Below are positions 1 through 64,000 of a stretch of DNA of 64,000 nt, in pieces. The stretch is from Maribacter sp. 1_MG-2023. Lineage in GTDB: Bacteria > Bacteroidota > Bacteroidia > Flavobacteriales > Flavobacteriaceae. The notes below the pieces were generated by a model. It was not told the origin of the DNA and ran no database searches. It saw only the letters and a list, made by a program, of their open reading frames with translations. The stretch covers positions 558,001-622,000 of the forward strand of contig NZ_JAUOPN010000001.1 in the NCBI RefSeq assembly GCF_030547005.1, read 5' to 3'. Positions within the stretch are counted from its first letter, which is position 1; the number at the start of each line of letters is the position of its first letter. A program made the position numbers and the translations under genes.

Positions 1-1504
1 CCCAATCCATTACATAGGCATACTCAGATTTTTGAACGGGACTTATTGAAATCAAATTTTCTGTTTCAGTAATTTTATCGCCAAGGTTAAGTGTGTTTGT
101 CGACTTGTACTTCATATTATAAAAGTTGGCTACCGACCATGCCGAAGCATCATAATAAACACTATCTCTATATTTTTCATACGTTTCAAACATAGTCTGT
201 ACCATTCTGTATTGCGGCTGTTGTGTAGGTACTGTAAATACATCTCCAGAACGATAAACATCTATCTTATGTAGCAATAACTTATCTATGAATGCCCTTG
301 TTCTGTTTTTGTCATGAACATCTCCAAAAGTATAGCCCTTAACTTTACTTTTAGCAGCATTGGTTAAGGCACTCTTAAAGAATCTCTGCTGATACTTGCG
401 CATATATTCTTTATTGTTCACTGCTGTTTTTACAGTTGTAATACCAGAGACATATTGGTTTCTAATGGTAAAAGCAAATGTAATTTCTCCAAATGCTGTA
501 GTTTGTTTATGTCCTCTAGAACTGGCTTGTTCAAATAACAATCCAAGACCACCTTGAAGGTCTGGATATGAAGATCCATACCCTGGATAGGTACCGTCAA
601 ATACTTCTTTTGTAAAATATAGTGATCCAATACTATCTAAACTTTTAGAAAATTCGTTTCCAAATAGCGTATTCAAATCTTCGTAATTCTCTTTTGGCAT
701 TATAGGGTCATACGAGGCATTTGTTTTCATAGGTTCAAAAAAATAGGTGCTTCGCGTACCCATTTCATGAAAATCTGTAATTACGTTTGGATACCAGTTA
801 TGGTACCAGTTTAATTTTCCTCTACTCTCTGGATTTATTGCTAATAACCAATCTCGGTTTAAGTCAAACCAATAGTGGTTTGTTCTTCCCATTGGCCAGT
901 ACTCATTATGTTCAACATCTTGTGGATCCGCAACTTCAGGACTTCCTTGGTATGTGTTAGCCCATTGTGTGTGCCTGTCCCGACCATCAGGATTAATGGT
1001 TGGGTCAATAAAGATTACAGCGTTTTTTAAATAATTTAATATTTCAGGATTTTCTGAAGCGGCAAATGTATATGCTGTAAGCAATGCGGCTTCTGAACTA
1101 GAAGGTTCATTACCATGCACGTTGTATGCTAGATTAATGAAGATGGGAACTTCATTATAATTGGTCACTGACTTTGTAGGATTTGTAAAAGCTAAATGAT
1201 CTTCTTGTAGTTGATCCAAGTTGCTTAGATTTTCTGGCGTAGTTAGGGTTAACATAACCAGTTTGCGTCCCTCATGCGTTCTACCGTACTCTGCTATAGA
1301 TGCTCTGTCTGAAACTTCTGCTATTTTTTCAAGGTATGCAACAATAAGGTCATGTCTTGTATGGTGTTCACCTATACCGTAACCTAAGAATGCCTCGGGA
1401 GTTGGTATTTCGGAATTGAAAGGTTGAAACTTTTGGTAGAAATAATCTTGTGCTGAAATGGTACTGCCATAAAGGAATACCAATAGTAGTAATTTTTTGA
1501 TCAT
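1..1504 (-). CDS. M14-family zinc carboxypeptidase, 3' end beyond the window
   Basis: About 501 codons are readable and the frame is still open at base 1, so the C-terminus is missing. The N-terminus is a signal peptide (MIKKLLLLVFLYGSTISAQ), so the enzyme is exported. The M14 zinc site is visible: HGNE (H130, E133) in the context NVHGNEPSSSEA, then NPDGRDRHTQW and LNRDW, and a third zinc-ligand candidate in ITDFHEMG. The family removes C-terminal residues from peptides or hydrolyses related amide bonds; here it probably acts on peptides in the periplasm or outside the cell. The substrate cannot be read from the sequence. The ATG at 1504 is directly followed by the signal sequence. Confidence 0.9.
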   Translation of the reverse strand, partial: MIKKLLLLVFLYGSTISAQDYFYQKFQPFNSEIPTPEAFLGYGIGEHHTRHDLIVAYLEKIAEVSDRASIAEYGRTHEGRKLVMLTLTTPENLSNLDQLQEDHLAFTNPTKSVTNYNEVPIFINLAYNVHGNEPSSSEAALLTAYTFAASENPEILNYLKNAVIFIDPTINPDGRDRHTQWANTYQGSPEVADPQDVEHNEYWPMGRTNHYWFDLNRDWLLAINPESRGKLNWYHNWYPNVITDFHEMGTRSTYFFEPMKTNASYDPIMPKENYEDLNTLFGNEFSKSLDSIGSLYFTKEVFDGTYPGYGSSYPDLQGGLGLLFEQASSRGHKQTTAFGEITFAFTIRNQYVSGITTVKTAVNNKEYMRKYQQRFFKSALTNAAKSKVKGYTFGDVHDKNRTRAFIDKLLLHKIDVYRSGDVFTVPTQQPQYRMVQTMFETYEKYRDSVYYDASAWSVANFYNMKYKSTNTLNLGDKITETENLISISPVQKSEYAYVMDW

Positions 1505-1617
1505 TAAGCGTGGTTTGAATGTTAGTCGCTTAAATATAGGTATTACTATAAAGATTAGCTAGCATTACTATGCTTCGCTTTTATTATTATGATAGTGATA
1601 AAAATTGATTAATTAAT

Positions 1618-2838
1618 TTAAACTGTCGGAGATAATTGTTGCTTTATTTCTTGAAACTGTATAATGTAGTTAGTTCCTTTTTTAGCATCATCACGTTGTA
1701 TTGTTCCTCTTAATTGTCTGGTAAGATTATGTATTAATTTTAAACCTAAAGATTTAGTGTTTTTGTAATTAGTGGTTTCTGGAAAGCCGATTCCATTATC
1801 GCCAATCTCTAAAATATAGCAATTTTCTTGCTCCAGATCTTTTTGTAACTTAATACTGATTGCTCCTTCTTTATCACTTTCAATGCCATATTTTAAGGCA
1901 TTGGTCAAAGTTTCATTAATTAAGAGACCTAATGGGATTGCGGTATCTATGCCTAATTTTATATCAGGAATATCAATTATTAAATCTACGTTATTATCAT
2001 TCCCTTTTATGGAACGAATTAAATATTCGCCTAAATCTTGTACGTAAGATTTGTATTCAATGTGGCTTATATCATTACGCATATATAGCATTTCATGTAC
2101 CATAGCCATGGCGATTACTCTATTTTGAGTACTCTTTAAAAGCCCTTTCATTGGTCCTGTCTCTATATTTCTAGATTGTAGGCTTAATAAGCTAGAAACG
2201 GTTTGTAGATTGTTTTTTACCCTATGATGTACTTCTTTTAATAGATTTTCTTTTTCATGCACTTGATTTGACAATTCTTTTTTTGAACTGTACATGGCAT
2301 TATAGGTTTTTAGAAGTGTTTTACCTAAGATGTTTCCTAATATGAATACAGCAAACAGTATCGATACAAGACTAAATACTGAACTTGATTCTTTTGGAAC
2401 TAAATTTTCTGTAATACGTAATTCAGGTATGGACTGTGTAAAAACTAAAAGGATTAGTACAGTTATTATATTAAAATATACCCTGCCGTACTTAGTGCTA
2501 TTTATGAATCCGCCAAAGGCGATTAACGGAATCATGAATATAAACGGACTATTAATTCCGCCACTATAAACGGTTACTATTACAGCGGTAATTAAACCTA
2601 TGATAGATGAAAAATTAAAAGTTGGAACTATGTTTTTATGAACTTTGAAATATAAAAGATTTATAATATTCAAAACAGCAAAGCCAACAAGTAAAAAAGG
2701 TATTACTTGGGTTATGTTCAATATGAAATAGCATAAAGCTCCAAAAAAGATGGAGATAATGCTAGTGGTATAATTTACCCTTAAGAAAAGTTTGGTTTTA
2801 TCCTGAAGACGTTCTTTGTCAATGGTAAATCCGGGCAT
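1618..2838 (-). CDS. Membrane sensor histidine kinase, HisKA_2 type
   Basis: The 406-aa protein has about six hydrophobic segments in residues 20-175 with almost no periplasmic loop. A short coiled linker follows, then a HisKA_2 dimerisation box (KEVHHRVKNNLQ, H204 or H205 as phosphoacceptor), then a HATPase domain with N-box (LLINETLTNALKYG) and G-box (IGDNGIGFP). HisKA_2 kinases form a subgroup distinct from classical HisKA kinases. The signal is unknown; a membrane-embedded sensor of the 7TM/MASE kind would fit. No response regulator is adjacent, so it looks orphan. It has its own long AT-rich upstream region (2839-3102). Confidence 0.88.
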   Translation of the reverse strand: MPGFTIDKERLQDKTKLFLRVNYTTSIISIFFGALCYFILNITQVIPFLLVGFAVLNIINLLYFKVHKNIVPTFNFSSIIGLITAVIVTVYSGGINSPFIFMIPLIAFGGFINSTKYGRVYFNIITVLILLVFTQSIPELRITENLVPKESSSVFSLVSILFAVFILGNILGKTLLKTYNAMYSSKKELSNQVHEKENLLKEVHHRVKNNLQTVSSLLSLQSRNIETGPMKGLLKSTQNRVIAMAMVHEMLYMRNDISHIEYKSYVQDLGEYLIRSIKGNDNNVDLIIDIPDIKLGIDTAIPLGLLINETLTNALKYGIESDKEGAISIKLQKDLEQENCYILEIGDNGIGFPETTNYKNTKSLGLKLIHNLTRQLRGTIQRDDAKKGTNYIIQFQEIKQQLSPTV

Positions 2839-3102
2839 AGATATTATTTAGGTACTATAAAATATACGAATTACGTAATGTAAATCTAATTATGTTTTTA
2901 TCATTATACTAGTATTTTCTGCTTTAGTATGATAAAAGCAATTATTATTTTTCTGAATTACATATTTTTTTTTACCTAAATAATGGTTAAAAATATTAAA
3001 TCAATTGTTAATTAGGTAATTCAGTAAATAATCTTGTAAATAGGATTCAATTATTAATAGTTTTCTATAAGGTTTATTTATAGCTGGTTAGCATCAGAAA
3101 AC
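2839..3102. promoter_or_regulatory. AT-rich intergenic region with nested inverted repeats
   Basis: There is no gene here. It lies upstream of the minus-strand sensor kinase and downstream of secA. It contains CTGAATTAC (2953-2961) matched by GTAATTCAG (3016-3024), and inside and overlapping that TTACCTAA (2972-2979) matched by TTAGGTAA (3012-3019). Another imperfect hairpin has TTTTATCAT near 2896 and ATGATAAAA near 2928. These could be regulator sites or leader structure for the kinase, or chance in AT-rich DNA. Confidence 0.35.
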
Positions 3103-3131
3103 AAAAAAGGCACCCGATTGGATGCCTTTTT
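3103..3131 (-). terminator. Rho-independent terminator of secA
   Basis: On the minus strand, AAAAAGGCA pairs with TGCCTTTTTT, with an extra CC/GG step after one mismatch and an AATC loop. A U-run follows. It lies 24 bp past the secA stop. Confidence 0.85.
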
Positions 3132-3154
3132 AAAACTTATAATTTCTATATAAC

Positions 3155-6100
3155 TTAATCTTGAGTCAACACCCACGAACCATTTTGTAAAAGTGGCTCA
3201 GCTTGTTTGAACTTTACCGTCTTACTCTCACCGCTCATTACATTTTTAATGGTTACGCGTTCGTTTCGACCAATTTTTGGTTGTTCTCTAGTAATGGTTT
3301 CGGTAACCGCAGGTCGTTCTGCCTGATTTTGACTAACCGCTCTACTTCGTGCCGCTAATTCATCACTATTAGGAATTTCCTCTTTTGACGTTTGTAAATT
3401 CTCTTTACGTTGAACGTTTCTTTCCTCTTGAATAGCATTAGGGTTTTCAGAAGGTAATTCACCTTTAAATAAGAAAGAGACAACATCTTTATTAACTTGT
3501 TCGATCATCGACTTAAAAAGTTCAAATGCTTCGAACTTATAAATTAATAGAGGATCTTTTTGTTCGTGAACAGCTAATTGTACCGATTGCTTCAACTCAT
3601 CCATTTTACGAAGATGTGTTTTCCACGAATCATCTATAATAGCCAATGAGATATTTTTTTCAAAGTCGGTAACCAATTGCTTACCGTTACTGTCATATGC
3701 TTCTTGAAGGTTAGTTACTACATTTAAGCTTTTAATTCCGTCAGTAAAAGGAACTACGATACGCTCAAAGTTATTGGCATTATCTTCATGTACCTTTTTT
3801 ATTACTGGGAAAGCCGCTGCAGCATTACGCTCCATTTTATTATTATAATACTCGTATGCAGCCTTATAAATTTTACCGGTAATTTCTTGAGCTGTCATTT
3901 TACCAAACTCAGCTTCATCTACAGGTGATGTAATTGAGAAGTATTTGATCAATTCAAATTCTAAATTCTTAAAATCACTTGCAGCTTTATTGCTTTCTAC
4001 GATGACCTCACAGGTATCATAGACCATATTGGCAATATCAAGCTTTAAACGCTCGCCTTGTAATGCATGACGTCTTCTTTTATACACAACTTCACGTTGC
4101 GCGTTCATTACATCATCATATTCTAAAAGACGTTTACGTACACCGAAGTTGTTTTCTTCCACTTTTTTCTGAGCACGCTCAATAGATTTGGTCATCATGC
4201 TATGCTGAATGACTTCACCATCTTCTAAGCCCATTTTATCCATCATCTTAGCAACCCTATCAGAACCGAATAAACGCATTAGGTTATCTTCTAACGAAAC
4301 ATAGAATTGAGAGCTTCCTGGATCTCCTTGACGACCAGAACGACCTCTTAACTGTCTATCTACACGACGAGAATCATGTCTTTCTGTACCTATAATTGCT
4401 AGTCCGCCTGCTTTCTTAACAGCATCAGACAACTTAATATCGGTACCACGACCAGCCATGTTAGTTGCAATAGTTACAATACCTGCGTTACCAGCTTCAG
4501 CAACTACATCTGCTTCTTTCTTGTGAAGTTTCGCGTTCAGTACATTATGAGGTACTTTACGAACACTCAATAATTTAGATAGCAATTCTGATATTTCTAC
4601 CGAGGTTGTACCAATCAATACAGGTCTACCTGATTGACTTATTTTGGTTACTTCCTCAATAATTGCATTGTATTTTTCTCTTTTCGTTTTGTAGATAAGA
4701 TCATTTTTATCTGCTCTAGCAATAGGTCTGTTGGTCGGAATTTCCATTACATCTAACTTGTAGATTTCCCAGAATTCGCCAGCTTCGGTAACAGCAGTAC
4801 CTGTCATACCAGCAAGTTTGCTGTACATTCTAAAGTAGTTCTGTAATGTAACCGTTGCAAAAGTTTGTGTTAATGCTTCGATCTTTACATTCTCTTTTGC
4901 TTCAATTGCTTGGTGTAAACCGTCAGAGTATCTACGACCGTCCATAATACGACCGGTCTGCTCATCAACAATCATAACCTTGTTTTCCATTACCACATAT
5001 TCCGTATCCTTTTCGAATAGGGTATAAGCCTTTAATAATTGGCTCATGGTATGTATACGTTCACTTTTAATAGTGAAATCTTTAAAAAGCTCTTCTTTAA
5101 GTTCAGCTTCTTTTTCAATTTCAAGATTTTGATTTTCAATTTTGGCAATCTCTCCACCAATATCTGGCATCACGAAGAAATCTTTATCGTTTTCTCCAGA
5201 AATATAATTAACTCCTTTGTCGGTCAATTCTATTTGGTTGTTCTTTTCGTCGATTACAAACAACAAATCTTCATCAACAACTGGCATTTCCCTGTTGTTG
5301 TCTTGCATGTAATAATTCTCTGTTTTTTGAAGCAATTGTTTTACTCCCTCTTCACTTAAGAATTTTATTAATGCTTTATTTTTAGGTAACCCACGGTATA
5401 CGCGAAGTAAAAGGAAACCACCTTCTTTTGTATCACCTTCTACGATTAATTTTTTGGCTTCTGCCAAAACACCAGTTAAATGTTGACGTTGCTTTCTTAC
5501 AATTTCGTCAACCTTTGGTTTTAGTTCATTAAATTCATGACGATCACCTTCAGGTACTGGACCAGATATAATCAATGGTGTACGAGCATCATCGACCAAA
5601 ACTGAATCAACCTCATCTACCATGGCATAATTATGTGGGCGTTGTACCAAATCTTTTGGTGTATGCGCCATATTATCTCTCAGGTAGTCGAATCCGAATT
5701 CATTATTGGTTCCGTAGGTGATATCGGCATTGTAGGCAGCACGTCTACCATCAGAATTTGGTCTGTGGTAATCGATACAATCTACAGATAGCCCATGAAA
5801 TTGAAATATAGGTGCCATCCAAGCACTATCCCTTTTTGCTAAATAATCATTAACGGTTACTAAATGTGCACCATTACCGCTTAAAGCATTTAAATATAAA
5901 GGTAGGGTAGCAACAAGGGTTTTACCTTCACCAGTATGCATCTCTGCAATTTTACCTTGGTGCATGGCAATACCACCAATAAGTTGTACATCATAATGTA
6001 CCATATCCCAAGTAACCTCTTTACCTGCGGCATCCCAAGAGTTTTTCCAAATAGCATTGGCACCTTCAAGAGTGACATATTCTTTAGAACCTGACAAGGT

Positions 6101-6514
6101 TCTGTCATATTCAGAAGCTGTCACTTCTAAAGTTTCATTATTTGCAAAACGCTTTGCAGTTTCCTTCACAACAGCAAAAGCTTCAGGAAGTATGTTATTT
6201 AAGGTCTCTTCAGAAATGGTATAAGATTCTTCTTTTAATCTATCTATTTCTGTGTAAAGATCTTCGTTTTTGTCAATATCGGTAGAGTTTTTAACCTCTT
6301 CTTCTAAAGCACTTATTTGATCTGTTTTCTCTTTGATAGATTCTTGAATAGCCTTCTTGAACTCTATTGTTTTCTGCCTAAGTTTATCATGACTAAGGGA
6401 TTCTAACTTCGATTCGAATGACTTTATTTGGTCTACTAAAGGCTGTAATTCCTTTACATCTTTCTGTGATTTGTCACCAACGAATGCCTTTAGGATGGAA
6501 TTAATGAAACTCAT
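3155..6514 (-). CDS. secA: Preprotein translocase ATPase SecA
   Basis: SecA is the cytosolic motor that pushes unfolded preproteins through SecYEG using ATP. The 1119-aa protein shows Walker A HTGEGKT (about 193-199), the DEVDS box (300-304) followed by [11 protein letters not shown], a preprotein cross-linking region, and the NBD2 signatures [23 protein letters not shown] and GSDRVAKMM. It is over 200 residues longer than E. coli SecA, with extra charged sequence at about 55-110 and between NBD1 segments, as is usual in Bacteroidota. No cysteine-rich SEC-C zinc motif is seen at the C-terminus, which ends in a basic and aromatic tail (GSWVLTQD). It is monocistronic, with its own terminator. 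Confidence 0.98.
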
Positions 6515-6679
6515 ATATTTTAAACTATTAGAATTGAAGCTTTTCTGACTATTATTCTAGTAAGAATAGCTTTCAAAATATTTTATATTCGACAATTATA
6601 ATCGATGCTATTTAAGAGCAAAAGGTATTCCAGTCTTGATATTTGGACAGTTTAACCTAATAACCTGCCAAAATTACAT

Positions 6680-6708
6680 AAAAAAAAAGCCTCCGAAGAG
6701 ACTTTTTT
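6680..6708 (-). terminator. Rho-independent terminator after the DUF2795 gene
   Basis: Minus-strand RNA forms AAAAAAGUCUC-UUCG-GAGGCUUUUUU: a stem with one U-G pair, a UUCG tetraloop and a U-tract, 22 bp after the stop at 6731. Confidence 0.9.
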
Positions 6709-6730
6709 GTAGTTATTATGATATCGAATA

Positions 6731-6955
6731 TTAATATTCGTCCTCGTTCCAGAGGTAGTCTTCTTCCGTTGGATAGTCAGGCCAGATCTCTTCGATAGAT
6801 TCATATATTTCGCCACCTTCTTCTTCCATAGATTGTAAATTTTCTACGACTTCAAGAGGGGCTCCAGTTCTGATGGAGTAATCTATTAACTCATCTTTAC
6901 TTGCCGGCCAAGGTGCATCACTTAAATAAGATGCTAATTCTAATGTCCAATACAT
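6731..6955 (-). CDS. DUF2795 family small acidic protein
   Basis: The 74-aa protein begins MYWTLELASYLSDAPWPASK, the form of a family conserved across Bacteroidota and annotated DUF2795. It has no signal peptide or membrane segment. The C-terminal half is very acidic (EEDYLWNEDEY). No biochemical role is established that I can cite. It is a single-gene unit with a very clear promoter (6982-7011) and a strong terminator, so it is probably well expressed. Confidence 0.85.
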   Translation of the reverse strand: MYWTLELASYLSDAPWPASKDELIDYSIRTGAPLEVVENLQSMEEEGGEIYESIEEIWPDYPTEEDYLWNEDEY

Positions 6956-6981
6956 AGTAATTATTTAATTTTAATTTTTTG

Positions 6982-7011
6982 CAAAAGTAATTTTTAAATT
7001 GAGACAGCAAA
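6982..7011 (-). promoter_or_regulatory. Bacteroidota-type promoter for the DUF2795 gene
   Basis: The minus strand carries TTTG (7011-7008), an 18-nt spacer, then TACTTTTG (6989-6982), a full match to the TTTG/TAnnTTTG consensus of the Bacteroidota primary sigma factor. Transcription would start near 6975, about 20 nt upstream of the ATG at 6955. Confidence 0.75.
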
Positions 7012-7089
7012 GAAATTAATAATAAATTTCATATTTATCTCGTACTTTTTTTGCATTTGTTTATTGATAACGAATAAATTACAGAATTA

Positions 7090-7665
7090 TTAGTCCTTTT
7101 TTTTAGGAATCCATTTTATTTCATCCGCCTGTAAATCATAAGACAATTTTCGTGCCAATACAAAAAGATAATCTGAAAGCCTATTTATAAAAGATAACAC
7201 ATTTTTGTCAAATGGCTCAGTTTGAAATAATAAAGTTGAAATTCGTTCGGCTCTTCTACAAACAGTACGGGCAATATGACAGTATGACACTGTTGCATGA
7301 CCACCTGGAAGAATAAAATGGGTCATAGGCGGTAATTCGCTATCCATTTCATCTATAACCTGTTCTAAAAAATTAATTTCAGTAGTACCTACCTTTGTTA
7401 TTTTTAATCGCTCTTGACCATTTTTGAGTATTTCTTTTTCTGGATCTGTAGCTAAAATAGCGCCTACAGCAAATAAATGCTCTTGAATGGATGTAAGTTG
7501 TTGCTTGTAAATAGGGGAGATGTCTTGATCTCTAATAAGACCTAGCCACGAATTCAATTCATCGACCGTACCATAGCTATCAATACGAATATGATGTTTA
7601 GGTACACGTGTTCCTCCAAAAAGTCCGGTAGTGCCGTCATCTCCTGTTTTGGTATATATTTTCAT
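7090..7665 (-). CDS. Cob(I)alamin adenosyltransferase, PduO type
   Basis: The enzyme transfers the adenosyl group of ATP to cob(I)alamin, making adenosylcobalamin. The 191-aa protein opens with the PduO/MMAB signature MKIYTKTGDDGTTGLFGG followed by the conserved DSYGTVDELNSWLG. Towards the C-terminus it has the RTVCRRAER and FINRLSDYLFVLAR helices of the trimeric fold. No B12 biosynthesis genes are nearby. Possible users of its product in this window are the CarH-like regulator (49546-50445), and cobalamin in general for the radical SAM protein (20043-22223). Confidence 0.95.
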   Translation of the reverse strand: MKIYTKTGDDGTTGLFGGTRVPKHHIRIDSYGTVDELNSWLGLIRDQDISPIYKQQLTSIQEHLFAVGAILATDPEKEILKNGQERLKITKVGTTEINFLEQVIDEMDSELPPMTHFILPGGHATVSYCHIARTVCRRAERISTLLFQTEPFDKNVLSFINRLSDYLFVLARKLSYDLQADEIKWIPKKKD

Positions 7666-7744
7666 TTTATAAATTGTAGAAAGTAATGATGTAGGTTATT
7701 TAATAATAAATAGTGAGAATTATTACAGTGAAAACTTTGAACAA

Positions 7745-7891
7745 TTAATTCTCTTTCTTGTCTTTACGTTCATAATCTCCCATGAACTTTCTTGATTTTC
7801 GCTCGCTAGATTTACCTTTACTAGTAATGCGAATGGCTAAGTAAATAGCGAAAACAACACCCAGGGTAATATAAATAGTATTACTGCTCAT
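7745..7891 (-). CDS. Small single-span membrane protein
   Basis: A 48-codon frame begins ATG at 7891 and ends TAA at 7745. The product has one hydrophobic helix (residues 5-21, around TIYITLGVVFAIYLAI) followed by a highly charged Lys/Arg/Glu-rich tail ending DKKEN. The helix-plus-basic-tail design looks like a real small inner-membrane protein with the tail in the cytosol. It sits in line between the methyltransferase-like gene and the adenosyltransferase. I do not recognise a family and infer no function. Confidence 0.6.
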   Translation of the reverse strand: MSSNTIYITLGVVFAIYLAIRITSKGKSSERKSRKFMGDYERKDKKEN

Positions 7892-7922
7892 TAAAAATTT
7901 GCTTTAGTCTAAAATTACTGGT

Positions 7923-8417
7923 TTATATCCGTATTTTAAAATGTTCCTTTACTTGTTCTTTCCTAAAAAATAGGGCTCCGCAATAAAACATATCTATAGA
8001 AACACGAACGTGCTTTAATTCTGTAAGATGTTTCCAGGTTTTAAAGTTTTTTTTACTGGTGTGTATACCATCTAAGAATAGCATGCAATCATTAGATAAA
8101 TTGTTGATATCTAAATTGGTGTCGCTAAGGTCAGATATGTTGTAAACGATAATGTCGGCATTATTTTCTGTAATTGAAATAGTTGGGAAATGTTGTTTTA
8201 TTTTTTCTTCGGATGTTTTATAATCTCCTATTAAACATATAGAATCGTATTTAAAATAGGTAATACTTTTAACAAGCACCTTTAGGGTTGTCGGAAGCTT
8301 AAGTTGCTTTTTCTTGTAAAGGCATTTGGTAATGTAATCATAAACAAAAGGTGAATGAACCCCATGTTGATTGGTAGAAGTAAGTATAAATTTAATGAAG
8401 GATATAAAACGGAACAC
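7923..8417 (-). CDS. Shortened SAM-methyltransferase-like protein
   Basis: The 164-aa protein (GTG start) carries the N-terminal STNQHGVHSPFVYDYITKC block and a C-terminal FRKEQVKEHFKIRI block that I associate with a Bacteroidota class I SAM-dependent methyltransferase family usually around 230-260 aa. Both ends are kept, but the middle is reduced. The glycine-rich SAM loop is replaced by ICLIGDYKTSEEKI, and the remaining core (ADIIVYN, CMLFLDGIH) is only strand-like. It is therefore probably a degenerate or non-catalytic relative. There is no frameshift inside it. Family placement is from memory. Confidence 0.6.
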   Translation of the reverse strand: MFRFISFIKFILTSTNQHGVHSPFVYDYITKCLYKKKQLKLPTTLKVLVKSITYFKYDSICLIGDYKTSEEKIKQHFPTISITENNADIIVYNISDLSDTNLDINNLSNDCMLFLDGIHTSKKNFKTWKHLTELKHVRVSIDMFYCGALFFRKEQVKEHFKIRI

Positions 8418-8549
8418 GATTTACTTTTTCAATGGATTTAAAAAGTAAAGATAGTGGTTGAACTTAGAATTGTAATGAATTAAAAAGTAGGTTTTGGAAA
8501 GAAATGGGGTAGGTATAGATTTGGGGCGAAAAGGATATTTAAAATTGTA

Positions 8550-8810
8550 TTAAGAAAGTTTAGCGTTGTTCACTTTTGTTGTGAATTCTAAAGCCTTTAT
8601 TACTCTGTTGTTTTTATTCTTGTATAATCTTGCAACTTCCATTATGTTTTCAGTTTCTATTGTTGGAACAGTAATATAATTACTTTGAATTGTTTGAACC
8701 ATCTCTACTTGTAAAGTTTCGATTTCTAAAGAAACATTCTCGTTGTTAGCTTGCGCTTGTACTAAGAAAGTAGAGAAGAAAAGAGCGGTTAAAAGAATAA
8801 TTGATTTCAT
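8550..8810 (-). CDS. Small secreted protein, copy 1
   Basis: The 86-aa protein has a clear signal peptide (MKSIILLTALFFSTFLVQAQ, cut after AQA). The mature part is about 65 aa, with an acidic first half (ENVSLEIETLQVEMVQTI) and a basic C-terminal half with YKNKNNRVIKALEF. It contains no cysteine. The second copy differs at roughly a dozen positions, mostly in the central ETIQSN/ETIESN stretch and the last 15 residues. I do not recognise a characterised family. Export to the periplasm or outside is the only safe inference. Its upstream element resembles LytTR-type half-sites. Confidence 0.8.
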   Translation of the reverse strand: MKSIILLTALFFSTFLVQAQANNENVSLEIETLQVEMVQTIQSNYITVPTIETENIMEVARLYKNKNNRVIKALEFTTKVNNAKLS

Positions 8811-8846
8811 AATATTTGTTTTACACTGCTAAAGTACAGGGATGAA

Positions 8847-8896
8847 CAAACATATTTTACCGCTCGTCGTTGGGCGTCATTTATCTATAGACGAAT
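8847..8896 (-). promoter_or_regulatory. Promoter and upstream element, copy 1
   Basis: On the minus strand a full -7 match TATGTTTG (8854-8847) lies 37 bp before the ATG, with no good -33 TTTG, which suggests an activator. Upstream sits ATTCGTCTATAG (8896-8885), very close to the direct repeats before the response regulator at 56734 (ATTCACCTATAG). Confidence 0.45.
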
Positions 8897-9170
8897 GGTA
8901 ATTTAGATTCGGTTATTAAATTCAAAGGAGGTAAAATAGGAGGCGGACCGAGAATTTAATAGTGCGCTCAATAAGTGTAAGTTTTGATGTTATCTGCTTT
9001 TAAATTATACCGAAACTAACTATTACAGAAATATATGAAATAAGGTTGAATGGTCATTTTGACTTGAGAATGAATTTTGAACTTGATTTATGAGATTGAA
9101 CTTAATAGTAGGTTTTGGTAAGAAATGGGGTAGGTCTAGATTTGGGGCGAAAAGGATATTTAAAATTGTA

Positions 9171-9431
9171 TTAAGAAAGTTTAGCTCTATTTAATTTTGT
9201 TGAGAATTTTAAAGCCTTGATTACCCTGTTGTTTTTATTCTTGTACAATCTTGCAACTTCTATTGTGTTTTCAGTTTCGATTGTTGGAACAGTAATATCA
9301 TTACTTTCAATTGTTTGAACCATCTCTACTTGTACAGTTTCGATCTCTAAAGAAACATTCTCGTTGTTAGCTTGCGCTTGTACTAAGAAAGTAGAGAAGA
9401 AAAGAGCGGTTAAAAGAATAATTGATTTCAT
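9171..9431 (-). CDS. Small secreted protein, copy 2
   Basis: The 86-aa paralogue of 8550-8810 has an identical 20-residue signal peptide and the same layout. Changes include TLQVE to TVQVE, NYITV to NDITV, ENIMEV to ENTIEV, and a divergent tail (TKVNNAKLS to TKLNRAKLS). Both frames are intact, so both copies look functional, and the substitutions show that the duplication is not brand new. Function is unknown. Each copy carries its own promoter, so they are separate units rather than an operon. Confidence 0.8.
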   Translation of the reverse strand: MKSIILLTALFFSTFLVQAQANNENVSLEIETVQVEMVQTIESNDITVPTIETENTIEVARLYKNKNNRVIKALKFSTKLNRAKLS

Positions 9432-9467
9432 ACTATTTGTTTTACACTGCTAAAGTACAGGGATGAA

Positions 9468-9517
9468 CAAACATATTTTACCGCTCATAGTTGGGCAGCA
9501 TTTAACTGTAGACGAAT
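9468..9517 (-). promoter_or_regulatory. Promoter and upstream element, copy 2
   Basis: The minus-strand TATGTTTG (9475-9468) and upstream ATTCGTCTACAG (9517-9506) are in the same arrangement as copy 1. The upstream element is also one arm of the perfect inverted repeat at 9504-9541. Confidence 0.45.
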
Positions 9518-9541
9518 GGTAAAAATCATTCGTCTACAGTT
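9504..9541. repeat. Perfect 15-bp inverted repeat
   Basis: AACTGTAGACGAATG (9504-9518) and CATTCGTCTACAGTT (9527-9541) are exact reverse complements around an 8-bp loop. It lies between the end of the ABC-F gene and copy 2 of the secreted-protein gene. No U-run follows on either strand, so it is a poor terminator; a head-to-head regulator site is also possible. Confidence 0.8.
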
Positions 9542-9586
9542 ATTGTAGTTTTAAAATGTATTCGGAAATTAACGTGTTAATGAGGT

Positions 9587-11458
9587 CTAACCTTCTATTA
9601 TTGCTGAAAGCTCAAACCAACGCTCGGTCTTACTCTCAATAGTATCGGTTACTTCTTTTAGTTCTATACCTAGGTCTTTAATTTCATCACCACTTAATGA
9701 GCCATCGGTAAACTTCTCTTGTAGCGTAACCTTCTTTTTTTCTAATTTTTGAATTTCGCGTTCTAGTTTTTTGAACTCCTGTTGGTCTGCGTAAGATATT
9801 TTAGGTGAAGTATCTGGTTCTTTCCAACTAGTTTTAGGAGCGCTTTGAACTTCTTTCTGTTCGCGTTTCTCTAATACCTGACTGTCTTCGTATGCTCTGT
9901 AGTCAGAATAGTTACCTGGGAAATCTTCTACAACTGCATCGCCTCTAAACACAAATAGGTGGTCTACAATTTTATCCATAAAATAACGATCGTGAGATAC
10001 CACCATTAAGCACCCTTGGAAATCCATTAAGAAGCTTTCCAAAACATTTAGCGTTACAATATCTAAATCGTTTGTTGGCTCATCTAATATTAAGAAGTTC
10101 GGATTCTGAATTAATATAGTACATAGGTATAGTCGCTTTCGCTCACCACCACTTAGTTTATCAACGAAATCATATTGCTTTTTTCTGTCGAAAAGAAAAC
10201 GTTCTAATAGCTGCTGAGCAGAAATCTGTCTCCCTTTCATTAAAGGAATGTAATCTCCGAATTCGCGAATAACATCGATTACTTTCTGACCTTCTTTTAT
10301 TTCAATACCTTTTTGAGTGTAGTAACCGAACTTGATTGTTTCACCTACAATTACTTTTCCGCTGTCCGGTTGGTCGCGTCCACTTAAAATATTTAAGAAG
10401 GTAGATTTACCGGTACCATTCTTACCAATGATACCAATACGTTCTCCTTTTTGAAAAACATATTCAAACTTATCTAGAATTGGCTTACCAGGGAAGGATT
10501 TAGAAATCTTATGAAGTTCAAGAATTTTGCTACCAACACGTTCCATATTCAATTCTAACTGAACTTGATGGTCTTTTCTGCGTTGACTTGCTTTATCTTT
10601 AATAACTGCAAAATCATCTATTCTAGATTTAGACTTGGTAGTACGGGCTTTAGGTTGCCTGCGCATCCAATCCAATTCCTTTTTGAAAAGAAGCTCTGTT
10701 TTATGCTGCTCTACAGCTTCTTGCTCAATACGGGCTTCTTTCTTTTCTAAATAGTAACTATAATTCCCTTTATATGGATATAGTTTTCCGTTTTCTAGTT
10801 CAATGATTTCATTACAAACACGTTCCAAAAAATAACGGTCGTGTGTTACCATAAACAAGGTCATGTTTTCTTTCGCAAAAAACTCTTCTAACCATTCTAT
10901 CATTTCTAAATCTAAATGGTTGGTAGGTTCATCTAATACTAAAAGATCTGGTTTATTGATTAGAGCATTGGCAAGTGCCAAACGTTTCTTTTGTCCACCA
11001 GAGAGCTTGCCTACTTTGGCATCTAAATCGTCAAGTTTTAACTTAGAAAGAATCTGTTTGTATTGGGTTTCAAAATCCCAAGCTTCAAAACGATCCATCG
11101 CATCAAAGGCTTTTTGGTAGGCGTCTGCATCTTCGGGGTTTAGTAATGCCTTTTCGTAATTAGCCAATACTGTCAGTACCTCATTATCTGAAGCGAAAAT
11201 AGTTTCTTCTACAGTTAAGTTTGGATCCATTACCGGCTCTTGAGCCAAAAAGGAAACACGTGTAGATTTACGGTAGTTCACCTGACCTGAATCGGGGGAG
11301 TCAGCCCCTGACAATATATTTAGTATAGAAGTTTTTCCTGTACCGTTTTTAGCGATTAAAGCAATTTTTTGGTCTTTGTTGATCCCAAAAGATAGGTTCT
11401 CAAAAAGAACATTTTCGCCATAGGATTTCGAAATATTTTCAACGGTAAGTAGATTCAT
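9587..11458 (-). CDS. uup: ABC-F ATPase, Uup type
   Basis: The 623-aa protein has two ABC ATPase domains in tandem and no membrane part. Walker A is AKNGTGKTS (first) and GKNGTGKST (second). The signatures are LSGGQKKRL and LSGGERKRL, with DEPTNHLDL and DEPTNDLDI. A basic linker lies between them and a coiled-coil C-terminal domain (residues about 560-620, rich in KLEREIQKLEKKK) follows, which is the Uup hallmark. ABC-F proteins act on ribosomes; Uup has also been linked to DNA branch structures and transposon excision. It is followed at 17 bp upstream by the DUF4105 gene on the same strand, probably one transcript. Confidence 0.92.
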   Translation of the reverse strand: MNLLTVENISKSYGENVLFENLSFGINKDQKIALIAKNGTGKTSILNILSGADSPDSGQVNYRKSTRVSFLAQEPVMDPNLTVEETIFASDNEVLTVLANYEKALLNPEDADAYQKAFDAMDRFEAWDFETQYKQILSKLKLDDLDAKVGKLSGGQKKRLALANALINKPDLLVLDEPTNHLDLEMIEWLEEFFAKENMTLFMVTHDRYFLERVCNEIIELENGKLYPYKGNYSYYLEKKEARIEQEAVEQHKTELLFKKELDWMRRQPKARTTKSKSRIDDFAVIKDKASQRRKDHQVQLELNMERVGSKILELHKISKSFPGKPILDKFEYVFQKGERIGIIGKNGTGKSTFLNILSGRDQPDSGKVIVGETIKFGYYTQKGIEIKEGQKVIDVIREFGDYIPLMKGRQISAQQLLERFLFDRKKQYDFVDKLSGGERKRLYLCTILIQNPNFLILDEPTNDLDIVTLNVLESFLMDFQGCLMVVSHDRYFMDKIVDHLFVFRGDAVVEDFPGNYSDYRAYEDSQVLEKREQKEVQSAPKTSWKEPDTSPKISYADQQEFKKLEREIQKLEKKKVTLQEKFTDGSLSGDEIKDLGIELKEVTDTIESKTERWFELSAIIEG

Positions 11459-11474
11459 GTAGGGTAACTTAATT

Positions 11475-12656
11475 TTATTTTTTAGCTAGTTGTTTACTCT
11501 TAAAGTAATAGATGAGATATAAATAACGAATAGCCAATGCTAGTAAAACGATAATTAGTAATATGGAAAACACTTGAATTTTAAACAGCCACAGCATACA
11601 AGTAATGCCTAGTAATATGGTTAAAAATATGATGTAAGTGATCATCCATGACGGAATCTGCTTTTTTATCATCATAAATGCGATTATGATATTTGGGGCA
11701 AATGCCCACAGCGAATTAAAATTTGCCTTGGTAGCCAAATGGTCTGTACCAAACCAAAGGAATAAAATTAGAACACCTGCTAACCCCGTAACTGCGAGCA
11801 GCCCGAAGTCTAACCATTTGTTTCTTCGTAAGTTTTTAAAATCGGTATAGGTGATATAGCATACTAAAAAAAGCAGAATACTTAGCCAGAATAAAGGAGT
11901 TAAAAATATAAGAGAGCGGTATTCTTGTTCAGGAATATCTAAAATAACAGACTCACTTTTAACTATCGGCTTGCCATTTAGCGTGGTATGTTTCATTTGC
12001 TCGTACACATAAATTGGTAAGAACAAATGTTCGTATGGCGTTGCTTCTCTGTCAATTACAGAACCTAATGCAAGGTCAATACCGAAATTAGACCACGAGT
12101 TCGGATTTAACTTCAAACGGATTAACTCGCGAAATGTCAGTTGATCTTCTAAATAATTATAATCAAAATTAAATGTGCTCCCTAAAGTTTTTTCAAATAC
12201 CATAGGTATTCTAGTGGCACAGTTATCAAACAAAAAGTCGTACTTATATTTCTTGTTTTCTGGCAGTAAGTTGTGCTCTAGAAAAGTGACAATCTGGTTG
12301 CGTTGTTCTAAATTGACATCTAAAACTTGCTCTTTTATCCAACGTTTTTCTTGTTGGTAAGAATAATCGAAGTACTTAAACGGAATTCTAGAAATGGTGT
12401 ATGATAACTTACCTCTAGTAAAATTTAAATAGAAATTAGGGTCCTCAAAATCATACGTACCGTAACCGTAAACTTCATCTATACCTAAAGTTGGGTCTTG
12501 TAGTCGTATGGCACTATGCCCGAATTTGGCAGCTAAGTCTTCACCTGTGCCTACGGTCAATAAACTGATTTTTGATAATGGAGATAGTTGTGCATTTTGA
12601 GAATGTCCCCAAAATGCAGTAAAAAGTAGAATTAAAAACGTGATTTTTCTGAACAT
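11475..12656 (-). CDS. DUF4105 membrane protein with exported N-terminal domain
   Basis: The 393-aa protein starts with a signal peptide (FLILLFTAFWGHSQ). The DUF4105 region then spans about residues 25-225, with the recognisable GEDLAAKFGHSAIR, GYGTYDFEDPNFYLNFTRGK, and FLFDNCATR blocks. About five transmembrane helices fill residues 255-385. The conserved His of FGHSAIR and the Asn-Cys of DNCATR suggest a papain-like or NlpC/P60-related hydrolase fold; that is an inference. It is likely cotranscribed with uup, which starts 17 bp downstream. The biological role is not established. Confidence 0.85.
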   Translation of the reverse strand: MFRKITFLILLFTAFWGHSQNAQLSPLSKISLLTVGTGEDLAAKFGHSAIRLQDPTLGIDEVYGYGTYDFEDPNFYLNFTRGKLSYTISRIPFKYFDYSYQQEKRWIKEQVLDVNLEQRNQIVTFLEHNLLPENKKYKYDFLFDNCATRIPMVFEKTLGSTFNFDYNYLEDQLTFRELIRLKLNPNSWSNFGIDLALGSVIDREATPYEHLFLPIYVYEQMKHTTLNGKPIVKSESVILDIPEQEYRSLIFLTPLFWLSILLFLVCYITYTDFKNLRRNKWLDFGLLAVTGLAGVLILFLWFGTDHLATKANFNSLWAFAPNIIIAFMMIKKQIPSWMITYIIFLTILLGITCMLWLFKIQVFSILLIIVLLALAIRYLYLIYYFKSKQLAKK

Positions 12657-12776
12657 ACTTTTACTAGCTCATAGCAGGTGCAAAGATGCGAATAATAACA
12701 GACTTCATAGATATTGGTTTTTTATAATTTTATGTCAATTAACTATTTCCGTAAAGTGCTGTTTTATACAAATCTA

Positions 12777-12803
12777 AAAGCCACCTCTAGAGGTGGCTTT
12801 TTT
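12777..12803 (-). terminator. Terminator of the pyruvate carboxylase gene
   Basis: AAAAGCCACCT-CT-AGAGGTGGCTTTTTT forms a GC-rich stem of at least 10 bp flanked by A- and T-runs. It lies 26 bp past the pyc stop and could work in both directions. Confidence 0.9.
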
Positions 12804-12828
12804 AAATACATTATTTAGATTTTAATGG

Positions 12829-15800
12829 CTATTCAATAGATACAATTAAATCGTCTTGTTTTACCATGCTACCTTCTTTTAGACTAACCGATGTAACCGT
12901 ACCTGCTTTAAAAGAAGTTACGGTAGTCTCCATTTTCATGGCTTCAATTACAAATAAAGGATCGTTCTCTTTTATGGTTTGACCTTTTTTGACCAATACC
13001 TTGTATAAAGAACCTTGTAGAGGAGCACCAATTTGGTTCGGGTTTTCTAAATCTATCTTTTCATTCGATTCGATCTTAAGATTTAAAGAAGTATCTAAAA
13101 CATCAACAAATCTGTTTTCTCCGTTTACTTGAAAGAATACAGTTCGCAAGCCTAGTTCGTTAGGTATGCCGACAGAGAGTAACCTTACGATTACCGTTTT
13201 ACCCGGTTCTAACTCTATTAAGGTTTCTTCACGAAGTTTCATACCGTAGAAGAAATGCTTTGTTTGTACCAGCGCTAAATTGCCATACAGCTTATAGTTT
13301 TCATGTGCTTTTTCAAACACTTTTGGGTATAAGGTGTACGAAAGAAAATCTTCCATTTCAATACCACGTGTAAACCCTTTTTGAAACTTCTTTTTAAAGG
13401 CTTTAAATTCCTTGTCAAAATCAGTTGGTGCTAAATGTGCATTTGGTCTGTTCGTATATGGTTTTTTGTTTTTAAGAATGATTTTCTGAAGCTTCTTAGG
13501 GAATCCGCCAACGGGCTGACCTAAGTCTCCCATAAAGAAACTAATTACAGAATCTGGGAAAGATATTTCCTCACCACGTGTCATAACATCTTCTGTAGTA
13601 AGATTATTAGTCACCATGAAAATTGCCATGTCACCAACCACTTTTGAACTGGGTGTTACCTTAATAAGGTTGCCAAATAGTTTATTTACCTCGGCATACA
13701 TTGTTTTTACTTCTTCAAATCGGTCACCTAAACCTAAAGCAGTTGCTTGCGGACGCAAATTAGAATACTGTCCGCCAGGTATTTCATGTGAATACACCTC
13801 TGCAGTACCCGCTTTTAATCCAGACTCAAAAGGATAATAAAGCTCTCTTGTATCTTCCCAGAAATTAGAGAACTGATTTAGTTTCGGCATATCAAACTCA
13901 TGCGCTCTTGGCTGACCCTTCATCATCTCAACTACAGAGTTAAAGTTTGGCTGAGATGTTAATCCAGATAATCCGCCTAATGCTACATCGACCACATCAA
14001 CACCAGCCTCAATAGCTTTTAGATACGTTGTCGTCTGTAAAGAAGAGGTATCGTGCGTATGTAAATGTATCGGCAGCTTAACCGTGTCTTTTAATGCTAA
14101 AACCAATTCAGTAGCAGCATAAGGCTTCAGTAGACCTGCCATATCTTTTATAGCAATCATATGTGCACCGGCATTTTCTAGATCTTTTGCCAGCTGTGTG
14201 TAATATTTTAAAGTATACTTGGTTTCGTTGATATCTAAAATATCACCAGTATAACTTATAGCAGCTTCTGCGATACCACCAGTTTTATTACGAACATAAT
14301 TAATACTTGGTTCCATCGCCTTTACCCAGTTCAATGAATCGAAAATTCTAAAAATATCCACGCCGTTTTCCCAAGATTTCTCAACGAATTTTTCAATTAA
14401 ATTATCAGGATATGCTTTGTACCCAACTCCGTTAGATCCACGAAGTAGCATTTGAAATAATATATTCGGTACTGCTTTACGTAATTCGCGTAAACGTGTC
14501 CACGGACTTTCGTGTAAAAAGCGCATACTTACATCGAAGGTTGCACCACCCCAAACTTCCATACTAAAGGTATTTGGGTGATTCTTTGCATAACTCTCTG
14601 CAACTCGCAACATATCATACGTTCGCATTCTTGTTGCTAATAGCGATTGGTGCGCATCGCGCATTGTGGTATCTGTATAATGAATCTTCTTTTCATCCAT
14701 TAACCAAGCACAAAATTTCTCGGGACCCATTTCTGTTAGCATATCTTTTGTTCCTTTCGGATGTGCTTCTAGCGGATTGAATTTTGGAACCTTTGCATTT
14801 CTAAAGACCTTGTTTTCGTCGATATACTTAACATCAGAATTACCATTGACAATAACTTCGGCAAGGAAGTTGACAACTTTGGATGTTCTATCTTGTGGTA
14901 GTTTTATCTTGAATAGGGCAGGGGTGTTCTGTATAAAATTGACAGTAACCTTACCATCTTTAAAAGTAGGGTGTTGTATAACATTTTGAAGAAAATGAAT
15001 ATTGGTTTTAACTCCTCTAATTCTAAATTCTTTTAAAGCTCGTACCATTTTACGTGTAGCGCCATCTAGAGTTCTACCGTGAGATGAGACCTTTACCAAC
15101 ATCGAATCAAAAAACGGACTCACTTGATACCCTTGGTAGATACTACCGGCATCTAAGCGAATTCCCATACCAGAGGCACTTCTATATGTAGTTACCGTAC
15201 CGTAATCTGGAGTGAAATTATTTCCTGGATCTTCTGTGGTTAAACGACATTGTAATGCAAAACCATAGGTAGCAATGGTTTCTTGACCATATATTTTAAT
15301 CTGTTGACTATCTAGTTTATAATTTCCGGCAATGAAAATTTGAGTTTTTACCAAGTCGATTCCAGTAACCATTTCTGTAACCGTATGTTCCACTTGTATT
15401 CTTGGGTTTACCTCAATGAAATATATGTTATCATCTGGGTCTACTAAAAACTCTACCGTACCAATATTGTTATAGTTGACTTCTTGGGCAATGTCAACGG
15501 CATATTTGTAAAGATTCTGTTTTACATCTTCACTAACATTGTGTGACGGTGCTATCTCTACCACTTTTTGGTGACGACGTTGAACTGAACAATCGCGCTC
15601 ATGTAAATGGCGGATATTTCCGTGGTTATCGGCAACAATTTGTACTTCTATATGTTTAGGATTTTCGACATACTTTTCTAGAAACATGGTGTCATCGCCA
15701 AATGCGTTTAATGCTTCGTTTCTAGCAGAATCGAAATTCATTTCTAGATCCTCATCTTTTCTAATGATACGCATTCCACGCCCACCACCACCAGAAGCAG

Positions 15801-16281
15801 CTTTCAACATTATGGGATAACCTATAGTTGCGGCTTGGGTCAATGCAACTTTTAAAGAAGTTAATTTCTTTTTATTACTCTCAATGATTGGAACATTACA
15901 TTTTACGGCAACTTTCTTAGCGGTAATTTTATCGCCCAGAGCATCCATTACTTTTGGGTCAGGACCAATGAAAATAATATCATTGGCGGCACACTGTCTT
16001 GCGAATTCAGAATTTTCAGATAAGAAACCATAACCTGGGTGAATGGCATCTACGTTTTTAGCCTTTGCCAAAGCTATAATCTGCGGAATGTCTAAATAAG
16101 GTTTTAAAGGCTGATTGTCTTCACCAATTTGATAAGATTCATCTGCTTTATTTCGGTGTTGTGAATAGCGGTCTTCATAGGTGTAAATGGCAACTGTTTT
16201 AATGTTCAGTTCAGAACAGGCGCGCAATATACGAATTGCAATTTCACTTCGATTGGCTACTAAAACCTTTTTAATTTTCAT
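12829..16281 (-). CDS. pyc: Pyruvate carboxylase
   Basis: The enzyme carboxylates pyruvate to oxaloacetate with ATP, bicarbonate and biotin, refilling the TCA cycle. All parts are on one 1150-aa chain. The biotin carboxylase domain spans residues 1-450 (ATP loop KAASGGGGRGMRI, then HIEVQIVAD, EVNPRIQVEHTVTE). The carboxyltransferase TIM barrel spans about 535-800 (TTMRDAHQSLLATRMRT, metal-binding HLHTHDT). The PYC-type allosteric/C-terminal region follows, and the biotin carrier ends the protein with EAMKMET, biotinyl-Lys near 1116. Length is usual for single-chain PYC. It is monocistronic. A 22-bp palindrome about 115 bp upstream may regulate it. Confidence 0.97.
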   Translation of the reverse strand: MKIKKVLVANRSEIAIRILRACSELNIKTVAIYTYEDRYSQHRNKADESYQIGEDNQPLKPYLDIPQIIALAKAKNVDAIHPGYGFLSENSEFARQCAANDIIFIGPDPKVMDALGDKITAKKVAVKCNVPIIESNKKKLTSLKVALTQAATIGYPIMLKAASGGGGRGMRIIRKDEDLEMNFDSARNEALNAFGDDTMFLEKYVENPKHIEVQIVADNHGNIRHLHERDCSVQRRHQKVVEIAPSHNVSEDVKQNLYKYAVDIAQEVNYNNIGTVEFLVDPDDNIYFIEVNPRIQVEHTVTEMVTGIDLVKTQIFIAGNYKLDSQQIKIYGQETIATYGFALQCRLTTEDPGNNFTPDYGTVTTYRSASGMGIRLDAGSIYQGYQVSPFFDSMLVKVSSHGRTLDGATRKMVRALKEFRIRGVKTNIHFLQNVIQHPTFKDGKVTVNFIQNTPALFKIKLPQDRTSKVVNFLAEVIVNGNSDVKYIDENKVFRNAKVPKFNPLEAHPKGTKDMLTEMGPEKFCAWLMDEKKIHYTDTTMRDAHQSLLATRMRTYDMLRVAESYAKNHPNTFSMEVWGGATFDVSMRFLHESPWTRLRELRKAVPNILFQMLLRGSNGVGYKAYPDNLIEKFVEKSWENGVDIFRIFDSLNWVKAMEPSINYVRNKTGGIAEAAISYTGDILDINETKYTLKYYTQLAKDLENAGAHMIAIKDMAGLLKPYAATELVLALKDTVKLPIHLHTHDTSSLQTTTYLKAIEAGVDVVDVALGGLSGLTSQPNFNSVVEMMKGQPRAHEFDMPKLNQFSNFWEDTRELYYPFESGLKAGTAEVYSHEIPGGQYSNLRPQATALGLGDRFEEVKTMYAEVNKLFGNLIKVTPSSKVVGDMAIFMVTNNLTTEDVMTRGEEISFPDSVISFFMGDLGQPVGGFPKKLQKIILKNKKPYTNRPNAHLAPTDFDKEFKAFKKKFQKGFTRGIEMEDFLSYTLYPKVFEKAHENYKLYGNLALVQTKHFFYGMKLREETLIELEPGKTVIVRLLSVGIPNELGLRTVFFQVNGENRFVDVLDTSLNLKIESNEKIDLENPNQIGAPLQGSLYKVLVKKGQTIKENDPLFVIEAMKMETTVTSFKAGTVTSVSLKEGSMVKQDDLIVSIE

Positions 16282-16393
16282 TTTTTGGTACTGTATTTAA
16301 TGGTTAGTGTTTATCTGTATTTGTTATAAAACTTCATTTTTTATCTGAAATTGTTACAAAGGCTATAATTTAATTCTAAAATATCAACTAAAC

Positions 16394-16415
16394 AATACTA
16401 TGCATGCATAGTATT
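16394..16415. repeat. Perfect 22-bp palindrome
   Basis: The half-site AATACTATGCA is followed directly by its reverse complement TGCATAGTATT with no spacer. It sits 113 bp upstream of the pyc start. Its length and lack of a loop point to a binding site for a dimeric regulator rather than an RNA hairpin. Confidence 0.7.
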
Positions 16416-16626
16416 TTTCATTTAGGAACTAATTTGTGATATCATCTCAGAGAAGGTAGTTTATATTTTAATACGATAAGCCTAAGTGGTTGTGAATTTG
16501 ATGGTTGTCCACCTTTAATTTGTTAGAATAGTTTTTGATGCCTTGCAAAATATAGATGAGCTTGGAGCTTTTTATAACGGAATACCACTACCACCATATA
16601 ATTATATTAATTTAGAGCAATAATTG

Positions 16627-16647
16627 AGCAGGGCATTTTGCCCCGCT
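16627..16647. repeat. Short GC-rich hairpin before pssA
   Basis: AGCAGGGCA and TGCCCCGCT flank a 3-nt loop and pair except for one A-C (a G-U on the minus strand). It ends 27 bp before the pssA ATG, so it may fold in the mRNA leader. It lacks a U-run and is not a normal terminator. Confidence 0.45.
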
Positions 16648-16674
16648 GAACATATTGACATTACACCGACTATC

Positions 16675-17412
16675 ATGAAAAAGCACATTCCTAATTTTAT
16701 TACTCTATTAAATGTTTTCTGTGGCTGTGTGGCTACTATGTTTGCTGTCATGAATAGATTAGAGTTTGCCGCAATATTTGTTGCACTAGGTATTTTCTTT
16801 GATTTTTTTGACGGATTAGCGGCTCGTGTTTTAGATGTAAAAAGCGAATTAGGCCTACAGTTAGATTCTTTGGCAGATATGATTACTAGCGGACTAGTAC
16901 CTGGTATTGTAATGTTTCAATTATTGGCAATGTCTCAAACCAGTGGATGGGGAGATGGTGCTCACTTTTTTATGGAAGCCGGTAAATTTCAATACATACA
17001 CTTAATACCTTTTTTAGGCTTTATCATCACCATGGCATCGGGTTATCGATTGGCGAAATTCAATATAGATGAAAATCAGACGTCTTCGTTTATTGGTTTG
17101 CCAACACCCGCTAATGCACTTTTAATACTTTCATTACCACTTATCCTTTTATATCAGAACAATGATTTTTTAAATAGTATCATTCTTAATCAATGGTTCT
17201 TGATCATCTTAACATTGGTGAGTGCATATTTATTAAATGCTAATTTGCCGCTCTTTGCTTTAAAATTCAAGAATACAAGCTTCAAGGATAATGCCATGCG
17301 TTATATCTTTCTTATCATTAGTCTTGTGCTAATCGTTACCATGAAGTTCATGGCTATTCCCTTAATTATTCTGTTTTATGTAGTAAGTTCTGTCATACAA
17401 GAGAGACTTTAA
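16675..17412 (+). CDS. pssA: CDP-diacylglycerol--serine O-phosphatidyltransferase
   Basis: This membrane enzyme makes phosphatidylserine from CDP-diacylglycerol and serine, the route to phosphatidylethanolamine. The CDP-alcohol phosphotransferase motif DG-x2-AR-x8-G-x3-D-x3-D is complete (DGLAAR, then G-LQL-D-SLA-D). About seven hydrophobic helices fill the 245-aa chain. I chose the ATG at 16675 (MKKHIPNFITLLNVFCG) because an in-frame extension to 16624 begins with TTG, lies in a hairpin and adds a non-hydrophobic stretch unlike the family. It is the first of a run of same-strand genes. Confidence 0.93.
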   Translation: MKKHIPNFITLLNVFCGCVATMFAVMNRLEFAAIFVALGIFFDFFDGLAARVLDVKSELGLQLDSLADMITSGLVPGIVMFQLLAMSQTSGWGDGAHFFMEAGKFQYIHLIPFLGFIITMASGYRLAKFNIDENQTSSFIGLPTPANALLILSLPLILLYQNNDFLNSIILNQWFLIILTLVSAYLLNANLPLFALKFKNTSFKDNAMRYIFLIISLVLIVTMKFMAIPLIILFYVVSSVIQERL

Positions 17413-17439
17413 ATTTAGAATTATTTAGGAAGAATGATT

Positions 17440-17955
17440 ATGGAAAATGAAGAATATGAGTTTTGGTTAAGCGGACCTATTCAAGGTGTGCCAGATTTGC
17501 TGCAACCAGCAGTGCATGCCTTATTACAGTCAGAAAGAGAGCTTAAAAAGTATACTCAAGATTTTCCTAAAGAATTACTTTGGGCTAAAACATCAGGTAG
17601 AGCTTCTATTGGTTTTCATATGAACCATATTACGGGAGTGTTAGATAGAATGATGACTTATGCCAAAGGTGAATCGCTATCTGATGCGCAATTTCAATTT
17701 CTAAAAAAAGAAGGTGCCTTTAATTTAACTACTGAAGTTGGCGACTTACAAGAGCAATTTTCAACTAAAGTTTCTGAAGCGCTAGCATATTTCAAAACGA
17801 TACCAGAATCTTCACTTACAGAAAAAAGAACTGTAGGTAGAAAGAAGTTGCCATCTACCGTAATCGGACTTTTATTTCATACTGCAGAGCATAGTCAAAG
17901 GCATATTGGGCAATTATTAGTAACTGCCAGTGTACTGCAATCTAAAATATCTTAG
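17440..17955 (+). CDS. DinB-like (DUF664-type) four-helix protein
   Basis: The 171-aa protein is a likely four-helix bundle with the DinB-type metal-ligand histidines: H in IGFHMNHITGVLDRM and the pair in HTAEHSQRHIGQLL. DinB-family proteins bind a divalent metal, and several are thiol-dependent transferases; the reaction here cannot be told. Two ATGs are possible (17434, 17440). AGGAAG at about 17427-17432 is spaced properly only for 17440. It lies 27 bp after pssA in the same direction. Confidence 0.85.
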   Translation: MENEEYEFWLSGPIQGVPDLLQPAVHALLQSERELKKYTQDFPKELLWAKTSGRASIGFHMNHITGVLDRMMTYAKGESLSDAQFQFLKKEGAFNLTTEVGDLQEQFSTKVSEALAYFKTIPESSLTEKRTVGRKKLPSTVIGLLFHTAEHSQRHIGQLLVTASVLQSKIS

Positions 17956-17985
17956 TCCGTCATTTAATCAGAATAACTTTATAGC

Positions 17986-19050
17986 ATGAATACATCGGTA
18001 GTAATTATCGGCGCAGGATTAACGGGTTTGTTAACTGCAAATCGTTTACAAGAACTAGGTTTTGATGTCAAGGTTTTAGAAGCACGAGAAAGAATTGGAG
18101 GTAGAATTAACACTTTAGTATCTGGGAAGGCAAAAGTTGAAATGGGTGCTACTTGGTTTAATGAAAGTCACTACCATTTATTAGATGTTATAGAGGAATT
18201 TAAAGTTCCTTATTTCGAACAATTTATGACCGGTACATCTTATTTTCAAACATTTTCAAATGTACCACCCCAAGAAATTGCAGTTCCAAATGATAGTCCG
18301 AGTTACCGATTTAAAAACGGGACTGTTGATTTGCTCAATTCAATAGCTGCTAAACTGAAACCAAATACTATCTTTTTAAATGAAGAGGTTAATGAGGTAA
18401 ATGTTATTGATGATGATGTTGAAGTGAAAACCAATTCTCGCACATTAAATGCTGGTATTGTTATTACTACGTTGCCACCAGCAACATTAATAGATCAAAT
18501 AACATTTACGCCTCAGTTACCAAATGAATTGGTTTCTTTAGCAGAACAAACCCACACTTGGATGCAAGATTCTATTAAAGTTGCATTGACTTATAAAAAA
18601 CCATTTTGGCGAGAAGAAGGTAAATCGGGTACTATATTTAGCAATGTTGGTCCGCTTAGCGAATTTTATGATCAGTCGAATGTAGAGAAGGAGTCATATG
18701 CCCTTGTTGGTTTCGCTTCTGGTAGCTGTGCGCGTTTTACTAAAGAGCAACGCATTGAGAAAATTGAAGCACAATTGAAAATGGTTTTTGGTGATGAGGC
18801 TTTGCAATACGAATCGTATCACGAGACGACTTGGTACAATGAAGAGTTTACCAAATCGAATAGGCAAGAAGATAACTTATTTCCACATCAAAATGGCGGT
18901 CATGCACTATATCAAGCACCCTTATTCGATAATAAATTATTTATTTCTGGTACAGAAACATCAAAACATCACTCTGGTTACATGGAAGGCGCTATTTTTG
19001 CAGCTGAATCTGTTGTTGTAAAATTGAAGAATTTGCACCTAACGCAGTAA
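17986..19050 (+). CDS. FAD-dependent amine oxidase family protein
   Basis: The 354-aa flavoprotein begins with the dinucleotide-binding motif VVIIGAGLTGLLTANRL, followed by the E-x-x-x-R-x-GGR box (LEARERIGGRI) and GATWF. At the C-terminus, LFISGTETS and GYMEGAIFAAE close the FAD site. This is the flavin monoamine oxidase/protoporphyrinogen oxidase superfamily. At about 350 residues it is shorter than classical amine oxidases (about 450). No signal peptide is present, so it is cytosolic. The substrate is unknown. It ends 7 bp before the dihydrouridine synthase gene, so they are probably cotranscribed. Confidence 0.85.
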   Translation: MNTSVVIIGAGLTGLLTANRLQELGFDVKVLEARERIGGRINTLVSGKAKVEMGATWFNESHYHLLDVIEEFKVPYFEQFMTGTSYFQTFSNVPPQEIAVPNDSPSYRFKNGTVDLLNSIAAKLKPNTIFLNEEVNEVNVIDDDVEVKTNSRTLNAGIVITTLPPATLIDQITFTPQLPNELVSLAEQTHTWMQDSIKVALTYKKPFWREEGKSGTIFSNVGPLSEFYDQSNVEKESYALVGFASGSCARFTKEQRIEKIEAQLKMVFGDEALQYESYHETTWYNEEFTKSNRQEDNLFPHQNGGHALYQAPLFDNKLFISGTETSKHHSGYMEGAIFAAESVVVKLKNLHLTQ

Positions 19051-19057
19051 TACATAC

Positions 19058-20002
19058 ATGTCAGTTACCTTATTATCATCCCCATTACAGGGCTTTACCG
19101 ATTTTAGATTCCGTAATGCATTCCATAAATATTTTGGAGGCATCGATACGTTCTACGCGCCATACATTCGTTTGAATGGTAAAATGGTGATTAAAAACTC
19201 GTATCAGAAAGATTTACAGCCAGAAAATAATACCACCCTAGAAGTTATTCCACAAGTAATGACGGGCGATGCTGATGAATTTCTTTTCGTTGTAAAGTAT
19301 ATTCAAAGTTTAGGATATAAAGAATTGAACTGGAATTTAGGTTGCCCTTACCCAATGGTAACAAAACAAGGTATGGGTAGCGGACTCATTTGTAACCCCG
19401 AAAAAATAGATCATATTTTAAAACGAGCTCATGAAGAAACCGATGTGGTGGTTTCTATGAAAATGAGAATGGGGTATGAAAATGCAGAAGAGATATTAGA
19501 TGTTTTTCCTGTTTTGGATACCTATCCGTTAAAGAATATTGCTATTCACGCACGTATTGGAAAACAATTGTATAAGGGCGGAGTAGATCTTGATGCTTTT
19601 CAGAAGTGTGTTGAAAGTACCAAACATACATTATATTATAACGGCGATATTACTACAGTAGCGAAGTTTCAAGAAATGAAAGAGCGCTTCCCTACAATTG
19701 AAAACTTTATGATGGGAAGAGGTTTAATTGCCGACCCATTTCTGCCAAGTATGATTAAAAACAATACGACGGAATATCCAAAAGACCGCTGGAAGATTTT
19801 TTCCGAATTTCACGACACCATTTATCAGCAATATGATGAAGCATTATCAGGGCCAACACCTATAAAAATGAAAATGCGTGGTTTCTGGGAATACTTTGCA
19901 CTTTCAACTTCCAATCCGCATAAGGCATTCAAAAAGATAAAAAAGGCTAATAATCCCAAAGCATATCAGCAGGCGGTGCGTGAGATATTGAATAATGAGT
20001 AG
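19058..20002 (+). CDS. tRNA-dihydrouridine synthase
   Basis: The 314-aa FMN enzyme reduces specific uridines of tRNA to dihydrouridine. Visible features are the opening LLSSPLQGFTDFRFRNAF, the catalytic-Cys block NWNLGCPYPMVTKQGMGSGL, SMKMRMGYE for FMN, the HARIGKQLYKG motif and the FMN phosphate region YYNGDI plus MMGRGLIADP. It is most like the DusC-type enzymes of Bacteroidota, though I cannot say which uridine position is modified. It is tightly linked to the upstream amine oxidase gene. Confidence 0.93.
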   Translation: MSVTLLSSPLQGFTDFRFRNAFHKYFGGIDTFYAPYIRLNGKMVIKNSYQKDLQPENNTTLEVIPQVMTGDADEFLFVVKYIQSLGYKELNWNLGCPYPMVTKQGMGSGLICNPEKIDHILKRAHEETDVVVSMKMRMGYENAEEILDVFPVLDTYPLKNIAIHARIGKQLYKGGVDLDAFQKCVESTKHTLYYNGDITTVAKFQEMKERFPTIENFMMGRGLIADPFLPSMIKNNTTEYPKDRWKIFSEFHDTIYQQYDEALSGPTPIKMKMRGFWEYFALSTSNPHKAFKKIKKANNPKAYQQAVREILNNE

Positions 20003-20042
20003 AGTAACCATTATCTTTGCAGCATTGTTCTAAAATAACTTT

Positions 20043-22223
20043 GTGAAAGACCTTCTTTTAATAACTCCTCCTTTTACCCAATTAAATACTCCGTATCCGG
20101 CAACGGCTTACATTAAAGGGTTTTTGAATACGAAACATATTTCTTCTTTTCAGTCCGATTTAGGGATTGAGGTTATTTTATCACTTTTCAATAAAAATAC
20201 ATTTCAGCAACTTTTTGACATGGCTATTTCTTCGGATGCTATTGTGTCTGAAAATTGCCAAAGAATATATGCGCTGCGAAATGATTATTTGAAAACGCTA
20301 GATGCCGTTATTCTTTTTTTACAAGGTAAAAATGACACCTTGGCTAGACAATTATGTACCGATAATTTTTTGCCGCAAGCTTCTCGTTTTGAACAGTTAG
20401 ATGATTTAGAATGGGCTTTTGGTAATATGGGTATGCAAGATAAAGCCAAACATCTGGCAACCTTATATCTTGAAGATTTATCAGATTTTATTGTAGAATG
20501 TATTGACCCAAATTTTGGGTTCAGTAGGTATGCAGAAAGATTGGGGCGAAGTGCCAATTCATTCGATGAGCTTTATAATCATCTTAACGAAGAACCCACT
20601 TTTATTGATGAATTAACGCTTGAGTTGTTAGCGGAACAATTGAAAACTATACAACCTAAATTGGTATGTTTTTCGGTTCCTTTTCCTGGTAATTTATATA
20701 GTGCTTTTCGTTGTGCTCAATTTATAAAAGCTAATTATCCTGATGTAAAAATTGCTATGGGTGGCGGATTCCCAAATACAGAACTGCGTAGCCTTACCGA
20801 TGTCCGTGTGTTTGAGTTTTTTGATTTTATAACCTTAGATGACGGGGAGCTTCCGTTAGAATTAGTGCATAAATATGTTGTAAACGGAATAGGGGAATTA
20901 AAAAGAGCATTCATTTTAGAAGATGATAAAGTTGTTTACAAGAATGATAGTCTAAGACAAGATTATAAACAAATAGATGTTGGCACACCAGATTATGGTG
21001 ACCTACAATTAAGCAATTACATTTCGGTCATTGAAATTGCTAACCCCATGCATAGTTTATGGAGTGATGGTCGTTGGAACAAATTGACCATGGCTCATGG
21101 CTGCTATTGGGGTAAATGTACTTTTTGCGATATCTCTTTAGATTATATAAAAATATATGAACCTGTTGCGGCAAGTCTATTGGTTGACCGCGTAGAGACA
21201 TTAATGACCCAAACAGGAGAATCGGGATTTCATTTTGTGGATGAAGCTGCACCGCCATCATTAATGAAAGCTTTTGCATTGGAGATATTGAAAAGAAATT
21301 TGACCATCACCTGGTGGACGAATATTCGTTTTGAAAAGAACTTTACCCAAGATTTGTGTTTTTTACTAAAAGCATCGGGCTGTATTGCGGTGTCAGGCGG
21401 ATTGGAAGTGGCATCTGATCGTTTGTTGAAACTTATTGATAAAGGCGTAACGGTAGAACAAGTGGCCCAAGTGACACGAAATTTGACCGAATCAAATATT
21501 ATGGTGCATTCGTATTTAATGTACGGCTACCCAACACAGACCATTCAAGAAACGGTAGATAGTTTAGAAATGGTGCGTCAGTTGTTTGAATTGGGAATCA
21601 TACAATCTGGTTTTTGGCACCAGTTTGCATTAACTGCTCATAGTCCCGTTGGTTTGCATCCTGAGGAATACGGAGTAATGCCAGATTTGAAGTCCATCAC
21701 TTTTGCTAACAACGATATAGATTTTAAAGATAAAACGGGAGTTGACCACAGTAAGTTCAGCTTCGGATTAAAAAAATCACTGTTCAATTTTATGCATGGT
21801 ATCGGTTTCGACATGAGTTTGCAAGAATGGTTCGATTTTAAGATTCCACCTTCAACGATTTCCGCAGACTATATCTATAATTGCTTGCAACAAGAACTTG
21901 TTCTGAATACAAAATCTACGGCTAAAATAGCATGGATAGGACCAATGCCTATTGCCAATGAACGTGTGAAGAAGAAAAAAGGCATGACTTGGCAGCAGTT
22001 AGAATTGGGTTTTCATACAAAGACAGATATGTATGAAATAATAGTAGATAAGGATAAAGGAGAATGGTTGCTTGCTACTTTAGAACAATTGAAACCTGAG
22101 AATAAGCCTTTAAGTTATGGTCAGTTGAAAAAAGATTACGAATATCAATTAGAAGATTTTGAGTTGTTTTGGTATTCAAAGCAAATTATTGGGCTTCGTG
22201 AACATGGTCTTTTAGTGCTATAA
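20043..22223 (+). CDS. B12-binding-domain radical SAM protein
   Basis: The 726-aa protein has a GTG start. The N-terminal half includes a cobalamin-binding-like Rossmann region (about 210-260: LVCFSVPFPG, IAMGGGFPN) after a long N-terminal extension with DLLLITPPFTQLNTPYPA. The radical SAM core follows, with the 4Fe-4S cluster motif C-x4-C-x2-C in GCYWGKCTFCD. C-terminal of the core are about 170 residues with a second conserved region (WYSKQIIGLREHGL). Proteins with this order do methylations or rearrangements, and many are uncharacterised. No substrate or biosynthetic neighbour is visible. The cobalamin-binding histidine motif (DxHxxG) is not present, so cofactor binding would be base-off without a His ligand, or absent. 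Confidence 0.85.
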   Translation: MKDLLLITPPFTQLNTPYPATAYIKGFLNTKHISSFQSDLGIEVILSLFNKNTFQQLFDMAISSDAIVSENCQRIYALRNDYLKTLDAVILFLQGKNDTLARQLCTDNFLPQASRFEQLDDLEWAFGNMGMQDKAKHLATLYLEDLSDFIVECIDPNFGFSRYAERLGRSANSFDELYNHLNEEPTFIDELTLELLAEQLKTIQPKLVCFSVPFPGNLYSAFRCAQFIKANYPDVKIAMGGGFPNTELRSLTDVRVFEFFDFITLDDGELPLELVHKYVVNGIGELKRAFILEDDKVVYKNDSLRQDYKQIDVGTPDYGDLQLSNYISVIEIANPMHSLWSDGRWNKLTMAHGCYWGKCTFCDISLDYIKIYEPVAASLLVDRVETLMTQTGESGFHFVDEAAPPSLMKAFALEILKRNLTITWWTNIRFEKNFTQDLCFLLKASGCIAVSGGLEVASDRLLKLIDKGVTVEQVAQVTRNLTESNIMVHSYLMYGYPTQTIQETVDSLEMVRQLFELGIIQSGFWHQFALTAHSPVGLHPEEYGVMPDLKSITFANNDIDFKDKTGVDHSKFSFGLKKSLFNFMHGIGFDMSLQEWFDFKIPPSTISADYIYNCLQQELVLNTKSTAKIAWIGPMPIANERVKKKKGMTWQQLELGFHTKTDMYEIIVDKDKGEWLLATLEQLKPENKPLSYGQLKKDYEYQLEDFELFWYSKQIIGLREHGLLVL

Positions 22224-22255
22224 AAAAAGCCGCATTGCAAATGCAATACGACTTT
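22222..22255 (-). terminator. Terminator, best fit for the PhoD-like gene
   Basis: On the minus strand AAAGUCGUAUUGC pairs with GCAAUGCGGCUUU (13 bp with two G-U pairs) around AUUU, then U-rich sequence. On the plus strand the same region has A-C mismatches, so it works less well there for the radical SAM gene. Confidence 0.75.
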
Positions 22256-22278
22256 AATATATTAATGATTGGTGAGGT

Positions 22279-23976
22279 TTAAGAGTATGTAAGCGTATAC
22301 CCTGTTTCTGTAGTATACGATTCCGATAAAAGTGTGTCAACGAATATCCATTCAGATGTAACATCACTAGTCGTGAATGTTGTCATCATATATCCTCTTT
22401 TTGAGGCATCAAAATAATTTAATCCATCTATTAAAGCTATCAACGCTTCTTGAAAACCGGCGATTAATTCTGGCGAAGAGTTAGCGCCAAGATAGGTTTC
22501 AAAGCCTGGTGAACTAATAGAAGATGTGGCTAGTTCAATACCTACTTCTGTTCCGTTTTGTGCCTTTAAGGTGTTCTGCCAAGCATTATGTGTATCACCT
22601 GCGAAAGTGACTATTTTTTTACCGTTTAATCCTGCGTAAATAATCTCACGGTCTATAGGGTATCCGTCCCAAGCATCAAGATTGTAAGGTATAGCGGTAG
22701 TTACCCTTGCTATTTCTTCGTTGGTCAGTGTTGGGTCGTTATTAAGCAATCTTAGTTTTATGGTCACCAACTCTGTCAATATAGTACCGAATTCAGGTAA
22801 GCCAAATGAGGTTAAAAATTCTATAGGTATATACATTTGACCCATTAATACCTGTTGACCTAATACTTGCCATTTTGCCGCACTACTATTTAATTCAGAT
22901 AGTACCCAGTCTCTTTGTGTTACTCCTAAAATAGAGCGTGAAGGGTCGGTCAATGCTGTTTGAAATGCTACTGCATCAAAACCTGTAGCCGTTACATAAT
23001 CTGTAATGTTTAATTGTTTGTCTCTGCCAATTAAACGGGTGTCCATTAAGATTAGGTTGACCAAGTTTCCAATATTTACTGAACGATAAATAATGCTATT
23101 ATCATCTGCTGATATTCTTGAGAAAGGTAAAAACTCGCTATATGCCTGTAATGCATTTTGTTTTCTTACTTCAAAACTACCTTCTGTGGCTTCATCATGG
23201 TTTTCTGCTCCTTCTTTATAAGTGTCATTGGCAATTTCATGATCGTCCCAAACACAAATGAACGGTTTCTTTTGGTGGGCTAATTGTAAAGAAGCATCTG
23301 ATCTATATTGCTTGTATCTTGTTCTATAATCATCTAAAGAAATAATTTCTCCTGCAGGTTCATGAAAACGGTTCAAGAAAGCGTTTTCTGCTGTAGATCC
23401 GTATCCGCCAGCGCCATATTCGTAGAAATAATCCCCTAAATGTACAATGATATCAGCATCGGAATTTGCCATGGCATCGTAAACATTGAATAAACCAGCT
23501 TGGTAATTGGAGCAAGAACAAACTGCTAATTTTGCTTGTGTGGCATCTGTTGGTAATGTGATAGTTTCACCAATTACGGAAACGGAATTATCGGTTGTGC
23601 TTATAAATCTATAGTACAACTTTAGATCAGCTTCTAATTCTGTCAACTCTATGGCTAACGTGTTATCTCTTGAGCTCTCAGTTGTTATTTTTCCTGTGCG
23701 TAATATGCTGTTGAAGTTATTGTCTGTAGAAACTTCCCAGATAATTTCAACGTCATTATTAATAAATCGTGTCCAAATTATTACGCTTGTGCTACTTGGG
23801 TCAAAACTGGCTACACCGTAATTGAAATTTTGAACGGTAAGTAAAGCTTCATCATAGGACACCTGTAAATCATCATCATCGCTACAACTAATAAAATTCG
23901 GAGCTAGAATAAGTCCGCCCGAAGCCATTAATGCTTTTTGAATAAAATTTCTTCTTGTGTTTTTCTTCGTTTTCAT
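22279..23976 (-). CDS. PhoD-like phosphodiesterase/alkaline phosphatase, Tat lipoprotein
   Basis: The 565-aa protein has a twin-arginine signal (TRRNFIQKALMASGG) ending in a lipobox with Cys31 (NFISC), then an acidic linker SDDDD. It should be folded in the cytosol, exported by Tat and lipidated. The PhoD N-terminal beta domain covers about 45-145. The metallophosphatase core shows VHLGDYFYEYG, CVWDDHEIANDTY, MDTRLIGRD, LGQQVLMGQM and VTFAGDTHNAW. PhoD enzymes hydrolyse phosphomono- and diesters using Ca/Fe. I start at the ATG at 23976; the frame opens earlier only with TTG. tatC is at 27394. Confidence 0.92.
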   Translation of the reverse strand: MKTKKNTRRNFIQKALMASGGLILAPNFISCSDDDDLQVSYDEALLTVQNFNYGVASFDPSSTSVIIWTRFINNDVEIIWEVSTDNNFNSILRTGKITTESSRDNTLAIELTELEADLKLYYRFISTTDNSVSVIGETITLPTDATQAKLAVCSCSNYQAGLFNVYDAMANSDADIIVHLGDYFYEYGAGGYGSTAENAFLNRFHEPAGEIISLDDYRTRYKQYRSDASLQLAHQKKPFICVWDDHEIANDTYKEGAENHDEATEGSFEVRKQNALQAYSEFLPFSRISADDNSIIYRSVNIGNLVNLILMDTRLIGRDKQLNITDYVTATGFDAVAFQTALTDPSRSILGVTQRDWVLSELNSSAAKWQVLGQQVLMGQMYIPIEFLTSFGLPEFGTILTELVTIKLRLLNNDPTLTNEEIARVTTAIPYNLDAWDGYPIDREIIYAGLNGKKIVTFAGDTHNAWQNTLKAQNGTEVGIELATSSISSPGFETYLGANSSPELIAGFQEALIALIDGLNYFDASKRGYMMTTFTTSDVTSEWIFVDTLLSESYTTETGYTLTYS

Positions 23977-24105
23977 CTGGTAATTTAGTTTCCTCAAAAT
24001 TGTTCTAATTCTTACTAAAGCATGTTAGTTGAACTTTATGTTTAGGTTATTGAAACTATAGGCGATTACAAGTCTGCTATTTTTCGAGAATTTAAATGAA
24101 TTGGT

Positions 24106-24113
24106 TATGTTTG
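24106..24113 (+). promoter_or_regulatory. -7 promoter element, GyrI-like operon
   Basis: TATGTTTG matches TAnnTTTG and sits 18 bp before the ATG at 24132. No good -33 TTTG is seen, so the promoter is weak or activated. Confidence 0.4.
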
Positions 24114-24131
24114 ATTATTATACTAGGGTAG

Positions 24132-24611
24132 ATGGAAGCTAGAATTGTAAAAAGTAAAGAACGAAAATTGATTGGGCTTTCTCAGGAAATGAGTTTGATA
24201 GATAATAAAACTTTTGATCTGTGGAAGAATTTCAGAGGGCGAAGTAAGGAAGTGCTAAATAGGTCGTCTGATGATTTTATCTCTCTACAAGAATATCCAG
24301 TAGATTATTTTAAAGAGTTTTCTCCTGCAAATAGATTTGTAAAATGGGCATGCGTTGAGGTTGAAAATTTAGAGTTCATTCCAGAGAAAATGAATAGTTT
24401 AATTTTAGAAACTGGCTTGTTTGCGGTGTTCAATTACAAAGGAACTGCACAAAATGCACAGGCTTTTTTTCAATTGATTTATGGGGAATGGATTCCCAAA
24501 TCTGATTATATCTTAAATGACCGTCCTCATTTTGAAGTACTGGGAGCTAAATACAAAAACAATGATCCAAACTCAGAAGAAGAGGTTTGGATTCCGATAA
24601 GAGAAAAATGA
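24132..24611 (+). CDS. GyrI-like small-molecule-binding domain protein
   Basis: The 159-aa protein is a stand-alone GyrI-like/AraC-effector-binding domain. Typical features are the paired beta-alpha repeats, with FAVFNYKGTAQNAQAFFQLI and the C-terminal DRPHFEVLG (the usual glutamate-bearing strand) and EEEVWIPI. It has no DNA-binding domain. Such free-standing domains bind cationic or hydrophobic small molecules. The stop overlaps the start of the MFS gene by 4 bp (ATGA), suggesting coupled translation and perhaps a shared substrate; that link is an inference. Confidence 0.85.
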   Translation: MEARIVKSKERKLIGLSQEMSLIDNKTFDLWKNFRGRSKEVLNRSSDDFISLQEYPVDYFKEFSPANRFVKWACVEVENLEFIPEKMNSLILETGLFAVFNYKGTAQNAQAFFQLIYGEWIPKSDYILNDRPHFEVLGAKYKNNDPNSEEEVWIPIREK

Positions 24612-25882
24612 AAGACCCCGAAAAAGCGCCTTGGTATTATCTGTTGTTATTGATTTTAGCAGGGGAAAGTGTCTTTATTTTGCCTTTTGTATTGCAACGT
24701 GTTTTTAGACCTACCGTTTTAAAAGTATTTGAACTAGATAATGTTTCGTTGGGTTTGTGTTTTTCCGTGTATGGCTTTGTTGCATTGATTTCTTATTTAT
24801 TAGGAGGACCTTTAGCCGATAAATTTCAGCCAAGAAAATTAATAGCCATTGCGCTTTGGATGACCGCTCTTGGCGGATTGGTTTTTGCTACATTCCCAGA
24901 CTATTTAACCTTGCAAGTACTTTACGGCTTTTGGGGTTTTACCACAATTTTCTTGTTTTGGTCGCCTATGATCAAAGCTACCCGAGTGTGGGGAGGTCAA
25001 AGTTCACAAGGCAAAGCTTTTGGATTTTTAGATGGCGGTAGGGGATTGGTAGGTGCACTATTTGGAACACTGGGAGTGCTTGTTTTTTCTCACTTTATGT
25101 CGGCAGATCTAGAAGTTGCCACTTTAGAAGAAAGCAGGTTTGCTTTTCGCTATGTAATATTGACCTCTTCAGCAATAGTATCTATTGTAGGTGTTCTTGT
25201 CTGGTTTTTTATGAGATTACCTGAGAGCCTTGAAAATGAGATTGTCGTAGAAAGAATCACCGTTTCTCAAATTAAAGAAGTACTACGTTTACCTTCGGTT
25301 TTACTACTAATGATTATAATTCTATGTGCTTACGTGGGTTATAAAATCACCGATATTTTTTCGCTTTATGCGCAAGATGTAATGTTGTACAATGAGGTGG
25401 AATCTGCAGAAGTAGGTACATTTTTATTATTCGCAAGACCGGTAGTAGGTGTTTTAATAGGTGTGGTAGCAGACCGTTCTAGGCCTAGTTTATTTTTATT
25501 AATAGGTTTTGTAGTTGCGCTGATCGGTTCTTTAGTATTTGCATCTGGCATGGTTGCCGATGTTTCTTATTTAATGTTCTTATTTTCTATCATGATCGTG
25601 GCACTAGGGGTGTATGCAATTCGATCTTTATATTTTGCTGTAATGCAGAGTGGTAAAATTCCGTTGGTGCTTACTGGTACTGCGGTTGGGTTGATTTCGT
25701 TGATAGGGTATACTCCCGATATTTTTGCTGGTCCGGCAATGGGCTATTTATTAGATGCATCACCTGGCTTAGAAGGACATCAACATGTATTCTGGATGCT
25801 AGCCGTATTTTCATTTATTGGTGGAATAGCAGCATTTAGATATTTTCAACTTTATGGAAAACCATTCAATGACGAATCATAA
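24608..25882 (+). CDS. Major facilitator superfamily transporter
   Basis: The 424-aa protein has twelve predicted membrane helices. The family motif appears as GGPLADKFQPRKLI in the first half and VADRSRP in the second. The substrate cannot be predicted. The ATG at 24608 overlaps the previous stop by four bases; a longer frame from 24587 would need a TTG inside the GyrI-like gene, so I reject it. The overlap with the next gene completes a three-gene unit with the GyrI-like and DUF4345 proteins. Confidence 0.9.
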   Translation: MKDPEKAPWYYLLLLILAGESVFILPFVLQRVFRPTVLKVFELDNVSLGLCFSVYGFVALISYLLGGPLADKFQPRKLIAIALWMTALGGLVFATFPDYLTLQVLYGFWGFTTIFLFWSPMIKATRVWGGQSSQGKAFGFLDGGRGLVGALFGTLGVLVFSHFMSADLEVATLEESRFAFRYVILTSSAIVSIVGVLVWFFMRLPESLENEIVVERITVSQIKEVLRLPSVLLLMIIILCAYVGYKITDIFSLYAQDVMLYNEVESAEVGTFLLFARPVVGVLIGVVADRSRPSLFLLIGFVVALIGSLVFASGMVADVSYLMFLFSIMIVALGVYAIRSLYFAVMQSGKIPLVLTGTAVGLISLIGYTPDIFAGPAMGYLLDASPGLEGHQHVFWMLAVFSFIGGIAAFRYFQLYGKPFNDES

Positions 25883-26255
25883 AAATCTTAACTTATTATT
25901 ATCAGGAGTTATTGTTATTATAGCCGGTATAGTCTATGGTGGTCACCCAACGTATATTATGCCCGAACTCTTGGGTTTTGAAGTGGTTGATTTGGAGTTA
26001 AAAAATATGCTACGTGCGGTAATGGGTATTTATGTAGGTGTTGGACTATTTTGGGTATTGGGGTCTCTTAAACCAAAACTTTGGTACGCTGCAACTTTAT
26101 GTAATGTGCTCTTTATGGGTGGAATTTCTTTTGGTAGAATAGTAAGTACGCTCTTTGATGGAGTATCGCCATTATTCACTCCCGCCTTATTTTTAGAATT
26201 GTTATTCTTCGGATGGGGAATATATAATCTTAAAAAGTATAAGGATATAGAGTAG
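25869..26255 (+). CDS. DUF4345-type membrane protein
   Basis: The 128-aa protein has four hydrophobic helices: LLLSGVIVIIAGIVYGG, MLRAVMGIYVGVGLFWVLG, LWYAATLCNVLFMGGISFGR and a last segment ending FFGWGIYNL. It keeps the ...RAVMGIY..G..W pattern of DUF4345. Its start overlaps the MFS gene by 14 bp (an ATG at 25854 would give a 5-residue longer form). It is the third gene of the GyrI-like/MFS unit. Function unknown. Confidence 0.8.
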   Translation: MTNHKNLNLLLSGVIVIIAGIVYGGHPTYIMPELLGFEVVDLELKNMLRAVMGIYVGVGLFWVLGSLKPKLWYAATLCNVLFMGGISFGRIVSTLFDGVSPLFTPALFLELLFFGWGIYNLKKYKDIE

Positions 26256-26267
26256 GTGTAGTGTTCT

Positions 26268-27008
26268 TTAGAAATCTAACTTTTTCTTACGAAGTTCAAA
26301 GTTCTGACCCAGATAAACTTTACGTACCATTTCATCTGCAGCTAATTCTTCGGGTTCTCCCGATTTTAGAATACCACCCTCAAACATTAGGTAAGAACGC
26401 TCTGTAATAGCAAGCGTTTCTTGAACGTTGTGGTCGGTAATAAGTATACCAATGTTTTTGTCTTTTAACTGCGCTACAATACGTTGAATATCCTCTACAG
26501 CCACGGGATCAACCCCTGCGAAAGGTTCATCTAGTAAAATAAACTTTGGATCGGTTGCCAAAGCCCTAGCGATTTCAGTTCTTCTTCGCTCACCACCAGA
26601 TAATAAATCACCACGACTCTTACGAATATGACCTAAACCGAACTCTTCAATAAGCGACTCCATTTTCATGTGTTGCTCTTTTTTGCTCAATTTTGTCAAT
26701 TGAAGTACGCTTAAAATATTTTTTTCAATACTTAGCTTTCTAAAGACCGAAGCTTCTTGAGCCAAGTACCCAATACCATTTTGAGCTCTTTTATACATAG
26801 GAAATTTTGTAATCTCCATGTCATCTAAATAGATGCTACCGCCATTTGGTTTTATAAGCCCAACAATCATGTAAAAGGAAGTTGTTTTACCTGCACCGTT
26901 TGGTCCTAGCAATCCTACAATTTCACCTTGATTAACTTCAAGAGAAATTCCTTTAACCACCCTACGACCTCTGTAGGACTTCATTATATTGTCGGCACGT
27001 AACTTCAT
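26268..27008 (-). CDS. lptB: LPS export ABC transporter ATP-binding protein
   Basis: LptB powers extraction of lipopolysaccharide from the inner membrane by LptFG. The 246-aa protein has Walker [11 protein letters not shown]-loop region [14 protein letters not shown] (LptB hallmark), signature [15 protein letters not shown], Walker [14 protein letters not shown] and switch TDHNV. It begins [20 protein letters not shown], as other LptB proteins do. It lies downstream of AhpD-like/tatC/kdsD on the same strand; kdsD makes the Kdo precursor, so two LPS functions are together. Confidence 0.95.
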
Positions 27009-27059
27009 GTTTTCAAATCTATTGGTTATTGGTCTGTTAGAAAAGTAATTAGGGATTAT

Positions 27060-27410
27060 TTAACCTTGTTGGTTTTCTAATTCTTCCCAATACTCGTAAG
27101 CTCTTCTTAAATGTGGTATAACAATAGTACCGCCAACCAAAGTTGCAATACTTAACGTTTCCATAATCTCTTCTTTAGAAACCCCTTCGTTATAAGAACT
27201 CTCTAAATGATATTTTACACAATCGTCGCAACGAAGTACAGTAGATGCTACAAGACCTAATAACTCTTTAGTTTTTACGTCTAAAGTACCTGCAGCAAAG
27301 GCATTGGTGTCTAAGTTAAATATGCGTTTTACAACTTTATTATTATCAGCCAATAACTTATCGTTCATCTTAGAACGGTAGGCATTAAATTCTTCAATTT
27401 GGTTTGACAT
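27060..27410 (-). CDS. Carboxymuconolactone decarboxylase/AhpD-family protein
   Basis: The 116-aa protein carries the AhpD-type redox motif C-x-x-C-x3-H (C61, C64, H68 in CDDCVKYH) followed by the helix region GVSKEEIMETLSIATLVGG. Proteins with this motif are alkylhydroperoxidase-like thiol peroxidase partners. The start overlaps the tatC end by 17 bp, so they are translated together. In other flavobacteria, to my recollection, the same small gene lies by tatC, but a functional link is not known to me. Confidence 0.88.
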   Translation of the reverse strand: MSNQIEEFNAYRSKMNDKLLADNNKVVKRIFNLDTNAFAAGTLDVKTKELLGLVASTVLRCDDCVKYHLESSYNEGVSKEEIMETLSIATLVGGTIVIPHLRRAYEYWEELENQQG

Positions 27411-28275
27411 TTCTATTTTTCTTTTTTTCTTTTTCAGCTTTTTTTCTTTCTTTTCTCAATACCATTCCAGAAATATAAATACTTATTTGGTATAAAAATA
27501 TTACTGGTATAGCAACTATAATTTGACTTGTAACGTCTGGTGGGGTAATTACCGCAGAGAGTATCAAAACAACCACCAATGCAATTTTTCGATACTTTTT
27601 CATTAATTCTGGCGTAACCAAACCTACTTTGGTCAAAAAGAAAATGATAATTGGTAGTTCAAATAAAATACCACAAGCAAGCACAGATATTTTTAATGTA
27701 CCTATGTACGAATCTAAATCGAACTCGTTTAAAACGGAGTCACTTACAACGTAAGATCCTAAGAAGTTAATAGAAAGTGGTGCTACGATATAGTAACCGA
27801 ATAATACACCGATAAAGAATAAGATGGAGGCAATTAGAATAAATCCTCGTGAATTCTTGCGTTCGTTCGCATGAAGACCAGGACTAATAAACTTCCACAT
27901 TTCATATAAAATGTATGGAAAGCCAAGAATAACACCTGCCCAAATAGAGGTCCAGATGTGAGCTGAAAACTGTCCGCCCATTTCACGACTCTGTATAGAG
28001 AATGGAAATTCATCACCACAAAAAGAGGAATCTATTACTGTAAAAGATTGAACTTTATTTAACCACGTAGCGATATCACAAAAAAAGCGATACGTCGGAA
28101 AATCCATATTCTTAGGTCCGAAAATAATGGTGTCGAAAATGAAACCTTTCATCAAAAATGCAACACTTCCAATGATGACAACAGCTAAAACGGATCTAAT
28201 TAAGTGCCATCTTAATTCTTCTAAATGATCAAGAAATGACATCTCGTTTGGTGGCGTGGTAGTTTTGGAACTCAT
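27394..28275 (-). CDS. tatC: Sec-independent protein translocase TatC
   Basis: TatC binds the twin-arginine signal and is the core of the Tat export channel. The 293-aa protein has six membrane helices, the opening SFLDHLEELRWHLIRS (the conserved E-L-R signal-contact region), WAGVILGFPYILYEMWKF, and a basic C-terminal tail KKAEKEKKK. It has an inserted periplasmic loop of about 50 residues (with two Cys) between helices 1 and 2. It shares one base of overlap with kdsD upstream. tatA/B is not in this window. A Tat substrate (PhoD-like) is encoded at 22279. Confidence 0.96.
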   Translation of the reverse strand: MSSKTTTPPNEMSFLDHLEELRWHLIRSVLAVVIIGSVAFLMKGFIFDTIIFGPKNMDFPTYRFFCDIATWLNKVQSFTVIDSSFCGDEFPFSIQSREMGGQFSAHIWTSIWAGVILGFPYILYEMWKFISPGLHANERKNSRGFILIASILFFIGVLFGYYIVAPLSINFLGSYVVSDSVLNEFDLDSYIGTLKISVLACGILFELPIIIFFLTKVGLVTPELMKKYRKIALVVVLILSAVITPPDVTSQIIVAIPVIFLYQISIYISGMVLRKERKKAEKEKKKNRNVKPN

Positions 28276-29240
28276 TATAAAATACCTTCGTTTATTAAAT
28301 TATGTAAATGGATAACCCCAACATAGTTATCCTCATCCATGGCCAACAATTGTGATATTCCCTTTTTCTGCATGTGCTCTAAAGCTTTAATAGCCAAAGT
28401 GTTTGAAGGTATGGTTTTAGGGTTTTTGGTCATAATGTCTTCGGCAGTTAAGCCTTTAATATTATCATGCTTGTTTAGCATGCGTCTAATATCGCCATCC
28501 GTTACGATACCAACAACTTTTTCGCCATCAAGTACAGCAGTTACCCCTAACATTTTTTTAGAGATTTCTACAATTACTTTTTTTACCTCTTCATCTTTTT
28601 GAACTTGAGGTACTTGATTTTTGCTGACCAAGTCTGCAACTCTTAAATATAATCTCTTGCCTAAAGATCCACCTGGGTGGTATTTTGCAAAATCTGAACT
28701 GCTAAATCCTTTGATTTCTAAAAGCACAATTGCAAGGGCATCACCCATAACTAATTGTGCCGTTGTACTTGTTGTAGGTGCCAATCCGTTCGGGCAAGCT
28801 TCCTTATCAACGTGTGTATTTAAAATAAAATCTGCTTGTTTTGCCAAAAAAGAATCGGTGTTACCGGTCATGGCAATTAACTTGTTCGTACCTCTCTTTA
28901 TTAGTGGAACCAACATCTTAATTTCGGGTGTATTACCACTGTTAGAAATGCAGATAACTACATCATTATCTTGTACTGTTCCTAGGTCTCCGTGTATAGC
29001 ATCGCCAGCATGCATGAAAATTGCGGGAGTACCCGTAGAATTCATAGTAGCTACAATTTTTGTGGCAATGATAGCACTCTTTCCAATACCTGAAATGATA
29101 ACGCGCCCTTTTGCTTCAATAATGCAGTTTACGATACTAGCAAAATCATCAGTTAAAAGAGAGGAAAGTTGTGCTATAGCATCACGCTCAGTTTCAATGG
29201 TTTTTTTCGCTAAGCCAATAATGGTGTCCGTTGATATCAA
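28275..29240 (-). CDS. kdsD: Arabinose-5-phosphate isomerase
   Basis: KdsD/KpsF converts ribulose-5-phosphate to arabinose-5-phosphate, first step towards Kdo. The protein has a SIS domain (IISGIGKSAIIATKIVATMNSTG, MHAGDAIHGDLG, CISNSGNTPE) and two CBS domains (about 205-321). I place the start at the TTG at 29240, giving 321 aa. The frame extends to 29309, also a TTG, but a promoter -7 box (29297-29304) lies between, so that start would be upstream of transcription. A TTG at 29252 is an alternative. The gene is divergent from recQ. Confidence 0.9.
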   Translation of the reverse strand: MISTDTIIGLAKKTIETERDAIAQLSSLLTDDFASIVNCIIEAKGRVIISGIGKSAIIATKIVATMNSTGTPAIFMHAGDAIHGDLGTVQDNDVVICISNSGNTPEIKMLVPLIKRGTNKLIAMTGNTDSFLAKQADFILNTHVDKEACPNGLAPTTSTTAQLVMGDALAIVLLEIKGFSSSDFAKYHPGGSLGKRLYLRVADLVSKNQVPQVQKDEEVKKVIVEISKKMLGVTAVLDGEKVVGIVTDGDIRRMLNKHDNIKGLTAEDIMTKNPKTIPSNTLAIKALEHMQKKGISQLLAMDEDNYVGVIHLHNLINEGIL

Positions 29241-29296
29241 TCTATTATTCAAATTATGGATTGTATTCCTAAAAGAATGTATTATCTTTAAGATGA

Positions 29297-29304
29297 CAAA
29301 ATTA
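29297..29304 (-). promoter_or_regulatory. -7 promoter element, kdsD operon
   Basis: TAATTTTG on the minus strand matches TAnnTTTG. It predicts a transcript start near 29290 and a leader of about 50 nt to the TTG at 29240. Confidence 0.5.
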
Positions 29305-29369
29305 AACAAACTTAATTTTAAATGCCGATTATCGCATAATAATTTAGAAACGCCTAGCTAGGCAAATTG

Positions 29370-29377
29370 TAATTTTG
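29370..29377 (+). promoter_or_regulatory. -7 promoter element, recQ
   Basis: TAATTTTG matches TAnnTTTG on the plus strand and gives a leader of about 40 nt to the GTG at 29426. The kdsD and recQ elements are about 65 bp apart and face away from each other. Confidence 0.5.
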
Positions 29378-29425
29378 CTCGCTTATAAATTTTTAAAGTA
29401 AGTAGTGTCCCCTTAAATGTAAAAT

Positions 29426-31636
29426 GTGACTGACAGTAAAGAATTTGACAATATCGATTTACATTCCTCATTAAAAAAATATTTTGGTTTTTCTAAGTTT
29501 AAAGGACTTCAAGAGGAAGTAATCAAGAATGTTCTTCGGCAGAATAATACTTTTGTTATTATGCCTACAGGTGGTGGTAAATCAATGTGCTATCAATTAC
29601 CTGCCCTTATGCAAGAGGGTACGGCAATTATAGTTTCGCCATTGATTGCTCTAATGAAGAACCAGGTAGATGCCATTCGTGGTGTGTCTGCTGAAATAGG
29701 AGTTGCACATGTACTAAATTCCTCTTTGAATAAAGGGGAGATAAAACAGGTAAAACAAGATATAACCGATGGTATAACCAAATTGTTATACGTTGCACCA
29801 GAATCGCTGACAAAAGAAGAGAATGTAGAATTCTTACGCTCAGTTACGGTTTCTTTTGTAGCGGTAGATGAAGCGCATTGTATTTCTGAATGGGGTCATG
29901 ATTTTAGACCTGAATACAGAAACCTTAAATCGATAGTAGAGCGATTAGGAGATAATATTCCGATTATTGGTCTTACAGCTACTGCTACGCCTAAGGTACA
30001 AGAAGATATTATTAAGAATCTTGGTATTGGTGGTGCGAAGTTATTTAAAGCTTCGTTCAACAGACCAAACCTATTTTACGAAGTACGTACCAAGACAGAA
30101 AATATTGAAGCTGATATTATTCGCTTTGTAAAACAAAATTCGGGTAAATCAGGGATTATATATTGCCTAAGCCGTAAAAAGGTAGAGGAATTAGCGCAAG
30201 TTTTACAGGTAAACGGCGTAAGTGCCGTGCCATATCATGCAGGATTTGATGCGAAAACAAGATCAAAATATCAAGATATGTTCTTGATGGAAGACGTAGA
30301 TGTTGTAGTTGCTACCATTGCCTTTGGTATGGGTATCGATAAACCAGATGTACGTTTTGTAATTCACCACGATATTCCTAAAAGTATTGAAAGTTACTAT
30401 CAAGAAACAGGTAGAGCTGGTCGTGATGGTGGCGAAGGACATTGTTTGGCATATTACTCTTATAAAGATATTGAGAAGTTAGAAAAATTTATGTCGGGCA
30501 AACCGGTTGCTGAACAAGAAATAGGGAATGCGCTGTTACAAGAAGTTGTAGCATATGCAGAAACTTCTATGTCTAGACGAAAGTTTATGCTTCACTATTT
30601 TGGTGAAGAATTTGATGACATTAACGGCGAAGGTGCCGAAATGGATGATAATACCAGAAACCCTAAAGAGAAAGAAGAAGCTCAAGATAATGTTGAAAAG
30701 CTGCTTAAAGTAGTAACGGGTACTAGTGAGAAATTTAAATCTAAAGAGATTGTAAATGCTTTGCGTGGAAAAACAAATGCTATCATATCTTCGCATAAAA
30801 CCAACGAAAAAGAATTTTTCGGAATTGGTTCTGATAAAGATAAAAGTTATTGGATGGCGTTGATTCGCCAGACATTGGTTGCAGGATTTCTTAGAAAAGA
30901 GATAGAGCAATACGGTGTATTACACGTAACTGATAATGGTAAGGAATTTTTAAGTAAGCCATCATCTTTTATGATGACGAAAGATCATGTGTATAATGCA
31001 GAAAATGATAATGCCATTGTAGGTGCCGCTAAGTCTGGTGGTATTGCCGATGAGAAATTATTAAAGCAATTAAAAGATTTACGAAAAGCGCAGGCTAAGA
31101 AATTAGGCGTACCTCCGTTCGTAGTCTTTCAAGATCCTTCTTTAGAAGATATGGCATTGAAATACCCTATATCGCATGAAGAATTATTAAATGTACATGG
31201 TGTAGGTGAGGGTAAGGCAAAGAAATACGGTAAACCTTTTCTAGCCTATATTAATGCATATGTAGAGGAAAATGAAATAATTAGACCAGATGACCTTGTG
31301 GTCAAAAGTACAGGAGCTAATTCTGCCTTGAAATTGTATGTGATACAAAATGTAGATAGAAAATTGCCATTGTCTGATATTGCATCCTCTAAAGGATTAG
31401 AAATTCCGGATTTAATCAAAGAGATGGAGCAGATTGTATACAGTGGTACTAAATTGAATCTTAATTATTGGATTGATGATATCTTAGATGAAGATCAGCA
31501 AGAAGAAATTCATGATTACTTTTTAGAATCTGATACTGATGATTTAGAAGAAGCGATGTCTGAATTTGATGGTGAATATGAAGAAGAAGAATTGAGATTA
31601 TACCGCTTAAAATTCATAAGTGAGGTGGCGAACTAA
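29426..31636 (+). CDS. recQ: ATP-dependent DNA helicase RecQ
   Basis: RecQ unwinds DNA 3' to 5' in recombinational repair. The 736-aa protein has Walker A MPTGGGKSMCYQLP, the DEAH box (VAVDEAHCISEWGHDFRPEY), helicase motifs in TATATPKVQEDI and GIIYCLSRKKVEELA, and the Q-x-x-GRAGRDG block. RQC-like zinc/winged-helix region and an HRDC domain (about 535-610, with PPFVVFQD) follow. A C-terminal acidic tail extends about 110 residues beyond the HRDC. The start is GTG; an ATG two bases upstream is out of frame. A strong terminator follows. Confidence 0.95.
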   Translation: MTDSKEFDNIDLHSSLKKYFGFSKFKGLQEEVIKNVLRQNNTFVIMPTGGGKSMCYQLPALMQEGTAIIVSPLIALMKNQVDAIRGVSAEIGVAHVLNSSLNKGEIKQVKQDITDGITKLLYVAPESLTKEENVEFLRSVTVSFVAVDEAHCISEWGHDFRPEYRNLKSIVERLGDNIPIIGLTATATPKVQEDIIKNLGIGGAKLFKASFNRPNLFYEVRTKTENIEADIIRFVKQNSGKSGIIYCLSRKKVEELAQVLQVNGVSAVPYHAGFDAKTRSKYQDMFLMEDVDVVVATIAFGMGIDKPDVRFVIHHDIPKSIESYYQETGRAGRDGGEGHCLAYYSYKDIEKLEKFMSGKPVAEQEIGNALLQEVVAYAETSMSRRKFMLHYFGEEFDDINGEGAEMDDNTRNPKEKEEAQDNVEKLLKVVTGTSEKFKSKEIVNALRGKTNAIISSHKTNEKEFFGIGSDKDKSYWMALIRQTLVAGFLRKEIEQYGVLHVTDNGKEFLSKPSSFMMTKDHVYNAENDNAIVGAAKSGGIADEKLLKQLKDLRKAQAKKLGVPPFVVFQDPSLEDMALKYPISHEELLNVHGVGEGKAKKYGKPFLAYINAYVEENEIIRPDDLVVKSTGANSALKLYVIQNVDRKLPLSDIASSKGLEIPDLIKEMEQIVYSGTKLNLNYWIDDILDEDQQEEIHDYFLESDTDDLEEAMSEFDGEYEEEELRLYRLKFISEVAN

Positions 31637-31655
31637 GTAGTAGTTGTTATAATAT

Positions 31656-31703
31656 AAAAATCCCTTTGTAATTCTAATACTAGAATAGCAAAGGGATTTT
31701 TTC
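31656..31703. terminator. Bidirectional terminator between recQ and the CarboxypepD_reg gene
   Basis: AAAAATCCCTTTG pairs with CAAAGGGATTTTT, with an inner ATTCTA/TAGAAT stem. A-rich and T-rich flanks give a U-run on both strands. The two genes converge here. Confidence 0.9.
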
Positions 31704-31732
31704 TAAACACTACTTAAAGCTTTGAAAATTTT

Positions 31733-33046
31733 CTAACGTGCAGCTGTGCCGCCAATAACAGATTTATCTTTTCGTAATTGTCTTTGTATTTTTTTGATAG
31801 CAGATTCTATAGATTTTTCTGGTTCTATAATATTATACTCTCCCCAGAAATCTGGATCTGCAAAACCGATAGCTTCATCACTTAATATAATAGAAGACTT
31901 CATTCTATCTTTATATTTTGGAAAGGTATTGTCTGTATTCTTTTCCCAATCGGTAATTGCCATTTCACAGTTCATGCTGTAAACTGAATTGAACAAACGC
32001 TTATCCCAATTGATTTTGAATTCTAATAGCACATTGCTGTACCCATAATACCATTTGCCATCTTTTTCTCTATAATCTACGCGATACGATACTTCTGTTG
32101 GCCACACTTCTGCATTCTTAGGCTTTCTTCTCACAAACATTTGAGACGCCAATCTTTTATCTGTAATGTTAAGAGAGTAAATAGCACTGGTTAAAATCTT
32201 GTTTTCAGCATCAATATATAATTTACCATTATATAGAGGGTCGATTATTTCAGGCTTTTGCTTAAAATCGATAACATAAATCAATTGGTCATTTACCCGT
32301 GTAGAAGTATCAAACGAAAAGTCGTAATAAGCCAAAGTCTCCGCAGTGAAAATGTAATTAGGGTATTTCACCATATCCACAAATAAAGTGTTAAACGGAC
32401 CTCCTTGAAGTTTTAAAGCTACAGTGTCCAATTTAGTGTAGTCTGTGCTTTTACGTGCCTTGTAAAGTTCTAGTGCATCTGTCTTTTTAGAGGAATAGGG
32501 AGTTTTGTAAATATTTACTACCGCTTCAGACAAGCTTACATTAGTTCTTCTTTTTTTAATGGTTTCCCTGTAAAATGCCGTCATTACGGTACTTTCATTT
32601 AGGTAGTTATCACCTTTTCTGTTTAGAGTTTCTTTCACGAGGGCTTCTGCATCATTGGGAGCATCGATACGAGCTTCTGGTAATGCCATGACAAATTCCT
32701 TCATAAAGATTCTATTCTTCTCAAGGTCCAATTCGGTAATAACAATCTGTTTTGTTTTATAACCTAGAAAAGCAATTGTTAGTTTGTTGTCTGTATACTC
32801 ATTGGGGACTTTCAAAGAAAATTGACCTTCAGAGTTGGTGATGGTGGTTACATTGGTATTGTCTACGGTGAGTGTTGCGAAAATTAATGGTCTCTTACTG
32901 TCAGCGTCTAATACTTCACCAGCATATTCGGTGTAATTAGTAGTTTGTGCAAACATAGTGTTGACTCCGATTCCTATAAAAAGTAGAAATACGAATACAT
33001 ACTTGACAGCATAATATTTTGTTGAAAAAATGTTCTTTTGTATCAT
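31733..33046 (-). CDS. Secreted protein with CarboxypepD_reg domain
   Basis: The 437-aa protein has a signal peptide (FVFLLFIGIGVNTMFAQ). Residues about 38-120 form a carboxypeptidase regulatory-like beta sandwich (GEVLDADSKRPLIFATLTV, SEGQFSLKVPNEY), found at the N-terminus of many Bacteroidota outer-membrane proteins. The remaining 300 residues resemble the beta-rich region of DUF5686-like proteins (TAFYRETIKKRR), but there is no obvious C-terminal barrel or sorting signal. No TonB box is seen. Probably a periplasmic or surface protein; its job is unknown. Confidence 0.8.
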   Translation of the reverse strand: MIQKNIFSTKYYAVKYVFVFLLFIGIGVNTMFAQTTNYTEYAGEVLDADSKRPLIFATLTVDNTNVTTITNSEGQFSLKVPNEYTDNKLTIAFLGYKTKQIVITELDLEKNRIFMKEFVMALPEARIDAPNDAEALVKETLNRKGDNYLNESTVMTAFYRETIKKRRTNVSLSEAVVNIYKTPYSSKKTDALELYKARKSTDYTKLDTVALKLQGGPFNTLFVDMVKYPNYIFTAETLAYYDFSFDTSTRVNDQLIYVIDFKQKPEIIDPLYNGKLYIDAENKILTSAIYSLNITDKRLASQMFVRRKPKNAEVWPTEVSYRVDYREKDGKWYYGYSNVLLEFKINWDKRLFNSVYSMNCEMAITDWEKNTDNTFPKYKDRMKSSIILSDEAIGFADPDFWGEYNIIEPEKSIESAIKKIQRQLRKDKSVIGGTAAR

Positions 33047-33143
33047 GATGTTAGCTTTTCTTTTTAAGATAGTGATTTATAAAGAATTACAGCGATAATT
33101 TGTGTTAAATCGTTACAGCTGTGAATGAAGGAATTTAGATGGA

Positions 33144-33887
33144 TTATTTATTACTATCAAATGTTTTTGATGACGTACTCACTAATCTATTTATTTCTTT
33201 TAATTCTTCTTCGGTTAAATCTCTCCATTTACCAACGGGTACATCTAGCTTAACGTTCATTATTCTAATACGTTTCAATTTCTTAACCCTATAATCTAAA
33301 TATTCGCACATTCTACGAATTTGTCGGTTAAGACCTTGCGTAAGAATGATACGGAATTGATACGTACTCACCTCAAAAACTTCACATTCTCTGGTTACTT
33401 GGTCTAGCACAGGTATTCCTCTTCGCATCCTATTTAAAAAATCTATGGTAATAGGTTTATCCACAGTTACCAGATATTCTTTTTCGTGGTTGTTGCGAGC
33501 GCGAAGTATCTTGTTTACAATATCTCCATCATCGGTTAAGAAAATGAGTCCTTCGCTAGGCTTATCTAATCTGCCAATAGGGAAAATACGCTTCGGGTAA
33601 TTAATGTAATCTATAATGTTATCTTTTTCAACTCCGGTGTCTGTAGTACAAACAATGCCTACTGGTTTGTTGAATGCCAAATAGGTAGATTTTCCTTTTG
33701 ATTCTTTTATTAATTCGCCATCAACTTTAACCACATCGCCAGCTGAAATTTTAGTACCCATTTCTGGAACTTCTCCATTAATAGTTACTCTACCTTGGTC
33801 AATAAGTTTATCTGCAGCCCTACGTGAGCAATAACCTGCTTCACTGAGGTATTTGTTTATTCTAGTTTTATTGGCATTGTCTTGCAT
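33144..33887 (-). CDS. rluF: 23S rRNA pseudouridine synthase, RluF type
   Basis: The 247-aa protein has an S4 RNA-binding domain ([21 protein letters not shown]) and a RsuA/RluB-type catalytic domain with the aspartate in [15 protein letters not shown]. The block [20 protein letters not shown] is typical of RluF, which isomerises U2604 of 23S rRNA in E. coli; RluB/RsuA-type specificity cannot be excluded. It lies 22 bp downstream of the serine hydrolase gene and is likely in the same transcript. Confidence 0.9.
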
Positions 33888-33909
33888 AGTCAGCTTGCTG
33901 TTTCTAATG

Positions 33910-35037
33910 TTATTTTCGATTCACTTCTTGTAGGTATATCTCTCGTCCTAATTGCGCTAAAAAAGGAATTCCTATTTCGTCATACTCATAAGCGTCGTCA
34001 TTAAAGATACCATCTTTGTTTACTAATATTGTTGCAGTTAAAAGAAAGTCGATATTCTTTTCTGTATCTTTTATATATGCGCAATCGGTTAGCGTACCGT
34101 AGGCAAATCCTACTTTATTATAAATTTCAATATGCTCGGGTATGTCTTTCCTAGTGTCGCCATATATGAAAAACTTACAATAGCCATCGTAATATGTTGT
34201 TGGGTCATAACCGACTTTTTGCGGTACGGTATGCATCGCTTTTAACAAATGTGCTCTTTGTTCGGTACTAATATCAAAACGTTCTGATGCCTTAAAGTTC
34301 TCTGGAAATAGTACTCGTTTTAATAAGTTGTGTTGCGATTGAATAGGATAATAGTTTTTTAGGCTAAAATCAAAGGGGTCTTCAATTAATTCTTCATCTT
34401 CATAATAACCTATGCCCTTTTTAGTGTCTAGTAGTTCTAGCTTCTTAGGTGTTTTGTTGAGTAAAGATTTAGTGATGCCCGTTGTTGAATCGTTTAAATA
34501 AATGATTAAGGGTTTGGTTCTTAAGTCATCTGAATGATATCCTAATCGATGACTAAGTCTAACAGGTGCTATTCCTTTATTATTTAAACTCTCGTTGATG
34601 GCTTCGAATCCTAAAAACTCCACCAATCTATTATTTGCTAAATTATCGCTAACCGCAAAAATTTCAGAGATGTCATTTGCTACAGTACTTTCAATAGTAT
34701 CACCTTCTATGTAATATTTGGTGTTTATAGTTAAGCTGTCTATTTGATTGAGCTTGTCTAAAGCTAAAACGGCAGTTGGGAATTTAACCGTACTTGCAGG
34801 ATAAAAATACATGCTGCCGTTTACCTGAAAATCATAGTCGGTAAAAATGACGCTATCATTTCTTCTATCAATTTGTGTGTATCTAATTTGTACTTGATAG
34901 TTTTCAACGCTATCCATTACCCTTTTTATTTTTGGGTCATCAGAAGATAGTGCAACCTCAAGAAAATTTAAATTCTGTTTTTCTTGAGTGCAAGAAAATA
35001 ATAGAACACAACATATGTAAAGAAGAGAATGCTTCAT
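33910..35037 (-). CDS. Lipoprotein serine hydrolase, beta-lactamase class A-like
   Basis: The 375-aa protein begins with a lipoprotein signal ending LLFSC (Cys16). The catalytic SxxK is S82-T-V-K85 ([13 protein letters not shown]), followed by S130-D131-N132, and a KVGF element near the C-terminus in the place of KTG. This is the penicillin-binding/class A beta-lactamase fold. The long insert and lipid anchor suggest a peptidoglycan- or ester-active periplasmic hydrolase rather than a resistance enzyme, but substrate is not predictable. Neighbours are a small conserved gene upstream and rluF downstream. Confidence 0.85.
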
Positions 35038-35052
35038 GTTACTATTTTTGTT

Positions 35053-35292
35053 TTATGGAGTGTAGACTTCGCCACGATGAGGTTTCAATAAATCTCTGAC
35101 TGTAATCATCTCTTTTTCTTCAACAACCATGAATGCAATGCTGTACATATCATTTAGTTCTTTAAAACCTGTAATATTCAAAGCAGTTTTCTCAGAAGCA
35201 ATGAATTCATTTAGGTGCTTAACATGATGTTCTGCCGTTTTTAATGCTGCAGGACCTCTAAAATCCCATATTAATTTTATCTGTCGGTTCAA
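35053..35292 (-). CDS. Small conserved protein of unknown function
   Basis: The 79-aa protein starts with TTG (there is no ATG or GTG in frame before an upstream stop at 35305-35307). It reads MNRQIKLIWDFRGPAALKTA, then AEHHVKHLNEF and a conserved-looking DLLKPHRGEVYTP end. The pattern is familiar as a short Bacteroidota conserved protein, but no domain or function is known to me. It is soluble, without cysteine. It is 15 bp upstream of the serine hydrolase, so probably the first gene of that transcript. Confidence 0.7.
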   Translation of the reverse strand: MNRQIKLIWDFRGPAALKTAEHHVKHLNEFIASEKTALNITGFKELNDMYSIAFMVVEEKEMITVRDLLKPHRGEVYTP

Positions 35293-35464
35293 GAATATGT
35301 AGTATTAGATTATAAAAATAAGTAGGCAAATTTACCTAAAAAATGGCAGCTTATAACCAGTTTCTAATGACATTACTATTTTGTGAATCGCTATTTTTAA
35401 TTGATTATTGGCTATTTGTTATATCTTGTAAGCCCTAAAAACGTGTTAAGTAAATCGTTAAGTA

Positions 35465-35495
35465 TTTGCACACGATTTGGTTATTACTATTTTTG
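35465..35495 (+). promoter_or_regulatory. Bacteroidota-type promoter, PPIase operon
   Basis: TTTG (35465-35468), 19-nt spacer and TATTTTTG (35488-35495). The transcript would start close to 35500-35503, so an ATG at 35500 would be leaderless and 35518 is the better start. Confidence 0.65.
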
Positions 35496-35517
35496 CTCGA
35501 TGTTTTTTAAGAAATCA

Positions 35518-36399
35518 ATGTTTTTACTCCGCAAATTTTATCCTATTGTAACGATAGGGCTTTTTTCTATTGTCTTTGTTTCATGCGACGGTCTCTTTAA
35601 GAAAGATGATGAGAAAAAGGTCATTGCTAGAGTGGGTGAGTCTTTTTTGTATCAAGATGATTTAGCTCCGCTATTAACTGAAAATATGACTAAAGGCGAT
35701 AGTGCTTCTTTTGCTATCAATTATATAAATAATTGGGCATCTAAGCAATTGTTGTTGTCTAAGGCTAAGATTAACTTATCTGAAGAAAAATTAGCTGAAT
35801 ATAATGCACTTGTAGATGACTACCGAACAGAATTGTATACCGGAGTTTATAAAGAGGCATTGGTAGCACAGGCAACTGATTCAGTTATTACAGATGAACA
35901 ATTAAATACGTTCTATAATAATGCCAAAGAGAATTTTAAACTGAAAGAAAAAATTGCAAGAATACGTTTTGTCGCTTTGCCGAAGGGATTTTTAGATCAA
36001 GATGAGGTAGGTAGACGATTAAAAAGTTTTAAAAAAGATGACATTCGATATTTAGATTCTATTGGTGTTCAGTTTACTAAATTGAATTTTAATGATTCTA
36101 TTTGGGTGCGTTATAATAGAATATTCGAAGAAATACCGCCGATAACGGCAGACAATGCCAATAAGTACTTAAAAAATTCACAATTTTTTGAATTGGAGGA
36201 TTCAATCGGGGTATATTTGGGAAAAATAGAGGAAACTAAAGATGTTAACGACATTGCACCTTTGTCCTTTATTAAGCCTACAATTGAACAAGTATTATTA
36301 AGTCGTAGAAAGATGGACTACCTACGCAAATTAGAAACTGAATTATTAGATGAAGCAATCAAGGATAATGAATTTGAAGTTTTCGAAAACAAAAAATAG
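35518..36399 (+). CDS. Peptidylprolyl isomerase-family lipoprotein
   Basis: The 293-aa protein has a lipoprotein signal (MFLLRKFYPIVTIGLFSI, then FVSCDGLF). The rest is helical and acidic with an N-terminal SurA-like half (VIARVGESFLYQDDLAPLL) and a C-terminal region that looks like a degenerate parvulin domain (FKLKEKIARIRFVALPKG). I see no active-site histidine motif, so chaperone function without isomerase activity is likely. It overlaps the following SurA-like gene by 32 bp. It probably helps outer-membrane protein folding. The start is set by the promoter at 35465-35495. Confidence 0.8.
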   Translation: MFLLRKFYPIVTIGLFSIVFVSCDGLFKKDDEKKVIARVGESFLYQDDLAPLLTENMTKGDSASFAINYINNWASKQLLLSKAKINLSEEKLAEYNALVDDYRTELYTGVYKEALVAQATDSVITDEQLNTFYNNAKENFKLKEKIARIRFVALPKGFLDQDEVGRRLKSFKKDDIRYLDSIGVQFTKLNFNDSIWVRYNRIFEEIPPITADNANKYLKNSQFFELEDSIGVYLGKIEETKDVNDIAPLSFIKPTIEQVLLSRRKMDYLRKLETELLDEAIKDNEFEVFENKK

Positions 36400-37831
36400 T
36401 ATTTACATAGGCGCAGTTTTACTGTTCTCAGGTATTGCAACAGCACAAGATTCTATACCAAGTGTTTCGGTAGATGTGGCTGAACCAATGGAAGCTATTG
36501 CAGAAGCTGAGCCGGTAAAGAAAGACTCTTCAATCAATTTTAATAGAATTAAACTAGATGGTATTGCCGCAGTTGTTGGTGATTACGTAATCTTAGATTC
36601 TGATATTGAAAAAACACTTATTGATCTTAAAAGTCAAGGTGCATCGACAGAAGATATTACCCATTGCGGACTTTTAGGTAAGTTGATGGAAGATCGTTTG
36701 TATGCTAACCAGGCGGTTCAAGATAGTATCTTGGTTTCAGATGATGAGGTAAATGCCACTGGTGATCGTCAATTACAATCTTTGGTCCAACAAATTGGTT
36801 CTATGGACAAGGTTTTGAAGTACTATAAGAAAACCGACGAAACTAGTTTTAGAGAAGAACTTTATAAGATCAATAAGTTACGTATGCTATCTGAGCGTAT
36901 GCAACAAGATATTATCAAAGAAATTGAAATTACACCTGAAGAGGTTCGTCAGTTTTTTAATAGGATTCCTGAAGATGAGCGCCCGGTATTTGGTGCTGAG
37001 TTAGAAATTGCTCAGATTACTAAAGAGCCAAAACCATCTGATGAAGAAAAGCAGAAGGTAATTGATAAGCTTAATCAAATTAAGGCAGATGTTGATGACA
37101 ACGATGCTAGTTTTAGTGTAAAAGCAATTTTATATTCTCAAGATCCTGGTTCAAAATCAAAAGGTGGTTTCTACAGTATTACTAAAGAGACTGGTTTTGA
37201 TAAGAAATTTAAAGATGTAGCATTTAGTTTAAGAGAAGGTGAAGTTTCCGAACCTTTTGAAACCGCTTTTGGTTACCATATTATTTTTATCGAAAAGATT
37301 AGAGGTCAAGAGTTAGATTTAAGACACATTTTGGTTATACCAGAAATATCGCAAAATGTAATGGATGAAGCTAAAGCCGAGTTAGATAGTATTCGTAAGA
37401 AAATTATTGATGGTGAATTTACTTTTGCAGAGGCTGCTTTAAATTTCTCTGATGAGAAGGAAACTAAGTTTGATGGCGGATTGCTACGTAACCCAATAAA
37501 TTTTGATTCTAAGTTTGAGTTGACAAAAATGGATCCTACTTTGTACAACCAAGTTCAGAATTTAAAGGATAATGAAATTACTTATCCTGTATTAGAAGAG
37601 GACCCAAGAGGTGGTGCACCAAAATATAAAATTTTAAAAATTACCAATAGGTATGATGAGCATGTTGCTGATTTTTCAAAGGATTACACGAAGATTCAAG
37701 AATTGGCGCTTACCGAAAAGAAATACAACGCCATTAAGAAATGGATGGATAAGCATATTGAAGATACCTATGTTAGTGTAAACGATGAGAACAAAGATTG
37801 TGAGTTCGCTAATAAGTGGGTAAAAGAATAA
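36368..37831 (+). CDS. SurA-like periplasmic peptidylprolyl isomerase
   Basis: The 487-aa protein has a signal peptide (NSIYIGAVLLFSGIATAQ), a SurA N-terminal helical domain (KLDGIAAVVGDYVILDSDIE) and two parvulin domains (about 215-320 with YSQDPGSKSKGGFYSITKE and EPFETAFGYHIIFIEK; about 325-430 with LRHILVIPE and NFSDEKETKFDGGLL). It is an OMP chaperone-isomerase of the periplasm. An ATG at 36350 would add six residues. The 3' neighbour is moxR-like at a 4-bp gap, giving a three-gene unit. Confidence 0.88.
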   Translation: MNLKFSKTKNSIYIGAVLLFSGIATAQDSIPSVSVDVAEPMEAIAEAEPVKKDSSINFNRIKLDGIAAVVGDYVILDSDIEKTLIDLKSQGASTEDITHCGLLGKLMEDRLYANQAVQDSILVSDDEVNATGDRQLQSLVQQIGSMDKVLKYYKKTDETSFREELYKINKLRMLSERMQQDIIKEIEITPEEVRQFFNRIPEDERPVFGAELEIAQITKEPKPSDEEKQKVIDKLNQIKADVDDNDASFSVKAILYSQDPGSKSKGGFYSITKETGFDKKFKDVAFSLREGEVSEPFETAFGYHIIFIEKIRGQELDLRHILVIPEISQNVMDEAKAELDSIRKKIIDGEFTFAEAALNFSDEKETKFDGGLLRNPINFDSKFELTKMDPTLYNQVQNLKDNEITYPVLEEDPRGGAPKYKILKITNRYDEHVADFSKDYTKIQELALTEKKYNAIKKWMDKHIEDTYVSVNDENKDCEFANKWVKE

Positions 37832-37835
37832 ATAT

Positions 37836-38789
37836 ATGTCAGACGTTGCAGCAATAGAACGCCTAGTAGTAAAACATGCTGAGCTTAAAAAGGAAATAGC
37901 CAAGATCATTGTAGGTCAAGATGAGGTTATTGAACAGATACTACTTTCCATTTATACAGGTGGTCACTCATTGCTGATTGGTGTGCCGGGCTTGGCGAAA
38001 ACTTTAATGGTAAATACCATTGCTCAGGCAATAGGTCTTGACTTTAAAAGAATACAATTTACACCAGATTTAATGCCAAGTGATATTCTTGGTAGCGAAG
38101 TTTTAGATCAGAACAGAAACTTTAAGTTTATAAAAGGTCCGATATTTTCTAATATTGTTTTGGCAGATGAGATTAATAGAACTCCGCCAAAAACTCAAGC
38201 AGCACTTTTAGAAGCTATGCAAGAGCGTGCGGTAACCATTGCCGGTCATCAGCATAAATTAGATTTACCATATTTTGTATTGGCGACACAAAACCCAATT
38301 GAGCAGGAGGGAACCTACCCTTTGCCTGAAGCACAATTAGACCGTTTTATGTTTGCTATAGAGTTGAAATACCCATCTATAGCCGAAGAAATTCAAGTGG
38401 TTAAAAATACTACTGCAGATAGAAAGCAAGTGGTTAATCCGTTATTCAATTCTCAAGATATTATTGCTATTCAAGACTTGGTACGTAGAATACCAGTTGC
38501 AGATAATGTTGTAGAGTATGCGGTAAAATTGGTAAATAGTACAAGACCTAACTTAGACTCGGCTTCAGATTTCGTAAAGCAATATTTAGATTGGGGAGCA
38601 GGACCAAGAGCATCTCAAAATCTAATTTTAGGGGCAAAGGCAAATGCTGCTATTCATGGTAAGTTCTCTCCAGACATAGAAGATGTACATGCCGTTGTTA
38701 AAGGTATACTACGTCATCGTATCATTAAAAACTACAAAGCAGAGGCAGAAGGTATCAGTGAAGAGGATATTATTGATAGGTTACTCTAA
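37836..38789 (+). CDS. MoxR-type AAA+ ATPase
   Basis: The 317-aa AAA_3 protein has Walker A GVPGLAKT (49-56), Walker B NIVLADEINRTPPKTQ, sensor 1 LATQNP and the arginine-finger region LPEAQLDRFMF. MoxR ATPases are metal-cofactor or complex-assembly chaperones and usually neighbour DUF58/VWA genes. Here no such partner follows; the next gene is acnB after a 369-bp gap. Close packing behind the SurA-like gene suggests an envelope role, but this is only inferred from position. Confidence 0.92.
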   Translation: MSDVAAIERLVVKHAELKKEIAKIIVGQDEVIEQILLSIYTGGHSLLIGVPGLAKTLMVNTIAQAIGLDFKRIQFTPDLMPSDILGSEVLDQNRNFKFIKGPIFSNIVLADEINRTPPKTQAALLEAMQERAVTIAGHQHKLDLPYFVLATQNPIEQEGTYPLPEAQLDRFMFAIELKYPSIAEEIQVVKNTTADRKQVVNPLFNSQDIIAIQDLVRRIPVADNVVEYAVKLVNSTRPNLDSASDFVKQYLDWGAGPRASQNLILGAKANAAIHGKFSPDIEDVHAVVKGILRHRIIKNYKAEAEGISEEDIIDRLL

Positions 38790-39158
38790 AAATCAACCAC
38801 TTTTCTACATTTTTCTGAAGAATTAAACGAAATGGCTATCATTATTGTTTGATATCTATGCTCTTTTTGCCTCATTTGAGAAAAAGAAGCTAATCATACT
38901 TATTTAATTTTAAATGCGTTCTATATTACGTAATTTTACCGAATTGCGTTAACTTAATATTAATTAACAGATGACATTTGACATTGGTAAGTTTAGAAGA
39001 ATATATAATGTTCTTATTCAATAGAATATATTCTTAAAATCAATTCAATCTGTTAATTTGTGGTTATAATGATTCTCATTTCATCGACAAATCTTCAGAA
39101 AGAAATAAGAAATTGAACTACTTGTCTACATCCAAATTAACAAACAAATTACTTTTTA
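38790..39158. promoter_or_regulatory. Upstream region of acnB
   Basis: There is no gene in these 369 bp. An inverted repeat AAGAATATAT (38997-39006) with ATATATTCTT (39026-39035) lies in the middle. A partial Fur-box-like sequence, ATAATGATTCTCATT, spans 39066-39080, about 80 bp before the acnB ATG. No full TTTG/TAnnTTTG pair is seen near the start. Confidence 0.4.
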
Positions 39159-41936
39159 ATGAGCATTTATAAAGATTACCTTAAGGAGATTGAAGAACGT
39201 AAAAGTCAAGGTCTTCACCCAAAGCCAATTGATGGTGCTGAATTACTTAGCAAAATTATTGAGCAAATTAAAGATGTAGATGATGAGTATGGAGAAGATT
39301 CTCTTGACTTTTTTATCTATAACGTATTACCTGGTACCACTAGTGCTGCCGGTGTTAAAGCTAAGTTTTTAAAAGAAATTATTTTAGGAGAAGAGTTAGT
39401 TAAAGGAATTACTCCGACTTTCGCATTCGAACAATTATCTCATATGAAGGGCGGACCTTCGGTAGAAGTGTTGTTAGATTTGGCGTTGGGAAATGATACA
39501 GCTATAGCTACTGAGGCTTTAAAAGTATTGAAAACGCAAGTTTTCTTGTACGAAGCAGATACAGAGCAATTAGAAAAAGCATATAAAGAAGGAAATGTAA
39601 TCGCTAAAGAATTGATAGAGAGTTATGCTCAAGCAGAATTCTTTACAAAATTACCAGAGATTGATGAAGAAATAGAAATCGTAACTTTTGTTGCAGGTAT
39701 CGGTGATATCTCTACAGATTTATTATCTCCAGGCGCAGATGCACATTCAAGATCAGATCGTGAATTACATGGTCAATGTATGTTTGAGCATAATAAGGAT
39801 CAGCAAAACGAATTATTGGCATTAAAAAAGAAACATCCTAATAAAAGAGTGATGTTAATTGCCGATAAAGGAACTATGGGAGTAGGGTCTTCAAGAATGT
39901 CAGGTGTAAATAACGTTGCGCTATGGACAGGGATTCCTTTTAGTAAATATGTACCATTTATTAATTATGCTCCAGTAATTGCAGGTACTAACGGTATCGC
40001 TCCAATTTTCTTAACGACTGTTGGTGTAACGGGTGGTATTGGAATTGATTTGAAAAACTGGGTAAAGCAACAAGATGCAGACGGAAATACTATTGTAGAT
40101 GAAGAAGGAGATGCCATCTTAAAAGAAGAATATTCTGTAGCTACAGGAACAGTGTTTACAATAAACACTAAAACAAAAGAATTATTTAAAGACGGTAAAG
40201 CAGTAAAAGATATCTCAACGGCTTTAACTCCACCAAAAAAAGAATTTATAAAAGCAGGAGGATCTTATGCCGTTGTTTTCGGTAAAAAATTACAAACTTT
40301 TGCTTGTAAAGTTTTAGGAATAGATGTTCCTCAAGTGTATGCAGAAGCAAAAGAAGTTTCTATTGACGGACAAGGTTTAACTGCTGTCGAAAAAATATTT
40401 AACAGAAATGCAGTAGGTTCTACTCCGGGTAAAACATTACATGCAGGTTCAAACGTAAGAGTTGAAGTAAACATTGTAGGTTCTCAAGATACTACAGGTT
40501 TAATGACCTCTCAAGAATTAGAGATGATGGCTGCAACGGTTATTTCTCCTATTGTTGATTGTGGTTACCAATCAGGGTGTCATACAGCTTCCGTTTGGGA
40601 TGATAAGTCAAAGGCTAATATTCCAAGATTAATGAGGTTTATGAATGACTTCGGGTTAGTTACGGCACGTGACCCTAAAGGGAAGTACCATGCAATGACT
40701 GACGTTATTCATAAAGTATTGAATGACCTTGCTGTTGATGATTGGGATGTAATCATAGGTGGAGATTCACATACACGTATGGCTAAAGGTGTTGCCTTTG
40801 GTGCAGATTCAGGAACAGTTGCTTTAGCATTAGCTACAGGTGAGGCTACAATGCCTATTCCAGAATCGGTAAAAGTTACCTTTAAAGGTGAAATGAAAGC
40901 TTATATGGATTTCCGTGATGTGGTTCACGCCACACAGCAACAAATGCTAACCCAATTTGACGGAGAGAATGTTTTTCAAGGGAAAATAATTGAAGTTCAT
41001 ATTGGTACCTTAACTTCAGATCAAGCGTTTACGTTTACAGACTGGACTGCTGAAATGAAAGCAAAAGCATCTATTTGTATTTCGGAAGACGATACTTTGA
41101 TTGAATCATTAGAAATCTCAAGAGATCGTATTCAAATTATGATTGATAAAGGGATGGATAATCCTAAACAAGATCTTAAAGGATTAGTAGATAAGGCAAA
41201 TAACCGTATCACAGAAATTAAAACGGGAATTAAATCAGCATTAAGACCAGACGCAGACGCTAAATATTCTGCGAAAGTAGTTATCGATTTGGATATGATT
41301 GTTGAGCCAATGATTGCTGATCCAGATGTAAATAACGAAGATGTATCTAAACGTTATACACACGATAACATTAAACCTTTATCTTATTACGGAGGAACTA
41401 AACAAGTGGATTTAGGATTTATTGGATCATGTATGATTCATAAAGGAGACATGCAGATTTTAGCTCAAATGTTAAAGAACATTGAGAAACAACAAGGAAA
41501 AGTTGAGTTTAAAGCTCCTTTAGTTGTTGCGCCTCCTACATATAATATTGTTGATGAGTTAAAGGCAGAAGGTGACTGGGCAGTTTTAGAAAAATACGCT
41601 GGTTTCGAATTTAATGACGATGCACCTAAAGGAGCAGCTCGTTTGAAGTATGAGAACATGCTATACTTAGAGCGTCCAGGTTGTAACTTATGTATGGGTA
41701 ACCAAGAAAAAGCTGAGCCAGGAGATACGGTAATGGCTACTTCTACACGTTTATTCCAAGGAAGAGTTGTAAAAGATACAGGTGAGAAAAAGGGAGAATC
41801 TTTATTGTCATCTACTCCAGTAGTAGTATTGTCTACTATTTTAGGTAGAACTCCTACTTTAGAAGAATACCAAGCTGCAGTTGATGGTATTGTACTTACT
41901 AAGTTCAAGCCTTCGAGTAAATTATTGGTTGTATAA
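39159..41936 (+). CDS. acnB: Aconitate hydratase B
   Basis: AcnB interconverts citrate and isocitrate in the TCA cycle (and 2-methylisocitrate in propionate use). The 925-aa protein has the AcnB domain order: N-terminal HEAT-like domain (residues 1-160), swivel domain next (VMLIADKGTMGVGSSRMSGVNN), then the catalytic 4Fe-4S part with GCHTASVWDD and ERPGCNLCMGNQ carrying the cluster cysteines. AcnA lies 1.9 kb downstream (43851), so the genome has both types here. Glycine codons are GGA-rich in its 3' part, unlike acnA. It has its own terminator. Confidence 0.96.
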   Translation: MSIYKDYLKEIEERKSQGLHPKPIDGAELLSKIIEQIKDVDDEYGEDSLDFFIYNVLPGTTSAAGVKAKFLKEIILGEELVKGITPTFAFEQLSHMKGGPSVEVLLDLALGNDTAIATEALKVLKTQVFLYEADTEQLEKAYKEGNVIAKELIESYAQAEFFTKLPEIDEEIEIVTFVAGIGDISTDLLSPGADAHSRSDRELHGQCMFEHNKDQQNELLALKKKHPNKRVMLIADKGTMGVGSSRMSGVNNVALWTGIPFSKYVPFINYAPVIAGTNGIAPIFLTTVGVTGGIGIDLKNWVKQQDADGNTIVDEEGDAILKEEYSVATGTVFTINTKTKELFKDGKAVKDISTALTPPKKEFIKAGGSYAVVFGKKLQTFACKVLGIDVPQVYAEAKEVSIDGQGLTAVEKIFNRNAVGSTPGKTLHAGSNVRVEVNIVGSQDTTGLMTSQELEMMAATVISPIVDCGYQSGCHTASVWDDKSKANIPRLMRFMNDFGLVTARDPKGKYHAMTDVIHKVLNDLAVDDWDVIIGGDSHTRMAKGVAFGADSGTVALALATGEATMPIPESVKVTFKGEMKAYMDFRDVVHATQQQMLTQFDGENVFQGKIIEVHIGTLTSDQAFTFTDWTAEMKAKASICISEDDTLIESLEISRDRIQIMIDKGMDNPKQDLKGLVDKANNRITEIKTGIKSALRPDADAKYSAKVVIDLDMIVEPMIADPDVNNEDVSKRYTHDNIKPLSYYGGTKQVDLGFIGSCMIHKGDMQILAQMLKNIEKQQGKVEFKAPLVVAPPTYNIVDELKAEGDWAVLEKYAGFEFNDDAPKGAARLKYENMLYLERPGCNLCMGNQEKAEPGDTVMATSTRLFQGRVVKDTGEKKGESLLSSTPVVVLSTILGRTPTLEEYQAAVDGIVLTKFKPSSKLLVV

Positions 41937-41962
41937 TTAAAAGAAATAATTTTTTTATATTC

Positions 41963-41994
41963 AAAATGCCTGAGTTTTAACTTAGGCATTTTTT
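41963..41994 (+). terminator. Terminator of acnB
   Basis: AAAATGCCTGAG pairs with CTTAGGCATTTT (one G-U) around TTTTAA, followed by a U-run. It may also serve the convergent decarboxylase gene. Confidence 0.85.
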
Positions 41995-42059
41995 GTTACA
42001 ATTCATTTATTAATACTAATAAATAGATTTCAATAGTATGTTCAGATTAACAGCTTATT

Positions 42060-43502
42060 TTAAACAGACTTCTGCCAGTTTAAAAGAATTTGTTTAGCAA
42101 ATGTTTCGCATTGATTTAAAGTGTCTTTTATATGATCTAATGTAGTATCTGGGTTAATTAAGCACATTCTAATTACCACTTGGTTTTGTAAAATAGTAGT
42201 TACTAAAAGTGCTTCTTTTGATGCCACAACTCTCGCTGAAATTTGTTGATTTAATTTATCTAATTGTTTTTCAGATAATTTTGATTCTAACGGATTGTAT
42301 CTGAAATTAATAATTGCTAAAGTTGCTAACGAAACAATTTCCCAATTACCGCTTTCTCTTAACAGGTCCTCTGTTTTATCGGCTAAGTCAATATTATAAG
42401 TAATAGCTTGTTTAAAGGCATCTAAGCCATACGTTTTTATAGACATGTAAAACTTTAAAGCTCTAAACCTTCTTGTTAATTGAATACCGTAATCATAAAA
42501 GTTAATTTCTGATTCGTTACCTTCAATATCTCGTAAATATTCTGGTTTTTCGCTAAAAGTATTACTTAGCCAAGATGCATCTTTTATCAAAAGACATCCA
42601 ATTTCATAAGGTTGAAAAAACCATTTATGAGGATCTACCGTTAAAGAATCTGCACGCTCAATACCTCGTAAGGCTTTACTGCCCTTATCTGATAAAATAG
42701 CAGCTGCGCCATATGCTCCATCAATATGAAACCAAAGATTTTCTTTTTCACAAATATCTGCTAAGGTGTCTAATGGGTCTACAGTTCCCGTATTTGTGGT
42801 TCCGGCAGATGCTATAATGCAAAAAGGTTTTCTACCTTCTATTTTATCTTTTGCAATTTCATTCTTGAGTTTATTGATGCTTATTTTAAATTCTAAATCT
42901 GTAGGTATTATTTTAATCTGTTCTTTCTTAAAACCTAAGACCCTAATTGCTTTAATGTTTGAAGAATGTGCTTGGTCTGATAAATAAATGATGGCATTAG
43001 AAAAATCGTCGCCACATTTTACTCTTCTTGCAGTTACTAAAGCCGTTAAATTTGCCATAGAACCACCACTTGTGAAAATTCCGCCACCTTTTTTTATGGG
43101 GAAATCAAACATTTTCAACAACCAGTTTAAAGTGACGATTTCTAATTCTGCAGCTGCAGGAGCAACAATCCATCCTCCCGAAAAAATATTAAAACCTGTT
43201 GCTAAAGAATCTGAAATTGCACTTATAAAATTACTTGGCCCGGGTACAAAAGAAAATGATTTTGGATGACCAGAAATATTAGAGTTGGGTATTACATTAT
43301 CCATAACAAAGTCTAACACTTTATCTGCAGGCATTCCTTTATCTGGTGCTTCTTGTAAAAAAATAGTGTCCATTTCTTTTCTAGAAGCAATACTAACAGG
43401 GTTTTTATTCTCAATTTCTGTATAATGCTCAACAATTAAGTCTACAATTTTATAACCATAAGATTGCATTTCTTCTTTTGATAAGTGAAAAGGTGATTTC
43501 AT
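42060..43502 (-). CDS. PLP-dependent aromatic/acidic amino acid decarboxylase family
   Basis: The 480-aa group II decarboxylase has FTSGGSMANLTALVTAR for PLP phosphate binding, ASAGTTNTGTVDPL, WFHIDGAYGAAA (PLP aspartate) and the Schiff-base lysine in VDPHKWFF (about residue 300). The opening SKEEMQSYGYKIVDLIVEHY fits the DOPA/tyrosine/tryptophan decarboxylase branch more than glutamate decarboxylase, but the substrate is unsure. I start at the ATG at 43502. The frame stays open to a GTG at 43673, whose 57 extra residues lack family features. It sits between two aconitase genes on the opposite strand. Confidence 0.88.
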   Translation of the reverse strand: MKSPFHLSKEEMQSYGYKIVDLIVEHYTEIENKNPVSIASRKEMDTIFLQEAPDKGMPADKVLDFVMDNVIPNSNISGHPKSFSFVPGPSNFISAISDSLATGFNIFSGGWIVAPAAAELEIVTLNWLLKMFDFPIKKGGGIFTSGGSMANLTALVTARRVKCGDDFSNAIIYLSDQAHSSNIKAIRVLGFKKEQIKIIPTDLEFKISINKLKNEIAKDKIEGRKPFCIIASAGTTNTGTVDPLDTLADICEKENLWFHIDGAYGAAAILSDKGSKALRGIERADSLTVDPHKWFFQPYEIGCLLIKDASWLSNTFSEKPEYLRDIEGNESEINFYDYGIQLTRRFRALKFYMSIKTYGLDAFKQAITYNIDLADKTEDLLRESGNWEIVSLATLAIINFRYNPLESKLSEKQLDKLNQQISARVVASKEALLVTTILQNQVVIRMCLINPDTTLDHIKDTLNQCETFAKQILLNWQKSV

Positions 43503-43850
43503 GAAGTTTTTAATTTTGTGTAAAATACATGAAGTAACCCAATTGGTTTTAAAAAAAGCACTAAAATGTAAGGTGAATTTATTTGCAATATTCGGTAGAA
43601 CATGTATTATGGCAGAATATGAAGTTGCACTTGAGGTATTGTTTTGATTAGGTATACGTATAGTATGTAGCACTTATTGAGGTGAATTCAGGGATATTCA
43701 TACAGTTTAAATAGCTTGAGTGCTCATAATCAGACTTCTTTGGCTCAATTTTTTATAGTCATTCTTTATTTCAAATGTGGTTTTAAAATCATCGTACATT
43801 TCGTATCTTGTACAGATAAGATAGATTAACAATTTTTATAAACAAATTTT
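43503..43850. promoter_or_regulatory. Divergent decarboxylase/acnA intergenic region
   Basis: These 348 bp hold no gene that I accept. They must contain the promoters of the decarboxylase (minus) and acnA (plus). A TACATTTC and a TATCTTG near 43793-43811 are weak -7 candidates for acnA. I see no strong inverted repeat. Confidence 0.35.
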
Positions 43851-46124
43851 ATGGCTTTTGACATAGATATGATTAAAAAAGTTTACGCTTCCATGTCGGA
43901 ACGTGTAGACAAGGCAAGAAAGATTGTAGGTAAGCCTCTTACCCTTTCAGAAAAGATTTTATATTCTCACTTATGGGATGGCATTCCTAATAAACCATTT
44001 ACAAGAGGTAAAGATTATGTTGATTTTGCTCCGGATCGTATCGCTTGCCAAGATGCTACGGCTCAAATGGCTTTATTGCAATTTATGCAAGCAGGCAAGC
44101 CTAAGGTTGCTGTGCCAACTACAGTACACTGTGATCACTTAATTCAGGCTAAAAATGGTGCTACTGCAGATTTAAAATCAGCGAACACTACAAGTGCAGA
44201 AGTTTTTGATTTCTTAGAATCTGTTTCTAATAAATACGGAATTGGTTTTTGGAAACCAGGTGCTGGTATTATTCATCAAGTTGTATTGGAGAATTATGCT
44301 TTTCCTGGTGGAATGATGATCGGTACCGATTCGCATACTGTTAATGCAGGTGGTCTAGGTATGGTTGCTATTGGCGTTGGTGGTGCAGATGCTGTTGATG
44401 TTATGGCAGGTATGGCTTGGGAACTTAAATTCCCTAAACTAATAGGTGTGAAGTTAACCGGAACTATTTCTGGATGGACAGCACCAAAAGATGTAATATT
44501 AAAAGTTGCTGAAATTCTTACCGTTAAAGGTGGAACAGGAGCAATCGTTGAATACTTTGGTTCAGGTGCAAAATCTTTATCATGTACAGGTAAGGGTACA
44601 ATTTGTAACATGGGGGCAGAGATAGGGGCAACAACTTCTACTTTTGGCTACGATGAATCTATGGAGCGTTATTTAAGAGCTACCGATAGAGCTGATATTG
44701 CTGATGCTGCAAATAAGGTAAAAGAGTATTTAACTGCAGATGATGAAGTTTATGCAAACCCTGAGCAATATTTTGATGAGGTTATTGAAATTAACTTGAC
44801 TGAATTAACACCATTGTTGAATGGTCCTTTTACGCCAGATTTATCGACGAAAGTTGGTAAAGACATGACTGAAAAGGCTACTGCTCACGAATGGCCCTTA
44901 GCTGTTGAATGGGGATTAATTGGTTCTTGTACCAACTCTTCTTATGAAGATTTATCTAGAGCTTCTTCAATTGCACAACAAGCTATTGATAAAGGAATTA
45001 AAATGAAATCTGAATTAGGAATTAATCCTGGTTCTGAACAAGTACGGTATACAGCAGCCCGTGATGGTATTCTTGGAATATTTGAGAAATTGGATGCTAA
45101 GATTTTTACAAACGCATGTGGACCATGTATTGGTCAATGGGCGCGTTACAGCGATCCTAAAAATGCACCAAAGAATAGTATTGTTCACTCTTTCAATAGA
45201 AACTTTGCAAAACGTGCAGATGGTAACCCTAATACGCACGCATTTGTAGCTTCGCCAGAAATTACAGCAGCAATTGCTATTGCAGGTAGATTAGATTTTA
45301 ACCCGATGACGGATACACTAATCAACCAAAAGGGAGAAGAAGTAAAGTTCGATGAGCCTACAGGATGGGAATTGCCTCCTAAAGGTTTCGCAGTTAAAGA
45401 TGCTGGTTTTCTTGCACCCGATGAAGATGGATCTGGTGTAGAAGTTAAAGTGGCTTCAGATTCTGAACGTTTACAATTGCTAGAGCCATTTACTCCTATA
45501 AAAGACGAAAGTTTAATGGATGCTAAATTGTTGATTAAGGCATTTGGTAAGTGTACAACGGATCATATTTCTATGGCAGGACCATGGTTACGTTTCCGTG
45601 GGCATTTAGATAATATTTCTAATAACTGTTTAATTGGTGCTGTTAATGCATTTGGTCATAAGACCAACTTAGTTAAAAATCAATTAAACGGTGAATTTGG
45701 TGGTGTGCCAGATACCGCAAGAGCTTACAAAGCAGCAGGTATTAGAACTATCGTTGTTGGTGATCATAATTACGGTGAAGGTTCTTCACGTGAGCATGCT
45801 GCAATGGAGCCACGTCATTTAGGTGTTGCTGCAGTAATTGTAAAGTCATTTGCACGTATACACGAAACAAACCTTAAAAAGCAAGGTATGTTAGGCTTGA
45901 CTTTTGCGAACGAAAGTGATTATGACCTTATTCAAGAAGATGATACATTTAATTTTATAGATATAGCAGAGTTTGCACCAGATAAGCAGTTAACCGTTGA
46001 GGTTGTTCATGCAGACGGTAGTAAAGATGTAATCAAAGTAAACCATACTTATAATGCCGCACAAATTGGGTGGTATAGAGAAGGTTCAGCTTTAAACGTT
46101 ATTAAGAGAGAAAACGCCTCATAA
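43851..46124 (+). CDS. acnA: Aconitate hydratase, AcnA/mitochondrial type
   Basis: This is the second TCA aconitase here. The 757-aa protein has the mitochondrial-type layout with the catalytic domains first and the swivel domain last. The cluster cysteines are in [12 protein letters not shown] and [11 protein letters not shown]. Active-site parts are [14 protein letters not shown] and, in the swivel, [22 protein letters not shown]. Codon use is GGT-rich for glycine, as in most neighbours. It is monocistronic with a terminator. AcnA-type enzymes are usually the stress-stable form in bacteria that also have AcnB; I cannot show this here. Confidence 0.95.
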
Positions 46125-46148
46125 TTCAACAATTCAAAATTTGTAAGG

Positions 46149-46178
46149 AAAACTCCTGATATTAATCAGGAGTTTTTT
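46149..46178 (+). terminator. Terminator of acnA
   Basis: AAAACTCCTGAT pairs with ATCAGGAGTTTT across ATTA, followed by TT, 25 bp after the stop. Confidence 0.92.
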
Positions 46179-46202
46179 AGTTTTGACCCCTATTTAACTT
46201 TT

Positions 46203-46757
46203 ATGACCAAACAAACGGTTTTTACCTTATTGATTATTGCTTTTGTAATTTCTTTTTTTGTTACCCCTTTGGGTGATTATAGCAAGATTTTTCTTAACAG
46301 GGTTTTTGCCACTTCCCCGACAATTATAAAATCTGAGAATCGAGGTAAGATTGCAGATTATGATTGGAAGTTAAAAGATCAGAATTGGAAGTTTTTTAAT
46401 TTTGATGAGGCAAAGGGTATGGTTGTATTCATTACTTTTTGGACTTCATGGCATATGCCTTCTCAGGCGCAGTTAAAAGACGTACAATACCTTTATGATA
46501 CTTATGGTGACAAGATGAAGTTTTACGTAATTACGAACGAAGAACGAGCTCCTGTAGAACTTTTTATGGATGAGCAAGGGTATACTTTCCCTGTAACCTA
46601 TCAAATAATTGGTGAGCCAAGTCCGATTTCATTATTAAAGCCACCAGGGTCTTATCTAATTGATAAAAAGGGTTCTATAGTAATTCACCAAAATGCTATT
46701 GCTGATTGGGATAATGAAAAAGTTGATAAACTTATAAATCAACTTATAGCAGAATAA
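46203..46757 (+). CDS. TlpA-like thioredoxin-fold membrane protein without the CxxC
   Basis: The 184-aa protein has one N-terminal membrane anchor (FTLLIIAFVISFFV) and a periplasmic thioredoxin/TlpA fold with MVVFITFWTSWHMPSQAQL, FYVITNE, cis-Pro region KPPGSYLID and GSIVIHQ. At the redox site W-C-x-x-C is replaced by W83-H-M-P-S87, so both cysteines are missing. It cannot do thiol-disulphide exchange. A structural or substrate-binding role is possible. It starts 25 bp after the acnA terminator and converges with the crt cluster. Confidence 0.85.
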   Translation: MTKQTVFTLLIIAFVISFFVTPLGDYSKIFLNRVFATSPTIIKSENRGKIADYDWKLKDQNWKFFNFDEAKGMVVFITFWTSWHMPSQAQLKDVQYLYDTYGDKMKFYVITNEERAPVELFMDEQGYTFPVTYQIIGEPSPISLLKPPGSYLIDKKGSIVIHQNAIADWDNEKVDKLINQLIAE

Positions 46758-46780
46758 ACTACTTGTAGTTTTACTAATTA

Positions 46781-47227
46781 CTATTTCTTAAAATACTTAA
46801 AAGGTACAAACAGCATACCGAAGCATTCGCCATCGCCTTTGCCAATATGTTTGTGATGCATTTTATGTGCTCTTCTAACACCTCTACTATACCAGTTATT
46901 TGCATTTCTGAATAGTTTAAAGCGTTGGTGTATAAAGATATCATGTACCAAGAAATAAGCTATACCGTAAGCTAAAATTCCAAATCCTAACGGGTAGCCG
47001 TACCAAAAACCAGTGGTGCCTGAGTAGAATAAAGACATACTTACAATTGCGTAAAAGATGAAGAACAGGTCATTTCTTTCAAACCACGAGTCGTGGTCCT
47101 TTTTATGATGGTCGCTATGTAGACTCCAAAGAAAACCATGCATTACATATTTATGCGTAAACCACGCCATGAATTCCATGAACAAGAATGTTCCTAGAAA
47201 AATCAATATTCCAATAACTATATTCAT
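46781..47227 (-). CDS. crtZ: Beta-carotene hydroxylase
   Basis: CrtZ adds 3- and 3'-hydroxyls to beta-carotene, yielding zeaxanthin. The 148-aa integral membrane di-iron protein has the histidine clusters of this family: HKYVMH, HSDHH, HDIFIHQR and HKMHHKH, with four hydrophobic segments. It overlaps crtB by one base, so it is the last gene of the carotenoid transcript. Confidence 0.95.
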   Translation of the reverse strand: MNIVIGILIFLGTFLFMEFMAWFTHKYVMHGFLWSLHSDHHKKDHDSWFERNDLFFIFYAIVSMSLFYSGTTGFWYGYPLGFGILAYGIAYFLVHDIFIHQRFKLFRNANNWYSRGVRRAHKMHHKHIGKGDGECFGMLFVPFKYFKK

Positions 47228-48066
47228 TATACTAAGTTCATTTTAAATTTAACATAAGAACGCGCAAGTAGTCCGAATTTCTGATAATTTGGCACTCTAA
47301 TTCGTGCATTCTTTATTTCTAAAGATGGTGTACTTTGTAATTTTTTCAACAGTTTATAATAATATTTATAAGCTGTATATACTCCGAATTTTGCATCTGT
47401 AGGCAAATTTACAATTCCTTCATATCCTTTTTTGAAATCTGCCTTTATTTCTTCAACGATACGTTTTTTAGAGGCTTCGTCTAATTCCTTCAAGTTCGTG
47501 TTTGGAAAATATGATCTATTCAGTTCCTCAAAATCAGCTTTTACATCTCGTAAGAAATTTACTTTTTGAAAAGCGGAGCCTAATGCCATTGCCGATTCTT
47601 TTAATCGGTTATACTCTTTAACATCACCCTTTACAAAAACCTGAAGACACATTAAACCAACAACATCTGCAGAACCATATATGTACTCTTTATATTCTGC
47701 ATCGGTTCGGTAAATATTCTTCACCAAATCCATTCGCATACTTTTCATAAATGAATCTACCAAATGCTTAGGTATATTGTAGGTATGATAGGTATGTTGA
47801 AAAGAGTTTAAAATAGGATTAAGACTTATTTTATCTCGTACAGTAGCTTCAAGTTCTTCTTCGAATTTATCGAAAAGAATTTCTTTGTCATAATCATGAA
47901 AGGTGTCTACGATTTCATCTGCAAAACGAACAAAACCGTAAATATTATAAATATGACCACGTATAGAAGAGTGCAACATTTTTGTGGCTAATGCGAAGGA
48001 AGTACTGTATCGTTTGGTAACAATCTTACTGCATTGATATGAAACTTGATCAAAAGTATCTTTCAT
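47227..48066 (-). CDS. crtB: Phytoene synthase
   Basis: CrtB condenses two geranylgeranyl diphosphates into phytoene, the first carotenoid step. The 279-aa all-helical protein has the aspartate-rich site FADEIVDTF, YGSADVVGLMCL, and QKVNFLRDVKADFEELNRSYFP (second aspartate motif). It starts 7 bp after the crtI stop and overlaps crtZ. Confidence 0.96.
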   Translation of the reverse strand: MKDTFDQVSYQCSKIVTKRYSTSFALATKMLHSSIRGHIYNIYGFVRFADEIVDTFHDYDKEILFDKFEEELEATVRDKISLNPILNSFQHTYHTYNIPKHLVDSFMKSMRMDLVKNIYRTDAEYKEYIYGSADVVGLMCLQVFVKGDVKEYNRLKESAMALGSAFQKVNFLRDVKADFEELNRSYFPNTNLKELDEASKKRIVEEIKADFKKGYEGIVNLPTDAKFGVYTAYKYYYKLLKKLQSTPSLEIKNARIRVPNYQKFGLLARSYVKFKMNLV

Positions 48067-48073
48067 AGGTTAA

Positions 48074-49531
48074 CTAATTATCTTTTATAATTAATTCTGA
48101 CACTAACTTACCGGAAATCAATGCGGGTGGCACACCGGGACCAGGTACAGTCAGTTGTCCTGTAAAATATAAATCAACTACTTTTTTACTTCTTAAATTC
48201 GGTCTCAAAAATGCAGTTTGTGTTAAAGTATTTGCCATACCGTAGGCATTACCTTTGTATGAATTATATCGTTCTACAAAATCGTTTACACAGAATGTTT
48301 CTTTGAATATAATATTTTTTCTAATGTCTTGTCCTGTTCTTTTTTCAAAACGATCCATTATTAAATCAAAATATTGACTTCTCAATGCTTCGGTATCTTC
48401 AAGAGCAGTAGCAATTGGTACTAGAAAAAATGCTGTTTCGCAACCATCGGGTGCCATACTTTCATCTGTTAGAGATGGAAAATTAGCATAGAACAGCGGG
48501 TTTGTTGGCCATTTCGGACTGTCGTAAATTTCTTTTGCGTGTAGCTCAAAATCTGTATCAAAAAATAGGTTGTGATGCTCAACGTTTTTTAGTTTAGTAT
48601 CAAGCCCTAAGTAAAATAATAATGAAGATGGGGCAAATACCTTTTTATCCCAATAATTTTGAGAATATTGCTGGTATTGTTCATCTAATAAGCTTTCTGA
48701 GTGGTGGTAATCTGCTCCACTTAAAACTACATCTGCGAGATGAGTTTCTCCATTGCACGAAACTCCTATTGCTTTACCATTGGTCACTTGGATTTTATCT
48801 ATAGGCGAATTCGTATGTACTTTAACGCCAAGTTCTTTTGCTAGACTCTCCATAGCCTTAATTACTTCATACATACCACCCTTTGGATGCCATGTACCTA
48901 AGCCAAAATCTGCAAAATTCATGAAATTATAGAACGATGGAGTATTGCTAGGCTTAGCGCCAAGAAACAGTACAGGAAATTCTAACGTTGATACCAATTT
49001 CGGATTTTTAAAAGACTTACGTACTTGTGAACTAATAGTTTTAAAAAATTGGTCAACTTTTAAAATGGTTTCTTTAGTTACTAATTCTAAAGGGGAAAGC
49101 CCCGGTCTTAGAACTACTTTGTTGATAGCAATATCATAATTCTCTTGAGCTTTATCGATAAACTTTCTTAATGCTTTTGAACTACCAGGTTCTATTCTTT
49201 CAAACTCCTCACAAATTTTATCCATACTATCACCTATGGTGATAATATCGTCACTAAAGAAGATTTTATAAGCAGGACTCAGCTTATCTAGTTGGTAATA
49301 GTCTGATGTTTGTTTATTGAAATCGGCAAAAAATTTATCAAAAATATCTGGCATCCAATACCAACTCGGGCCCATATCAAACGTAAAGCCGTCTTTTATG
49401 AATTGAGAAGCTCTACCACCTACAGTGTCATTTTTCTCATATATAGAAACATCCCAGCCAGCTTTTGCCAAGTAACATGCCGCTGATAGTGAAGAAAAAC
49501 CAGAACCAATTACTATGCAACTTTTATTCAT
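48074..49531 (-). CDS. crtI: Phytoene desaturase
   Basis: CrtI desaturates phytoene to lycopene using FAD. The 485-aa protein begins with a dinucleotide-binding motif (CIVIGSGFSSLSAACYL), E-K-N-D-T-V-GGRA, GPSWYW, and ends with the carotenoid-oxidase signature YFTGQLTVPGPGVPPALISG. I chose the ATG at 49531; the frame's earlier start is a TTG (49540). It begins 14 bp after the CarH-like regulator gene, so all four are one operon. Confidence 0.96.
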   Translation of the reverse strand: MNKSCIVIGSGFSSLSAACYLAKAGWDVSIYEKNDTVGGRASQFIKDGFTFDMGPSWYWMPDIFDKFFADFNKQTSDYYQLDKLSPAYKIFFSDDIITIGDSMDKICEEFERIEPGSSKALRKFIDKAQENYDIAINKVVLRPGLSPLELVTKETILKVDQFFKTISSQVRKSFKNPKLVSTLEFPVLFLGAKPSNTPSFYNFMNFADFGLGTWHPKGGMYEVIKAMESLAKELGVKVHTNSPIDKIQVTNGKAIGVSCNGETHLADVVLSGADYHHSESLLDEQYQQYSQNYWDKKVFAPSSLLFYLGLDTKLKNVEHHNLFFDTDFELHAKEIYDSPKWPTNPLFYANFPSLTDESMAPDGCETAFFLVPIATALEDTEALRSQYFDLIMDRFEKRTGQDIRKNIIFKETFCVNDFVERYNSYKGNAYGMANTLTQTAFLRPNLRSKKVVDLYFTGQLTVPGPGVPPALISGKLVSELIIKDN

Positions 49532-49545
49532 TTGTATCAAAGAGA

Positions 49546-50445
49546 TTATAAATTGTTAACCAGGTTATCGATGGAAGTAAATGTTCTACAAAATTTAGGT
49601 TTTGTAGCCTCTTCAATAAAATTTGTTTGTCGTCCTAAAATCCAAAAATTAGGGTCGTTATATTCGGCAACAAGTTTAGAGAAATCTTCTAAGTACTTGT
49701 TAATCTTATCTTTTTCTGGGAAAACAGTGAAGTAGGAAACAAAATAGATGTCATCGAAATATTTTAATACATCTTCTAAGTTCTCCATAGGTATTGTTGG
49801 ACCTAAATAAATACACTTATAGCCTTTTAAGATAATCTCGTAATTAATATACAATAATCCTATATCGTGTATTTCATTTTCAGGTAAAAATGCAACAAAA
49901 ACTTTGTCTTTTTTGGTAGGCTCTAAATGTTGAAGCTTTTCGGTGTTAAGAAGAATTTTTTGTTTAATCAAACTACTCATAAAATGTTCATGAGCGGGAC
50001 TTATAGTGTCCGTTTGCCATAAAAGGCCTAATTCGTTCAACAGTGGTACAAATGTTTCTTTGAAAATTTCTCGGAATGAGTTTTCACTCAAAAGCGCATT
50101 ATATGTATTAAAAAACATAGTTTGGTCAAAATTGACCATTGCTAATTTAAAAGCATTGATAGCTTGACTCTTATGACTGTGTTTTGCTACTATTTCGCGA
50201 ACTACATATGGAATGTCTTTATCAGATATCTTGGCGATTTTAGATATTTTGTGTCCGTTGTTATACAACAATGTAACATTAAGTAACTTTTGTAGGCTCG
50301 AAAGGCTATAGGTTCTAATGTTTGTGTCGGTACGTTCAGGAGATAAAAGATTGTATCTTTTTTCCCAAATTCTGATAGTATGTGCTTTAATGCCAGAGAG
50401 GTTTTCAAGGTCTCTAATACTAAACTGTTTTTTTACATTGTTCAT
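49546..50445 (-). CDS. MerR-type regulator with B12-binding domain, CarH-like
   Basis: The 299-aa protein has an N-terminal MerR winged helix (FSIRDLENLSGIKAHTIRIWEKRYNLL), a four-helix region (about 85-175) and a C-terminal cobalamin-binding Rossmann domain (about 180-299). The AdoCbl photoreceptor motif W-x9-EH is complete: W143, E153, H154. The cobalamin-ligand histidine is H193 in EIHDIG. CarH-type proteins repress carotenoid genes in the dark, and light breaks the Co-C bond. Light control of crt here is thus likely but unproven. I use the ATG at 50445 because the earlier TTG (50469) lies in the -7 box. Confidence 0.9.
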   Translation of the reverse strand: MNNVKKQFSIRDLENLSGIKAHTIRIWEKRYNLLSPERTDTNIRTYSLSSLQKLLNVTLLYNNGHKISKIAKISDKDIPYVVREIVAKHSHKSQAINAFKLAMVNFDQTMFFNTYNALLSENSFREIFKETFVPLLNELGLLWQTDTISPAHEHFMSSLIKQKILLNTEKLQHLEPTKKDKVFVAFLPENEIHDIGLLYINYEIILKGYKCIYLGPTIPMENLEDVLKYFDDIYFVSYFTVFPEKDKINKYLEDFSKLVAEYNDPNFWILGRQTNFIEEATKPKFCRTFTSIDNLVNNL

Positions 50446-50466
50446 GTTTTCTGAAAAAGAATTAAA

Positions 50467-50474
50467 CAAATCTA
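50467..50474 (-). promoter_or_regulatory. -7 promoter element of the crt operon
   Basis: TAGATTTG on the minus strand matches TAnnTTTG. Transcription would start near 50460, some 15 nt before the ATG at 50445. Confidence 0.55.
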
Positions 50475-50523
50475 CAATTTATTAGAATGTATTAGGGTAC
50501 TTGATAGTTAAAATTATCAAAAT

Positions 50524-50554
50524 AAAAAAAGGTTAGACCTAAATCTAACCTTTT
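50524..50554 (-). terminator. Terminator after tRNA-Leu
   Basis: AAAAGGUUAGA pairs with UCUAACCUUUU (11 bp) across a 6-nt loop, then a U-run. It starts 2 bp after the tRNA 3' end. Confidence 0.9.
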
Positions 50555-50555
50555 G

Positions 50556-50639
50556 TGCCCACGACTGGATTCGAACCAGCACGTCCTTACGAACACTACC
50601 CCCTCAAGGTAGCATGTCTACCAATTTCACCACGTGGGC
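50556..50639 (-). tRNA. tRNA-Leu (GAG)
   Basis: The 84-nt class II tRNA begins GCCCACG and ends with pairing CGTGGGC plus discriminator A. The anticodon stem CTACC/GGTAG encloses TTGAGGG, so the anticodon is GAG (Leu, CUU/CUC). The T arm shows GGTTCGAATCC and there is a long variable arm. CCA is not encoded. Confidence 0.95.
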
Positions 50640-50661
50640 ATACTTGAAGTATTATGAAGCG

Positions 50662-50669
50662 CAAATATA
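50662..50669 (-). promoter_or_regulatory. -7 promoter element of tRNA-Leu
   Basis: TATATTTG on the minus strand matches TAnnTTTG, 23 bp before the mature tRNA 5' end. Confidence 0.55.
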
Positions 50670-50723
50670 GAAACCTCTCATTCAATTTAAAATATATTAA
50701 TGATTATTAATAAGGTAACTTTT

Positions 50724-51575
50724 CTATAATACTAGGGATTTTTGATACTGGGTTGGTGTTAAGCCTTTTATCTTTTTAAATTTCTTATTAAAATTAGAAA
50801 TGGAGTTGAAACCAGATAGGTCAGAAATCATATTAATATTTAGTTCTTTTTTAGAATTTAATAGCTGGCACGCATGTTCTACACGAAGCTCTATTAAGAA
50901 TTGAAAAAATGTTTTATTGGTACGTTGTTTAAAAAAACGACAAAAGGCATTTGGGGTCATGTATGCCATTTTAGAAATGTCATCTAATAATATAGGCTGC
51001 TGAAAGTTCTTAAAAACAAAATCAAATATTTCTTGCAAGCGTTCCCCCTCATTAGAACTTAAGATTTTAGCATAAATAAACTTGCTTAAAGGCTCTGTAG
51101 CTACTTTGCTTAATAATTCTAATAGCTCTAAAAACGATGTAAAGCGTTGTAGTTTTTGTAGAGATTGTAGTGCTAGGATTTGCTGTGTTAGTTGCTTTTT
51201 GTTTGACATTACTTTAAACCCAGAAGCGGCATTTGTAAAGAAAGATTGTAAATCTTTAAAATAGGGTAGCTGAAAGAAGTGCGCACCAAAGGTGCTATCG
51301 GTAAAGAAAACGGTTAGCATATGGGCATCTTTATTACTTGCAATACTTTTAAAAACGTGAGGTAAATTACTACCAATCACATAAATATCTCCTGTTGAAA
51401 AATGATGTATACTATCACCCACCAATAATTTGCCATTACCGTTTATAATGTAGCTTATCTGTATTTCTTCATGTTGATGAAGCTTGTTATAAAAGATAGG
51501 TTCTTTATCTATTTGAACAATTAAATGCTCATCTATTGGTTTTGGTATTTTAAACGGAAATACTTTCATATGCAT
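50724..51575 (-). CDS. AraC-family transcriptional regulator
   Basis: The 283-aa protein has an N-terminal cupin-like sensor (HQHEEIQISYIINGNG, residues about 33-100) and a C-terminal pair of AraC helix-turn-helices (ILLDDISKMAYMTPNAFCRFFKQ and NINMISDLSGFNSISNFNKKFK). It is divergent from the hydroxyproline genes, with 127 bp between, so it is their likely regulator, responding to hydroxyproline or an intermediate. Either ATG 51575 or 51569 may be used. Confidence 0.92.
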   Translation of the reverse strand: MHMKVFPFKIPKPIDEHLIVQIDKEPIFYNKLHQHEEIQISYIINGNGKLLVGDSIHHFSTGDIYVIGSNLPHVFKSIASNKDAHMLTVFFTDSTFGAHFFQLPYFKDLQSFFTNAASGFKVMSNKKQLTQQILALQSLQKLQRFTSFLELLELLSKVATEPLSKFIYAKILSSNEGERLQEIFDFVFKNFQQPILLDDISKMAYMTPNAFCRFFKQRTNKTFFQFLIELRVEHACQLLNSKKELNINMISDLSGFNSISNFNKKFKKIKGLTPTQYQKSLVL

Positions 51576-51671
51576 CTAATTTAGCGGTATATATTGTAAT
51601 TATATGATTAAGGTGGTAAAATAGTACCATGTGTAGGTAATATGAAAACAATTTATTTCTAATACTACCTG

Positions 51672-51679
51672 TAGATTTG
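51672..51679 (+). promoter_or_regulatory. -7 promoter element, hydroxyproline cluster
   Basis: TAGATTTG matches TAnnTTTG, giving a start about 18 nt before the ATG at 51703. There is no good -33 box, as would suit AraC-dependent activation. Confidence 0.5.
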
Positions 51680-51702
51680 GGTATCATCAAAAACAATATA
51701 TA

Positions 51703-52620
51703 ATGAGTATTTCATGGACAGGCGTTATGCCAGCGGTTACCACAAAATTTACAGATAAAGACGAACTTGATTTAGATATGTTCTCTATCAATATAAGGGT
51801 TCAATTAGATGCGGGAGTAAGCGGAATTATACTTGGCGGAACCTTAGGGGAGGCGAGTACATTGACCGATGAAGAGAAAAAGGTTCTCATGAAAGAAACC
51901 GTAAAGTTGGTTAAAGGGAAGGTGCCGGTCATTATTAATATTGCTGAACAAACAACGAAAGGTGCTATTCATGCAGCTGAAGTTGCCGAAGAATGTGGTG
52001 CAACAGGGTTAATGATGCTACCACCAATGCGTTATAAAGCGAATGATCATGAAACGGTTACGTATTTTAAAGAAACGGCGAATAGTACCGATTTGCCTAT
52101 CATGATTTATAATAACCCTATTGATTACGGAATTTTGGTGACTCTAGATATGTTAGAGGAACTTATGGTTTGCGATAATATACAGGCGGTAAAAGAATCG
52201 ACGAGAGACATATCTAATATTACGCGTATAAAAACAAGATTCGGAGATAGACTAAATGTTTTAACTGGTGTAGATACTTTAGGCTTAGAAAGCACATTAA
52301 TGGGTGCTGATGGATGGGTAGCTGGTTTGGTATGTGCTTTCCCTGCTGAAACTTGTGCTGTTTTCGAATTGGCAAGAGCCGGTAGAATTAAAGAAGCATT
52401 AGAAATATACAGATGGTTTTTACCATTATTGGAGCTTGATATTAGTCCGCAATTAGTACAGAATATTAAAATGGCAGAAGTTGCAACTGGTATTGGTACC
52501 GAGAATGTTCGTGCGCCAAGGTTACCGTTAATTGGTGCTGAACGCGAAAGAGTAGCAGCGGTTATAAAACAAGGTATGGCTACAAGGCCAACATTGCCAG
52601 ATTATAAAGGTATTAACTAA
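51703..52620 (+). CDS. DapA-family lyase, likely pyrroline-4-hydroxy-2-carboxylate deaminase
   Basis: The 305-aa (beta/alpha)8 protein has the DapA-family Schiff-base lysine K164 in AVKEST, the tyrosine Y136 in MIYNNP, and GGTLGEASTLT. Its neighbours define the job: with hydroxyproline epimerase, D-amino-acid oxidase and a semialdehyde dehydrogenase it fits 1-pyrroline-4-hydroxy-2-carboxylate deaminase (to 2-oxoglutarate semialdehyde). True dihydrodipicolinate synthase is an alternative but does not fit the context. Confidence 0.85.
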   Translation: MSISWTGVMPAVTTKFTDKDELDLDMFSINIRVQLDAGVSGIILGGTLGEASTLTDEEKKVLMKETVKLVKGKVPVIINIAEQTTKGAIHAAEVAEECGATGLMMLPPMRYKANDHETVTYFKETANSTDLPIMIYNNPIDYGILVTLDMLEELMVCDNIQAVKESTRDISNITRIKTRFGDRLNVLTGVDTLGLESTLMGADGWVAGLVCAFPAETCAVFELARAGRIKEALEIYRWFLPLLELDISPQLVQNIKMAEVATGIGTENVRAPRLPLIGAERERVAAVIKQGMATRPTLPDYKGIN

Positions 52621-52687
52621 TTGAACCATTATTATATGCCCCACACGTTTACTGGGTATATACAGAAATGTAAAGAAATAATCGAAA

Positions 52688-52715
52688 TTTGTTTCGGCTT
52701 CTTTCTTTACTTTTG
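52688..52715 (+). promoter_or_regulatory. Bacteroidota-type promoter before the semialdehyde dehydrogenase
   Basis: TTTG (52688-52691), a 16-nt spacer and TACTTTTG (52708-52715), 22 bp before the ATG at 52738. The second and later cluster genes may thus have their own transcript. Confidence 0.55.
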
Positions 52716-52737
52716 AGTAACATCAGAAAAATAAAAA

Positions 52738-54315
52738 ATGATAAGCGGTACAAATGCAATCGGGAGTAAATCTTCTAAGCAAGGAAATAAAACTTTTAAG
52801 ACTTTTAATCCTAAAGAAAATAAAGAAACAGAATGGACTTTTTACGAAGCATCTTCAAATGAAATTGATGAAGCTGTAGCCTTAGCTACTGATGCTTTTA
52901 AAGTTTATAAAGATTTTTCAGGAGCTAAAAAGGCTGTATTTCTGGAAACGATTGCTGATGAAATTGAAGCTATTGGTGATGAACTTATTGAGACCTATTG
53001 CAAAGAATCTGGTTTGCCAGAAGGTAGAGCAAGAGGTGAACGTGGTCGTACTATGGGCCAATTACGAGCTTTTGCTAATTTATTGAAAGAGGGTTCTTGG
53101 GTAGAAGCGGTAATTGAAAAAGCCCAGCCTAATAGAGAGCCAATGCCTAAGTCAGATATTCGAAAAATGTTATTTCCGTTAGGTCCTATAGTAGTATTTG
53201 GCGCAAGCAACTTTCCTTTAGCATTTTCAACAGCAGGTGGTGATACGGCAAGTGCACTGGCAGCAGGTTGCCCAGTAATCGTTAAGAGTCACCCAATGCA
53301 TGCAGCGACAGGTGAACTGGTTTCATCGGCAATTATAAAAGCGGTAGAAAAAACAGGAATGCCTAATGGGGTATTTTCAAATTTGAATAGTAGCGGTATA
53401 GAAGTGGGTCAGCAGTTGGTGAAGCATCCAAAAGTAAAAGCTGTTGGGTTTACAGGTAGTATAAATGGTGGTACTGCGCTTTATAAATTAGCTAACGAAA
53501 GAGATGAGCCTATACCTGTATTTGCAGAGATGGGCAGTATTAATCCTGTAGTATTACTTCCTTCTGCCTTAGAGAATGATGGTGATGCTTGGGCAACTAA
53601 ATATGCTGCTTCAATAACTATGGGTGCAGGGCAATTTTGTACCAATCCGGGTTTGGTATTAGGGCTGAAGGGAGCTAAATTGGATAGTTTCATCAACACC
53701 TTATCCGAAGAAATTCTAAAATTGGAGCCTACATGTATGTTGCACCCGAATATATATGCAAAATACAACGAAGGTAAAAAAGAACTATCTGCCCAAAAAG
53801 GAATAACTATTACGGCAGATTATAAAAAAGCTACAAATCCGAATACAGCACAACCTTCTATTTTAAAAGTTAGCGGTGCCGATTTCTTGGCGAACACAAA
53901 ATTGCACAAAGAGGTTTTTGGTCCTTTTTCTGTAGTAGTTGAATGTGAAAATACTACTGAATTAGAAGCTATTTTAAATTATTTAGAAGGTCAGTTGACA
54001 GGTACTATTTTGGGTTCTGAAGAAGACTTGGCTTCAAATACGGCTATAGTAGATGCATTGAAAGGTAGAGTAGGGCGTATATTGTTCAATGGCGTACCAA
54101 CGGGTGTAGAAGTAAATTCTTCTATGGTTCATGGTGGTCCGTTTCCTGCCTCTACAGATGCTCGTTTTACTTCTGTTGGTACCTCGGCTATAAAAAGATG
54201 GGTACGTCCCGTTTCTTTTCAAGATTGGCCTAATAAATTGTTGCCAGCGGCATTGCAAAACGATAATCCGCTGAAAATTACAAGACTTGTTGAAGGCGAA
54301 TACACTAAAAACTGA
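52738..54315 (+). CDS. 2-oxoglutarate semialdehyde (2,5-dioxovalerate) dehydrogenase
   Basis: The 525-aa aldehyde dehydrogenase shows N158 (GASNFPLAFS), E264 (FAEMGSINP) and catalytic C301 (GAGQFCTNPG), as in the NADP-preferring KGSADH group, which is longer than most ALDHs. In hydroxyproline breakdown it would oxidise 2-oxoglutarate semialdehyde to 2-oxoglutarate, feeding the TCA cycle. It is followed 21 bp later by the epimerase gene. Confidence 0.9.
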   Translation: MISGTNAIGSKSSKQGNKTFKTFNPKENKETEWTFYEASSNEIDEAVALATDAFKVYKDFSGAKKAVFLETIADEIEAIGDELIETYCKESGLPEGRARGERGRTMGQLRAFANLLKEGSWVEAVIEKAQPNREPMPKSDIRKMLFPLGPIVVFGASNFPLAFSTAGGDTASALAAGCPVIVKSHPMHAATGELVSSAIIKAVEKTGMPNGVFSNLNSSGIEVGQQLVKHPKVKAVGFTGSINGGTALYKLANERDEPIPVFAEMGSINPVVLLPSALENDGDAWATKYAASITMGAGQFCTNPGLVLGLKGAKLDSFINTLSEEILKLEPTCMLHPNIYAKYNEGKKELSAQKGITITADYKKATNPNTAQPSILKVSGADFLANTKLHKEVFGPFSVVVECENTTELEAILNYLEGQLTGTILGSEEDLASNTAIVDALKGRVGRILFNGVPTGVEVNSSMVHGGPFPASTDARFTSVGTSAIKRWVRPVSFQDWPNKLLPAALQNDNPLKITRLVEGEYTKN

Positions 54316-54336
54316 AACAAATAACAAACTATTAAT

Positions 54337-55344
54337 ATGGCCAGCAGCACATTTGTTTGTATCGATGCGCATACTTGTGGTAATCCTGTGAGGGTAGTAA
54401 AACAAGGTGGTCCTGATTTGGTCGGCGCAACCATGAGTGAAAAACGCCTGCATTTTTTAAAGGAATATGACTGGATCCGTAAAGGACTCATGTTCGAGCC
54501 TCGTGGTCATGATATGATGAGTGGTAGTATTTTTTATGCACCGAGCGACCCTAATAATGATTTTGGAATTTTATTTATTGAAACCAGCGGATGCCTACCT
54601 ATGTGCGGTCATGGTACCATTGGTGCTATTACCATTGGTATTGAAAAAGGTTTGATTATACCTAAAACACTGGGGAAAGTTCGTATGGAAACTCCGGCAG
54701 GTTTAGTACTTATATCGTATAAACAAACGGGCAATAAAGTAGATTGGGTAAAATTGACCAATGTAAAGTCTTATTTGGCTGCGACAGATTTAACCATAGA
54801 ATCATCTTATTTGGGTGAGGTTGTTTTTGATGTATCCTATGGTGGTAATTTTTATGCTATTGTAGATCCCCAAAAGAATTTTAGCGGAATTCAAGATTTC
54901 TCTGCAAGTCAGCTTATTCAGTATAGTCAAGAACTACGAGAGAGAATCAATCTGAAATATCCCAATTTATTTATCCATCCAGAAGATGCTACAATTAGAA
55001 GTGTGAGTCATATGTTATGGACAGGCAACACTATTTCTGATACTGCTACCGCAAGAAATGCCGTGTTTTATGGTGATAAAGCCATTGACCGTTCGCCGTG
55101 TGGTACAGGTACTTCTGCACGAATGGCACAATGGTTTGCAAAAGGTAAGTTAAATGCTGGTGAAGACTTTATTCATGAAAGCTATATAGGATCTCAATTT
55201 GTGGGTAGGGTAGAAGAAGAAACCGTTTTAGTTGACAGACCTGCGATAATACCGAGTATTAAAGGTTGGGCAAAAGTATATGGTCAAAACACCATTACTA
55301 TAGATGACGATGATCCGTATGCATACGGGTTTCAAGTAATTTAA
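54337..55344 (+). CDS. 4-hydroxyproline 2-epimerase
   Basis: The enzyme interconverts trans-4-hydroxy-L-proline and cis-4-hydroxy-D-proline. The 335-aa proline racemase-family protein keeps both catalytic cysteines: C90 in PMCGHGTIGA and C255 in RSPCGTGTSAR. Having both indicates epimerase rather than 3-hydroxyproline dehydratase, which has Thr or Ser at the second site. It lies between the dehydrogenase (21 bp) and the oxidase (16 bp) genes. Confidence 0.92.
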   Translation: MASSTFVCIDAHTCGNPVRVVKQGGPDLVGATMSEKRLHFLKEYDWIRKGLMFEPRGHDMMSGSIFYAPSDPNNDFGILFIETSGCLPMCGHGTIGAITIGIEKGLIIPKTLGKVRMETPAGLVLISYKQTGNKVDWVKLTNVKSYLAATDLTIESSYLGEVVFDVSYGGNFYAIVDPQKNFSGIQDFSASQLIQYSQELRERINLKYPNLFIHPEDATIRSVSHMLWTGNTISDTATARNAVFYGDKAIDRSPCGTGTSARMAQWFAKGKLNAGEDFIHESYIGSQFVGRVEEETVLVDRPAIIPSIKGWAKVYGQNTITIDDDDPYAYGFQVI

Positions 55345-55360
55345 ATTCTATTAATTATAA

Positions 55361-56608
55361 ATGAAGAATGTACTAATAATTGGCGGTGGTATTGTAGGTT
55401 TAAGCACTGCATATTTCTTAAATAAGAAAGATTTTTCCGTTACCGTTATTGATAAAGGTGATATTACCTCTGGTGCATCTTTTGTAAATGCAGGTTATAT
55501 AACACCAAGTCATATAATTCCGTTAGCATCGCCTGGTATGATAGCGAAAGGAATAAAAATGATGTTTAATTCTGCTAGTCCGTTTTATATGAAACCTAGG
55601 TTAGACGCCGATTTTTTAAAATGGTCATGGTATTTTCATAAATCATCAACATCAGCTAAGGTAGAAAAGGCTATTCCTTTAATTAAGGACATTAACCTTA
55701 TTAGTAGAGAACTATTTGCCGATATTAAAAATTCGGGCGATTTAGGAGATTTTCAACTAGAACGAAAAGGTTTATTGATGTTGTATAAGACCGAAGCAAG
55801 TTACTTACATGAAAAACAGGTTGCTGAAAGAGTAGCTTTTGAAGGGCTAGAGGTATCTGATTTAAACAAGGCAGAATTACAGCAATTAGAACCTAATGTG
55901 AATATTGATGCAGAAGGTGCTATACATTATGAATGTGACGGGCATACAACTCCGACAGAAATAATGCCCAAGTTAGTGGCTTATTTAAAGCGGCAAGGTG
56001 TTACTATTAGAACAAATGAAGAAGTTTTAGATATTAAGAGTTCTGGTAACAGTATAAGAGAGGTAGTTACCGATAAGGGTTCTTATAAACCAGAAGAAGT
56101 TGTTTTGGCTGCAGGCTCATGGAGCGGTGAACTGGCGAAAAAATTACAGTTGAAGTTACCACTACAAGGTGGTAAGGGGTATAGAATAAATATAGAACGT
56201 GATACGGGTATTACGATTCCGGCTATATTAATGGAATCTAAAATAGCGGTTACCCCAATGAACGGATTTACAAGATTCGCGGGTACGATGGAGTTTTCTG
56301 GTTTAAATGACATTATAAGAAAAGAAAGAGTAACGGCAATAGCTAATGGTGCTCAAGCCTTTTACCCTAATATAAAAATTAATGACACTGAAATAAAAAA
56401 TGTAAAAACCGGATTGCGACCAGTTTCACCAGATGGGCTGCCTTACATTGGTAAATCGTCTAACATAATTAATTTGACTATTGCCACTGGGCATGCAATG
56501 ATGGGTTGGAGTTTAGGACCTGCCACAGGTAAACTAGTTTCAGAGTTATTGTCTGGTACTAAGACGGCTATGAACATCGCAGCATTTAGCCCTGATCGAA
56601 GATTTTAA
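55361..56608 (+). CDS. FAD-dependent D-amino acid oxidase/dehydrogenase, likely cis-4-hydroxy-D-proline
   Basis: The 415-aa DadA/DAO-type flavoprotein begins with VLIIGGGIVGLSTAYFL, continues IDKGDITSGASFVNAGYITPS and ends with TGLRPVSPDGLPYIG and TGHAMMGWSLGPATGK. In this cluster it would oxidise cis-4-hydroxy-D-proline to 1-pyrroline-4-hydroxy-2-carboxylate, the substrate for the DapA-family gene. It is the last gene of the cluster; no transporter or prolyl peptidase is beside it. Confidence 0.9.
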   Translation: MKNVLIIGGGIVGLSTAYFLNKKDFSVTVIDKGDITSGASFVNAGYITPSHIIPLASPGMIAKGIKMMFNSASPFYMKPRLDADFLKWSWYFHKSSTSAKVEKAIPLIKDINLISRELFADIKNSGDLGDFQLERKGLLMLYKTEASYLHEKQVAERVAFEGLEVSDLNKAELQQLEPNVNIDAEGAIHYECDGHTTPTEIMPKLVAYLKRQGVTIRTNEEVLDIKSSGNSIREVVTDKGSYKPEEVVLAAGSWSGELAKKLQLKLPLQGGKGYRINIERDTGITIPAILMESKIAVTPMNGFTRFAGTMEFSGLNDIIRKERVTAIANGAQAFYPNIKINDTEIKNVKTGLRPVSPDGLPYIGKSSNIINLTIATGHAMMGWSLGPATGKLVSELLSGTKTAMNIAAFSPDRRF

Positions 56609-56621
56609 CGAATGTTGAAAA

Positions 56622-56677
56622 ATACTCGTCGGTAGAGAATTACCATTCACCGACAGTAAACTGTTATTCACCTATAG
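56622..56677. promoter_or_regulatory. Direct repeats at 21-bp pitch, LytTR-like operator candidate
   Basis: ATTCACC occurs at 56645-56651 and again at 56666-56672, exactly 21 bp apart, inside longer matches (TACCATTCACCGACAG and TGTTATTCACCTATAG, 12 of 16 equal). A third, weaker unit (ACTCGTCGGTAG at 56624) lies 21 bp earlier. Two or more direct repeats two helical turns apart is the layout of LytTR targets. It is 57-112 bp before the receiver gene. Confidence 0.5.
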
Positions 56678-56733
56678 CTGTCATTTTAAGAATGATAAAT
56701 CTTTAATATTTGTCGTATCAATAAAAATGAGCA

Positions 56734-57135
56734 ATGGACATATTACTTATAGAAGACGATTTAATAGAAGTTATGAAGTTGAAACGTACAGTTTCTAAAC
56801 TTAACTTAAAGCATTCAATTACAGAAGCAAAAAATGGTGAAGAAGCTTTAACCTATTTAAGGTCTGGCGAAAAATTACCTGATATTATTCTACTAGACTT
56901 GAACATGCCAAGAATGAACGGTATTGAATTTCTAGCTATTTTAAAGGCAGATGAATTACTTCAATACTTACCTACAGTTATTTTAACAACCTCAGAAAAT
57001 AGAGCAGATTTGTTGAAATGTTACCAAGCTGGTATAGCAGGTTATGTAATTAAGCCACTAAAATATGAAGATTACGAGTACAAACTAAACGCTGTTTTAG
57101 AGTACTGGAATGTTAATCAACTAGTGAAAGGCTAA
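56734..57135 (+). CDS. Single-domain response regulator
   Basis: The 133-aa receiver (CheY fold) has phospho-acceptor D55 (ILLDLNMPRMNG), acid pair E7-D8-D9, T of ILTTSEN and K of VIKPL. There is no output domain. This RcpA-like type often works with PAS/phytochrome-type kinases. It ends 78 bp before the H-NOX gene, with a -7 box between, so it may be separately transcribed. It could be the relay step between the kinases and the Hpt protein. Confidence 0.92.
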   Translation: MDILLIEDDLIEVMKLKRTVSKLNLKHSITEAKNGEEALTYLRSGEKLPDIILLDLNMPRMNGIEFLAILKADELLQYLPTVILTTSENRADLLKCYQAGIAGYVIKPLKYEDYEYKLNAVLEYWNVNQLVKG

Positions 57136-57185
57136 CAAAAAAGCTCATTTCACAACATTTTTTCCTATTTACGTATTAATTTTCC

Positions 57186-57193
57186 TACGTTTG
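57186..57193 (+). promoter_or_regulatory. -7 promoter element of the H-NOX operon
   Basis: TACGTTTG matches TAnnTTTG, 21 bp before the ATG at 57214. No clear -33 box is seen. Confidence 0.45.
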
Positions 57194-57213
57194 AGTGTAT
57201 TTAAAAAAATCAA

Positions 57214-57756
57214 ATGAAAGGAATCGTATTTACCGAGTTTTTAGAAATGGTCGAATCTGAGTTCGGTTTAGAGACTGTTGATAATATTATTGAAAAATCA
57301 AATTTACCATCAGAGGGTATTTATACCTCTGTAGCTACTTACGAATTTAATGAAATGGTAGCGTTGATCACCCAGCTAAGTAAAGAGGTAGATTTACCGG
57401 CTGGAGATTTAATTTATGCATTCGGACTCTACTTGTTCTCAAGTTTAAAGAATGCACATCCAGAAGTTATTCAAAGTTACAGAAACCCAATAGGGTTGCT
57501 ATATTCTATAGAGGATCATATACATGTTCATGTAAAAAAGCTGTATCCTGAAGCAGAACTGCCTACATTTAAAATACTAGACAAGACCGATAATTCTATT
57601 TCTATGATATATTCTTCATCTAGAGGTTTATATAGATTGGCTCATGGTTTAATTGAAAAAGCATTTGAACACTTTAACGGTAAAGCGGATATTACCTATG
57701 AACTTCTTAAAGAAGATGGTACTGAAGTGAAATTTGATGTAGTACAACATGGATAA
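57214..57756 (+). CDS. H-NOX (HNOB) haem nitric-oxide-sensing protein
   Basis: The 180-aa protein is a stand-alone H-NOX domain of usual length. It has the proximal haem-ligand histidine region (DHIHVHVKKLYP, ligand probably H104) and the haem-propionate motif Y133-x-S135-x-R137 (IYSSSRG). H-NOX binds NO (and in some anaerobes O2) through Fe(II) haem and controls an adjacent kinase or cyclase. The next gene is a histidine kinase, overlapping by 8 bp, which is the typical genetic pairing. It is cytosolic. Being from an aerobe, it is likely NO-selective; no distal-pocket tyrosine was assessed. Confidence 0.93.
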   Translation: MKGIVFTEFLEMVESEFGLETVDNIIEKSNLPSEGIYTSVATYEFNEMVALITQLSKEVDLPAGDLIYAFGLYLFSSLKNAHPEVIQSYRNPIGLLYSIEDHIHVHVKKLYPEAELPTFKILDKTDNSISMIYSSSRGLYRLAHGLIEKAFEHFNGKADITYELLKEDGTEVKFDVVQHG

Positions 57757-60112
57757 CAAAGAAGTTCTTCTCTTAAAAAAAGCGCTCGAACGGCAGAAAA
57801 AGGCTCGTAAACAAGCAGAGAATATCTTAGAAAAAAAATCTAAGGAGCTCTATGATGTCACCAGTCATTTAAGAGAATCTAACAGTAAACTCGAAAATTT
57901 ACTAAGCGAAAAAACATCTGAATTAGATGGTATTTTTATAAATATTATCGATCCTTACGTGGTAATGGATCTACAATTCAATGTTATTAATATGAATAGG
58001 TCTGCCAAAGAATTTTTGCAGTTTGATCATAATGATAAGCTAGTAAACCTTTCACAATTTATACATCCAGATTTTTTAGAATATACCCAAGAATCGATGC
58101 GGTCGATGATCGAGGTAGGTAGCTTAAAAAATTATCGTGCAAAAATTATTCTTGAAGACGGTTCTGAAAAATGGATTCAGATTAACGCAAGTCTGGTGTA
58201 CGATAAAAATCAAAGACCTATTGCTGCTCAGGGTATTATCAGAGATATTACCCAAGAAACCGAAGTAAAAAGACTTGTTGCCGAACAAAAAGCGCAATTA
58301 GATATTATAGTAGAGAATTCTCCTTTAGGTATTGTTTTAGCAGTTGACGGTGTAATTCTGAAGACCAATAATACTTTTGTAGATATGCTTGGTTATCAAG
58401 AAGGCGGACTCAAAAACATTTCTTTTAAATCAATCTCAGAACCAGAAAATGCAGCAGATACACTAAATCAACTTGATGAGATGTGTGCTGGTAAACTTGA
58501 AAAGTTTACTGAAATATGGAAGTTCACCAGAAAAGATGGTTCTACCATAATGGGTAAAACTAGAATTTCAGCGATACATGATGATCATAGAAAAAAAGAT
58601 TATCAGGTGGCTATTGTAGAAGATATTTCGCACCAATTAGAGGCAGATAGAAAACTAGAGGCATCTCAAAATAGATTGACTGCTCTTATTTCTAATTTAC
58701 AGTCTGGTGTTCTTTTAGAAGATGAGGAAGGTAAAATTGCATTGACCAATCAAAAATTCTGTGATTTATTTCATATTAAAGAATCTCCTAAGAAAATAAT
58801 TGGCGTTGATTGTGCAGAATCAGAAGAAGAATATAAAAAGTATTTTAAAAACCCAAAAAGCTTTGTTAGTAGAATAGAAGAAATTTTAGCTAAAAAAGAA
58901 ACTGTTTTGGCAGATGAACTTGAAATGATTGACGGTAGAATTTTAGCAAGAGATTTTATACCTATAGATAATGATGGTGATTACAAGGGGCACTTATGGG
59001 CTTATCAAGATATTACCATCTCTAAGAATTACAGAAAGAACTTAGAAAACCAACGAGAAAAGTATAGTAGCATCATTGCAAATATGAATTTAGGCTTGGT
59101 TGAGGTCGATAATAAAGATGTCATACAAATGGTCAACCAAAGCTTTTGTACAATGAGTGGTTTTGAAAAAGAAGAACTTATTGGTAAAGTAGCCTCTAAC
59201 GTTGTAAAGTTCAAAGATGGAGATATTATTGAAACGAAAAATCAGAATAGATTAAATGGTAAGTCTGAATCTTACGAGGTTGAAGTAATCGATAAAAATA
59301 AGAATATAAAACACTGGCTTATTAGTGGTGCACCTAGGTATAATGATACCGGTGCTATTATAGGTTCTATAGGTATTCATTTAGATATTACAGATCAAAA
59401 GCAATTAGAAATCCAGAAAGAAAAATTACTTAGCGAATTAGAAAATAGTAACCAAGGGTTACAAGAGTATGCCCATATTGTCTCTCATGACCTTAAATCG
59501 CCACTTAGAAGTATAAGTGCTTTGGCAACTTGGCTGAGTGATGATTATAAAGATGTTTTAGATGAAGGTGGTCGACAGAATCTTGAGCTTATGCAAGAGA
59601 AAGTAGCCTCTATGGATAAGTTGATCCATGGTATCCTTGAGTATTCGACAGCTAATAGTTCAGCCTTAGATGATTCTAAAGTAGACCTAAATGAAGTAAT
59701 AAATGATATAGGTGAGACTATCTTTATTCCAGAACATGTAAAATTGGTCATTCCTGAAACGTTGCCAATTATCATGGCAGATAGAATTAAAGTGCATCAA
59801 GTTTTTCAAAATATAATTGGTAATGCGGTTGTACATATTGAAAGAGAAGTAGGGCTTGTTGAAGTTCTCTATAAAGACGATGGCGAATTCTGGCAGTTTA
59901 CCGTTAGCGATAATGGAGTAGGTATACCAGAAGAGTATCATAAAAAGATTTTTGACATTTTTCAATCTATAGGTAATAATGAAAGGTCTACTGGTATAGG
60001 GCTTTCAATAGTTAAGAAAATAGTTGATCGCTACCAAGGTAGCGTTTGGGTAGATAGTGTTGTTGGGGAAGGAACTCAATTTCATTTTACAATAAAGAAA
60101 AACCATAACTAA
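57749..60112 (+). CDS. Multi-PAS histidine kinase, H-NOX partner
   Basis: The 787-aa soluble kinase starts with a charged coiled coil (ALERQKKARKQAENIL, residues about 8-60) of the sort seen in H-NOX-linked kinases. Four PAS-type domains follow (about 60-170, 180-300, 308-425 and 438-555), then HisKA with H580 (HIVSHDLKSPLRS), and HATPase_c with DNGVGIP and RSTGIGLSIVKKI. It has no membrane helix, receiver or Hpt, so it needs a separate receiver. Its start lies inside the H-NOX gene, implying coupled translation. Eleven base pairs separate it from the FIST gene. Confidence 0.93.
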   Translation: MDNKEVLLLKKALERQKKARKQAENILEKKSKELYDVTSHLRESNSKLENLLSEKTSELDGIFINIIDPYVVMDLQFNVINMNRSAKEFLQFDHNDKLVNLSQFIHPDFLEYTQESMRSMIEVGSLKNYRAKIILEDGSEKWIQINASLVYDKNQRPIAAQGIIRDITQETEVKRLVAEQKAQLDIIVENSPLGIVLAVDGVILKTNNTFVDMLGYQEGGLKNISFKSISEPENAADTLNQLDEMCAGKLEKFTEIWKFTRKDGSTIMGKTRISAIHDDHRKKDYQVAIVEDISHQLEADRKLEASQNRLTALISNLQSGVLLEDEEGKIALTNQKFCDLFHIKESPKKIIGVDCAESEEEYKKYFKNPKSFVSRIEEILAKKETVLADELEMIDGRILARDFIPIDNDGDYKGHLWAYQDITISKNYRKNLENQREKYSSIIANMNLGLVEVDNKDVIQMVNQSFCTMSGFEKEELIGKVASNVVKFKDGDIIETKNQNRLNGKSESYEVEVIDKNKNIKHWLISGAPRYNDTGAIIGSIGIHLDITDQKQLEIQKEKLLSELENSNQGLQEYAHIVSHDLKSPLRSISALATWLSDDYKDVLDEGGRQNLELMQEKVASMDKLIHGILEYSTANSSALDDSKVDLNEVINDIGETIFIPEHVKLVIPETLPIIMADRIKVHQVFQNIIGNAVVHIEREVGLVEVLYKDDGEFWQFTVSDNGVGIPEEYHKKIFDIFQSIGNNERSTGIGLSIVKKIVDRYQGSVWVDSVVGEGTQFHFTIKKNHN

Positions 60113-60123
60113 AGATTCATTAA

Positions 60124-61254
60124 ATGAAAATAGTTCAAGGAATAAAAAAATCAAATGAATCTTTTGTACTTAAAGATTCTACGCTACTTAAAGAACCGTT
60201 AGTATTGGTTTTTGGTAATCGATATATGTTAGAAAGTGAACATATATATGATGAGGTTAAACAGTTGTTTCCGAACGGGCATATCGTTTTTGGCACCACT
60301 TCGGGTGAAATTATAGATGATAATGTTTTGGACGGATGCATTGTTTTAACTGCTATAGAATTTGAAAAGAGTTCAATTTTAGTGAAAAGAAGCAATGTTG
60401 CAGATTTTCAAAATGATGATAAAAAATTAGGAGAGGTTTTAATAGCTGAGTTTCCGAAAGAAAATTTAAAACATCTATTTGTAATATCTGAAGGTAGTAC
60501 CGTAAACGGCAGTGCACTTATAGAAGGTTTAGAACATTTAGGCAATACACATTTCGGACTCTCTGGTGGATTATGTGGTGATGATGATCGTTTTGAACGA
60601 ACATTGGCATCTTATAATGAAAACCCCAAGGAAGGTGAAATAATAGCTATAGGTTTTTATGGTGATACCTTAGAAATTACTAGTTCTAATTACGGTGGTT
60701 GGACCACTTTTGGGCCAGAACGTATTATTACAAAATCTGAAGGTAATCTACTTTTTGAATTAGATGGTAAACCTGCATTGGATCTTTACAAAACCTATTT
60801 AGGTGAAAAAGCAAATGAATTGCCGAAGTCGGCATTGCTATACCCGTTAAGTGTTAAGGTGACCGAAGATGCTGAACCTTTGGTGAGAACGATTCTTAAT
60901 ATAGATGAGAAAAAAAATACAATGACACTTGCAGGTGACATTCCAGAAGGGGCAAGGGTGCAGTTAATGATGTCTTCTGTAGATGATATAGCAAACGGAG
61001 CTTTTCATGCAGCAGAACTCGCTATGGGTGGCAGAAAGAAATCTCCTGAGTTGGCGTTATTGATTAGTTGTATTGGTAGAAAGTTGGTAATGGATCAACG
61101 TACTGAAGAAGAAATCGAAGAAGTTAAAGCCGTAATTGGTGGTAATACGGTAATAAGCGGATTTTACTCCTATGGCGAAATGGCACCTTTTAGCGGTCAA
61201 GATAGTTGTAAATTGCACAATCAGACCATGACATTAACCTTATTTAGCGAATAA
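60124..61254 (+). CDS. FIST domain protein (NosP family)
   Basis: The 376-aa protein is FIST_N (about 25-215, with FGTTSGEI and FGLSGGLCGDDD) plus FIST_C (about 220-365, ending ISGFYSYGEMAPF and CKLHNQTMTLTLFSE). In Pseudomonas and other bacteria this family, named NosP, binds haem and NO and controls a partner kinase. Whether this one binds haem is not shown by a clear motif; FIST proteins may also sense small ligands such as amino acids. Its stop overlaps the next start by one base (TAATG), and that gene is a kinase, as in the NosP loci I know. Confidence 0.88.
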   Translation: MKIVQGIKKSNESFVLKDSTLLKEPLVLVFGNRYMLESEHIYDEVKQLFPNGHIVFGTTSGEIIDDNVLDGCIVLTAIEFEKSSILVKRSNVADFQNDDKKLGEVLIAEFPKENLKHLFVISEGSTVNGSALIEGLEHLGNTHFGLSGGLCGDDDRFERTLASYNENPKEGEIIAIGFYGDTLEITSSNYGGWTTFGPERIITKSEGNLLFELDGKPALDLYKTYLGEKANELPKSALLYPLSVKVTEDAEPLVRTILNIDEKKNTMTLAGDIPEGARVQLMMSSVDDIANGAFHAAELAMGGRKKSPELALLISCIGRKLVMDQRTEEEIEEVKAVIGGNTVISGFYSYGEMAPFSGQDSCKLHNQTMTLTLFSE

Positions 61255-62318
61255 TGCATTCCCTGTTAAAAAGACAAATCCGAAAATATTTACCAGAAGA
61301 TCTAAAGGCGAACCCAGAAATGGAAAGTTTTTTAGAAGCAGTAGAAAAATCTTATGAGAATTTTGATGATAAATTTTCTATGCTTCATAGAGCTTCAACG
61401 ATAAGTTCAGATGAACTATTTGAAGCCAATAAGAGTTTACAGAAAGAAGCAAAACAGCAAAAAAAGATTCTAGTATCCCTAGAAAATACCATCCGTAGTC
61501 TTACAGAGAATTTAAATGAAGAACAACTTTTTGGTGAGAATGTCAAAGATGACTTCAATGCAGAAGATTTAGCCGCATACATAAGTAATTTGGCAGCGAA
61601 GGTTTCTGAAATGACTGTTGAAAAAGACAGACTTTTAAAGAGTTTAGAAAGCCAAAATCAATCTTTAAACAATTATGCGCAAATGGTATCGCATGATTTA
61701 AAATCGCCCATCCGAAACATCAATGCGTTGATGAGTTGGATAATGGAAGATGAGAAAGAAAAGTTTTCTGCTGCCAGTAAAGACAATTTCTCAATGGTGT
61801 CGCAGAACTTGACTAAGATGGATAAGCTCATTTCAGGTATTCTTAACCATGCTACCATGGGCGAAACTGAAGAGCATAGGGTTACATTTAGTTTAGAAGA
61901 GAGCCTAAAAGATATTGAACAAACTATTTTTGTTCCTGAAAATATAACTTTTGAGTATGATGAAGAATTGCCAGAATTGTTCTTTGAAAGAGCACGACTA
62001 GAGCAATTGTTTATGAATTTATTTACCAATGCGGTTACGGCAACAGAAAATGTTGAAAAAGGAATTATAAAAGTTGGTTACGAGCCAGATGACGCCTACT
62101 GGAAATTTAGTGTTTCAGATAATGGCAAGGGAATACCAGAGAAACATCAAAAAGGAATTTTTGAAATGTTTAAAAAGCTGGAGACAGCTAACAATGCCAC
62201 TGGCATCGGACTTGCAATTGTTAAGAAAATTGCGGTACTTTATGAAGGCGATGTTCGGTTAGAATCAGAAGAAAACGTTGGTACTACGTTTTATATCACA
62301 TTAAAAAAGAATTCATGA
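61254..62318 (+). CDS. Histidine kinase paired with the FIST protein
   Basis: The 354-aa soluble kinase begins LLKRQIRKYLPEDLK and LEAVEKSYENFDDKFSML, the N-terminal helix pattern that I associate with kinases following FIST genes. A coiled coil leads to HisKA with H147 (QMVSHDLKSPIRN) and HATPase_c with N-box LFMNLFTNAV, DNGKGIP and ATGIGLAIVKKI. It lacks PAS and receiver domains. NahK of Pseudomonas, partner of NosP, is a hybrid kinase, so this is a shorter form. It overlaps FIST by 1 bp and the Hpt gene by 4 bp. Confidence 0.9.
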   Translation: MHSLLKRQIRKYLPEDLKANPEMESFLEAVEKSYENFDDKFSMLHRASTISSDELFEANKSLQKEAKQQKKILVSLENTIRSLTENLNEEQLFGENVKDDFNAEDLAAYISNLAAKVSEMTVEKDRLLKSLESQNQSLNNYAQMVSHDLKSPIRNINALMSWIMEDEKEKFSAASKDNFSMVSQNLTKMDKLISGILNHATMGETEEHRVTFSLEESLKDIEQTIFVPENITFEYDEELPELFFERARLEQLFMNLFTNAVTATENVEKGIIKVGYEPDDAYWKFSVSDNGKGIPEKHQKGIFEMFKKLETANNATGIGLAIVKKIAVLYEGDVRLESEENVGTTFYITLKKNS

Positions 62319-62635
62319 TAGAACAACCTAATCTTAATTACGTAGACGAGCTTGCTGGTGACGATATTTCTTTTAGAAATCAGTTTCTTGATATTATTAA
62401 AAACGAGTTTCCGTTAGAAAAAGAAGAATATTTTGGTCATGTAAAAAATACAAGAGTAAAAGAAACTGCCGAAATTGTTCATAAACTAAAACATAAGTTT
62501 AATATCTTAGGAATGGAAAATTCTTATAAGTTAGCAGTAGCTTATGAAATGGAATTATTGGATGGAAAGCACGATAGTCAATCTAAATTCGTTGAAGTAT
62601 TAGAAACTATTGAAGAATACATTAAAACAATTTAA
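62315..62635 (+). CDS. Histidine phosphotransfer (Hpt) protein
   Basis: The 106-aa helical protein has the Hpt motif H56-K-L-K-x5-LG (VHKLKHKFNILGM). Hpt proteins shuttle phosphate between two receivers and lack kinase activity. It starts in the stop of the kinase gene (ATGA) and ends directly against the LytTR regulator (TAAATG), so the order is kinase-Hpt-regulator. Confidence 0.88.
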   Translation: MIEQPNLNYVDELAGDDISFRNQFLDIIKNEFPLEKEEYFGHVKNTRVKETAEIVHKLKHKFNILGMENSYKLAVAYEMELLDGKHDSQSKFVEVLETIEEYIKTI

Positions 62636-63346
62636 ATGAACTGTATTATAATCGATGATGAAGCCACGGCAAGACTAGTTGTTAGGCAACTTTGTTCAAA
62701 GATACCTGAGCTTGATGTTATTGAAGAATTTGACAACGCCATTTCGGCAATCAAGTTTTTAAATCAACAGAATATTGATGTTATTTTTCTAGATATTCAC
62801 ATGCCTGGTTTTAGTGGTGTCGATTTTATACAAACACTTAAAAATCCACCAAAAGTAGTTATGACTACTTCTGATACAGATTTCGCAATAGCCGCTTATG
62901 AATATGAATGTATCGTTGATTATTTGGTGAAACCGATTACACTAGAACGTTTTGAAAAAAGTATTGAAAAAATTAAAAGTAGTTCTTCTAAAAAGCCACA
63001 AACACACGTAGAAACACAACAAAATTCATCTGAAGGTGAAGATTTGTATATCAATATTGACCGAAGATTGATTAAGTTGAAACTCAATGAAATTTTGGTT
63101 ATCGAAGCCAAAGGCGATTACATTGACGTTAAAACAGAAAAAGAAGATCATAGGGTACATACTACCTTGAAAAAAATAAAAGAAAAATTACCTGAAAAGT
63201 TGTTTCTGCAAATACACAGATCGTACATTATCAACTTTACCAAAATTATTGATATAGAAGATAATAGCGTGCTTATTGCTAAAAATGTGGTGCCTATTAG
63301 CCGCTCTAACCGCCCAGAATTAATGAGACGTTTGAATTTACTTTAA
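62636..63346 (+). CDS. LytTR-type response regulator
   Basis: The 236-aa protein has a receiver domain (D53 in IFLDIHMPGFSG) and a LytTR DNA-binding domain (about 130-236, with IEAKGDYIDVKTE, HTTLKKIKEKL, FLQIHRSYIIN and VPISRSNRPELMRRL). It is the only DNA-binding output of the locus. LytTR proteins bind direct repeats about two turns apart, and such repeats lie upstream of the receiver gene at 56734. It is the last gene of the run; a convergent receiver gene follows 20 bp later. Confidence 0.95.
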   Translation: MNCIIIDDEATARLVVRQLCSKIPELDVIEEFDNAISAIKFLNQQNIDVIFLDIHMPGFSGVDFIQTLKNPPKVVMTTSDTDFAIAAYEYECIVDYLVKPITLERFEKSIEKIKSSSSKKPQTHVETQQNSSEGEDLYINIDRRLIKLKLNEILVIEAKGDYIDVKTEKEDHRVHTTLKKIKEKLPEKLFLQIHRSYIINFTKIIDIEDNSVLIAKNVVPISRSNRPELMRRLNLL

Positions 63347-63362
63347 GCTTTTTCTAAAGTAA
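63338..63362. terminator. Possible weak bidirectional terminator
   Basis: TTACTTTA (63338-63345) and TAAAGTAA (63355-63362) pair around a 9-nt loop. The stem overlaps the end of the LytTR gene and is AT-rich, so it is weak. It sits between convergent genes. Confidence 0.3.
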
Positions 63363-63365
63363 TAA

Positions 63366-63779
63366 TCACCAATTTTCGTGGTAAATTTTTTTAAATATTT
63401 CTGCTAGCTGAACTTTGTTTACCGGCTTTACTACGTACCCAGTAAGCTCTTCAAAATTAGAAGCTCTTTTAACATCGCTATCGCGCATAGATGAGCTGAC
63501 CATGTAAATATTAATGTTATTAATAATTTTAGGTTTTAGTTTTTTGAATTCGTTTAAAAAGCCCCAGCCATCTAAAAATGGCATATTTATATCTAAAAAT
63601 ATAACCTCGGGTAGTTCTACTTTCTCCTCAGTACATTTTGTAATATATTCAACAGCTTGTTCCCCATCGGTAAATGTTGAAACTACCAATTCTTTTGAAA
63701 TTTGATGAATTGTCTTTTGCATTAAATACAAATACAGTTCATCGTCATCGACTAGCAATATGTTTGGTTTTGTGTTCAT
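63366..63779 (-). CDS. Single-domain response regulator
   Basis: The 137-aa receiver has the acidic pair D11-D12-D13 (ILLVDDDELYLY), D63 (IFLDINMPFLDGWGFL), a Ser-Ser at the T position (MVSSSM) and K of VVKPVNK. No output domain is present. It lies 2 bp after the kinase fragment on the same strand, so they are a kinase/receiver pair, separate from the H-NOX operon and convergent to it. Confidence 0.92.
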   Translation of the reverse strand: MNTKPNILLVDDDELYLYLMQKTIHQISKELVVSTFTDGEQAVEYITKCTEEKVELPEVIFLDINMPFLDGWGFLNEFKKLKPKIINNINIYMVSSSMRDSDVKRASNFEELTGYVVKPVNKVQLAEIFKKIYHENW

Positions 63780-63781
63780 TT

Positions 63782-64000
63782 TTAGAATATTAATTTAAAC
63801 GTTGTGCCTACTCCTATTTTACTATCTATTGTTATGGTTGCGTTAAGTGCTTCTAGTTGAGATTTTACCAAGAATAATCCCATACCCTTGCCTGATATAT
63901 TTCTATGAAATCTTTTATAAAGTTTAAAGACATTTTCTCCGTGTCTTTCTAGATTTAATCCTATTCCATTATCTCGTACATACAACACCCTTTGCATATT
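63782..64000 (-). CDS. Histidine kinase, C-terminal ATPase end, cut by the window edge
   Basis: Seventy-two residues are readable and the frame stays open at base 64000. They contain the HATPase G1 box (VRDNGIGLN), the F-box region (FKLYKRFHRNI) and G2 (GKGMGLFLVKSQLEAL), then GVGTTFKLIF as the C-terminus. The rest of the kinase is beyond the window. The visible ATG at 63997 is internal. It is the likely partner of the receiver at 63366. Confidence 0.88.
   Translation of the reverse strand, partial: NMQRVLYVRDNGIGLNLERHGENVFKLYKRFHRNISGKGMGLFLVKSQLEALNATITIDSKIGVGTTFKLIF

Follow-up and report, generated by a model that had tools for sequence, protein, structure and literature searches.

Gene content of the locus

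The window, that is, the whole 64,000-nucleotide stretch of Maribacter sp. 1_MG-2023 DNA that was analysed, contains a run of seven genes encoding a single-domain receiver, an H-NOX protein, a histidine kinase with PAS stretches (HK1), a FIST protein, a short histidine kinase (HK2), a histidine phosphotransfer (Hpt) protein and a LytTR response regulator (Table 1). A sequence-only reading of this DNA had listed the last six in this order and tightly spaced, and the open reading frames, all on the plus strand, match it exactly, with junctions of -8, +11, -1, -4 and 0 bp from H-NOX to LytTR. The receiver gene, absent from that reading, lies 78 bp upstream of the H-NOX gene, starts the operon and belongs to the conserved unit; a LytTR-type box ends 55 bp ahead of it. 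The HNOB and FIST profiles each had a single match across the whole genome, and a general promoter and terminator scan returned nothing informative.

Table 1. Features of the seven-gene operon and of its predicted targets in the window.
Feature	Position	Strand	Evidence or remark
Third box copy	8863..8899	-	26.5 bits; differs from the 18-mer at one position
Near-identical 86-aa protein, predicted target	8550..8810	-	No Pfam match
Second box copy	9484..9520	-	29.0 bits; exact 18-mer; 51 bp before the gene of an 86-aa protein
86-aa protein, predicted target	9171..9431	-	Signal-peptide-like start (by eye); second box upstream
LytTR-type box, 21-bp-phased direct repeat (CCATTCACCGACAGT / TTATTCACCTATAGC)	56642..56678	+	23.6 bits
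Single-domain response regulator (receiver)	56734..57135	+	Response_reg 76.2 bits
H-NOX	57214..57756	+	HNOB 136.5 bits (cut-off 25.5)
HK1, histidine kinase with four PAS stretches	57749..60112	+	Pfam PAS, HisKA, HATPase_c
FIST_N + FIST_C protein, NosP-like	60124..61254	+	FIST 141.4 bits, FIST_C 122.7 bits
HK2, short histidine kinase	61254..62318	+	HATPase_c 78.2 bits
Hpt, histidine phosphotransfer protein	62315..62635	+	AlphaFold model, Foldseek matches
LytTR response regulator, predicted output	62636..63346	+	LytTR 66.7 bits, Response_reg 66.0 bits

Sensor proteins

The window H-NOX scored 204.7 bits against 6BDE, and the crystal structure 6BDD is that of the Kordia algicida H-NOX, which is encoded in the same operon type (176/176 residues compared). 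We take the proximal haem histidine, His104, and the YxSxR motif to be the functional residues of an H-NOX protein. His104 was kept in 86 of 86 aligned sequences, 11 of which came from loci without the operon, and the motif was nearly as constant (Tyr133 86/86, Ser135 84/86, Arg137 80/86), with all of its residues present in the window protein. The proposal that this protein is a haem sensor is therefore backed by both conservation and a structure from the same operon type, and it is the predicted NO sensor of the operon. The catalytic histidine of HK1 was found in 85 of 85 aligned kinases, a set that includes some from outside the operon.

The FIST protein had been placed in the NosP family, and its features match this assignment in part. 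It carries the expected FIST_N and FIST_C domains, and the adjoining kinase, HK2 (HisKA only 17.9 bits, cut-off 26.9), has no recognised sensor domain; HK2 was present at 77 of 77 operon-type FIST loci. However, the NosP equivalog profile NF041558 gave 54.3 bits against a cut-off of 450. Separately, the NosP label stood on none of the 15 listed among 26 plasmid FIST relatives. The alignments revealed no histidine both invariant across the operon type and distinct from other FIST proteins. His365 and Cys316 were rejected as operon-specific haem ligands since they are conserved FIST-wide, and His53 and His117 were rejected as an invariant ligand since both vary (His117 occurs in only 57/77). Sequence searches of solved structures found no FIST match; in a fold search with the predicted model (pLDDT 94.3), the nearest solved fold was FBXO22, a match that reflects the FIST fold itself and is uninformative on haem. 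On its sequence, the window FIST is a NosP-like protein and a candidate for binding haem or NO.

Kinases and phosphorelay components

HK1 and HK2 appear to be sister kinases. Searched within its own genome, the HK2 core found HK1 as its best match (188.7 bits, 42% identity; next 93.7 bits, 32%) and the HK1 core found HK2 (193.8 bits, 42%; next 104.6 bits, 32%), so that the relationship is reciprocal. Pfam detected a receiver domain in neither kinase, nor did it match the Hpt protein. The latter was recognised from its AlphaFold model (pLDDT 94.7), for which the first ten Foldseek matches were all Hpt domains (best E 0.034, none at or below 0.001); model and alignment together give the helical bundle and the phospho-accepting histidine of an Hpt protein, His56 being kept in 77/77 aligned relatives. 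The phospho-acceptor aspartate was likewise constant in the receiver (77/77) and in the LytTR regulator (74/74), for which Pfam identified both the receiver and the LytTR domain. Judged by these residues, the parts of a His-Asp-His-Asp multistep phosphorelay are present. Given that an Hpt protein needs a receiver as donor and neither kinase has such a domain, the separate receiver would complete the relay.

Distribution among Bacteroidota

Among the 395 Bacteroidota genomes surveyed, H-NOX occurred in 27 and FIST in 89. Their co-occurrence, which the sequence-only reading had put forward for checking, was above chance, with FIST in 18/27 H-NOX genomes vs 71/368 others (Fisher p 4e-7, kinship ignored), and in 11 of the 18 genomes with both, the two genes lay within 3.5 kb on one strand. 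The strict operon, defined as the seven genes in order on one strand, was found at 62 loci, all of whose FIST sequences differ; 52 of these loci fall among 80 named ones, Kordia algicida included. Maribacter sedimenticola is another carrier of the operon. The operon type is mostly found in the Flavobacteriaceae, a largely marine family common on algal surfaces, and recurs in many related genera.

The receiver and Hpt genes were found together at 75 of 96 loci and were both missing at 17, with the receiver alone at two and Hpt alone at another two, the last being cut by contig ends. G249 has H-NOX, kinase and LytTR genes and neither receiver nor Hpt. Both were retained in three variants with the H-NOX pair only and in five without H-NOX, in which a search for H-NOX remnants gave nothing convincing (best E 0.09). 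In G088 and G312, receiver, H-NOX and kinase genes stand apart from FIST-HK2, with Hpt and LytTR at neither place, and several loci with operon-type parts have LytTR or Hpt absent nearby.

The LytTR-type box and predicted targets

We trained the box matrix solely on sequence preceding DUF4114 genes, with no receiver-gene promoter in the training set. It scored above 12 bits upstream of 69/77 receiver genes vs 47/1122 other genes, while column-permuted matrices found on average 0.02 of the 77. Five receiver genes scored 10 bits or less; two of these (L175, L178) seem to have a strong box inside an over-long ORF start, which leaves L137, L141 and L160 as exceptions. The -7 element TANNTTTG followed the box in 14/63 receiver-gene promoters (shuffle mean 2.6) and 30/61 other targets (shuffle mean 2.2); the spacing was usually 25–26 bp. 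The exact box 18-mer was present in 7/16 operon genomes vs 0/24 relatives without H-NOX or operon-type FIST, and 3/16 operon genomes had no site even at one mismatch. Six sites were found at up to one mismatch, the operon's own included, five of them spanning 61 kb of one contig; at up to two mismatches the count was hardly above that of the reversed control (19 vs 14). Because the window genome encodes 16 LytTR proteins, the box is assigned to the operon's LytTR regulator by location and distribution only, and this regulator is predicted to bind the 21-bp-phased repeat.

Boxed genes in the window genome also included polysaccharide genes and secreted proteins. Since the training set consisted of DUF4114 genes and no DUF4114 match was found in the window genome (control genomes being equally silent), the targets appear to differ between genera; our literature search found no paper linking DUF4114 to the type IX secretion system. 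GGDEF and EAL searches found no match in the window genome, with controls positive in 8/14 and 6/14, respectively, and the usual c-di-GMP output therefore seems to be missing.

Proposed mechanism and alternatives

We propose that the seven genes form a two-input phosphorelay operon in which both sister kinases feed one receiver-Hpt-LytTR chain controlling matrix and surface genes, a reading to which we assign a probability of roughly 0.6. In this scheme, H-NOX, sensing NO, would control HK1, and HK2, without a recognised sensor of its own, would be controlled by FIST, whose ligand may be NO, haem or another. Both kinases would phosphorylate the single-domain receiver, from which phosphate would pass to Hpt and on to the LytTR regulator. 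Bound to the phased repeat, which lies immediately ahead of the Bacteroidota -7 element, this regulator would activate its own operon and exopolysaccharide genes (flippase, glycosyltransferases). It would also activate genes for secreted proteins, which in the window genome are the tandem 86-aa peptides and one protein secreted by the type IX route, and in relatives are DUF4114 proteins. NO would thereby control the making of matrix and surface components at the transcriptional level, in a genome without GGDEF or EAL matches. The gene content, its conservation, the catalytic residues, the co-occurrence, the box with its position and the lack of GGDEF and EAL matches can be read from the sequences; partner specificity, the sign of the NO effect, activation by the operon's LytTR regulator and the FIST ligand are inferred.

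That both sensors feed one LytTR output had been suggested before, and the convergence is favoured indirectly by the kinship of the kinases, by input pairs that come and go and by the receiver gene, whereas the NO-sensing role given to FIST is not. An arrangement of two separate, co-transcribed systems, H-NOX and HK1 signalling to the receiver and FIST and HK2 through Hpt to LytTR, would suit the gene order, with receiver, H-NOX and HK1 ahead of the other four, and the two cases, G088 and G312, in which the sensor modules stand apart with Hpt and LytTR at neither place. We consider it unlikely, given that Hpt and LytTR are kept in H-NOX-only operons and the receiver in operons without H-NOX, that the kinases are reciprocal best matches, and that Hpt requires a receiver donor that neither kinase contains. 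It is about as unlikely that the operon is real and the box is bound by a different one among the 16 LytTR proteins, which would remove the polysaccharide and secreted targets from its output. Related LytTR proteins can have similar binding sites, but the box precedes most receiver genes (69/77), five of its six close matches span 61 kb of one contig, and the exact 18-mer is absent from the 24 relatives lacking the operon's sensors.

Within the two-input relay, FIST may read one of several signals. A dual-receptor NO relay, in which H-NOX and a FIST haem sensor of different affinity or redox range act through the sister kinases on the shared chain to set exopolysaccharide and type IX-secreted surface proteins, would be a c-di-GMP-independent route from NO to biofilm in many Flavobacteriaceae genera; we hold it less likely than not. 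That only H-NOX senses NO, with FIST reading haem, redox state or a metabolite so that NO is integrated with a second signal, has somewhat less than an even chance: FIST falls far outside the NosP equivalog and has no operon-specific invariant histidine, the FIST domain of V. cholerae CdpA may detect haem (excerpts of PMC8846402), and the absence of one input at eight loci suits non-redundant signals. Against this, FIST beside a sensorless kinase reproduces the NosP-NosK layout (excerpts of PMC12570481), and its placement alongside H-NOX points to a common theme.

Relation to known systems

We found no earlier description of the seven-gene operon in the literature searched. The expectation that such a system was undescribed holds for the operon itself; however, H-NOX/FIST proximity is already in print for H-NOX 'group 1', in whose neighbourhoods FIST lies no more than five genes away (PMC8738867). 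In its excerpted text, that report gives a neighbourhood statistic and describes neither a relay nor a LytTR output, nor any box or Bacteroidota operon. Control of biofilms by NO through H-NOX and NosP has been explained mostly by c-di-GMP or by Vibrio quorum circuits (excerpts of PMC12570481, PMC8738867, PMC8846402, PMC6769237). Together with its box and predicted targets, the operon offers a concrete, testable alternative to these routes, and a crystal structure of one of its receptors, that of Kordia algicida, is already available. Loci with both inputs, with H-NOX only and without H-NOX form a natural series for studying how two sensors combine.

As in Shewanella oneidensis HnoX-HnoK, a stand-alone H-NOX would control a kinase and response regulators, but the output there is c-di-GMP hydrolysis (excerpts of PMC8846402), and the window genome has no GGDEF or EAL match. 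The FIST-HK2 pair resembles Burkholderia NosP-NosK-NosR in having FIST beside a kinase with ~130 residues without a recognised sensor before the DHp domain; the output there is a degenerate HD-GYP protein (excerpts of PMC12570481), and the window FIST lies outside the NosP equivalog. Also similar are the Vibrio LuxU/LuxO circuits, in which NO sensors likewise act on cytosolic sensorless kinases that share an Hpt protein and one transcription regulator, through H-NOX/HqsK in V. harveyi and NosP/VpsS in V. cholerae (excerpts of PMC6769237). According to the same excerpts, LuxU additionally serves membrane quorum receptors and the Vibrio kinases are hybrid, whereas in the window operon the receiver is a protein of its own, as are Hpt and the LytTR regulator. 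LuxU input from H-NOX is described in one Vibrio species and that from NosP in another, whereas here both inputs are encoded in one operon.

Operon composition and proposed relay logic

We confirmed and enlarged the observation of a NO-sensor operon in Maribacter sp. 1_MG-2023. The six genes from H-NOX to the LytTR regulator and all five junctions are exactly as the sequence-only reading had given them, the domains it named were borne out, and the whole genome holds one H-NOX match and one FIST match. We add a receiver gene, show that the operon is conserved among relatives, and predict that polysaccharide and secreted proteins make up its regulon. The receiver gene ends 78 bp before H-NOX and occupies the first position in related operons too. 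The Hpt protein had no Pfam match; we identify it as Hpt because its predicted structure (pLDDT 94.7) gave Hpt domains as its first ten Foldseek matches, with a Shewanella hybrid kinase and E. coli BarA at the top, although at weak E-values (best 0.034), and because its histidine was kept in 77/77 aligned relatives.

Features in and around the window, with genes preceded by an 18-mer site (at most one mismatch)
Feature	Position	Strand	Remarks
Receiver protein, 133 aa	56734-57135	+	first gene of the operon, preceded by the operon's 18-mer site; overlooked by the sequence-only reading
H-NOX, HK1, FIST, HK2, Hpt, LytTR regulator	57214-63346	+	remaining six genes of the operon
Receiver gene	63366-63779	-	right after the operon, on the opposite strand; kept with the 595-aa kinase in Maribacter relatives (loci L132-L134)
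Kinase, 595 aa	beyond 63779	-	Cache-like sensor; alongside the post-operon receiver
Hydroxyproline-breakdown-like genes	51703-56608	+	named by eye from sequence: dihydrodipicolinate-synthase-like, aldehyde dehydrogenase, epimerase-like, FAD oxidase
Two near-identical tandem 86-aa proteins	8550-9431	-	signal-peptide-like starts; box and 18-mer site before each
Polysacc_synt_3 flippase	just beyond window		18-mer site
Group 1 glycosyltransferase	just beyond window		18-mer site
DUF6923 protein, 865 aa			type IX sorting tail; 18-mer site

Given that HK1 (the PAS kinase) and HK2 (the short kinase) both lack a receiver domain in Pfam, Hpt would need a separate receiver as phosphate donor, a place that the product of the first gene would fill. 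Across the 96 loci encoding an operon-type FIST (the kind found in this seven-gene operon), any H-NOX, or Hpt, receiver and Hpt were both present in 75, both missing from 17, and alone in two each; as these loci are mutually related, a Fisher value on this association is a guide only. The receiver-only loci lie in genomes G088 and G312, both Hpt-only loci are cut by contig ends, and genome G249 carries an H-NOX-kinase-LytTR unit with neither receiver nor Hpt.

Within the genome, the kinase cores of HK1 and HK2 each picked out the other as best match, in searches that listed 28 places each with the query itself counted: HK2 matched HK1 best (188.7 bits, 42%; next 93.7 bits, 32%), and HK1 matched HK2 (193.8 bits, 42%; next 104.6 bits, 32%). 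Because of this reciprocity, and because the input pairs (H-NOX/HK1 and FIST/HK2) come and go among the 96 loci while receiver and Hpt stay, we argue that both pairs would feed a single output. In the strict operons (seven genes, in order, on one strand), HK2 was uniform in length (340-359 aa) while HK1 varied from 403 to 994 aa, so the PAS domains of HK1 are probably extra inputs. The phosphorylated residues were invariant in the aligned sets: the histidines of HK1 (85/85, a set that takes in some kinases outside the operon) and HK2 (77/77), and the aspartates of the receiver (77/77) and the LytTR regulator (74/74). In a second count by simple motif patterns, receiver, HK1 and HK2 each fit in 62/62 strict operons, and Hpt and LytTR in 58/62 each; the patterns for these last two are stricter, requiring specific residues next to the key one.

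Distribution of the operon

Among 395 Bacteroidota genomes, 27 had H-NOX, 89 had FIST and 18 had both; co-location of the two genes, which the sequence-only reading had proposed as a check, was found in 11 of these 18, within 3.5 kb and on one strand. When named genomes were scanned with 15 operon FIST proteins, 52 of the best 80 of at least 500 confirmed relatives had the strict operon. With ten unnamed loci, strict operons total at least 62, all with different FIST sequences, and two (L032 and L034) have a third kinase inserted before Hpt. Nearest among the matches listed were Maribacter records with FIST proteins 76, 84 and 87% identical to that of the window; two further Maribacter records had 61 and 63% identity, the 61% locus being cut by a contig end. 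The matches listed also include Cellulophaga, Flagellimonas, Croceivirga, Winogradskyella, Algibacter, Aquimarina, Tenacibaculum, Leeuwenhoekiella, Christiangramia, and Kordia algicida OT-1.

A looser census of the 96 loci, in which gene order and strand were left free within 12 kb, found all seven genes in 64, the H-NOX pair and relay without the FIST pair in three and, in five that lacked H-NOX, the FIST pair together with HK1, receiver and Hpt; a LytTR gene was found in two of these five. The remainder were FIST-HK2 alone (3), H-NOX alone (11), and partial or cut loci (10). Genome G343 has a rearranged, duplicated operon, with receiver and H-NOX in two copies 57 kb apart (L056 and L057) and Hpt on the opposite strand at each. 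At locus L049, a second Hpt-LytTR pair directly follows the first, preceded by a weak box (13.4 bits). Other genes recur near the operon. In many genera, a TPR protein of ~687 aa is encoded on the opposite strand, for example at L135, L136, L146, L152 and L231; its cluster comprises 31 flanking ORFs, two of which were run through Pfam. A STAS-domain protein of ~100 aa also recurs (L144, L152, L156, L161, L173; a cluster of 20 flanking ORFs). A box stands before four genes of 92-104 aa, one of which (L173) Pfam confirmed as STAS.

The box and the predicted regulon

A gene frequent after the operon formed a cluster of 34 flanking ORFs; all four members run through Pfam had DUF4114, three also ending in a type IX sorting tail. 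To build the box matrix, upstream regions were taken from 31 members of the cluster; 30 of them share the element CCATTCGTCTACACTTAATTT-CATC-A-CGAA in at least 20 of 36 positions and were used. Receiver-gene upstream regions were kept out of training. The box scored above 12 before 69/77 receiver genes vs 47/1122 other genes (the latter including the training genes), while column-permuted matrices averaged 0.02/77 receiver genes and reversed sequence gave seven matches above 12 (top 21.1) in 2.6 million base positions. Like LytTR sites, it is a repeat phased at 21 bp. The Bacteroidota -7 element, TANNTTTG, lay mostly 25-26 bp and sometimes 46-47 bp after the box, in 14/63 receiver-gene promoters (shuffle mean 2.6) and 30/61 other targets (shuffle mean 2.2). 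Across the scanned loci, 156 box matches scored above 15, and 124 of them fell within 130 bp before a same-strand gene.

At up to one mismatch, the 18-mer of the box has six sites in the window genome (Table), each of them 51 to 86 bp ahead of a start codon. The sites of the 86-aa gene pair and of the polysaccharide genes are not independent, because these genes adjoin or duplicate one another. Thirteen further sites had two mismatches: one before a receiver-glycosyltransferase 2 fusion, one on the other strand beside an 86-aa gene's box and facing the other way, one with an ORF 201 bp off, and ten without an ORF of 60 aa inside 250 bp; overall, 19 matches at up to two mismatches compare with 14 in the reversed control. 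In the polysaccharide cluster just past the window (L231, G000:C1:620001-640000), a receiver-glycosyltransferase 2 fusion occurs twice and flippase-like/glycosyltransferase pairs are duplicated. The box also precedes related glycosyltransferase or flippase-like genes of other genera, in clusters of six and three genes with those of the window genome counted; of three further members run through Pfam, one (L132) was a glycosyltransferase and two (L187, L048) had no match.

The exact 18-mer occurred in 7/16 operon genomes (13 sites) vs 0/24 family members with neither H-NOX nor operon-type FIST, two split-operon genomes being set aside. At up to one mismatch, operon genomes gave 33 matches vs 7 in the reversed control and comparison genomes 17 vs 16; three of the 16 operon genomes had none. 

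Sensors and comparison with known systems

In Flavobacterium-type loci (L032-L035, L052, L056, L147, L150, L152, L155 and L173), the place of H-NOX is taken by a distantly related type that shares 20 to 27% identity with the H-NOX of the window, although the other operon genes are conserved. This type is Nostoc/guanylate-cyclase-like, with an MYG start that 14/86 H-NOX proteins have, at least two of these lying outside the operon. The L056 protein lacks the arginine of YxSxR. Structure 6BDD is treated as Ka H-NOX, from Kordia algicida, in PMC7356049.

The sequence-only reading had two NO sensors feeding one LytTR output, which is right in outline, but this FIST lies outside the curated NosP family (NF041558), scoring 54.3 bits under a cut-off of 450. 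Its predicted fold is the FIST fold, nearest to human FBXO22; His365 and Cys316 are common to other FIST proteins, and His117 is variable. The 15 operon-type FISTs formed one clade (support 1.0; FastTree, 51 Bacteroidota FISTs, midpoint-rooted). Given NosP-like placement with a sequence outside that family and no distinctive histidine, FIST is only a putative NO sensor.

We found no description of a Bacteroidota operon of this make-up in the literature, judged by titles and abstract openings. According to PMC8738867, at least 20% of H-NOX 'group 1' genomes have FIST no more than five genes away from H-NOX. In the passages considered from PMC12570481, PMC8738867, PMC8846402 and PMC6769237, H-NOX and NosP act mostly through c-di-GMP enzymes or Vibrio quorum sensing. 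The predicted regulon described here sits in a genome in which no GGDEF or EAL domains were detected, with controls positive in 8/14 and 6/14, respectively. As in NosP-NosK (PMC12570481), FIST stands beside a kinase without a recognised sensor domain, and by position and partner the operon FIST may work like NosP.
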